This document shows positions 1-39,671 of a stretch of 39,671 nucleotides of DNA, in pieces. The notes beneath the pieces were generated by a model. The model saw nothing but the letters and a program-made list of their open reading frames with translations, searched no databases and was not told the origin of the DNA. The stretch is from Bdellovibrionota bacterium (lineage in GTDB: Bacteria; Bdellovibrionota; Bdellovibrionia; Bdellovibrionales; JAEYZS01): positions 1 through 39,671 of the forward strand of contig CAUJDY010000016.1 of assembly GCA_963169805.1 (NCBI GenBank), read 5' to 3'. The position numbers and the translations under genes are program-made. Each line of letters begins with the position of its first letter. Positions within the stretch are counted from its first letter, which is position 1.

Positions 1-215
1 AAGTTATGAAAATAGATACAAAATCCTACTGGCACATCTCCCTCATATCCCAACAAACATTTAGGCCCGCCCGGTGTTCTAAAAAAGCTTTCTTCTAAGA
101 TTGCCTCCGTCGCCGTAACTTCATGAGCAAGTTTTTCATAAACAGCTAATTCCTGAATAAACTGCAAAATGAGCCCTACGTCTGTTTTTTGGGCCGGCCT
201 TACCTGAAAAGACAT
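1..215 (-). CDS. GNAT-family N-acetyltransferase (diamine/SAT1-like), partial: C-terminus lies beyond window start
   Basis: Manual reverse-strand translation from ATG at 213-215: MSFQVRPAQKTDVGLILQFIQELAVYEKLAHEVTATEAILEESFFRTPGGPKCLLGYEGDVPVGFCIYFHN..., the typical N-terminal GNAT pattern 'IRPA...D...I...I.ELA.YEK'. Open to the window edge, so absent from the ORF track. Confidence 0.75.
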   Translation of the reverse strand, partial: MSFQVRPAQKTDVGLILQFIQELAVYEKLAHEVTATEAILEESFFRTPGGPKCLLGYEGDVPVGFCIYFHN

Positions 216-291
216 TTTCACCTCGATTGCTACGATTTGGAGTGCGTCAGTTTTAACTAAATTATTGATTGCGCACAAGGATTGAGAAAAT

Positions 292-870
292 ATGACAAAA
301 ATGATGTTACTACCGGATTTTAATCACTTCTATTTTATTCGACACGGCCGCACTGACGCAAATGATCTGCAGCTTATGGCCGGTGGAACCAACGATATCC
401 CTATAAATGCAACAGGGCATGCCCAAGCAATTAACGCAGCCTTGATTCTTAAAAATCAGTGTTCTGATATTCAAAGCATCTGCTCTAGCTCTATGACACG
501 AGCTCAACAAACTGCAAATATCATTCTTTCTCAGCTAAACCGCCCCCTCCAAACTGAAGACGACTTAATTGAATGGAAATTTGGAGAGTGGGAAGGCCGA
601 ACCTGGACAGAAATCAGCCCTTTGTTTTTAGATGATAATGCAGAGCCTGAGCAAGGCGAGGGACGCGAAGAGTTCAAGATGCGAGTATTGAGTGGCTTGC
701 AAAAGGCCTTGCAACTCCCTCACCCTGTACTTATCGTAGCCCACGGAGGCGTTTGGTATATGATTCAAAAAATTTTTAATTTACCACTGAAAAAGACCGA
801 CAACTGCCAAATCTTTAAAATCTACAAGCAAAATCATGGTCAATACTCTTACTACGAAGTGACATTATGA
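292..870 (+). CDS. Histidine phosphatase family protein (phosphoglycerate mutase-like)
   Basis: RHG motif 'FIRHGRTDAND', 'SSSMTRAQQTA', 'EWKFGEWEG', 'VLIVAHGG'. Confidence 0.85.
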   Translation: MTKMMLLPDFNHFYFIRHGRTDANDLQLMAGGTNDIPINATGHAQAINAALILKNQCSDIQSICSSSMTRAQQTANIILSQLNRPLQTEDDLIEWKFGEWEGRTWTEISPLFLDDNAEPEQGEGREEFKMRVLSGLQKALQLPHPVLIVAHGGVWYMIQKIFNLPLKKTDNCQIFKIYKQNHGQYSYYEVTL

Positions 871-1853
871 GCATAAATGTTCTGGTCACTGGAGGAGCTG
901 GATATATTGGCTCTCACACATGTAAATATATAAAATCAAAAGGATTGAATCCAATTGTCTATGATAATTTTGTCTACGGTCACAAAAAAGCAGTTCAATG
1001 GGGTCCGTATATAGAGGGTGATTTATTGGATACGGAGCTTGTCCAAAAAACATTGAAAGAAAATAATATCCAAGGGGTTATTCACTTTGCAGCTTATGCA
1101 TACGTTGGAGAATCTGTACAGAATCCTATCAAATACTATGAAAATAATGTGATGGGCTCTTTATCGTTACTAAAAGCTATGAGAGAAACCAACGTATCAA
1201 AAATAGTATTTTCGAGTACATGCGCTACTTATGGTATACCTCAAAAGATACCAATTACAGAGGATATGCCTCAAAATCCTATCAACCCATATGGCCAAAC
1301 AAAGCTCATCGTTGAAAATATCCTACAGGATTACGGCTTAGCATATGGATTAAAAAGTGTAGCCTTGCGATACTTTAACGCCGCAGGAGCAAGTCCAGAA
1401 TCTGAAATCGGCGAAGACCACACACCAGAAACTCATGCCATTCCGCTTGCACTAGAATCTGCGATTACGGGACGAGAGTTCAAAGTATTTGGAACAGATT
1501 ATCCGACTCCCGATGGAACCTGCATAAGAGATTATATTCACGTTGATGATTTAGCCTCGGCTCACTATCTTGCTTTTAAGTATCTTGAGGAGAGTCGTCA
1601 AAATTTTACAGCATTCAACCTTGGCACAGGAAAAGGAACTTCAGTAAAGGATATTTTAAGCGCAGTACATAAAGTGAGCGGGAAAGATGTAAACGCTACT
1701 TTTGCACCAAGAAGAGCGGGAGATCCTGCTCAACTTGTAGCAGACTCACAAAAAATTCAATCCGTTTTAGGTTGGAAGCCAATATACACAGACATCCACA
1801 AAACAATTGAGACCGCATATAAATGGGAAATTAAAAAAAGAGATTACAAATAA
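867..1853 (+). CDS. galE: UDP-glucose 4-epimerase
   Basis: 'VLVTGGAGYIGSHTC', 'SSTCATYG', 'NPYGQTK', 'RYFNAAGA' are typical of extended SDR GalE. Confidence 0.93.
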   Translation: MSINVLVTGGAGYIGSHTCKYIKSKGLNPIVYDNFVYGHKKAVQWGPYIEGDLLDTELVQKTLKENNIQGVIHFAAYAYVGESVQNPIKYYENNVMGSLSLLKAMRETNVSKIVFSSTCATYGIPQKIPITEDMPQNPINPYGQTKLIVENILQDYGLAYGLKSVALRYFNAAGASPESEIGEDHTPETHAIPLALESAITGREFKVFGTDYPTPDGTCIRDYIHVDDLASAHYLAFKYLEESRQNFTAFNLGTGKGTSVKDILSAVHKVSGKDVNATFAPRRAGDPAQLVADSQKIQSVLGWKPIYTDIHKTIETAYKWEIKKRDYK

Positions 1854-1854
1854 T

Positions 1855-2760
1855 ATGATAACAACATACCTCGTCTATCAAGCCTACGGGAAAAAAACTA
1901 TTTTAGATCAAACTCTTTATTCTATTCTTTCTGCAATTCCTTTTATTCAAAATGAAAATCTTAACATTCAGATTGTGATATACACAGATAACTCGAACTA
2001 CTTCCAAAAGTTCTTATCTTCTTTTAATTTTATAAAATACGAACCACTTACTGAGCAAAAAAGAACCGAATGGCTAGGAAGGATTAAATTCGTACATAGA
2101 CTTAAAATTGAAATGCTAAAAGATTGTTCGCAAAAATATAAAGGACACATACTCTACTTAGACGGAGATACTTATTTCACAAAAAGCCCTCTTTCTATAA
2201 TTGAAAGAATTCAACCCTCAATTAGCGTCATGCATATTTACGAGGATCAACTGAAGCCTGCAAAACTTCTTTTAACAAAAAAACTCTACAAATTTTTATA
2301 CAAAAATCCTATCTTTGTGGACGGTGAACTTCTCAAGTTCAAAGAAGAAACGCAAATGTGGAACGCAGGTGTTATAGGTGTTCATCAAAACTTCACTTGG
2401 GTCTTTGATAAAATCATTAAAATGACAGATGAACTTTATAGCAAATACCCTAAGCATATAATGGAGCAGTTTGCAGTCTCTTATTATTTACAAAGGCACA
2501 CGCATATTGTTGCTTGCGATGATGTGATCGAACATTACTGGATGCAAAAAGAAATCTATCCAGACCTGATTTCAAAGTATATTGATTCATGCAATAGCTA
2601 TGAATCATTTGTAAAGAATTTAGGAAGCCTTATACTTCCGCACAGAATCTACAAAAATCCATATGCAACACTTCGAATGAGGATATATCAAAAGGTCCCT
2701 GCACTACGGCCCCTTATCTCTAAACTTAATAAAATAATAGAATCTCCGAGCTTTGATTAG
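1855..2760 (+). CDS. Putative glycosyltransferase (GT-A-like, DxD motif)
   Basis: ORF track starts at 1807, inside galE; ATG at 1855 directly after the galE stop is in frame and more plausible. 'HILYLDGDTYF' resembles a GT-A DxD motif; adjacent to galE. Confidence 0.6.
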   Translation: MITTYLVYQAYGKKTILDQTLYSILSAIPFIQNENLNIQIVIYTDNSNYFQKFLSSFNFIKYEPLTEQKRTEWLGRIKFVHRLKIEMLKDCSQKYKGHILYLDGDTYFTKSPLSIIERIQPSISVMHIYEDQLKPAKLLLTKKLYKFLYKNPIFVDGELLKFKEETQMWNAGVIGVHQNFTWVFDKIIKMTDELYSKYPKHIMEQFAVSYYLQRHTHIVACDDVIEHYWMQKEIYPDLISKYIDSCNSYESFVKNLGSLILPHRIYKNPYATLRMRIYQKVPALRPLISKLNKIIESPSFD

Positions 2761-2762
2761 CT

Positions 2763-3956
2763 TTACACACGGCTGTATTTATCAATTCTAGAAAAGACGT
2801 AGATAGACAGAAGAGTTGCCGCGAATGCAATGTAACCAACATAATTATAGCCAGTTAGACTTCGATCTACATTCGTTGTAATAATGAAGCCGGCAAGCTG
2901 AGCCGCTAAACCGGACCCCATTTGCTGGAGGGCCGAATTTAAACTCATATACCCACCACGATACTTAGGCTCAATCAAATTTGTGAGTGCAGAGACAGTT
3001 GGAATAAATCGCGCAGAACCCATAATAAAAAAACCAGTCGTTACCGTTAGCGCCCAAAATTCAGTTGAGGGTGCCATATGTGTAAATAACAAAATTGGAA
3101 TCACTGCAAATATTGCCGTTCTGCTATAAACATAAAACGGAGTTGCTCTATCAACCCAGCGCCCTACCACATAGGAGCTACCTATAGTTGCAAGTCCACC
3201 TATCATATAAACTAAAAAGAGTTTTTCTTCCGGAAATCCAACATTAAAAACTAAGTATGGAGAAATAAATGGAATCACAGAAAAGTGCGCTAGCATGAGT
3301 ACGGGATATATCATCAACCCTCTTACAAGTTTTTTGTGCTGCAAAATATATTTATAAATTGCAAAATCATCGCGTCCTTCTTTGGCCTGAATATGAGACG
3401 TCATATTGGGTAATACCATGTATTGCAAAAACAGAAAAAATAGTCCTACATAAACAACAACTCGAAATGGATAATGCCAATCGCTCAGCTGAGCAAAGTA
3501 TAGTCCCAAGGGAACTCCCACAACACTCGCCGCGGAGAATGAACCCATAATTATAGCCGTACTTCTTCCGCGAAATTGAGATGGGATTAAATCTCCAGAA
3601 ATGGCATAAACTTGTGCTCCTAATAGGCCACCAAAAAATCCTGTAAAACCTCTCGCAAGCATGAGTTGTAAAGATGATGCGGACATTGCGCATAAGTAGG
3701 TTCCCATAAGAAACCCAATATAAACTAACATAAAGGATTTCTTTCTATCAAAACGATCTAAGAAAAAAGAGGCAAATACAGCTGAAATTCCGCCCATCAG
3801 AGAATACGCAGATACAATCCAACTAAATTCAACAGTTGTAATAGAAAATGCTCGGATTAACTGAGGCCCCAAAGGCATAATAATCATAAAATCAACAATG
3901 ACTGTAAACTGAACTGCCGCTAATAAAAACAACACCTTGAGCATCTTTGAAGTCAT
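2763..3956 (-). CDS. MFS transporter (DHA1-like)
   Basis: Twelve-TM-like hydrophobic ORF; 'FLDRFDRKKSFML' motif-A-like loop after TM2. Confidence 0.85.
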   Translation of the reverse strand: MTSKMLKVLFLLAAVQFTVIVDFMIIMPLGPQLIRAFSITTVEFSWIVSAYSLMGGISAVFASFFLDRFDRKKSFMLVYIGFLMGTYLCAMSASSLQLMLARGFTGFFGGLLGAQVYAISGDLIPSQFRGRSTAIIMGSFSAASVVGVPLGLYFAQLSDWHYPFRVVVYVGLFFLFLQYMVLPNMTSHIQAKEGRDDFAIYKYILQHKKLVRGLMIYPVLMLAHFSVIPFISPYLVFNVGFPEEKLFLVYMIGGLATIGSSYVVGRWVDRATPFYVYSRTAIFAVIPILLFTHMAPSTEFWALTVTTGFFIMGSARFIPTVSALTNLIEPKYRGGYMSLNSALQQMGSGLAAQLAGFIITTNVDRSLTGYNYVGYIAFAATLLSIYVFSRIDKYSRV

Positions 3957-4849
3957 TCAACAACCACATCTTTACGATTAAATCTTTCTATATAATGACA
4001 TCTTTGACAAAGATCTTCAATCAAATGTCCAGTATCGAATCCCTCACGCATTTTTACAGATCGCTCTGATTTTAGAATAGATTGAATGGGTGTATCCAAA
4101 CAATTACCCAATGCCAAGTTTGCCTCTTTATCTAAACAGCAGGCCACCACAGTTCCATCTGAATGTACCCCAATGTGATGATTGAGCGCATGGCAAGTTC
4201 CTCGCAACTGCCTGATAGGTTGATCTAATGTTGGCCAAATGAATCGACTATCAAAGTGGATATAAACTCTTCCAGAAATTTTGTGTCCCTTTTTACGTCG
4301 GATATCAACCTTGATATTTTTGAAACTAAAAGAAAATTTAGATTCAATATATTGTCTTATTTTTATATTTTTCTCAGAAAGCGCAAGTGGATCACTTAAA
4401 TCCCAAACACGCAAATTGACATACGTCTGTGGTTTTTCATTTTGAAGTAACTCAATCAATTCAAAAACCTTATCAAGATAGGGCTTAATTTCTGCCTCTG
4501 GATAGTTAGCTTCAAAACTATGAACGGATATATTGATTTGCCCAATAGCAGGACTTAGTAATTCTTTAAGTTTTCGAGAGATTAAAGTTCCATTTGTGGT
4601 TAATTCGATAAAAACATTATGTTTCTCACATATTTTTAATATCTCAGCAAAGTGAGGGTGTCCCAAAGGCTCACCCATAAGATGCAAACAAACTCTTTGA
4701 GTCAAGGGAGCCATTTGTTTGAGAACTGTCTCGAAGTCTTCTAAAGACATGAGTTTTTTATCTCTTTCAACGGCGGGGCAAAAATCACACTGCAAATTGC
4801 AGATATTTGAAATTTCGATGTACACCTTCTGAAACACTAAAGACTCCAA
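3953..4849 (-). CDS. Radical SAM protein with SPASM-like C-terminal cysteines
   Basis: CxxxCxxC 'CNLQCDFC'; 'HLMGEPLGHP'; C-terminal 'GTVVACCLDKEANLALGNC...CQRC'. Confidence 0.85.
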   Translation of the reverse strand: MESLVFQKVYIEISNICNLQCDFCPAVERDKKLMSLEDFETVLKQMAPLTQRVCLHLMGEPLGHPHFAEILKICEKHNVFIELTTNGTLISRKLKELLSPAIGQINISVHSFEANYPEAEIKPYLDKVFELIELLQNEKPQTYVNLRVWDLSDPLALSEKNIKIRQYIESKFSFSFKNIKVDIRRKKGHKISGRVYIHFDSRFIWPTLDQPIRQLRGTCHALNHHIGVHSDGTVVACCLDKEANLALGNCLDTPIQSILKSERSVKMREGFDTGHLIEDLCQRCHYIERFNRKDVVVE

Positions 4850-5769
4850 GAAATTTTTTCGAGCTGCTCAGCTTCTTGTGCCCAGTAAGCATAACTTTCG
4901 AAATTTGGGAATAATCGAGGAAAACTAGGATCACTCCAGCGAGTGGCAATCCACCTTGCATAGTACATAATTCTAAGTCCTCTTAATGGCTCAAATAATT
5001 CTTTTTGAGAAATATCAAATTCTCTAAGCTCATCATAGCCCTCTAAAATTTGATCTAACTCGTCTTCAAAGTTTTCTCTGTCTAACAGCATCCAGAAATC
5101 TTGAGCTTCAACACCATTAATGGAGTCATCAAAATCTACAAAGAAAAAATCCTGCTCATTATTAAGCAAGTTTCCCTTATGACAATCTCCATGAATTCTA
5201 ATTTGAGAGTACTGACCAAGTCTTTCATCTAAAAAATTTAAAATATCCTGAGCCGCAGAAAAATATCGGCTTGATACTTCGGGCGCAACCCACTCACTCA
5301 GGACATCAAGACTCTCATATCCATAGAAATCTGTCGTCAAGGAAGGGCGATGGCTAAATTGAAACTGAGCGCCAACATTATGGAGACGAGCCAATGTTCG
5401 TCCCACTTTCTGCAACTCTCCTGGCAAAAACTCCTGCGGCATCCGTCCTTTGAACTTGGGATACAAGCAAAAGAAAGATTTCTGATCTTTCAACTCGAAA
5501 AGACTTTTATTCGCAAAACTCATTGGCTGCACAACATGCACACCCGATGAAGCTAAATCTGCCATAAATTGATGCTCTTCAATAAGAGCTTTTTCAGGCC
5601 ATCTATTCGATCGATAAAACTTTGCTATAATGCGATCACCATTTTCAAGTTTTAAATCAAAAACTCGGTTCTCATAGGAGTTGAGCTGAGTCATCTCTCC
5701 AGTTGGCTGCAGCCCAAGAGTTTCAACTGAGTTAAGTATAAAATCTGGAGTTAGATACTGAAAACTCAA
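4837..5769 (-). CDS. srkA: Serine/threonine protein kinase SrkA/RdoA (YihE) family
   Basis: 'NSYENRVFDLKLENGDRIIAKFYRSNRW', 'RIHGDCHKGNLL', 'FFVDFDDSINGVEAQDFWMLL'. Confidence 0.88.
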   Translation of the reverse strand: MSFQYLTPDFILNSVETLGLQPTGEMTQLNSYENRVFDLKLENGDRIIAKFYRSNRWPEKALIEEHQFMADLASSGVHVVQPMSFANKSLFELKDQKSFFCLYPKFKGRMPQEFLPGELQKVGRTLARLHNVGAQFQFSHRPSLTTDFYGYESLDVLSEWVAPEVSSRYFSAAQDILNFLDERLGQYSQIRIHGDCHKGNLLNNEQDFFFVDFDDSINGVEAQDFWMLLDRENFEDELDQILEGYDELREFDISQKELFEPLRGLRIMYYARWIATRWSDPSFPRLFPNFESYAYWAQEAEQLEKISWSL

Positions 5770-6464
5770 TCTATACTCCCAGAAAAAAATAATTTATGAC
5801 ATTGATCCAAGAGCTTGAGATAATCATCTTGTGCTATGTACCTTCCACCTAGAGATTCCGTTACAGGCGTGACCATTTGTATGTCCATCCAAAATCGTTT
5901 CTGACTTTTAAGATACCGAACCATTTCAATAAAACAAAGCTTTGAAACATTATCTTCCAAACCAAACATACTCTCTCCACTAAATACTCCACATACATCC
6001 ACTCCGTAAAGGCCTCCAATTAACTTATCATTTTTCCAACACTCGACTGACAAACAGTAGCCTAAACTAAAAAGTTCCGCATACGCTTCTTTCATTTCAT
6101 CCGTTATCCACGTCCCTTTTTGCCCCTTACGCGTAACCGTTGAACAGCCAGAAACAACCTCTTGAAATGCTTTATTCACAGTAAATGTATAAGTCATTTT
6201 TTTTTGTAACTTTGCAAGGCTTTTAGGAATATGAAGATCTTTAAAAAAAAGAACTCCTCGCTCCTTTGGAGAAAACCACAAAAGTGGCAATCCTTCGTGT
6301 GGCCAAGGAAATATCCCATGAAAGTACGCATCCAACAGTATCTCGGGAAATAACTCCCCTCCAAAGCACAATAGACCATCCGCGTCCGACTGTTGAGGGC
6401 TGGGGAACTGTGATTTTTTGGAAAGAGTTTTTATGTAGCTTTGCAATTGTCGCATAGTCCACAT
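5766..6464 (-). CDS. aat: Leucyl/phenylalanyl-tRNA--protein transferase
   Basis: 'DGLLCFGGELFPEILLDAYFHGIFPWPHEGLPLLWFSPKERGVL', 'GGLYGVDVCGVFSGESMF'. Initiation may be at the internal MRQLQSY. Confidence 0.92.
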   Translation of the reverse strand: MWTMRQLQSYIKTLSKKSQFPSPQQSDADGLLCFGGELFPEILLDAYFHGIFPWPHEGLPLLWFSPKERGVLFFKDLHIPKSLAKLQKKMTYTFTVNKAFQEVVSGCSTVTRKGQKGTWITDEMKEAYAELFSLGYCLSVECWKNDKLIGGLYGVDVCGVFSGESMFGLEDNVSKLCFIEMVRYLKSQKRFWMDIQMVTPVTESLGGRYIAQDDYLKLLDQCHKLFFSGSID

Positions 6465-7864
6465 TCCTTCTCTAGTGATACAGAAAAATACTCCATGATA
6501 TGCTTAACACGGCATGATTTAGCGTTCAAAAATTGAACCATCTTTAACAGTTTCATTTGATCATTTTTAAGTTGTCGATCGATCACCGTCGAATCGATCA
6601 ACTGATTGGGAATATCTTTAAGAATACGTATATTTCTATCCTCAAGATCTCCCTCAGTTACACTCCAACGGTCAAACAGATTAAGAACCGTTTCTAATCT
6701 AAAATCTTTCTTATTTTTAAATAACAATCTTTCTCGCAGTCCTTGCAATCCTAATGCATTGGCAGTTCCATCTTTAATCAACATAAAAACTGTTCGAATA
6801 AACTCCACATCTGGATTGGCCCACTTCACAAACTCCATTTGTATAGAAATATCATCCTCATCATACAACAAGAAAGTTTCTGCCTGTAAGCCATCTCTCC
6901 CTGCCCGGCCAACCTCTTGGTAGTAGGCCTCAATTGAGCCCGGCACTTCTGCATGAATAACATGTCTAATATTTTGCTTATCAATTCCCAAACCAAATGC
7001 AGGGGTTGCAAGAATGAGATCAACCTCCCCATTGAGAAAAACTCTCTGCGCTCCATTACGTAGAGATCTTTTCATTTGGCTATGGTAAGTCACATGCTCA
7101 ATCTCAAGCATTTCTGAAAATTTTTCGAGTGTTGATATTAAACTAAAATAGATGATAGTTGGTCCTTGCAGTTTTATCTTTTTAAATGCCTCAAGCTTTC
7201 CTTCAAGTGAATAGCACTCAAGAATATTTAACGATAAATTTGTTCTCAAAAATCCTTGAGAAATCGTTTGGATGGGATGAGCCCTTAAATGCTTAATAAT
7301 ATCCGCTTGTACATCGGGAGTGGCCGTGGCCGTCAGTGCCATTAATGGTGGTTTTTTTAAACTCTCCCAAACCTCACCCATACGTGTAAATTCAGGTCTA
7401 AAATCGTGTCCCCACTCTGAAATACAATGAGCTTCATCCACAGCAAATAAGGAAATTTGGTTTGGCTTTAAAGCCTCCAAAAACTCAGGAACACGAAAGC
7501 GTTCAGGAGAAACAAAGATCAGCTGGTACTTTTGTTCTTTCAATTTTTGGTATCGCTTCTCTCGTTCGTCCTGAGACAATAGAGAATGAATGTCACCTGC
7601 GGATATGCCTAGTTTTTGAGCTTTAGAGGCCTGGTCTCTCATCAGCGCTATGAGTGGAGAAACCACAACAACAAGACCCGGCTTAACAAGTGCTACGCCT
7701 TGGTAACAGAAACTTTTTCCCATCCCAGTTGGCATCAGAACTAGCGAATGCTGCCCCATAAAGGCCGATTGTAAAACCTGCTCTTGACCCCCGCGAAAAT
7801 GCGAGTAGCCAAGGGCATTCATTTTTTCTTTCAGTCTTTGAAGCAACTCTGAGGCATTCTGCAT
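6431..7864 (-). CDS. recQ: RecQ-family ATP-dependent DNA helicase, short form
   Basis: Walker A 'MPTGMGKSFCYQ', 'AVDEAHCISEWGHDFRPEF', 'GLGIDKQNIRHVIHAEVPGSIEAYYQEVGRAGRDG'; ends just after the 'CGLCDNC' zinc motif. Confidence 0.9.
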   Translation of the reverse strand: MQNASELLQRLKEKMNALGYSHFRGGQEQVLQSAFMGQHSLVLMPTGMGKSFCYQGVALVKPGLVVVVSPLIALMRDQASKAQKLGISAGDIHSLLSQDEREKRYQKLKEQKYQLIFVSPERFRVPEFLEALKPNQISLFAVDEAHCISEWGHDFRPEFTRMGEVWESLKKPPLMALTATATPDVQADIIKHLRAHPIQTISQGFLRTNLSLNILECYSLEGKLEAFKKIKLQGPTIIYFSLISTLEKFSEMLEIEHVTYHSQMKRSLRNGAQRVFLNGEVDLILATPAFGLGIDKQNIRHVIHAEVPGSIEAYYQEVGRAGRDGLQAETFLLYDEDDISIQMEFVKWANPDVEFIRTVFMLIKDGTANALGLQGLRERLLFKNKKDFRLETVLNLFDRWSVTEGDLEDRNIRILKDIPNQLIDSTVIDRQLKNDQMKLLKMVQFLNAKSCRVKHIMEYFSVSLEKECGLCDNCKAT

Positions 7865-8156
7865 TTACTTAAAGTAACCTTTTAAGTCTTAATTTTCATC
7901 TGTTATTTCAATAATTTACAGAAGTATGTAAAACCCTCTTAAAACAGGCACCCTTATAAATATCGAGGCTTGCGGGATATTTTTTCAGAGAGTTTAAGAT
8001 CTCGAATTCTCTGAACTTTCGTACTTATCCCCGAATCAATCCCATCACCATATACCCTTTGATTATTACAAATCGTTATGTTAACTATTTGCACTTCGTA
8101 TATTAGAAAAGATTCGAAGTAATATTAACCAATTAAACTATTTTTGAGGACAAGAC

Positions 8157-10274
8157 ATGTCACAAGAGAAAACACCACTAGAGCTTGTGCGAAATATTGG
8201 TATTTCTGCACACATCGATTCCGGAAAAACGACTCTCACGGAACGTATTTTATACTATACTGGTCGTATTCACCAAATTCACGAGGTTCGTGGTAAAGAC
8301 GGTGTTGGCGCAAAGATGGACTCTATGGATCTTGAAAGAGAAAAAGGGATCACAATTAAGTCTGCTGCGACTTACTGCCGCTGGAAACAATACCAAATTA
8401 ACATTATCGATACACCGGGACACGTTGACTTTACAGTGGAAGTGGAGAGATCTCTTCGCGTTTTGGATGGCGCTATTCTTGTTCTTTGCTCAGTGTCTGG
8501 AGTTCAAGCTCAAACTTTGACTGTGGATAGACAGATGAAGCGTTATAAGGTTCCACGTCTTGCATTTGTAAACAAATGCGACCGCGTTGGTGCAAACCCT
8601 AAGCGTGTTACAGCTCAAATCCGTGAAAAATTAAAACTTAATGCAGCGATGGTCCAAATTCCAATTGGCCTTGAAGATGCTCATGTGGGTCAGGTTGACC
8701 TTCTCAAAATGAAGGCTTTCTACTACGAGGGTGACAACGGAGAAACAGTTGTTGAAAGAGATATCCCTGCAGAACTTCTTGATGACGCAACAGCAATGAG
8801 ACAAGAACTCGTCGGCGTGGTAGCTGATTTTGATGAAGCTATTGGCGAAAAATTCTTAATGGAAGAAGACATCTCAGCTGAAGAACTTCAAAAAGCAATA
8901 CGCAAAGGAAGCCTTGAATTAAAATTTGTACCTGTATTTTGCGGATCAGCTTACAAAAACAAAGGGATTCAATTACTACTTGATGGAGTAGGAAACTACC
9001 TTCCAAATCCGAAAGAAATCGAAAACGTTGCTCTCAACCAAGAAAAGGCTGAAGAGAAAATCGTTCTCGAATCAACAAGCGAAAAACCTCTTGTTATGCT
9101 CGCTTTTAAACTTGAGAAATCTCCATATGGACAGTTAACGTTCATGAGAATTTATCAAGGTCGAGTCAAAAAGGGTGATATGATTTATAACATGAATGAC
9201 GGTAAGAAAGTAAAAGTACCGCGCCTTGTCCGTATGCACTCAGACGAAATGGAAGATATTGAATCAGCGGAAGCAGGAGATATCATAGCTATGTTTGGCG
9301 TAGACTGTGCTTCAGGAGATACATTTACTGATGGTCAGTTAAACGTAACTCTAGAATCTATGTTTGTCCCAGATCCAGTTATTTCCTTGGCCGTAGCTCC
9401 TAAGAAAAAAGAGGACGCAAACAACTTCTCTAAGGCTTTGAACAAGTTTACTAAAGAAGATCCTACATTTCATGTTCACCGAGATGAAGAATCTGGTGAA
9501 ACGATCATTTCTGGAATGGGAGAGCTTCACTTGGAAATTTATGTTGAACGTATGAAGCGAGAATTCGATTGTGAAGTTGTTACTGGTAAACCTCAAGTTG
9601 CCTTCAGAGAAACTATTTCTAAATCTACAGACTTCATGACTGTTCACAAAAAACAAACTGGTGGTGCTGGTCAGTACGCTAAAATTGGCGGAACAATGGC
9701 TCCATTAGCAGCTGACGAAAATGGCGAGGTAAAGCCTTACGAGTTCGTTGATGACATCGTGGGTGGATCTATTCCGAGAGAATTTATCCCTGCGTGTGAT
9801 AAAGGATTCCAGGAACAGCTTAAAAAAGGACTTCTTGTTGGAGCTCCTGTAATTGGCGTTCAAATGACAATTAATGACGGTGGATTCCACGCGGTTGACT
9901 CGTCTGAAATGGCATTTAGAATTTGCGCTCAAACAGCTGTAAGAGAAGCCTACATGCAAGCTGGACCAACTATTCTTGAGCCAATCATGAATGTTGAAGT
10001 TGTTGTCCCAGAAGAATTCCAAGGCGCAGTGATTGGTCAGTTAAACCAACGCCGTGGTGTGATTTTAGGATCATCTACTCAAGATAATGAAACGATTATT
10101 GATTCTGAAGTACCTTTAACAGAGATGTTTGGATACTCAACAGATCTACGCTCTGCAACGCAAGGTAAGGGACAGTTTACTATGGAGTTTAAAAAATACT
10201 CCCCTGTTCCTAGAAACGTTCAGGAAGAGATGATTAAAGCGTACCAAAAGAAACGAGCTGAGGAGAATAAGTAA
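8157..10274 (+). CDS. fusA: Translation elongation factor G, mitochondrial EFG1-like (spdEFG1-type)
   Basis: '[63 protein letters not shown]', 'DTPGHVDF', 'NKCDRVG'; SD 'GAGGAC' upstream of ATG. Confidence 0.95.
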
Positions 10275-10291
10275 GTCTTATAGATTTACTA

Positions 10292-10335
10292 TTCTCTAAC
10301 AGAGAAGCCCAGTGCCTTGCATTGGGCTTTTTTTT
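10292..10335 (+). terminator. Tandem hairpins / intrinsic terminator of EF-G gene
   Basis: TTCTCT-AAC-AGAGAA followed directly by GCCCAGTG-CCTTG-CATTGGGC (one G.T pair) and TTTTTTTT. Confidence 0.88.
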
Positions 10336-10354
10336 ATGTAAATCTCCTTCTAAT

Positions 10355-11002
10355 ATGCTTAAAATATTTTTTCTGAACGCTGTACTCGTCATTATGTCTG
10401 GGTGTGCAGTTGCTCCCTTCAACTCCCCAACAACAGCACGCAGCTTAGGACAAGGGAATTCAGAAATTAATTTCGGATTATCTCCAGCTCTCTTTATCTC
10501 AGGTAGTATGGGTCTTCTAGAGCATTTTGATGTTGGAGCCTCTGTAGAGCTTCAATTTGGTATTGTTGGATCTGCTTTTGCAAAATATTCTTTTATTGAT
10601 AACCCAGATCGGTCCTCTCTTGCCTTGTATGCTGGTATTTTTGCAGCAGATGCAGTGGCAAATTCAAAGGGTTTTATGATTGGCCCCGTTTATAGTTATT
10701 TGTCTAACTCCTTTGAACCTTATCTGGGGATGTATTTTAACTATGTTGATTTTGAAAAAATAGATCCAAATGATAATGATATTGAGGATCTTAATGATGT
10801 TGTTGACGAAGTCGTAGCACTCAACTCTGGTGGATCAACTTATTATCTTGATACGACCGTAGGTTTTAATTATTGGATCTCAGAGAAAACAAAGTTTTAT
10901 CTCTATGCCAAGAATCTTTACTTTATGGAATATTCATTCTCAGATCATAACGTTTGGCTTGTAGGAACAGGACTTGGATTTAAAATGGGTAGTAATTTAT
11001 GA
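10355..11002 (+). CDS. Hypothetical outer-membrane/lipoprotein-like protein
   Basis: In-frame ATG at 10355 (ORF track begins at 10322 within the terminator region) gives a signal peptide with lipobox 'VLVIMSGC'; alternating hydrophobic strands suggest a beta-barrel. Confidence 0.6.
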   Translation: MLKIFFLNAVLVIMSGCAVAPFNSPTTARSLGQGNSEINFGLSPALFISGSMGLLEHFDVGASVELQFGIVGSAFAKYSFIDNPDRSSLALYAGIFAADAVANSKGFMIGPVYSYLSNSFEPYLGMYFNYVDFEKIDPNDNDIEDLNDVVDEVVALNSGGSTYYLDTTVGFNYWISEKTKFYLYAKNLYFMEYSFSDHNVWLVGTGLGFKMGSNL

Positions 11003-12066
11003 CCTTATTTTTTGTATATATATTATTAGCACTGCTCGCTTCATTTATGTGTTCTATTCTGGAAGCCATCATGCTGACAGTTACACATGCCCATATTGAA
11101 ATTTTAAAAAAGAAAAAAGTTGCAGCAGGATTTATACTCGAACAACTCAAAGATAAAATAGACCAGCCACTTGCTGCGATTCTCACACTAAATACCGTAG
11201 CCCACACTGCGGCTGCCACAATTGTTGGAGCCGAGGTCCACAAACAATACGGTGATGAATTTACAGCCATAGCCTCTGCAGTTCTGACTATTGTTATTCT
11301 CGTATTTACAGAAATATTACCTAAAACTATCGGAGCAAACTATTGGAAAACCATGTGTATTCCAGCCGCCTACATTTGTAATATTTTAGTTAAAATCCTG
11401 TACCCGTTTGTACTCATGTCTAAAAGTATATCGCGTATTTTTGGAGCAAAAAGACTTCATCAACAGCGTATTACACGCGAGGAAATGCTTGCACATGTTG
11501 AAATTGGCGAAACAGAGGGCATACTTCAGAAAAAAGAAACTCTCATTATCAAAAACTTACTACGCCTTAATAGTATTTATGTAAAAGACGTCATGACTCC
11601 AAGATCAGTTTTAGTTACGTTCTCAAAAGACCTCACTATACAAGAAGTCATCAACGAATATAAATCTGTCCCATTTTCTAGAATTCCTATTTTTGATAAA
11701 GATATAGATCACGTTGTTGGAATGGTATTTCGTTTCGAATTTTTAGAACATTTTGGAAATGACAAAATGAATATGAAGCTAGAGGAATTCTCTCATCCCA
11801 TTCACACTATTCACCAGAACCAATCAGTTGCTCTCACTATTGATGAATTCATTAAGCGCAGAGAACATATGTTTCTAGCAGTTGATGACTATGGAACCAC
11901 CATGGGAATTGTAACACTCGAAGATACGATTGAGACGTTACTTGGCGTCGAAATTATGGATGAAACAGACGATATTGCTGATATGAGAAAGTTTGCGCTT
12001 GAAAGATGGGAAAAAAGACAGCTTGAGATTGAGCAGCACAAAAAAATTCTTCATAAGAAAACATGA
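10999..12066 (+). CDS. CNNM/CorC (HlyC) family transporter with CBS domains
   Basis: N-terminal TM domain, 'EILPKTIGANYWK', 'VKDVMTPRSVLVTF', 'VDDYGTTMGIVTLEDTIETLLG'. Confidence 0.9.
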   Translation: MTLFFVYILLALLASFMCSILEAIMLTVTHAHIEILKKKKVAAGFILEQLKDKIDQPLAAILTLNTVAHTAAATIVGAEVHKQYGDEFTAIASAVLTIVILVFTEILPKTIGANYWKTMCIPAAYICNILVKILYPFVLMSKSISRIFGAKRLHQQRITREEMLAHVEIGETEGILQKKETLIIKNLLRLNSIYVKDVMTPRSVLVTFSKDLTIQEVINEYKSVPFSRIPIFDKDIDHVVGMVFRFEFLEHFGNDKMNMKLEEFSHPIHTIHQNQSVALTIDEFIKRREHMFLAVDDYGTTMGIVTLEDTIETLLGVEIMDETDDIADMRKFALERWEKRQLEIEQHKKILHKKT

Positions 12067-12383
12067 ACTCAAAACCTATCCTTATTTACACAACAGTACA
12101 AAATTGCAGTGAAGCAAGCCTAATTTCAAAGATTTTGCTAGAGAAAAAACTTTGTGCGTGTACGAATATTATAGAAAATATGACATCTCATTTTGTGTGG
12201 GATAACAAACCCCAAACATCTTCAGAAACAATACTTCTAATTAAAACATTTGAATCTTTTTTTGACGACATCTCTGTGGTTATTAAAGAAAACCATTCCT
12301 ATAGCACCCCGGCCATTCTGAGTATCCCCATACAACACATTGACAACAATTACCTTCAATGGATGCTAAGTTCCACAAAGTAA
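12063..12383 (+). CDS. cutA: Divalent cation tolerance protein CutA
   Basis: 'ILEKKLCACTNII', 'SHFVWDNKPQTSSETILLIKT', 'NHSYSTPAILSIPI', 'YLQWM'. Confidence 0.88.
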   Translation: MNSKPILIYTTVQNCSEASLISKILLEKKLCACTNIIENMTSHFVWDNKPQTSSETILLIKTFESFFDDISVVIKENHSYSTPAILSIPIQHIDNNYLQWMLSSTK

Positions 12384-12451
12384 GTAGGCCCCTATCTTGC
12401 AAAAAAACTGAATATAGCTACTCAGAGCAATATGACTCGAATTGAGCTCTG

Positions 12452-13207
12452 ATGTTGGCTAAGATGTTTACATCTGAAAACGCAAAAAGGACAAAAATGG
12501 CTCATTGGTTTAAATACGCATTTAGCATCTTAATACAAAGCTTACAGACAGCCTTGGCGTATTCAGACGTAACCAAAAAATACATTCATAATATCTCAGA
12601 TTTTCAGTACCATACCGCTCACCACATACAAAATGTTATCTCCTTAGGATTATTTCTACACTCAAATCCTAGTACCAGACACTATTTTTCAGATCTCACA
12701 AGAGAAGCTGTTGTTGAGTATCTTTCACTACATGATTCATCTAAGAGAATGCCTCTAGCAGAATTGCAAAACTACAAATATACAAACGAACAAACAATAG
12801 AAGAGCGTCTTTTCAGTTTCTACGGAAAAGATAAGGACCAACTTCCCCCTCAACAACAGGACGAACTTAAGCAAATAATTGAAGAACTCAATAGAATTGA
12901 CACTCTTGTAAGTCGAAGATTTTTGTACAAAAAGGGGTACATTTTAAATAGTCGCATAACTGCAAAAGGCATGAAGCTAATAATAATTGAACAAGTCGCT
13001 GATTTAGTTGAGAGAACTAAAAACCCTGTTTCGATTGAAGAATTTGGCAAAATGATGAAGTCGCCTGAAGTTTATGTAAAAGAAAGTCGTCGTCCAGAAT
13101 TTTTTCGTCTCTTAATGAATCACTATCACGAAATTGCAGACCACAGATATCAGGATATTCTAATTGCACGCCACCCAATCGTCGACTGCAAACGCTTCTT
13201 CGAATAA
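12452..13207 (+). CDS. Hypothetical protein, possible divergent HD-superfamily phosphohydrolase
   Basis: 'YHTAHHIQNV', 'LSLHDSSKRM', 'EQVADLVER' resemble H...HD...D spacing. Start could be the ATG at 12464. Confidence 0.5.
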   Translation: MLAKMFTSENAKRTKMAHWFKYAFSILIQSLQTALAYSDVTKKYIHNISDFQYHTAHHIQNVISLGLFLHSNPSTRHYFSDLTREAVVEYLSLHDSSKRMPLAELQNYKYTNEQTIEERLFSFYGKDKDQLPPQQQDELKQIIEELNRIDTLVSRRFLYKKGYILNSRITAKGMKLIIIEQVADLVERTKNPVSIEEFGKMMKSPEVYVKESRRPEFFRLLMNHYHEIADHRYQDILIARHPIVDCKRFFE

Positions 13208-13323
13208 AAGGTACCTGGTTACTTTTGAGAACTATACGGGTTAATTTTATTTTTATCTCTTCTATACTCAATTTAAAAACAAACCTATACCCTATAATTC
13301 CCAAAAGTAACCAGGTACCTTTT
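13206..13323. repeat. 118-bp element with perfect 22-bp terminal inverted repeats
   Basis: AAAAGGTACCTGGTTACTTTTG at 13206-13227 is the exact reverse complement of 13302-13323; degenerate complementarity continues inward; AT-rich 74-bp centre. Confidence 0.93.
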
Positions 13324-13390
13324 TGATACATTATTTCGTATTTTTGCCTACAGTGGAAAATATCTGCTATTCTGTAAAGTAGAGGTACGT

Positions 13391-13729
13391 ATGCGTTTAG
13401 AATTTGAATTTGTGGATTTCAATCCACGCAAACATTTTAAAGAAAAAGCTAATTTAGCGCTTAAAAAAATATACGAAAAAATGCCTTGCGATACTGTATG
13501 CGAAGCAACCTGTACTTACTATTCACACTACTTTTTCTTCCAAGTAATATTCTATGATAGGGATCAAAAATTTGAAGCTCAATGCATTTTAAACCCTAAA
13601 AAAGAGGATACTAGAGATCGAAATTGGCAAATTAAAGCTATTGATAAACTTGAAGAACAATTGGATTTAAAACTACAAAAATGGCTAGCTGAGCGCGAAA
13701 TTGATGTAAACGAAAAGAAAGCTGCTTAG
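13391..13729 (+). CDS. Small hypothetical protein with HPF/RaiA (S30AE)-like layout
   Basis: 112 aa; predicted beta-alpha-beta-beta-beta-alpha order; C-terminal 'IKAIDKLEEQLDLKLQKW' resembles HPF 'YAAIDGLIDKLARQLTKH'. Confidence 0.5.
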   Translation: MRLEFEFVDFNPRKHFKEKANLALKKIYEKMPCDTVCEATCTYYSHYFFFQVIFYDRDQKFEAQCILNPKKEDTRDRNWQIKAIDKLEEQLDLKLQKWLAEREIDVNEKKAA

Positions 13730-13732
13730 GCG

Positions 13733-14518
13733 TTACTTTTCAGCTACTACATACGCAATCCAGGAGTCACACTCCTCACCTTTTTCGGTTGGAGTAAACT
13801 CGCCATTACCTTCACCTTTTGAGTTAGTCCCTTCCCAATAGACTGTTGTTTTCTTAAAACCAGCTTCTATTAAGATCTCTCTAAGTTCTGGAATGGTCCA
13901 CATACGCCAGTCGTAATAGAAAAGCTTTTCCATTTTCTTTTGACCTTTGAGCTTAAAGTGTATGTAAAACTCTGCCTCATTTGTAATTGGATTAAAATTT
14001 ACTTGATCCCAGTAGTAAGAGAAATCCTTATGAATTGTTTCTTCCTCAATTGCCGCCTGACACTGACCACCGCCAAAACAATCTATAATGAAAATCCCAT
14101 CCTTATTAACGTGCTCATAAGCATTTTTAAAATACTTTAGGAGCTCATTTCTTTTTTTAAACAAGTAATAAGAAAAATTAACGGCTACACAAATATCTGT
14201 AGACGGAAGTTTTTTATCTAAGACATTCTTATTGTAAACATGCAATCGGCTTTGCTCCTCAGCTTTGAGCTGAGGTAAATAGTTTTTCTTTCCATACTCA
14301 AGTGGCTCTTTATCTAGATCAATTGCATAAGCTTCAAAGGATTTATCCAGCTTAACCCACGCACAACTAATTGCAAACGTCCCACAAAAATCTTCTCTTA
14401 GAGAAACCGGTTTTTTCTTTCTTATTTGCTTGTACGTTTTTAAGTAAAAATCAACATCCCCTTCAGGATTTTGAACGGACTCTTTATAATAAGAATATTT
14501 ATCAAATTCTTTAGCCAT
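13733..14518 (-). CDS. Class I SAM-dependent methyltransferase
   Basis: 'SLREDFCGTFAISCAWVKL', 'YAIDLDKEPL', 'DICVAVNFSYYLF'. Confidence 0.75.
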   Translation of the reverse strand: MAKEFDKYSYYKESVQNPEGDVDFYLKTYKQIRKKKPVSLREDFCGTFAISCAWVKLDKSFEAYAIDLDKEPLEYGKKNYLPQLKAEEQSRLHVYNKNVLDKKLPSTDICVAVNFSYYLFKKRNELLKYFKNAYEHVNKDGIFIIDCFGGGQCQAAIEEETIHKDFSYYWDQVNFNPITNEAEFYIHFKLKGQKKMEKLFYYDWRMWTIPELREILIEAGFKKTTVYWEGTNSKGEGNGEFTPTEKGEECDSWIAYVVAEK

Positions 14519-15573
14519 TATGGAACGTCTGATAGAACTTCTAAAATTGCTTCTTGTATATCATGCTTATGAGGTACGGAGGCTTCCTCAAGATTTGGGT
14601 GAAGGCCGATTCCAGGCACCTGCTTGCCTGCATGAACTTTTGGCCTTGCATAAAGATCATAAAATAATTCCTGAGTTGCTCTGTAAGCTAAATGTTCACC
14701 AAAGTTTGTAACCTCTGTATCTTCATTCACAAAAAGCACTCTTTTAGTTTTTAAAATTGATTTTTTAATAGTTTGCCAGTCATACGGATAAATAGATCTC
14801 AAGTCTATAACTTCTAAAGAGCGGCCATTTGCTTTCATTTCACGAGCGATCTCCTCACATATCAATAATGTGCGCCCATAACTTACAACAGTCAGATCTG
14901 TCCCTTCTTGTACAATTTTTGCTTTGCCAATCTCAACTCTATAATCTTGAACCAAAGGCCATTTTGCTTTCCATTGAGAACGATCTCCAAGTGGCGCATC
15001 TATCATATTTTTTAACTCTTGCTCACTCTCTGGCTCTCCAGGAATGAGGTCCTTTCCCTTTACTCTCATCAAAGCCTTGGGCTTTAAGTATAGTACCGGG
15101 TTTGGGTCCTCAATTGCTGAGAGCATAAGTCCGTATGCATCCAACGGATTTGATGGCATCACAATTTTCCATCCTGGTAATCTAGAAGCCCACGCATCAA
15201 GACTATGACTGTGATACATTGAACCACGAATTCCAGCCCCTACAGGAGTCATTACAACAAGCGGAAAATCCACTTGCCCATTCACTGCCCACTTCGTGTT
15301 ACCAATAATTTTAAGTAAATCTATTGTATTAAAAATATAATCACAAAATTGAATTTCAGCTACACAACGCTCGCCTGTCATAGCAATGCCTGTTGCCATA
15401 CCAATAATTCCTCTTTCATCAAGAGGTGTATTCCATGTTGTAGAGAGACCTTGAGTAGCAGTAAAAACTCCTCCTAAAGGAGCTCCAACATCTTGGCCAA
15501 AAATATCTTTTACATTGAGATGTTTTTCACCGTAATGAAGTGCGAGTCGAATCGCTTGCGCCATATTTGCCAT
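14518..15573 (-). CDS. 2-oxoacid dehydrogenase E1 component, beta subunit (TPP-dependent)
   Basis: 'FGQDVGAPLGGVFTATQGL', 'GIAMTGERCVAEIQFCDY', 'VLYLKPKALMR', 'TVVSYG', 'EVIDLRSIYPYD'. Confidence 0.9.
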   Translation of the reverse strand: MANMAQAIRLALHYGEKHLNVKDIFGQDVGAPLGGVFTATQGLSTTWNTPLDERGIIGMATGIAMTGERCVAEIQFCDYIFNTIDLLKIIGNTKWAVNGQVDFPLVVMTPVGAGIRGSMYHSHSLDAWASRLPGWKIVMPSNPLDAYGLMLSAIEDPNPVLYLKPKALMRVKGKDLIPGEPESEQELKNMIDAPLGDRSQWKAKWPLVQDYRVEIGKAKIVQEGTDLTVVSYGRTLLICEEIAREMKANGRSLEVIDLRSIYPYDWQTIKKSILKTKRVLFVNEDTEVTNFGEHLAYRATQELFYDLYARPKVHAGKQVPGIGLHPNLEEASVPHKHDIQEAILEVLSDVP

Positions 15574-16628
15574 TAGAACTTTCTCCAGTCTGCATTTTCA
15601 TTATTAGCGTAAACATGATCCCAAATAGATTCTGGAGTTGGTACAGGTTCTTTTCGAACAGTCTCCCAATCACGTTTCGATTGTTCATCATACTTTGTAT
15701 AAAGCTCTTTAATTGCAGATTCTTTAATGTAGTCATTCGACAAAAGTTTTTGTTCAAACATTTTAAGAGGGTCTTCTTCAAAGCTTACAAAATTAGCTCC
15801 TGAAGCAGAAGAGTGACCATACAATCGTGAGACAAATATTTCTGCAAGAACGGGTTTTCTTTCTTTACGAATATAGTCCATCTCTTCTTTCATTTTAATA
15901 TAGGATTCTTCTGGGTCATTCCCATATATCGTTGCTGTACGTATTCCAAAAGCCTTACCACGGTCAGCAATATACTTCTCCCCATGCTGACTATCATAGT
16001 CGGTAGATATTCCCCATTTATTGTTTTGAACAGTAATAAAAATCGGAAGTTCATTTCCAGGACGTGAGGACCAAACTAAGCAACTTGCAAAGTCTCCCTC
16101 AGCTGTACCCGCGTCACCGCCAGATACCACTGTAATTCCCTTTGCTTTATTTCTTTTTTGTACCCACGCAGTACCCAATGCATGGCCATACTGAACTTCA
16201 ATCGGGGATGTTACAGGTGCAACATTCCACTCTGGAAAACAATAGTGATTTGAAAAGTTTCTACCGCCTGTACATCTGTCTGTTGCGCGGTTCATGATGA
16301 GCCGAATAGAATCTATCATTTCCATACCCATTGCAATGAGTGTGGGGGTTGCACGGTAGTGCAAATGAAGCCAATCGTGTTGTATGCCTTGTCCTTTGTT
16401 AACAAGTAAACCAAGTGGCACACCGAATGCTTCCTCACCTGGGCCACCGATCCAGAAGAAAGCCTCTCCCATTTTGTAGATCTTAATAAGCCGCTCTTCT
16501 AAAACTCGCGACTTGACCATAAGATCATGCATGTAAAGAAGCTGTTCTTTTGGCAAATAAAATTTGTTTTTTTTTGCACTAGTAGACTGAGAGATCTTTT
16601 GCGAAGGCATAGCTTTAGTTTTTTCCAT
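15573..16628 (-). CDS. 2-oxoacid dehydrogenase E1 component, alpha subunit (TPP-dependent)
   Basis: 'YRATPTLIAMGM', 'VSGGDAGTAEGDFASCL', 'VQNNKWGIST'. ORF track extends to 16685 through a GTG inside a palindrome; ATG at 16628 (MEKTKAMPS) is more plausible. Confidence 0.88.
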   Translation of the reverse strand: MEKTKAMPSQKISQSTSAKKNKFYLPKEQLLYMHDLMVKSRVLEERLIKIYKMGEAFFWIGGPGEEAFGVPLGLLVNKGQGIQHDWLHLHYRATPTLIAMGMEMIDSIRLIMNRATDRCTGGRNFSNHYCFPEWNVAPVTSPIEVQYGHALGTAWVQKRNKAKGITVVSGGDAGTAEGDFASCLVWSSRPGNELPIFITVQNNKWGISTDYDSQHGEKYIADRGKAFGIRTATIYGNDPEESYIKMKEEMDYIRKERKPVLAEIFVSRLYGHSSASGANFVSFEEDPLKMFEQKLLSNDYIKESAIKELYTKYDEQSKRDWETVRKEPVPTPESIWDHVYANNENADWRKF

Positions 16629-16671
16629 AATAAATAGGTATGACAGGCGGGCCATCTTATCAACCCCCAAA

Positions 16672-16748
16672 AGATACGGCGCCACTGTTGGTTTAGCTTT
16701 GCGTTATAATCTATAACGCAAAGCTAAACCAACAGTGGCGCCGTATCT
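16672..16748. repeat. Perfect 37-bp inverted repeat with 3-nt loop (77-bp hairpin)
   Basis: AGATACGGCGCCACTGTTGGTTTAGCTTTGCGTTATA (16672-16708), ATC, TATAACGCAAAGCTAAACCAACAGTGGCGCCGTATCT (16712-16748). Confidence 0.97.
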
Positions 16749-16749
16749 A

Positions 16750-18855
16750 TTAGTTATTTTTTTGGGCAACTACGTTGTCTTTTGGATTCACCACCAACCA
16801 ATCTGTCATAATATCTACAGCCTCATTAACATCTGGCCTTTTAAGATATTCTTCCAAACGCTTCTTTGGATCATTCCTGACAGCTTTTTTCTCTTTTTCT
16901 TCTTTCTGCTTTTCTTTGTCGTCTAAGATATCTTCAAGGCTCACAACTTTGCCTTTTTTAATCGTTTTTTGAAGTTCAGTTTTTATTTTTTTGAACTCTT
17001 CATTTTTGGCAACTCGAGCCTCAGATTTTTTCTTAAGATCTGCAATCAACTTAGAATCTACCCTCTTCCAAGCGCCTTCACCTTTTTCAACAAACGCCTC
17101 TTTAGAAATAAATGATGGAATCTTTTTGGGATTTAAAGAATAGTCTAAACTCTTCTCTCCAAACTCATCTACTTCGAGAGCACTAGGTAATTTTATATCT
17201 GCAGTTACACCATCGTGTTGAGTTGTTTTGCCTCCCGGTACATAAAACATTCCGATAGTCACTTTATAGGCCCCTAAGTTTTTTGGAAGCGGCATCACAG
17301 TTTGAACACTCCCTTTTCCAAAGGTGTGATCTCCCCCTACGACGACAGCTCGACCGTAATCCTTCAGAGCTCCCGCGAAAATCTCACTCGCAGAAGCACT
17401 TGCTCGACTTGTTAAAACTACCAGAGGACCAGAATACTGAACCTCAGGATCTGTATCGGCGAGTACCTCTCCTGATCTCTCGTTAGCACCTTGAGTTTTT
17501 ACAATGTTCCCTGTTTTAATAAATAGACCTGTCAATTTCACAGCATCTTCAAGACTTCCGCCTCCATTTTGAGAAAGATCTAAAACCAAACCATCCACTT
17601 TCTCCGCCTGCGCTTCTTTTAAAAGTTTTTTTACGTCTTTATAACAAGAGCGTCCATCTGGATTTTTTGAGTCGTAATAAAAGGAAGGTAAGTTTAGAAC
17701 ACCAATTTTATGTTTTTTACCACCTACCTCTTTTGTCATGTAAGAGATTTGAGCAGCCTCATCATCTAAATTAATTTTCTGGCGAGTGAGAACAACCTTG
17801 AAAGTCTTCATTCCCTCAGGTCCTTTTCTCATGACAGTCAGATTCACCTTTGTACCTTTAGCACCGCGAATCAGCTTTACAACATCATTTAAAGGCATAT
17901 CTATTACAGGCTCCGGAGTACCAGAATCTCCTTGAGCAACCGCAATAATTTTATCTTGTGGCTCTAACTCACCAGATGCTGCAGCAGCACCTCCTGGAAT
18001 CAACTGCTCAATAACCGTATAGCCATCTTGCGAAGAAAGGGTCGCTCCGATACCCTCAAGGGAGAGATTCATATGTATATTAAAATCCTCCAAACCATCA
18101 GCTGTATAGTATGTGGAATGTGGATCTAAAGCATTTGCAAATGCATTCAAGAAAGAGGCATAAACTTCCCCTTCCGGAGTTTCTTTTAATCTTTTTATAG
18201 ATCTGTCGTACCTTCTCTCAACCCATCCTTTTGCTTCATCTTCTTTCATATCCGTTGAGATGAAATTCGCCACCTGAAACTGAACATATTTCTGTTGGAA
18301 GTCCTCAAGTTCTTTTTTATTTTTTGCATATTTCTTTTTCTGCGCATCCAACTGCAGAGTTGTTTTCTTATCAAGTTTGAAACCTTTTTTGATGTAACCT
18401 TTTGCAAAGTCACTCATTTCGGTAACTCTTTGAACGTAAAGCTTTTGAACTTCATCAATCGGACCACACTCTTGCTTAACGAGCCATTTATCCATGTCTT
18501 TCAATTTTGATTTTATAGATTGCACATCAGCATCGGTAAAATACGACTTCAATGGGTCCATAGATTTTATATACTGTTCAATAGTTCTATTCTTTATTTC
18601 TGAAGTAATTTGATTATGGACCATGTGGTATCTCAGCATTGCTCCCATAATCAGATAGATGTAGCGACAAGAGAGTTCACTTTTTAAAATTCTTTTTGTG
18701 ACGGCAGGATCAAGCGGAGTTTTAATTGCTCCCTCTGGTTTGTCGGTCTTGGACTTTTCAGGATCAATTTGCGAACTTTTAACTTCTTTCTGCTCCTGCG
18801 CATAAGAAGAATTAAACACTAATGAGAGAGCAATTACCAAAGCTGTAAACTTCAT
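16750..18855 (-). CDS. prc: S41 family C-terminal processing (tail-specific) protease, PDZ domain, signal peptide
   Basis: 'LSLEGIGATLSSQDGYTVIEQLIPGGAAAASGELEPQDKIIAVAQGD' PDZ; 'GLVLDLSQNGGGSLEDAVKLTGLFI', 'LTSRASASASEIFAGALKDYGRAVVVGGDHTFGKGSVQ'. Confidence 0.93.
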   Translation of the reverse strand: MKFTALVIALSLVFNSSYAQEQKEVKSSQIDPEKSKTDKPEGAIKTPLDPAVTKRILKSELSCRYIYLIMGAMLRYHMVHNQITSEIKNRTIEQYIKSMDPLKSYFTDADVQSIKSKLKDMDKWLVKQECGPIDEVQKLYVQRVTEMSDFAKGYIKKGFKLDKKTTLQLDAQKKKYAKNKKELEDFQQKYVQFQVANFISTDMKEDEAKGWVERRYDRSIKRLKETPEGEVYASFLNAFANALDPHSTYYTADGLEDFNIHMNLSLEGIGATLSSQDGYTVIEQLIPGGAAAASGELEPQDKIIAVAQGDSGTPEPVIDMPLNDVVKLIRGAKGTKVNLTVMRKGPEGMKTFKVVLTRQKINLDDEAAQISYMTKEVGGKKHKIGVLNLPSFYYDSKNPDGRSCYKDVKKLLKEAQAEKVDGLVLDLSQNGGGSLEDAVKLTGLFIKTGNIVKTQGANERSGEVLADTDPEVQYSGPLVVLTSRASASASEIFAGALKDYGRAVVVGGDHTFGKGSVQTVMPLPKNLGAYKVTIGMFYVPGGKTTQHDGVTADIKLPSALEVDEFGEKSLDYSLNPKKIPSFISKEAFVEKGEGAWKRVDSKLIADLKKKSEARVAKNEEFKKIKTELQKTIKKGKVVSLEDILDDKEKQKEEKEKKAVRNDPKKRLEEYLKRPDVNEAVDIMTDWLVVNPKDNVVAQKNN

Positions 18856-18922
18856 TGAAACTCCTAATCTATAGCTTGTGCCAAATTAGCGGCAGAATTT
18901 ATATTATGCGACTGAAACCAGA

Positions 18923-18962
18923 TTTTGTTAACAAAAGAAAAAGGGAGTTAGTTTTTGTTAAC
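18923..18962. promoter_or_regulatory. TTTTGTTAACAAAA palindrome plus second TTTTGTTAAC half-copy; candidate operator
   Basis: 14-bp perfect palindrome at 18923-18936 and repeat of TTTTGTTAAC at 18953-18962, upstream of the S41 protease gene. Confidence 0.3.
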
Positions 18963-19014
18963 TTTTGGCCAGGCTTAACGCGGCACCGTCTGAATTCCAA
19001 TAGGGTATACGTCT

Positions 19015-19845
19015 TTAAAATAAATTAAATTGTTTTGAATGAATCTTCTTAGATTCTGTATGGTCCAGGAAAACTTCTTCCTTAACATACTCCGTGTCTT
19101 TTGTATGGATCACAAAAAATGAATTTTCTGGATATTTGTTTTTAAGAATTAACATTGCTTTAAATATAAGCTCTAAATTTTTGGGATCATCATCTGACAT
19201 CCCAAAGCGGTGGTGTGGGTTGTATCCATACTGCTCCATAGCTTGCTCTACGGACTCAATAACGGCTTTCAATTTCAGCTCAGATACTGACAGCTCCTTA
19301 TCTTGCGCTAAGTTTTTTCGAGTTTCAGGGTGGCTCACAGGATAGATACTAAGATAGTTGGGATTCATTGGCAGGTGACCATTTTTAACAAGTAGAGAAA
19401 TGCCATCCTTGATGGTTTCAGGGTGATGACCACGAGCTGTAATCAAAGAAACAGGTCTCTGATTAAAAGCAGCATGATAAAAGCAATTCCAAGAGGGACC
19501 TCGCCAATCTTCAGCTTGTTTTAGAACGCTCTGTAAATCTTCAATAAACGGCTGTACATTGCCAACATCAACATCACGAAATCTTCTAAAAGTTCCTGTG
19601 CGATCGCAGAAGTTTATGCTGAAATCTCTAAAGATTCCATTCTGTCCAATAGCAGAATAATGGCGTGCAAGCTCAGCAGAGCTAATCACAAGCTCATCAT
19701 TTGTTTTCTTATGAAAAAGATAAATAGGGGTTGTTAGATGAAATACATTATCATCAAGATCAAAAAAGTAGAAGCTACGCCCACCTTTATCAAAGTTTCT
19801 ATCCGGTTCAGGCTCACGAGCTGTGATCAAATCCAATTGAGTCAT
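19015..19845 (-). CDS. HAD-superfamily-like hypothetical protein
   Basis: 'FYFFDLDDNVFHLT' (motif I-like), 'SLITARG' (motif II-like), 'RFGMSDDDPKNL' (motif IV-like). Confidence 0.6.
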   Translation of the reverse strand: MTQLDLITAREPEPDRNFDKGGRSFYFFDLDDNVFHLTTPIYLFHKKTNDELVISSAELARHYSAIGQNGIFRDFSINFCDRTGTFRRFRDVDVGNVQPFIEDLQSVLKQAEDWRGPSWNCFYHAAFNQRPVSLITARGHHPETIKDGISLLVKNGHLPMNPNYLSIYPVSHPETRKNLAQDKELSVSELKLKAVIESVEQAMEQYGYNPHHRFGMSDDDPKNLELIFKAMLILKNKYPENSFFVIHTKDTEYVKEEVFLDHTESKKIHSKQFNLF

Positions 19846-19922
19846 ACTGCGTTAATATGCTATAATTATTAGCTTTTTTCAATAAAATCTCATGCTCTAA
19901 AAACATCAATTATTTTAGATAT

Positions 19923-20037
19923 TTAAAGCTACCCAAGATGCTATTTACATCCCTTTGAGTCTCAGACAGTCCTCGCCAGTAGGCTGCGGAACTCGCTCAT
20001 AGGGATGTAATAGCATCTTGGTATCTCAAAAACTTTA
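19923..20037. repeat. Imperfect inverted-repeat intergenic element
   Basis: TACCCAAGATGCTATTTACATCCCT (19930-19954) pairs with AGGGATGTAATAGCATCTTGGTA (20001-20023) with two 1-nt bulges; outer TTTAAAG/CTTTAAA also paired; centre contains TGAGTCTCAGACAGTCCTCGCCAG...CTGCGGAACTCGCTCA. Confidence 0.85.
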
Positions 20038-20046
20038 AATTAATCC

Positions 20047-22698
20047 CTATTTTTTCGCTAGCTTTGCATTTTTTGAAGCTGCAGATCTACGAATGACTTT
20101 TGCAACTTGAAGTTGTTCCTCTTTAGAGACCTTCTTTCCGCCCTTGGAAGATTTCTTTTTATCAGAACCTTTTGCACCAATTAAATCCTTAGCCTGTTCA
20201 AGTGTAAAAGCTTGAGGATCTTGCCCCTCTGGTAAAGAAATGTTCTTTTTTCCAAACTTAATATAAGGCCCATACTTCCCAGATAAAATTTGGATTGGTG
20301 TTGAGTCAATTTTTCCCAAGTCTTTGACAACGGTTGATCTAGCGCCACGGCCTTTTTTAGGCTGAGCAAATAATTCCAATGATTTTTTTAAATCAAAAGA
20401 GAAAAAATCCTCTGTCTTTGGAATAGATCTGTAATCTCCATCGCAAACAACATACGGACCAAATCTTCCAATTCCTAATTTAATCTCATTTTTTGTTTTA
20501 GGATCCACACCTAAAGTTTTCGGAAGACTGAGTAGCACCAAAGCTTGATTAATATCAATTGTGTCTGGCTTCATATGAGCTGGAATTGACGTCCGCTTTG
20601 GTTTTGCATCTTCATCGGTTGAACTCTCGTTTTCGCCGAGCTGTACGTACGGACCATAACGGCCCGTTAAAATATAAATATTCAATCCTGTCTTTGGATC
20701 TTTTCCTAGAGCATCTGCTCCATTAATTTTTTGCTCTAAAAGTTCGTTTACAAACTCTTCTGTTACCTCAGATGGAGGCTTACTGTCAGGCAAAGTCACA
20801 CACTGTTCTTCTTTGCCAACCATCTTACAAACATAAGCACCATATTTTCCAACTTTAAAAGTAAGACTCTTAAGATTTGGAATTTCAATTTTTTTTGCAT
20901 CCTCTACATCAATTGTTTTTTCTCTTTTTTCAATCTGAGACTGAAGCCCCTCTTTTCCTAAATAAATAGACTTCAAATAGCTAATCCAATCCAAATCACC
21001 ATCTGCAATTTCATCCAGAGACTCTTCCATGTGAGACGTAAACTTTAGATCTACATAATCTGGAAAATATTTTGAAAGTAGCTTTGAAACAACAAGAGCT
21101 GTAAAGGTAGGTACAAGAGTATTTCCTACTCTTTGAGCATACCCTCTATCCGTAATTGTGCCGATAATCGATGCGTAGGTTGAAGGACGCCCAATACCTT
21201 CCTTTTCCATAACTTGAATCAATCCTGCCTCTGTAAATCGAGAAGGAGGTTTTGTTTCGTGCTCAGTCACTTTAGCTGCCTTTAAATCAATCATTTCTCC
21301 TGCTTTGAGAACTGGCAACACACCATCATCATCATTTTTATCATCTGAAGATTCTTCGTAAACCTTTAAGAAACCTGCAAATTCAATAATAGTCCCAGAG
21401 GATGCAAAAACAGAGTCCCCTACGGATAACTTAACAGATACTTGTCTTTGCTGAGAAGATGCCATCTGAGTTGCCAAAGTTCTTTTCCAAATGAGATCAT
21501 AGAGTTTTAGTAAATCGCCTTTGAGGTCTGTCTCATCAGGAGCAGCAAACTGAGCTCCCGCTGGACGAATCGCTTCGTGAGCTTCTTGAGCCCCCTTTAC
21601 TTTCTTACCTTGAAATGTCCTAATATTCTTAGAAAGAAACTTATCTCCATATAAGTCCTTTACCGAACTTCGAGCTGCTTTGATCGCTTGTTCTGACAGG
21701 TTTACAGAGTCCGTTCTCATGTACGTTATGTAACCTTGTTCGTAAAGCTGCTGAGCAAATCTCATTGTTTGCTTAGAAGCCCATCCAAATTTTCTTGAAG
21801 CATCTTGCTGTAGTGTTGATGTAATGAATGGCGGATAGGGTTCACGTGTAATCGGGCGCTCATCAACACTGTCAACTTTTAGCTTTTTTCCTTTGATGTT
21901 CCTTACAATTTCATCTGCTGTTTTTTTATCTAAAAGAAGCGTCTGCTTTCTTTTATCTGCTGGAATCTCACCAGTTTCCTGATCAAAATCTTTACCTGTT
22001 GCGACTCGTAAATCTTTGTGAGTATGAAGTCTAGATTCAAATGGTTGAGAACCTTTGGTTAACTCTGCATCGACCCCACAATAAATTGCTTTCTTAAACT
22101 TAAATCGTTGAAGCTCACGTTCACAAACTAACCTTAAAGCAACACTCTGAACTCGTCCGGCAGAAAGTCCATACGAAATCTTCTTCCACAATAATGGAGA
22201 CAAAGAAAAACCCACCAAACGATCTAAGATTCGTCTCGCTTCCTGGGCATGAACTAAATTATCATCAATTTTACGAGTCTTCTCTAAAGACTCTAAAATG
22301 GCTTCTTTTGTAATCTCATGAAACACCATTCGCTTAACCGGAACTTTAGGTTTCAACACTTCCATTAAGTGCCATGAAATACTCTCTCCCTCTCTATCTT
22401 CATCCGTCGCGAGGTAGAGTTCATCAGCATCTTCGAGTTTATCTTTGAGAGCAGAGACAACCTTCTTTTTATCATTTGGAATACAATAAAGAGGTTCAAA
22501 GTCATTCTCAACATCAACTCCAAGACGTGCCCACTTTTGTTTTTTGTATTTTTCAGGGACCTCTTTAGCCGATTTTGGAAGGTCACGAATGTGCCCCATA
22601 CATGACTCGATTATAAAATCTTTACCGAGAAACTTCTTAATTGTTTTAGCTTTTGTAGGAGACTCAACTATCACTAACTTCTTTTTCGCTGCCGCCAT
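20047..22698 (-). CDS. topA: DNA topoisomerase I
   Basis: 'KLVIVESPTKAKTIKKFLG', 'LATDEDREGESISWHL', 'GYITYMRTDSVNLS', C-terminal topo repeats and Lys-rich tail. Confidence 0.96.
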   Translation of the reverse strand: MAAAKKKLVIVESPTKAKTIKKFLGKDFIIESCMGHIRDLPKSAKEVPEKYKKQKWARLGVDVENDFEPLYCIPNDKKKVVSALKDKLEDADELYLATDEDREGESISWHLMEVLKPKVPVKRMVFHEITKEAILESLEKTRKIDDNLVHAQEARRILDRLVGFSLSPLLWKKISYGLSAGRVQSVALRLVCERELQRFKFKKAIYCGVDAELTKGSQPFESRLHTHKDLRVATGKDFDQETGEIPADKRKQTLLLDKKTADEIVRNIKGKKLKVDSVDERPITREPYPPFITSTLQQDASRKFGWASKQTMRFAQQLYEQGYITYMRTDSVNLSEQAIKAARSSVKDLYGDKFLSKNIRTFQGKKVKGAQEAHEAIRPAGAQFAAPDETDLKGDLLKLYDLIWKRTLATQMASSQQRQVSVKLSVGDSVFASSGTIIEFAGFLKVYEESSDDKNDDDGVLPVLKAGEMIDLKAAKVTEHETKPPSRFTEAGLIQVMEKEGIGRPSTYASIIGTITDRGYAQRVGNTLVPTFTALVVSKLLSKYFPDYVDLKFTSHMEESLDEIADGDLDWISYLKSIYLGKEGLQSQIEKREKTIDVEDAKKIEIPNLKSLTFKVGKYGAYVCKMVGKEEQCVTLPDSKPPSEVTEEFVNELLEQKINGADALGKDPKTGLNIYILTGRYGPYVQLGENESSTDEDAKPKRTSIPAHMKPDTIDINQALVLLSLPKTLGVDPKTKNEIKLGIGRFGPYVVCDGDYRSIPKTEDFFSFDLKKSLELFAQPKKGRGARSTVVKDLGKIDSTPIQILSGKYGPYIKFGKKNISLPEGQDPQAFTLEQAKDLIGAKGSDKKKSSKGGKKVSKEEQLQVAKVIRRSAASKNAKLAKK

Positions 22699-22840
22699 GA
22701 TTTCCCTTTTGACTATATATATTGGGGTATTTCCTTTTTAGAAAATGTGGGATGAGAGGCGTTATTGACAAGCATAATTTTCGATACTGCGCATAAAAAA
22801 TCAAATTGTGCATTTCAAAAAACGTTGTCATACTCACCAC

Positions 22841-23614
22841 ATGAAGAATGTAAGTCACTTGAATTGTTCAGATATTAAGTTTGTGTTTACAGATATAGAC
22901 GACACTATTACCCACCATGGAAAATTGCCAAAAGAATCTTATGAGGCCCTTTGGAATCTTCATGAAAGAGGTTTCATTGTTGTACCAATCACTGGAAGAC
23001 CCGCTGGCTGGTGCGAAATGATAGCTCGGTTTTGGCCTGTATATGCTGTTATCGGAGAAAATGGCGCCTTCTACTTTAAGTATGATGGAAAAATGAAAAG
23101 AGTCTTCCAACAAACACAAGCACAAATAAAATTGAATCGAAAAAAATTGGACTCACTCCAAAAAGAAATACTAAAGAAAGTAAAAGGATCGGCTATTTCG
23201 TCAGATCAGTTTTGTCGAATATTCGATCTTGCAATTGATTTCTGTGAAGATGTAAAACCCCTGTCTCAAGATAAAATTCAAAAAATAGTAGAGCTGTTTG
23301 AAAATAGAGGCGCAGTTGCCAAAGTAAGCTCTATTCATGTGAATGGTTGGTTTGGAAAATTTGATAAACTCAGCATGTGCCATAAGTTTATGAAAAAGGA
23401 GTTTAATTTAGATATCAAAAAAGATAACTCTAACTGTATTTTTGTTGGTGACTCACCAAACGATGAACCGATGTTTGAATTTTTCAAAAATTCAATTGCA
23501 GTTAAAAATATTGAGAATTTTTTAAGACAACTGAAGCACAAACCTCAGTTTATTACAGATTACGAATCTGCAAAGGGATTCTCTCAGGTGAGTTCACTCT
23601 TATGCAAAAAATAA
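22841..23614 (+). CDS. HAD-IIB family hydrolase
   Basis: 'FTDIDDTITHHG', 'VPITGRPAGW', 'CIFVGDSPNDEPMF'. ATG at 22841 preferred over the upstream GTG at 22808. Confidence 0.85.
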   Translation: MKNVSHLNCSDIKFVFTDIDDTITHHGKLPKESYEALWNLHERGFIVVPITGRPAGWCEMIARFWPVYAVIGENGAFYFKYDGKMKRVFQQTQAQIKLNRKKLDSLQKEILKKVKGSAISSDQFCRIFDLAIDFCEDVKPLSQDKIQKIVELFENRGAVAKVSSIHVNGWFGKFDKLSMCHKFMKKEFNLDIKKDNSNCIFVGDSPNDEPMFEFFKNSIAVKNIENFLRQLKHKPQFITDYESAKGFSQVSSLLCKK

Positions 23615-23632
23615 GATTTAGTTTTTGTTAAT

Positions 23633-24289
23633 TTAGTGACAGCTCTCTGTAGCTTGAATCAAGCTAAGTTGTTCCTCTGTCTTTTCTCTAAAATGAATAG
23701 CAGCCTCTAAGCTCCCATAATTTTCAAATTCAATAATAAAATCAGTGACCGTGGGGGTAATTGCAAAACGCGCAAGTTGACGTCCATAACAAGTTGCAGA
23801 TATCCAAATATTGGTCGTACAAATACCATTTGAATCATAGCCAAAACAATGAAACGACCCACAATCTCCTGGCAACACACAACTATTATTGCGTATCCCT
23901 TCATACGTACCTAGAGTCTGAGTTTTACGATAGCCAATAATACCTGAATTTTGTTGAGCAACATTTGGCGTATAATAAAAAATCGGATCGCCTTTAGTGC
24001 TTTTTTCAATAAATCGACGCTCAAGATTTTCAAAAGCATCTTTTGGAATTTCAATATTAATAACTTGATCTTTGTATGTTATCTCAATATTCGCATTTGA
24101 CAGCCAACCTGGCTCTGTGAGTTTTGCATACACTAAGGATCCATTTTTCAACGAAATCAAATTCGAGCTGTCTGTAGATCTTAGGATAAATTCAGATTTG
24201 TAGAGCCTAACATGCCCCTCGTAAGGTTCATCTTTACAGCCCAATAAACTTATTATTAATAAGCAAAGAGTTAACTTCAAATAATTCAT
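23633..24289 (-). CDS. Hypothetical lipoprotein
   Basis: Start MNYLKLTLCLLIISLLGC: signal peptide and lipobox; Cys-rich C-terminal half; no known family recognised. Confidence 0.6.
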   Translation of the reverse strand: MNYLKLTLCLLIISLLGCKDEPYEGHVRLYKSEFILRSTDSSNLISLKNGSLVYAKLTEPGWLSNANIEITYKDQVINIEIPKDAFENLERRFIEKSTKGDPIFYYTPNVAQQNSGIIGYRKTQTLGTYEGIRNNSCVLPGDCGSFHCFGYDSNGICTTNIWISATCYGRQLARFAITPTVTDFIIEFENYGSLEAAIHFREKTEEQLSLIQATESCH

Positions 24290-24563
24290 TAAGCGTACCC
24301 TCATATAATTTGGTAGCTGCCCAGCTCCTCAGACATTCTTTTGTTTAGCACTTGAAAGCGTAATATCATGGATCACAATACATTCAGAAAAAAACAACTT
24401 TATTTGTAAAAAATTATCACCCAAATTTCCCTTCATAATCCCATTATTGAATAGGAGGAGAGCCAAAAATACTTCATAAAAATAATCAATCCATCTTATA
24501 AAAAACTCTGACTGGAAAAATAAACCCGCCCCCTCTATACCTAATCTAGCAAGCGGGGATTTC

Positions 24564-25379
24564 GTGGGGAATAAACATCTTTTTTTAGTCGTTCTAATGT
24601 TGCTCTTTAACTACCTCAGTTTAAATGCAAATGCATATAATCAACTTCGTATTGTTTCTCATTTCAATTGCAGTTTTATAGACAAAGACTTCTGTAAACT
24701 TATAGAGACAAAACCTTTTTCTAACGAGGAATACTATTTAATTGCGTCAGAATTGAATAATCTCCAACAAAAAGGACTTTCACATCTTCTGAACCAAGTC
24801 TCCAGTAACGGAACAACAGAAATTCTTCGAGCGACATATGGATTTACGCTTGGATTGAGTTTGACTGAACCACTTGTCAGACAAAGCAATCACTTCGCAT
24901 TTCATGACTCAAGAAAAGGGTGGATTGTGCTTCTTGATTTATTCTTCAATCATCCTGTAAAGCAAGATCCGCTTTCTAATGTTCCATTAAAATCTATTAT
25001 TTTTCTACACGAACTCGTTCATGCATTCGACTCATTTCAACAGCTTTCAAGAAATCCAAATTTTTTAAGCTGGGCTGGATTTTCTCTAGAAGGGCCCGTC
25101 CATGAGTACATCCAAGTTTCAAGACAAGACAAGGAGGCCATGATTGGGGAGATCATTACGCTTAAAGAGCAAAACTTGCATTACGAAGCTGATGCAAGAG
25201 AAAGACTATTAGCAACTCAGCACCATATACCACGTCTTTACAGCATGAAATCTCCTGAAGAAGCTTTAGCTGACCTTACGGCATATTTGTTCTATGAACC
25301 CTATTCAATTTCTTATATAAAACCAGAAATTGTTAAGTACATCGATACTAACATTCTACATGGGGCTAGAAACTACTAG
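24564..25379 (+). CDS. Putative secreted zinc metalloprotease (HExxH)
   Basis: N-terminal signal-like hydrophobic stretch; 'IFLHELVHAFDSF' HExxH; downstream 'SPEEALADLTAYLF' candidate third Glu ligand. GTG start as given by ORF track. Confidence 0.6.
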   Translation: MGNKHLFLVVLMLLFNYLSLNANAYNQLRIVSHFNCSFIDKDFCKLIETKPFSNEEYYLIASELNNLQQKGLSHLLNQVSSNGTTEILRATYGFTLGLSLTEPLVRQSNHFAFHDSRKGWIVLLDLFFNHPVKQDPLSNVPLKSIIFLHELVHAFDSFQQLSRNPNFLSWAGFSLEGPVHEYIQVSRQDKEAMIGEIITLKEQNLHYEADARERLLATQHHIPRLYSMKSPEEALADLTAYLFYEPYSISYIKPEIVKYIDTNILHGARNY

Positions 25380-25399
25380 CCCCGAATATTTATTTTTTA
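25362..25399 (+). terminator. Intrinsic terminator overlapping the stop codon of the HExxH gene
   Basis: GGGGCTAG-AAACTA-CTAGCCCC perfect 8-bp stem followed by GAATATTTATTTTTT. Confidence 0.85.
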
Positions 25400-27774
25400 G
25401 GAGTCGTTTTAAGATCGGCAAGTGCCGCAAAGGGATTATTAAATACCGGCTTAGGTTTTGGTGCAGGACGATCATTCCTTTGGAATCCCTTTTGGCCACC
25501 GGAAGGACGCGCTCCTAGCTTACCATCTCTAGGTTTAAAGCTCTTTGACGGCTGTTTATTTTGCTGAGGAGGCCTCTCAACTCTGGCAGGGCGTTCAGCC
25601 CTAGCAGGCGCCTCTGTTAGTTTCATAGTCAAAAATATTTGATTTTTTTCTAGATCAATTTTCAAAACTTTAACTTCAACCTGATCACCAGGTGATACGA
25701 CTTTTCTTGGATCGTCCACGAATTGATGCGTCAGTTGTGAAATATGAACCAACCCATCCTGATGAACACCTATATCCACAAAGGCCCCAAAATTTGTAAC
25801 ATTCGTAACAATTCCAGGGCAGATCATATTTTCCTTAAGATCTTTAACCTCAAAGATGTCATCTCTGTATGAAAATACCTTAAATGGATCTCGCGGATCA
25901 CGGCCAGGCTTTTCAAGCTCTTTAATAATGTCATCAAAAGTGTACTGCCCCACAAGTTCTGCCCATTTTGTGCGAAGTGAAACAAGTTTCTTTGCACCGT
26001 CCCCAATCAAACTAGACACGGTTCCACCTAACTCCTGAGCCATCTCTCGAACGGCAGAATATCTCTCCGGGTGAATTCCTGTTTGATCAAGAACATGCAC
26101 TCCACCTTGAATTCTCAAAAATCCAGCAGCTTGCTCATAAACTTTTGTAGAAAAATTAGATACTTTTAAAAGTTCGGATCGATCTTTAAATAATCCATTT
26201 GTATTTCTATGAGTTACTATATTTTTAGCAATTGCAGGACCAATTCCAGATACAAACTGAAGTAAGTATGGCGAAGCCGTATTCACATCAACACCCACAG
26301 TGTTCACACAAGACTCTACAACAGACCCAAGAGCTTTCTCAAGTCGTGTTGGGGTGACATCGTGCTGATATTGTCCTACACCAATTGATTTTGGATCAAT
26401 CTTCACAAGTTCAGAAAGAGGGTCTTGTAAGCGTCTCGCAATAGAAATTGCGCCACGAACTGTAATATCTAATTCAGGGAACTCTTCTCTTGCTATTTCA
26501 CTTGCAGAATAAACAGAAGCACCGGACTCATTCACCATAACAACAGGAACTTTTGAATCTAACTTAGTAAGAATTTTCTTAATAAAAATCTCAGTTTCTC
26601 TACCTGCAGTTCCATTTCCTACGGCAATCGCATCTAATTTCACACTTTTGAGGAGCTCAGAAAACAGTTTCTCGGCATTTGACTCTGCATTTGCTCCAAG
26701 GATGTCCATTATTGTATGAGAAATATACTTTCCAGTCAGGTCTACAAGTGCAACCTTTGATCCTGTTTTTAAACCAGGATCAATTCCCAAAACACATTTT
26801 GCTCCAAATGGAGATGCTAATAAAATCTTTCTAACATTTTCAGCAAACACCTCTATCGCATGAAGATCTGATGTGTCCTTAAGCTTCTTGTGTATTTCAT
26901 TTGAAATTGACGGCATAACATGAATATCCAAAGCATTTTTAGCCATCTCTTCAAGAAATGGACGAGCTTGGTTTTTGGTAGATACACTAAAATCAACAAA
27001 ATGCTTTAGCATTTGATCGTAGTCACCTTCTATCGTAAGGGTGAGCTCTGCCTCATTCCATCCGCGTCTCATTGCCATGTATCTGTAAGATACTTTTTGA
27101 GTCAGAAGCTTTTGTATTCCTTCTTGAAAATCCGCGTACATATCATATTTTGAATTTGCTTTGAACTGCTTGCCCTTTTTACTAACAACACGTCCTTTTT
27201 CCATAAGGTGATCACGAACAAAAGTTCTAAGCCCCTGATCATTTGTAAGCTTCTCAATTAAGATTGCCTCGGCTCCTTTTAGAACCTCTTGATAAGTAGC
27301 ATACTGGTGCTCAACATTTAAAAAATCTTTAGCTTTTACTTCAAGGGCCATTGCGTCTTGCAATTTGCCAGAACCAAGCTCCCAAATCCAATTTGCAAAT
27401 GGTTCAATACCCGCTTCGCGAGCCATCTTTGCTTTCGTTTTTCTTTTCTTTTTGTACGGGCGATACAACTCCTCAAGTTCATCAATATCAGAAGTCGTTA
27501 TGAGCCGATTTTTAAGTTCATCCGTTAGGTTACCTTGAGCCTCAATCTCTTTTACAACAAAAGCTTGTCTTGCAATCAACTCATTATAACTTTCATGAGT
27601 TTCAATGACGTCTCGAATTTGCACTTCATCAAGATTGCCTGTTTTTTCTTTACGATAGCGTGCTATGAAAGGGACAGTACCTCCTTGCTTATGCAGCTCT
27701 AGAACTGCCTGAACAGAATGCGAGGAAATTTTTGGTAAATGCGACTTGAAGTATGATTCCAGGGTTACTGCCAT
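25390..27774 (-). CDS. tex: Tex family RNA-binding transcriptional accessory protein
   Basis: 'VPFIARYRKEKTGNLDEVQIRD', 'VLGIDPGLKTGSKVALVD', 'YQHDV', C-terminal S1 'GIVTNVTNFGAFVDIGVHQDGLVHISQL'. Confidence 0.95.
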   Translation of the reverse strand: MAVTLESYFKSHLPKISSHSVQAVLELHKQGGTVPFIARYRKEKTGNLDEVQIRDVIETHESYNELIARQAFVVKEIEAQGNLTDELKNRLITTSDIDELEELYRPYKKKRKTKAKMAREAGIEPFANWIWELGSGKLQDAMALEVKAKDFLNVEHQYATYQEVLKGAEAILIEKLTNDQGLRTFVRDHLMEKGRVVSKKGKQFKANSKYDMYADFQEGIQKLLTQKVSYRYMAMRRGWNEAELTLTIEGDYDQMLKHFVDFSVSTKNQARPFLEEMAKNALDIHVMPSISNEIHKKLKDTSDLHAIEVFAENVRKILLASPFGAKCVLGIDPGLKTGSKVALVDLTGKYISHTIMDILGANAESNAEKLFSELLKSVKLDAIAVGNGTAGRETEIFIKKILTKLDSKVPVVMVNESGASVYSASEIAREEFPELDITVRGAISIARRLQDPLSELVKIDPKSIGVGQYQHDVTPTRLEKALGSVVESCVNTVGVDVNTASPYLLQFVSGIGPAIAKNIVTHRNTNGLFKDRSELLKVSNFSTKVYEQAAGFLRIQGGVHVLDQTGIHPERYSAVREMAQELGGTVSSLIGDGAKKLVSLRTKWAELVGQYTFDDIIKELEKPGRDPRDPFKVFSYRDDIFEVKDLKENMICPGIVTNVTNFGAFVDIGVHQDGLVHISQLTHQFVDDPRKVVSPGDQVEVKVLKIDLEKNQIFLTMKLTEAPARAERPARVERPPQQNKQPSKSFKPRDGKLGARPSGGQKGFQRNDRPAPKPKPVFNNPFAALADLKTTPKK

Positions 27775-27856
27775 ATCGTTCTATCTCTCCTATTGAGTAA
27801 GTAATTTCTCCTTTATAATCAAAGTCTTGCCCGAATAGAACAGGCTTTTTTACTTA

Positions 27857-27885
27857 TTGACAAAACGAGTAAAAAATCGTTTTAT
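27857..27885 (+). promoter_or_regulatory. Candidate sigma70-type promoter for infA
   Basis: TTGACA (27857-27862), 17-nt spacer, TTTTAT (27880-27885); predicted +1 about 27891-27893. Confidence 0.5.
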
Positions 27886-27892
27886 TGCCCGC

Positions 27893-28111
27893 ATGGCAAG
27901 AGATGATTTAGCACAAATTGAAGGTAAGGTTGTGGACGCTGGAGCTGGCGGTCTTTATAAGGTCGAGCTCGATAACGGCATGACAATCAGTACAAAACTT
28001 TGCGGAAAAATGAGACGATTTAACATTCGCGTTGTCGTTGGTGACAAAGTAACTGTTGGCGTATCACCCTACGATCCAACTCACGGACTTATTTTATTCA
28101 GACACAAGTAA
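27893..28111 (+). CDS. infA: Translation initiation factor IF-1
   Basis: 'IEGKVVDAGAGGLYKVELDNGMTISTKLCGKMRRFNIRVVVGDKVTVGVSPYDPTHGLILFRHK'; ATG at 27893, the ORF-track start at 27857 is the promoter -35. Confidence 0.93.
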   Translation: MARDDLAQIEGKVVDAGAGGLYKVELDNGMTISTKLCGKMRRFNIRVVVGDKVTVGVSPYDPTHGLILFRHK

Positions 28112-28116
28112 AACTG

Positions 28117-28566
28117 TCAGGTATTCTTGTAATTCACAATTAACGTTTTTAGACCTACTTCGAATAAAACATCGATGTAGTTATCACGTCTTTGAACAAC
28201 CACACCCCAACCATGAATTTTGTGTTGTAAAGGTGTTTTCACGTCAAAATTTCCACTCATAATATAATTTTCTGGAGCCTTGTCTGCGAATTGCTTTTGA
28301 AATTTGAGCCACTTTTTATAGTTATCAAGCTGCTCTTCAGAGAAATTTTTAGTATCAGGTCTTGGCTTTTCTAAAGCTGTAGCAGAGGTTTCTTGAACCA
28401 ATGTCTTTTTTTTCTGCTTCTCAGATACTTGCAGTGTGACTTTTTCGAGTTGCACTGTTTTGGTCACAACAAGTTTCTTTCCAGCTTTTTTAATGATTGG
28501 CTTTGACACAGCTTTTTTAACAGATTTTGTTTTAGTTACGGCTATTTTCTTCTTTTTCTTTTGCAT
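28117..28566 (-). CDS. Hypothetical protein: basic N-terminal tail + PcrA/UvrD-type C-terminal Tudor-like domain
   Basis: N-term 'MQKKKKKIAVTKTKSVKKAVSKPIIKKAGKK'; C-term 'TPLQHKIHGWGVVVQRRDNYIDVLFEVGLKTLIVNYKN' resembles UvrD/PcrA C-terminus '..VRHAKFGEGTIV....VAFQGQGIKWLVAAYA'. Confidence 0.55.
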   Translation of the reverse strand: MQKKKKKIAVTKTKSVKKAVSKPIIKKAGKKLVVTKTVQLEKVTLQVSEKQKKKTLVQETSATALEKPRPDTKNFSEEQLDNYKKWLKFQKQFADKAPENYIMSGNFDVKTPLQHKIHGWGVVVQRRDNYIDVLFEVGLKTLIVNYKNT

Positions 28567-28695
28567 ATTTCCCCCGATTACTCATACCTGTTTAAGAGAC
28601 GATCAGTAGTAGACTTCCACAAGAACAACGAGTACAAAAAGAATATGCAGCATACGCCTCGACAGGTATTAAGATTTAATTAAGAAGGAAGAAGA

Positions 28696-29751
28696 ATGTC
28701 AATAAGTTGTTCTCAACTCAAAGAGACTTTGCCTAATTTAATTACAGAAGTGCGCGGAAGTTTATCAGCGAGCTTTAAAATAGTATCCCCCGCAGATAAT
28801 ACGACCAGTAGCTCCATAGTATTTATACACCAAGAGAAGTATCTTGAGACTGCCTTAAAAAGCTCAGCAAGCATTCTAGTTACAAGTAGTAGCCTTGCCA
28901 ACCAAATCGGAGAGACCTCAAAAACTATTCTTATTTCTCCTAATGTCTACCTAGCGATGGCAAAGACACTAGAAGTATTTTTCCCTGAGTATTCGACAAA
29001 AAAAGGATATATCCACCCGACCGCCATAGTTTCATCAGCAGCTCAAGTCTCTTCAGAGGCCCATATTGGTCCCTACTGTGTTATTGGGGATAATGTCCAA
29101 GTAGAGTCTGGGGCTTGTTTAGATTCTCATGTAACCGTAGATGCAAACTCTAAAATTGGAACAAACACCCATATCTTCCCAAATGTCTACATCGGGCCGC
29201 GTACGCAGATAGGCTCCTCCTGCGAAATCAAGGCAAATACTGTAGTTGGCGGTGAAGGTTTTGGATTTGCTCACGACGAGAAAGGTCAACACCACAGAAT
29301 TCCACAAAAAGGAAGAGTCGTCATAGAAAACAATGTTTCTATTGGATCGATGTGCGCAATAGACCGAGCTACACTTGAAAATGGTGAAACTCGTATTGGC
29401 GAAGGCACAAAAATTGATAATCATATCCAGATTGCTCATAACGTAAAAATTGGCAAGCACTGCGTATTTGCTGGAGGCACTGTGATTGCAGGCTCAACTA
29501 CGATAGGGAATTATTGCGTTGTTGGTGGACACAGTTCAATTGCAGGACACATTACAATTTGCGATAAAGTCCACCTTGGCGGCAGATCAGGAGTTACGGG
29601 ACACATAGACAAGCCCGGCGCCTACACAGGTCTTCCATTGCAGCCACTCAGAGACCACCTCAAAACAGAAGCATACTTAAAGCAACTTCCACAGTTTACT
29701 AAGAAGGTTCAAAAACTCCTCAAGAAACTAGGACTCGAGGAGACTTTATGA
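28696..29751 (+). CDS. lpxD: UDP-3-O-acylglucosamine N-acyltransferase
   Basis: Left-handed beta-helix hexapeptide repeats; 'GGEGFGFAHDEKGQHHRIPQKGRVVIENNVSIGSMCAIDRATL', 'IDNHIQIAHNVKIG'. Confidence 0.93.
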   Translation: MSISCSQLKETLPNLITEVRGSLSASFKIVSPADNTTSSSIVFIHQEKYLETALKSSASILVTSSSLANQIGETSKTILISPNVYLAMAKTLEVFFPEYSTKKGYIHPTAIVSSAAQVSSEAHIGPYCVIGDNVQVESGACLDSHVTVDANSKIGTNTHIFPNVYIGPRTQIGSSCEIKANTVVGGEGFGFAHDEKGQHHRIPQKGRVVIENNVSIGSMCAIDRATLENGETRIGEGTKIDNHIQIAHNVKIGKHCVFAGGTVIAGSTTIGNYCVVGGHSSIAGHITICDKVHLGGRSGVTGHIDKPGAYTGLPLQPLRDHLKTEAYLKQLPQFTKKVQKLLKKLGLEETL

Positions 29752-31280
29752 AATTTTATGTTACAACACCCATTTACTACGTAAATGACATTCCACATAT
29801 TGGACATGCTTACACAACTGTCATCGCAGACGTACTCACTCGCTATCATCGCATGTTTGGCGAAGAATCTTACTTTCTGACTGGCGTGGATGAACACGGC
29901 CAAAAGGTTCAAAAGGCAGCAGAAGCTCGCGGAAAAGATCCTCAAACTCACTGCGATGAAATGGTTCTAAACTTTCAAAATGTTTGGAAAGAACTCACAA
30001 TCGCGCCAGATGTTTTTATGCGAACAACATTTCCATACCACAAAAAAGTGGTGCAAGACTGCTTACAACAGTTGTTCGACTGCGGTGATATCTATATTAA
30101 AGAATATGAGGGCTGGTACTCTGTATCAGAGGAAATTTTTTACACTGAAAAAGATCTTGTAAATGGAAAATCACCAGCAGGAAAAGAAGTCACACTTGTA
30201 AAAGAAAAAAATTATTTCTTCAAAATGTCAAAATACCAAGACAGGCTTTTAAAATACATTCATGACAATCCTGAGTTTATTGCTCCAGAAAACAAAAAAA
30301 ATGAAACGCTAGGTTTTTTAAGCAAACCACTGGAAGATTTGTGCATTAGCCGCCCCAAAAGTCGTCTTTCGTGGGGCATTGAGCTTCCGTTTGATAAGGA
30401 GTATGTGACTTATGTTTGGTTTGATGCACTTCTAAACTACACCTCTGCGATTGGATTAAAACAACAAGGCAGAGAACTCGAATTTCAAAACAAGTGGGCA
30501 GCAGCAGTTCACTTGATTGGTAAAGATATTCTAATTACGCATACCGTTTACTGGCCAACAATGCTCATGGCACTAAATCTTCCGTTACCTCGCAAAATTT
30601 TTGCACATGGTTGGTGGCTTACTGCCAACAACTCTAAAATGAGTAAGTCTGAAGGACAAGTTGTAAAGCCATTAGATATGAAAGACATCGTTGGCGTGGA
30701 TGGTTTAAGATACTTCCTCACACGCGATATACACTTCGGCAATGATGCTCAGTTTTCGCAGGATTTAGTTATAAATCGCGTGAACGTAGAATTGGCAAAT
30801 AATTTAGGTAACTTACTAAGCCGTACAACTCAGTTACTACATAAATATTTTGATGGAAAAATACCTGAGAGATCTTCTAATTTAGAATCATCAAAAGAAA
30901 TATCCAAACTAGCACTACAAACATCCACCAGAGTTAGAGAAGATATTTACAATTATTCACCTAATATGGCTGTAGGACATGTCGTTGAACTGCTCACAAA
31001 AACGAACCAATGTTTAGACCAGGAAGCCCCTTGGAAGAAGGCAAAAGAAAATCTTGCTGAGGCAGGCGAAACCCTTCTTACGGTCATGGAAGTTTTGAGA
31101 ATTTCGGCGATTCTGCTTCATCCTGTGATGCCTTCAAAAATGAATGAGTTACTGGAGCGAATTGGGTTTCGAGAAAAAGTAACCTTCGAAGAGGCTCAAA
31201 AATGGTTTGGCTTAACAACTGGATCGACTGTTATTAAAGCAGACCCTCTTTTCCCACGTATTCAGACTGAAAACAAATAA
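29748..31280 (+). CDS. metG: Methionine--tRNA ligase
   Basis: 'TTPIYYVNDIPHIGHAYTT' (HIGH), 'YFLTGVDEHGQKVQ', 'NNSKMSKSEGQ' (KMSKS). Confidence 0.95.
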   Translation: MKFYVTTPIYYVNDIPHIGHAYTTVIADVLTRYHRMFGEESYFLTGVDEHGQKVQKAAEARGKDPQTHCDEMVLNFQNVWKELTIAPDVFMRTTFPYHKKVVQDCLQQLFDCGDIYIKEYEGWYSVSEEIFYTEKDLVNGKSPAGKEVTLVKEKNYFFKMSKYQDRLLKYIHDNPEFIAPENKKNETLGFLSKPLEDLCISRPKSRLSWGIELPFDKEYVTYVWFDALLNYTSAIGLKQQGRELEFQNKWAAAVHLIGKDILITHTVYWPTMLMALNLPLPRKIFAHGWWLTANNSKMSKSEGQVVKPLDMKDIVGVDGLRYFLTRDIHFGNDAQFSQDLVINRVNVELANNLGNLLSRTTQLLHKYFDGKIPERSSNLESSKEISKLALQTSTRVREDIYNYSPNMAVGHVVELLTKTNQCLDQEAPWKKAKENLAEAGETLLTVMEVLRISAILLHPVMPSKMNELLERIGFREKVTFEEAQKWFGLTTGSTVIKADPLFPRIQTENK

Positions 31281-31295
31281 GATAATAGCGCCTGT

Positions 31296-31706
31296 CTACT
31301 TTAAGTCTTTTGGTGTAAATGCTTTGGGCAAAAGATCTTCAGCCTTATAGCACTCAAGAATTTCTTTTGTATTTGCAAGCCAAATACGAGTTTTCGAACT
31401 CATAAACTCTGCTATTACTTGTCTACAGAACCCACAGGGCGGGGTTGCCTTTTTAGCGTCTGTTACAACTACAACTTCTAGTATTTTTTTTTCGGAATTT
31501 TTAACAGCCTCAAATATTGCAACTCTCTCTGCACAAACCGTCCCTCCATAGGAGGCATTCTCTACATTTGTTCCTGTATAAATATTCTTCTGGCTGGTAA
31601 CGATTGCTGCCCCTACTTTGAATTTTGAATAGGGACTGTAGGAATTATCTCGAACTTGAATTGCTTTTTTATGAGCTTTCTTAATAATGTCAGGAATCTT
31701 TGTCAT
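31296..31706 (-). CDS. cdd: Cytidine deaminase
   Basis: 'NSYSPYSKFKVGAAI', 'TNVENASYGGTVCAERVAI', 'PPCGFCRQVI'. Confidence 0.93.
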   Translation of the reverse strand: MTKIPDIIKKAHKKAIQVRDNSYSPYSKFKVGAAIVTSQKNIYTGTNVENASYGGTVCAERVAIFEAVKNSEKKILEVVVVTDAKKATPPCGFCRQVIAEFMSSKTRIWLANTKEILECYKAEDLLPKAFTPKDLK

Positions 31707-31728
31707 AGGCCCTCACCCTCAAGTACAA

Positions 31729-32850
31729 TTACTTATTAATCTCGTACTTTAAGAATCGACACTCAATTGGTCCATTCCACACAGGAATCCTAGCAGTAGA
31801 TTTAAGACCCATCAAGCCAACTAAATCTTTGTTTCCAGAAATCACCCAGCATGTCCAGCCTTTGAAGTGATTTTTAAGCGCAAAGCCAAGATCACGGTAT
31901 GAGTCTTCGATATCGTGACTCACAAGCCTCTCCCCATAGGGAGGATTAATGATGAGCAATCCTTTTTCAACAGGAGGAACAAGCTCTTGTACAGAAAACC
32001 TTTTGAACTCGCAAAACTCTGCCACACCAGCCGCCTCTGCATTTGCTTTAGCTGCTGCAATAGCTTGCCTATTAACATCATAACCGTAGAACTTTAGAGT
32101 CGTTTCTGTTTTTTCTAAGTTTAGAAACTCCTCAGCAACCCGCCTAAACACATCCGACTTAAAAATTGAAAGTTTGTGAAATCCAAATTTTTTACGATCT
32201 AACATCGGAAATTTATTAAGTGCAAGCAAAGCGGCCTCAATAACAAAAGTTCCTGAACCACACATTGGATCTAGAACACAGACCTCCCGATTCCAACCGG
32301 AAAGAGCTAGCAACCCAGCTGCTAAATGTTCTCTTAATGGCGCCATCGTTGATATCTCACGGTATCCCCTTTGAGATAAAGATTCTCCTGAGGTATCAAA
32401 ACTCATAACAACTTCGTTATGTACAACTCGCACGTGTATTGTGACATCTGGATTATCCTTTTCTACACTTGGACGCTCTCCAGTTTTTTCTCGAAAACGA
32501 TCGACTATAGCATCTTTTACCTTAAGGCCTACAAACCGGTTATCTTTAAAAAAAGAATCCTGAACTGTTGCATTGACTCTTATTGTTTCTTTATTTGAAA
32601 AATACTCCTCAAAAGGAAACTCAAAAACATGTTTATATAACTCATCATTGTTATTCGCTTTAAATTTTTTAATCTCGAGAAGTATACGAGTTGCGATACG
32701 AGAGCCTATGTTGGCTCTAACACACACCTCAAAATCACCTTCAAATCGAGCTCCCAAAAAGTCTCGTTTTACATTTAGACCTAAGGAGAGGAGCTCCTGA
32801 GTTAAAACCTCCTCAAGTCCGAAAGATGTCATAGCATAGAACTGATACAT
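31729..32850 (-). CDS. THUMP-domain class I SAM-dependent RNA methyltransferase (RlmL/YcbY N-terminal-like)
   Basis: 'FYAMTSFGLEEVLTQEL', 'VLDPMCGSGTFVIEAAL', 'LLIINPPYGERL'. ATG at 32850 has an SD (AAAGGA), so preferred over 32901. Confidence 0.88.
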   Translation of the reverse strand: MYQFYAMTSFGLEEVLTQELLSLGLNVKRDFLGARFEGDFEVCVRANIGSRIATRILLEIKKFKANNNDELYKHVFEFPFEEYFSNKETIRVNATVQDSFFKDNRFVGLKVKDAIVDRFREKTGERPSVEKDNPDVTIHVRVVHNEVVMSFDTSGESLSQRGYREISTMAPLREHLAAGLLALSGWNREVCVLDPMCGSGTFVIEAALLALNKFPMLDRKKFGFHKLSIFKSDVFRRVAEEFLNLEKTETTLKFYGYDVNRQAIAAAKANAEAAGVAEFCEFKRFSVQELVPPVEKGLLIINPPYGERLVSHDIEDSYRDLGFALKNHFKGWTCWVISGNKDLVGLMGLKSTARIPVWNGPIECRFLKYEINK

Positions 32851-32895
32851 GTTTTTTCCTTTATGAGGAGGAACTATTTCATTTAAAATAATTGA

Positions 32896-33660
32896 ATGCA
32901 ATCTGTTCTCATAACATGTCTCTTTTTTTCAGTATTATCGTATGCAACCCCCTATCGAATCGTTGTGGATCCTGGCCATGGAGGAAAAGATACAGGGGCA
33001 AGCCTCAATAATATAAAAGAGTCGGAAATCACTCTACAAATTTCAAAAAAAATTAGAGAGCAATTTCAAGGTACCCCCAATATTGAGGTCTATTTAACAC
33101 GAGAAAATGATTCTATTGTTCCCCTCTTTGAGAGAGCTGAATTGTCCAAACAAAAAAAAGCAGATCTATTTTTAAGTATACACGCCAACAGTTCTCCAGA
33201 TCTTTCAGCAAGAGGGGCTGAGTTTTATTTCCAGAGCCAAATGCCCCCTGATGAGGAAACTCTTTTTTTAGCGAATCGCGAAAATAATGAGGTAGCCACT
33301 AGTAGCGAAGTAAAAGATAAAGGCGATCTAAATACTATTATAGAGGATCTTCAAAAAACAGGTCATGTTTACTCAAGCCAAATATTTGCAGAAACACTTC
33401 TTAAAAACTGGAAAAAAGATTTTAAAGCACGCTCTCAACCCATTCGTCAGGGGCCATTTCACGTTTTAGTTAATGTCCCAATTCCATCTGTACTGATTGA
33501 AGTTGGCTTTATTACAAATACCAAGGATCGTGACAATTTAAGCCTACCCCACAAACAGCAGCGTATTGCTGAAATAATTTTTAACTCAGTAATTGAATAT
33601 AAAGAAAAAATGGACAAAGGGCATTTCTCCAGTCATATTATCTCCCATGCGAATAGATAA
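32896..33660 (+). CDS. N-acetylmuramoyl-L-alanine amidase
   Basis: Signal peptide; 'RIVVDPGHGGKDTGA', 'ADLFLSIHANSS', 'VPSVLIEVGFITN' equivalent (IPSVLIEVGFITN). Confidence 0.93.
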   Translation: MQSVLITCLFFSVLSYATPYRIVVDPGHGGKDTGASLNNIKESEITLQISKKIREQFQGTPNIEVYLTRENDSIVPLFERAELSKQKKADLFLSIHANSSPDLSARGAEFYFQSQMPPDEETLFLANRENNEVATSSEVKDKGDLNTIIEDLQKTGHVYSSQIFAETLLKNWKKDFKARSQPIRQGPFHVLVNVPIPSVLIEVGFITNTKDRDNLSLPHKQQRIAEIIFNSVIEYKEKMDKGHFSSHIISHANR

Positions 33661-34390
33661 AAGAGACTTTAACCAATTACGCCCTGTAAAAATCACTCCT
33701 AACCCAATAGCCTATCCTGAAGGAAGCGCTCTCATTGAAATGGGTGGAACACGAGTTCTGTGTACAGCGACAATTGAAGAGAATATTCCAAAGTGGCTGC
33801 AAAACTCTGGTAAGGGGTGGGTTAATGCAGAATATGGAATGCTCCCGAGGTCAACTCACACACGTATTCAAAGAGAAAAGGCTATGTCGAGCGGACGGAC
33901 CCAAGAAATTTCACGCCTATTGGGACGAAGCTTTCGAGCCATGACAGATTTAAGTCAAATGAAAGAGAAATCCATCATCATAGACTGTGATGTTTTGCAA
34001 GCTGATGGAGGAACACGAACCGCCGCAATAACGGGTGGATTTGTTGCTCTAGCTCTAGCTTTCAACAAAATGAAAACTCAAGGGTCTATAGAGACAATCC
34101 CACTTAAGGGTTATGTTGCAGCAGTGAGTGTTGGACTTAAAAAAGATCAAGTGTATCTCGATCTAAACTATGAAGAAGACTCTGCCATTGATACAGATAT
34201 GAATTTTGTTATGACATCGCAAAAAGCATTTGTTGAAATCCAAGGAACAGCAGAAAAAGAGCCTTTTACTAAAGCCCAAATGGACCAAATGACAGACTAT
34301 GCAACCCTTGGGTGCTTACATCTTTTTGAAAAACAGGCAGAAATTATTGGATCATTCTTTCCGCTAAATATTAATAATTCTCAACTCTAA
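33647..34390 (+). CDS. rph: Ribonuclease PH
   Basis: 'GGTRVLCTATIEENIPKWL', 'GWVNAEYGMLPRSTHTR', 'IIIDCDVLQADGGTRTAAITGGFVAL'. ATG at 33647 preferred over 33593. Confidence 0.94.
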   Translation: MRIDKRDFNQLRPVKITPNPIAYPEGSALIEMGGTRVLCTATIEENIPKWLQNSGKGWVNAEYGMLPRSTHTRIQREKAMSSGRTQEISRLLGRSFRAMTDLSQMKEKSIIIDCDVLQADGGTRTAAITGGFVALALAFNKMKTQGSIETIPLKGYVAAVSVGLKKDQVYLDLNYEEDSAIDTDMNFVMTSQKAFVEIQGTAEKEPFTKAQMDQMTDYATLGCLHLFEKQAEIIGSFFPLNINNSQL

Positions 34391-34447
34391 ATACTGTTTT
34401 GATTGAGCACAGGCTCCAAAAAATCAATGCTAGAGAAGGACTTTTTT

Positions 34448-35032
34448 ATGGAAATTTGGATAGCAACAACAAATCAAGGTAAACTCAAAGAAATTAAAGC
34501 CTTGGTTCCCTCACACTTTGAAATCAAAAGCTTGCAGGACATGAGAGCATACACTCCCCCAGAAGAAACCGGCAAGACATTCGAAGAAAACGCCAGAATT
34601 AAAGCTAAGTCTCTGAAAGCAGTAAAGCCAAATGTGTGGATAATGGCGGAAGACTCTGGATTAGAAGTAAAAGGTCTGAATAACATGCCAGGTGTATTCT
34701 CAGCACGCTATGCAGGCGACAATGCACGTGATGTAGAAAACTGTGCGAAAGTTCTCAAAATGTTATCTATTCGCTCTCCCCTCCAAAGAGAAGCTCAGTT
34801 TAAGTGCGCTATGATCGTCTACTCTCCAGAAGGGACAGAAAGTCTTTATGAAGGTGTTATGAAAGGTCAAATAGCAAAAGATATGCGCGGCAAAGGTGGG
34901 TTTGGTTACGACACTGTCTTTATTCCAGAGGGTTCCGATAAAACTTTAGCAGAACTTGGAGATGCGGAAAAAAATAAAATTTCGCATAGAGCTCAAGCTC
35001 TGAAAAGTTTTTTAAGCTCTATCACTCAATAA
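34448..35032 (+). CDS. rdgB: RdgB/HAM1 family XTP/dITP pyrophosphatase
   Basis: 'MEIWIATTNQGKLKEIKAL', 'MAEDSGLEVKGLNNMPGVFSARYAG', 'GFGYDTVFIPEG', 'KNKISHRAQAL'. ATG at 34448 preferred. Confidence 0.94.
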   Translation: MEIWIATTNQGKLKEIKALVPSHFEIKSLQDMRAYTPPEETGKTFEENARIKAKSLKAVKPNVWIMAEDSGLEVKGLNNMPGVFSARYAGDNARDVENCAKVLKMLSIRSPLQREAQFKCAMIVYSPEGTESLYEGVMKGQIAKDMRGKGGFGYDTVFIPEGSDKTLAELGDAEKNKISHRAQALKSFLSSITQ

Positions 35033-35446
35033 TTATTTGATTTTTTTCTTGGGTGGTAATTTTTTAGGAACACCCTGCGGAGCGCGAGATTTTTTAGCTG
35101 CTTTTGATTGAGTTTTTTTCATCTTTTTTACTTTACTCTTTTTTGAGCCAGCAAGCTCTCGCCCAGTCACAACTTTAGCTTTAGCTGTTTTTGCCTGATA
35201 ATCTTTTTGAAGATCAACATAGGCCTTTCCACCCAAATCACCACGTTCAAATTTTTCCCACATATCATTTTTAGCTGCCGACGAAAAATTTTCTTGAGGA
35301 AGTTCAACCGCCTCATCAAAGCGTGAATTAGCAATAGGAAGAGTTTCATCTTCTACGACAAACGGATTGAGTGGATTTTGAGCATAGGCTTGCGCAAATT
35401 GAATCCATAATAGAAAGAATACAAAACATAAACACTTATTCATCAA
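35033..35446 (-). CDS. Hypothetical secreted protein with polybasic C-terminus
   Basis: Signal peptide 'MMNKCLCFVFFLLWIQFAQAYAQ'; C-terminal 'KKSKVKKMKKTQSKAAKKSRAPQGVPKKLPPKKKIK'. Confidence 0.6.
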   Translation of the reverse strand: MMNKCLCFVFFLLWIQFAQAYAQNPLNPFVVEDETLPIANSRFDEAVELPQENFSSAAKNDMWEKFERGDLGGKAYVDLQKDYQAKTAKAKVVTGRELAGSKKSKVKKMKKTQSKAAKKSRAPQGVPKKLPPKKKIK

Positions 35447-35500
35447 GTTCTTTTCGGCTGATTTGATTTGAGAATTCTTAGGACTTTGATAGAGAAGTGA

Positions 35501-36331
35501 TCAATCAAAGCGAACTTTTATTCTTCTGTGCTGTTTCATAGGAATTTGCATCCTCATCTTTAGAATTTCACTTTCTTGAAGCTCACAAATGACAACGCTA
35601 GGCCGACTGTCGTCGAGAATTTCCACGACTTTCGTCCCCCACGGTGAAACGACCATAGAATGACCATAGGTGTACTTCTGCTCTCCATGGTGGCCACCTT
35701 GAGCTGCTGCAACGATGTAGCACTGAGACTCAATGGCCCTCGCTCTCTGAAGTATCTCCCAGTGCATTTTTCCTGTTTCTTGTAAGAAAGCTGCAGGAGT
35801 CATGATAATATCCACGTGCTGTGTCTGATAGTAAAAGAAAAGCTCTGAAAACCTCAAATCATAGCAAATTGTGAGTCCTATTTTCCATCCATCAATTTCT
35901 ATAATATTTGGCTCTGAACCATGCTTGAACACACTGGATTCCGAAATTGGTTTTTTGTTCTCTAATTGTATGTCAAATAAATGCACTTTACGATACGGAA
36001 CACTGACTTCACCCGCAGGGCTAATAAGTACAGTTGCATTCCATTTTTCATTTTCGTAGATAAGTGGAGTAGCTCCTATGTGAAGATAGCATTTTTTTCT
36101 TTTGCAATAATCTTGAAATGGCTGCCAGAAATCAGATTCAAAATCTATATAGTGTACAGATTCGCTCTCATTTATTCTGAGGAAGAATGCATTTTCTGGA
36201 AGAGAAATTAGATCGACAGCCTCACCGATCTGATTCAGTAGGCTAAGAACATTTTTTTTATTGGTTGCAATATCATTATTTGAAATCAGCTGTACAAGAG
36301 CTACTCTTAGACTCTCTTTTTTTGAACTCAT
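35501..36331 (-). CDS. Carbon-nitrogen hydrolase (nitrilase/omega-amidase family)
   Basis: Glu 'LISLPENAFF', Lys 'YRKVHLFDI', Cys 'GLTICYDLRFSELF' triad. In-frame ATG at 36331 (MSSKKESLRVALVQL) preferred over 36376. Confidence 0.92.
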   Translation of the reverse strand: MSSKKESLRVALVQLISNNDIATNKKNVLSLLNQIGEAVDLISLPENAFFLRINESESVHYIDFESDFWQPFQDYCKRKKCYLHIGATPLIYENEKWNATVLISPAGEVSVPYRKVHLFDIQLENKKPISESSVFKHGSEPNIIEIDGWKIGLTICYDLRFSELFFYYQTQHVDIIMTPAAFLQETGKMHWEILQRARAIESQCYIVAAAQGGHHGEQKYTYGHSMVVSPWGTKVVEILDDSRPSVVICELQESEILKMRMQIPMKQHRRIKVRFD

Positions 36332-36621
36332 TATTGAGCTACTATTCTCTGCTCTGTTTTGTCTTTGCACTTCCAATCACTTCCTTCAAGATTCTTTTGA
36401 ACATTCTCTAAAATCTGGGTGCATCCTGCAAAATTTTTCCCCCATCCTACGCGCTCGGTTTTACCATACTTTGTGTACATTGTTTGGCAACCATTATCTG
36501 GGCCACCCGGAATGATTTCTAACATTCTGGCTTCGCCTTTGAACTTACAAATAACGTATTTGGAGTCTTCTGCATATGAAGAAATGCCTATCAAAAGGGT
36601 CAAGGCTATAATGAATTTCAT
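36331..36621 (-). CDS. Small secreted hypothetical protein
   Basis: 96 aa, signal peptide 'MKFIIALTLLIGISSYAEDSKY', four-plus Cys; overlaps the start of the nitrilase gene. Confidence 0.6.
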   Translation of the reverse strand: MKFIIALTLLIGISSYAEDSKYVICKFKGEARMLEIIPGGPDNGCQTMYTKYGKTERVGWGKNFAGCTQILENVQKNLEGSDWKCKDKTEQRIVAQ

Positions 36622-36746
36622 ATAAACATCCTTGGTGTCGTCAACAATTTGGTGAGCTCAGTAATCGTATATATGTATTTCTACAGTAAATGCTTGAATA
36701 TATAAACAGTTTTTGATTATTTAAATAAAAATTAAGAAGTTTGTCC

Positions 36747-36790
36747 GGCCAACTAAGTTGCCCCAGACAGACCAAAGAGGGGCCAACATG
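36747..36790 (+). promoter_or_regulatory. Candidate RNA switch: two mutually exclusive hairpins over the RBS
   Basis: A=GGCCAAC (36747-36753), B=GTTGCCCC (36757-36764), C=GGGGCCAAC (36779-36787). A:B and B:C can pair (each with one bulge); C contains the SD (AGAGGGG) and abuts ATG at 36788. Confidence 0.35.
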
Positions 36791-37963
36791 GAGATAAATA
36801 CAGATAGCTTAAAGAGTTCTGAAAATGGAGTCTTTCAAGCTACTCAAAAGTCTGTAGTAAATGATTGCGCCTACTCGATTCGTGAAGTGTTGAGCTCTAA
36901 AGATCTGAAAGTGTTTCTTAACTTACCAGATCTTGTCTACCCAAAGGGCTCTAAATACGTACGCCCTTTGAACTTCCATGTAAAAATGATGATTGGAAGA
37001 CTGAATACACCAAACAAGCATCTCTATATAGTTTATCATAAAGACCAACCAATTTTACGTGCGGGATTTAAAGTTCACTCTCATGCAAATAAAGAAGCTC
37101 TTCATTTTGGTTTTTTTGAGTGTCAAGAAGGACATCAAGGAGCTGTTAAACAACTTTTTCAATTTGCCCACTCTAAATATCCACATCTTCCTATACGAGG
37201 ACCGTTCCACTTCCGAATGGAAGATCCATACATTGGTATTTTGGCAGAGGGCTATGATATAGATCCTTATTTTTTAATGTCTTACAACCCTGCTTATTAT
37301 AATGAGTATTTAGAGCACGCTGGATTTCATAAGTTAATGGATCTTTTCACTTATCAAGTCAGAGCTGATAAAAAATATGACCCCATCATTACTGAAAATG
37401 CACAAAAAGCAAAAGAAAATGGATATGCAGTTCGCAAAGTCAACCGACATAAATTAAGAGACGAGGCCTTTGTAATTGCATCGATCTTTAATGATGCACT
37501 TTCGAAAAATTGGGGTTTTGAAGAATTTATTGAAAGCCAAGTTGATGAAATGGTTATGATGTTCAAATTTTTCTTAGATATGAACGCCATATATATTGCT
37601 CACAAAGATGGGAAAGATATTGGTTGTCTGCTTATGATTCCTAATTTTAATCACATGATCAAAAGCGCCCGTGGGAAAATAACTCCTGAATTAATTTATC
37701 GTTACTTCAGAAGATTTAAAGAACATAAAAACGAAATTCGTGGCTATGCACTTGGAGTGAAAAAAGAAGCTCACGGCCAGGGCATTGGAAGCCTCCTTGT
37801 AGATGAAGGATGGATGGACATGTATCTCAACCAAGGATATATGGACGGTGAAATTTCTTGGGTTCTTTCAAATAATGGACCTATGAACGAACTTTCTAAA
37901 GCAATGAACGGAAAACACAACAAGATCTATAGAATCTATGAGCGCCAGCCAACTAACGCTTAG
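36788..37963 (+). CDS. YghO-like / large GNAT-type N-acyltransferase
   Basis: 'GFFECQEGHQGAVKQLFQFAHSKYPHLPIRGPFHFRMEDPYIGILAEGYDIDPYFLMSYNPAYYNEYLEHAGFHKLMDLFTYQV' resembles YghO family; C-terminal 'GVKKEAHGQGIGSLLVDEGW' GNAT motif A-like. ATG at 36788 with SD. Confidence 0.65.
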   Translation: MEINTDSLKSSENGVFQATQKSVVNDCAYSIREVLSSKDLKVFLNLPDLVYPKGSKYVRPLNFHVKMMIGRLNTPNKHLYIVYHKDQPILRAGFKVHSHANKEALHFGFFECQEGHQGAVKQLFQFAHSKYPHLPIRGPFHFRMEDPYIGILAEGYDIDPYFLMSYNPAYYNEYLEHAGFHKLMDLFTYQVRADKKYDPIITENAQKAKENGYAVRKVNRHKLRDEAFVIASIFNDALSKNWGFEEFIESQVDEMVMMFKFFLDMNAIYIAHKDGKDIGCLLMIPNFNHMIKSARGKITPELIYRYFRRFKEHKNEIRGYALGVKKEAHGQGIGSLLVDEGWMDMYLNQGYMDGEISWVLSNNGPMNELSKAMNGKHNKIYRIYERQPTNA

Positions 37964-37991
37964 TATTATTTTAACTTGTTAGGATTGTGTT

Positions 37992-38063
37992 ATGAAAAAA
38001 CACTTTATTGAGCTGCGTGTTTCCAGCTATTTTAGTTATTTGGGGCTAACACAAGGGAGATAA
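37992..38063 (+). CDS. Possible 23-aa leader peptide
   Basis: ATG AAA AAA CAC ... AGA TAA = MKKHFIELRVSSYFSYLGLTQGR; AGGA ~8 nt upstream; terminates 4 nt before the SPT-like ATG and covers its SD (AAGGGAGA). Confidence 0.3.
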   Translation: MKKHFIELRVSSYFSYLGLTQGR

Positions 38064-38067
38064 TACG

Positions 38068-39339
38068 ATGGATTTGTTCAGAAAACTCAAAGGACTTCAA
38101 ATCGTAAAGATTATTAAGATGTCAGGGATGTATCCATTCTTCCGCACACTTCAAGGTTCAAAAGGTAATAATGTTATTCACAATAACCAGCAACTTGTGA
38201 TGATGGGTTCAAACAACTATCTGGGGCTGACTCATGATACACGTGTGATTGAAGCTGCTGTTGAAGCTGTCCGAAAATGGGGAACCGGTTGTACAGGATC
38301 TCGATTTTTAAATGGTAATTTGGAAATTCATGAACAACTTGAAAAAGAACTAGCTGAATTTTTTGGTTACGAAGCCTCTATTGTTTATGCAACAGGTTTT
38401 ATGGCCAATCAGGGAGCCATCACTGCTCTTGTTGGTGAAAATGATTACATTTTTTCTGATGAAGAAAATCACGCCTGCATTATTGAAGGTTGCAAATTAA
38501 CTCGCGGGCAAGTTCTCGTGTATAAGCACAACAATATGGAACATTTAGAACAACTCCTTCAATCTGTTCCGTTAGATGCAGGTAAGCTCATCATTTCAGA
38601 CGGTGTATTCTCTATGACTGGTCGACTTGCAAATTATGACAAGATCCATGCATTAGCGCAAAAATACAATGCAAAGACATATGTTGATGATGCACACGGA
38701 GCTGGAACAATTGGAACAGGCGGAAGAGGTACTGCAGATCATTTTAACCTAAAGCCTGATATCTTAATGGGTACATTTTCTAAATCTTTTGCTTCTCAAG
38801 GCGGCTATGTCTGCGGATCTCAAGAGCTTATAGAATGGCTAAGACACAAATCCAGAACATTTATGTTTTCAGCAGCACTAGCACCAGCCTCGGCTGCATC
38901 TGCACTCAAAGTTCTACAGATCTTAAAGGAAGAACCTCAGATTGTTGATCGCGTAAGAGAGAATGCAGCTTATCTTAAGAATGCTTTTGAAAATGCTGGG
39001 CTTGATACTATGAATACGCAAACATGCGTGGTACCTGTTTTTATTGGTGCAGACGAGGGAGCTCTTTATATTTGTCAGCAGCTTCTTGAAAAAGGAATTT
39101 TTACAACCCCGGTTGTGTATCCTGCCGTTCCAAAGGGTCAAGCCGTTATTCGTTGCTCAGTGATGGCTACACATACTCGTGAAGAGTTAGATAAAGCAAT
39201 TGCAGCTTTTGTAGCTCTAGTTGATATTGTTAAAGAATCCAACCAAATGGCTTCTAGTGATACAGCAATGGCAGATATGTTAGATAGTACAGACGATATT
39301 TCTTTTGAAAATCTGTCTAATCAAGAAGCCTCAAGATGA
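38068..39339 (+). CDS. PLP-dependent alpha-oxoamine synthase, serine palmitoyltransferase-like
   Basis: 'SNNYLGLTHDTRVIEAA', 'WGTGCTGSRFLNGNLEIHEQLE', 'YVDDAHGAGTIG', PLP Lys 'GTFSKSFASQGGYV'. Confidence 0.85.
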   Translation: MDLFRKLKGLQIVKIIKMSGMYPFFRTLQGSKGNNVIHNNQQLVMMGSNNYLGLTHDTRVIEAAVEAVRKWGTGCTGSRFLNGNLEIHEQLEKELAEFFGYEASIVYATGFMANQGAITALVGENDYIFSDEENHACIIEGCKLTRGQVLVYKHNNMEHLEQLLQSVPLDAGKLIISDGVFSMTGRLANYDKIHALAQKYNAKTYVDDAHGAGTIGTGGRGTADHFNLKPDILMGTFSKSFASQGGYVCGSQELIEWLRHKSRTFMFSAALAPASAASALKVLQILKEEPQIVDRVRENAAYLKNAFENAGLDTMNTQTCVVPVFIGADEGALYICQQLLEKGIFTTPVVYPAVPKGQAVIRCSVMATHTREELDKAIAAFVALVDIVKESNQMASSDTAMADMLDSTDDISFENLSNQEASR

Positions 39340-39671
39340 TTCATTTTTTTATTTTAGCTTTTCTTTTTGCAAACATTTTGTTTGCAAATGAGAGCGTTCA
39401 TACGCAACTACAAAAAAATATGGGGCAAAAGCTCGACCAACTTGTTGATGCTGAAAAATTTAAAAACTTTATAAAAGAAAACCCAGATTACTTTCCCGGA
39501 GTTTCTGCAAAAAAACCAACCTCTCTAGTCGTAAAAAGAGAAGAGTGGGTAATAGATGATGAAAAGTACCCACTTTCAAATGGCTATAGGCAAATTTACA
39601 TTGAGGGCAATCCTCAAGCACTAAAAGACCTATGGACAACTCCTGAACTCTTTCCCCAAGTTTATCAGCTC
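39336..39671 (+). CDS. Secreted hypothetical protein, partial (possible SRPBCC/START-like)
   Basis: ATGA overlap with upstream stop; manual translation MIHFFILAFLFANILFANESVHTQLQKNMGQKLDQLVDAEKFKNFIKENPDYFPGVSAKKPTSLVVKREEWVIDDEKYPLSNGYRQIYIEGNPQALKDLWTTPELFPQVYQL... open to window end; signal peptide. Confidence 0.6.
   Translation, partial: MIHFFILAFLFANILFANESVHTQLQKNMGQKLDQLVDAEKFKNFIKENPDYFPGVSAKKPTSLVVKREEWVIDDEKYPLSNGYRQIYIEGNPQALKDLWTTPELFPQVYQL

Follow-up and report, generated by a model that had tools for sequence, protein, structure and literature searches.

A perfect palindrome beside prc in a Bdellovibrionota bacterium belongs to a multicopy repeat family that also flanks a RAYT-type transposase gene

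Results

A long palindrome lies between the prc and E1-alpha genes

The window, that is, the whole stretch of 39,671 nucleotides that was analysed, is contig C16 of G000, a draft assembly of 159 contigs. Between a protease gene and a pyruvate dehydrogenase gene it carries a palindrome of 77 bp (Table 1), the only inverted repeat with a comparably short loop in the window. Positions 16672-16708 pair perfectly with positions 16712-16748, and the arms extend to 40 nt if one mismatch is allowed (16669-16708 / 16712-16751, 98%). About 3e-16 stems of at least 37 bp with a loop of up to 20 nt are expected by chance in the window. Folded as minus-strand RNA, the palindrome reaches -72.8 kcal/mol (z = -16.3). 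These results confirm the coordinates, the exact 37-bp stem and the 3-nt loop proposed in the first-pass annotation, and assignment by open reading frame and domain agreed with it that both flanking genes lie on the minus strand.

Table 1. Features of the prc-E1 junction (positions in the window)
Feature	Position	Strand	Remark
S41 (Tsp/Prc-type) C-terminal processing protease	16750..18855	-
REPIN-like / TIR-dimer type palindromic element, perfect 37-bp stem, 3-nt loop	16672..16748	.
Outer end CCAAAA, conserved in the family on the left side	16667..16672	+
Left family arm GATACGGCGCCACTGTTGGTTTAGC (family consensus GGTACGGCGCCACYGTTGGTTTAGC)	16673..16697	+	own-genome arm-core matches
Inner left arm TTTGCGTTATA, copy-specific	16698..16708	+
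Loop ATC	16709..16711	.	5-10 nt in other complete copies
Inner right arm, complementary to inner left arm	16712..16722	-
Right family arm, exact reverse complement of the left	16723..16747	-
Pyruvate dehydrogenase E1-alpha type gene, start 16655 or 16628, downstream of the protease	15573..16655	-

The protease stop codon TAA (16750-16752) immediately adjoins the right arm; beside it, the right-hand counterpart of the conserved outer end, TTTTGG, is changed to TATTAG. The mechanically delimited E1 frame starts at a GTG (16685) within the palindrome; the gene itself probably starts elsewhere. The apex does hold TATAAT at 16705-16710, where the first-pass annotation had placed it, but the promoter that this hinted at was not borne out, a sigma-70 promoter scan having found none at that motif. 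The hairpin is followed by TCTTTTGG, giving an RNA tail UCUUUU (the terminator criterion being at least 5 T in 8), and the terminator scan, which counts at most 20 stem pairs, did not call it. A search of the palindrome against Rfam gave no family match. The hairpin would seem to have little or only a secondary influence on the transcript across prc and E1, and it may incidentally act as a terminator or stabilise the RNA.

The palindrome is one copy of a repeated element

Copies of the element were counted by pattern searches of G000. The 20-nt core of the arm occurred in 16 places at up to 3 mismatches (9 forward, 7 reverse) and its reversed control in none; a shorter, 18-nt arm pattern occurred in 20 places, the last three with 2-3 mismatches. 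This search of the arm in its own genome, a check proposed in the first-pass annotation, shows that the palindrome is a short repeat present in several copies, each of about 80-100 bp. Besides the window copy, palindromes were found at C40, C19, C30 and C94, together with a copy at C101 that is cut by the contig end; all five have unique flanks, and the other palindrome copies carry inner sequences that differ from that of the window copy. The layout is common to the family: the consensus CCAAAAGGTACGGCGCCACYGTTGGTTTAGC leads into an inner arm that is particular to each copy, then come the loop and the inverted second half, and the short palindromic dimers are near-perfect, with arms of about 32-42 bp. 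The copies at C81, C101, C120 and C151 sit at contig ends; since the assembly breaks at several copies, the copy numbers are lower bounds.

The copies are extragenic, lying between open reading frames or at their ends. Many in G000 start 1-4 bp from a stop codon (L233, L235, L231, L239, L229, L170 and others), and at some sites the TAA or TGA is apparently supplied by the outer bases of the element itself. The copies inspected by eye showed no apparent target-site duplication. Inspection of the family arms also revealed neither a GT[AG]G foot or GTAG tag nor a GGGGWSAS motif, and a single arm is not a significant hairpin (fold z -0.4 and -0.2). Two half-elements, on C26 (L011, ~691-770) and C36 (L013, ~1044-1120), consist of one arm followed by another tail; they have in common a differing ending, AAAAAGTCGGCAGGCGCCTTT, as if fused to another repeat.

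Outside G000, a search of 39 relatives with the arm pattern gave matches with 2-3 mismatches only, about as many as for the reversed control. Across GTDB, the exact 18-mer pattern gave 7 scattered matches in unrelated phyla, a number that chance could explain for a degenerate 18-mer searched over ~257 Gb.

The same arms flank a RAYT-type transposase gene

On contig C84, a frame of 636 bp lies between two mutually identical 44-bp arms of the same family. Its protein matches Pfam Y1_Tnp above the cut-off and NCBIfam REP_Tyr_transpos with an E value of 4e-13, under the curated cut-off. All 13 such proteins that we aligned match REP_Tyr_transpos; in the alignment the HxH motif does not vary, and the Tyr region downstream of it is conserved too. 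A phmmer search of the PDB with the single C84 protein found no match, and the sole PDB match of the RAYT profile was TnpA_REP (4er8, E 8e-13). Judged by its sequence, the C84 gene is a Y1/HUH tyrosine transposase of the RAYT (TnpA_REP) type. Its arms have the outer ~27 nt and a TTTGCGT tail in common with the arms of the short palindromes, and differ from them in between (GAGA versus TAGC). The inner left arm of the window copy retains this tail, the inner end of the arms around the C84 gene.

RAYT homologues were found in 29 of the 40 genomes of the order that we examined. An inverted repeat of 12-57 nt, mostly of at least 19 nt, surrounds the gene in 43 of 48 RAYT-type loci tested, and one of the five loci with none reported is truncated by the contig border; a RAYT therefore normally has arms around it, and RAYTs with such inverted repeats occur throughout the order, which is apparently Bdellovibrionales. 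A search of plasmids returned only transposases 26-30% identical, and a search of phages none.

G000 contains a second family, based on GGTACGCCGTACCTTTNGG, with its own RAYT at C135 (L093/L099) between inverted copies. Its other sites are on C50, C72, C125, C27, C36 (at 25040), C44, C56, C109, C118, C121 and C139, and its single unit is itself a hairpin (fold z -3.8). Two further RAYT loci, on C144 and C63 (L094 and L095), have inner inverted-repeat tails, TAGGGGTTATTTTTGATYTGA, in common, and their outer ends differ partly from each other.

The two arms change together at nearly all variable pairs

Alignment of the copies with MAFFT misplaces the inner arms; symmetry was hence scored from the outer end inwards, with the five complete copies (C16, C40, C19, C30 and C94) kept in register. 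Eleven stem pairs vary between these copies, and both arms change together in 10 of the 11, in a count that ends where the stem of each copy ends (at most one mismatch) and so itself favours paired positions. The single one-arm change is at position 23 of copy C30, where it leaves a T-T mismatch; no G-T pair occurs among the variable pairs of the five copies. Two-sided change of the arms is nearly, not wholly, complete. Published REPINs likewise show paired changes (PMC3116915), and template-switch correction between inverted repeats has been described as a route to arm homogenisation. Probably such template switching, or fold-back copying of one arm from the other, maintains the near-perfect symmetry, and not stepwise compensatory mutation.

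The same junction in related genomes

The flanking genes, taken as the longest neighbouring open reading frames irrespective of curated annotation, were located in G001, G002 and five other genomes with fused protein queries. The prc and E1 genes are neighbours in G001 and G002 too. In G001, which belongs to the same family, ~18 bp separate the protease stop from the presumed E1 start and contain no hairpin, and the more distant relatives have no long palindrome between the two genes (best stems 3-11 bp). G002 is the closest available relative and has the most similar protease. Its prc-E1 gap holds a different inverted doublet, built on the 21-mer AAAAGGTGAGCCGCACCTTTT, which occurs in 54 places in that genome at up to 2 mismatches (at 3 mismatches, mainly the same places appear on the opposite strand). 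Ends of this type bracket a RAYT gene in G002, and the single unit folds with z -4.1. This family is the larger one; the units of its doublets are mostly 55-58 bp apart, and its single repeats end in a nearly invariant tail, CCAAAGGTTTGCGTCA.

The comparison of empty sites suggested in the first-pass annotation thus gave two answers: the gap of G001 is without the palindrome, whereas that of G002 is occupied by another family. Because the nearest relative is also occupied here, it is doubtful that the palindrome was recently acquired, as one of the first-pass alternatives had it. Single-copy conservation across species, which had been named as an argument against a mobile origin, is absent, since two genera carry different multicopy families at this junction and a third carries no palindrome.

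Three further sites, at C40, C120 and C139, are also occupied in both G000 and G002, each by the genome's own family and at nearly the same position; at C139 the G000 element belongs to the second family, and both genomes have a single unit and no doublet. In other genera, the four shared junctions are without such repeats where they can be read, and at C120, where G000 and G002 carry repeats, G001 and G009 show ordinary hairpins that resemble terminators. Five second-family sites of G000 (C72, C36:25040, C56, C125 and C27) have no element between or beside the G002 orthologues, and at most other first-family sites the synteny with G002 is too poorly conserved for a judgement. An overlap at four sites would have a probability of ~4e-4 among 2400 equal junctions and of 0.02-0.06 among 600 permissive ones, these site numbers being approximate and the shared sites having been noticed during the comparison rather than predicted beforehand. 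In G009, a repeat of another RAYT family lies at C1:183589-183610 (L312), near the 3' end of a distant match (27% identical) to a gene next to the C40 site, and may be a coincidence.

Discussion

Very probably, the palindrome between prc and E1 is a non-autonomous repeat that is mobilised as a dimer of RAYT-element ends by the C84 transposase. Two end sequences of the RAYT element, in inverted orientation, would meet tail to tail in it and enclose no gene. As a single strand, the element would fold into one long hairpin; the C84 RAYT would then act in trans, nicking at the hairpin foot, and paste the element elsewhere, often directly after stop codons. We infer both that this RAYT moves the palindrome and that the movement passes through single-stranded DNA. 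Of the origins considered in the first-pass annotation, an insertion of the MITE/REP-like kind is thus the one that gains support, from the multicopy family and from arms that match the ends of a RAYT element.

The kind of element is already known; the members of this family are new. Closest to it are the TIR families of TIRtrons and TIRYTs (PMC3733652), in which a RAYT-type gene is likewise flanked by long TIRs without GTAG, and the TIRs are repeated in the genome, many of them as dimers. The arms here differ from these in lacking GGGGWSAS, which is common in those TIRs though not required, and in forming near-perfect palindromes with arms of ~32-42 bp. Di Nocera et al. (2013, PMC3733652) do not mention Bdellovibrio, and a literature search on Bdellovibrio and RAYT found no relevant report.

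With REPINs (Bertels and Rainey 2011, PMC3116915), the element has in common an inverted doublet that gives one long hairpin, a multicopy extragenic distribution, a RAYT flanked by the same repeat, and an inner part that varies, with matching changes in the two arms. In REPINs, however, each repeat is a REP with a GTAG/GTGG foot and a hairpin of its own; here there is no GTAG tag and no significant hairpin in a single arm. The copies also number about ten instead of hundreds, and the arms are symmetric almost throughout. Classical GTAG REPs and BIMEs with TnpA_REP (E. coli; 4er8) resemble the family in their homologous transposase and in being extragenic inverted repeats beside its gene, but again the family arm lacks both the GT[AG]G foot and a significant single-arm hairpin. 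Since there is neither a GTAG tag nor a significant fold of the single arm, the classical rule of RAYT recognition is not simply transferable. MITEs of ordinary DDE insertion sequences likewise contain no gene and share their terminal inverted repeats with a transposase element; here, in contrast, the transposase is of the Y1/HUH type and no target-site duplication is apparent. We therefore file the element under the RAYT-linked TIR-dimer type and call it REPIN-like, because it lacks the marks of classical REPs, matches TIRYT dimers and would work like a REPIN.

A refinement compatible with mobilisation by a RAYT concerns the age of the site. The insertion between prc and E1 may predate the split between this genus and G002, and the family of a different RAYT may then have overwritten the old repeat in place in one or more lineages; we regard the case for this as evenly balanced. 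It would account for the occupation of C16, C40, C120 and C139 in both genomes by their own families at about the same position, with no such repeats at readable junctions of other genera, and the overlap has the low chance probabilities given above. Parallel insertion into hot spots is nevertheless an alternative, no intermediate or mixed copies came to light, and the published model predicts that new repeats spread while the old remain in place and decay (PMC3686654). We slightly favour an old occupied site with a replaced repeat over parallel insertion at preferred sites, and the occupation of the same sites by different families suggests that old REP sites were replaced by new families.

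It is also conceivable, though in our judgement unlikely, that the hairpin is an RNA element selected by the host between prc and pyruvate dehydrogenase (a terminator, an attenuator or a protector of mRNA ends), and that its spread is secondary. The RNA hairpin is indeed very stable, yet it has just the UCUUUU tail, was left uncalled by a scan limited to 20 stem pairs and has no match in Rfam. The many copies 1-4 bp from stop codons and the four sites occupied in two genera would suit such a role, as would the C120 junction, with terminator-like hairpins in G001 and G009 and repeats in G000 and G002, but the more distant relatives do without a palindrome of this sort between prc and E1, and several second-family sites of G000 are empty in G002. 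Finally, the fold-back artefact of assembly raised in the first-pass annotation, which a 159-contig draft with copies at four contig ends might invite, is extremely improbable: the genes on either side of the window copy are different and also lie next to each other in G001 and G002, the remaining copies differ in inner sequence and are uniquely flanked, and G002 has a palindrome at the same place.

Read as a mobilised RAYT-end dimer, the odd and potentially unstable palindrome is explained by transposon ends. Its variable stem pairs change on both sides almost without exception, which offers a way to tell template-switch correction from compensatory selection. More tentatively, and on balance with somewhat less confidence than we place in the age of the prc-E1 insertion, REP-type sites may outlive their families: insertion sites rather than sequences would be inherited, an active RAYT family would replace the sequence in place at the same junctions across genera, and arm symmetry would be renewed by copying from arm to arm. 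The mechanism by which REP families replace one another is described as unknown in the RAYT literature consulted here, and the four shared loci are concrete cases in which it can be tested. The results indicate that RAYT elements with long inverted ends, together with their gene-less dimers, are common in what appear to be Bdellovibrionales.
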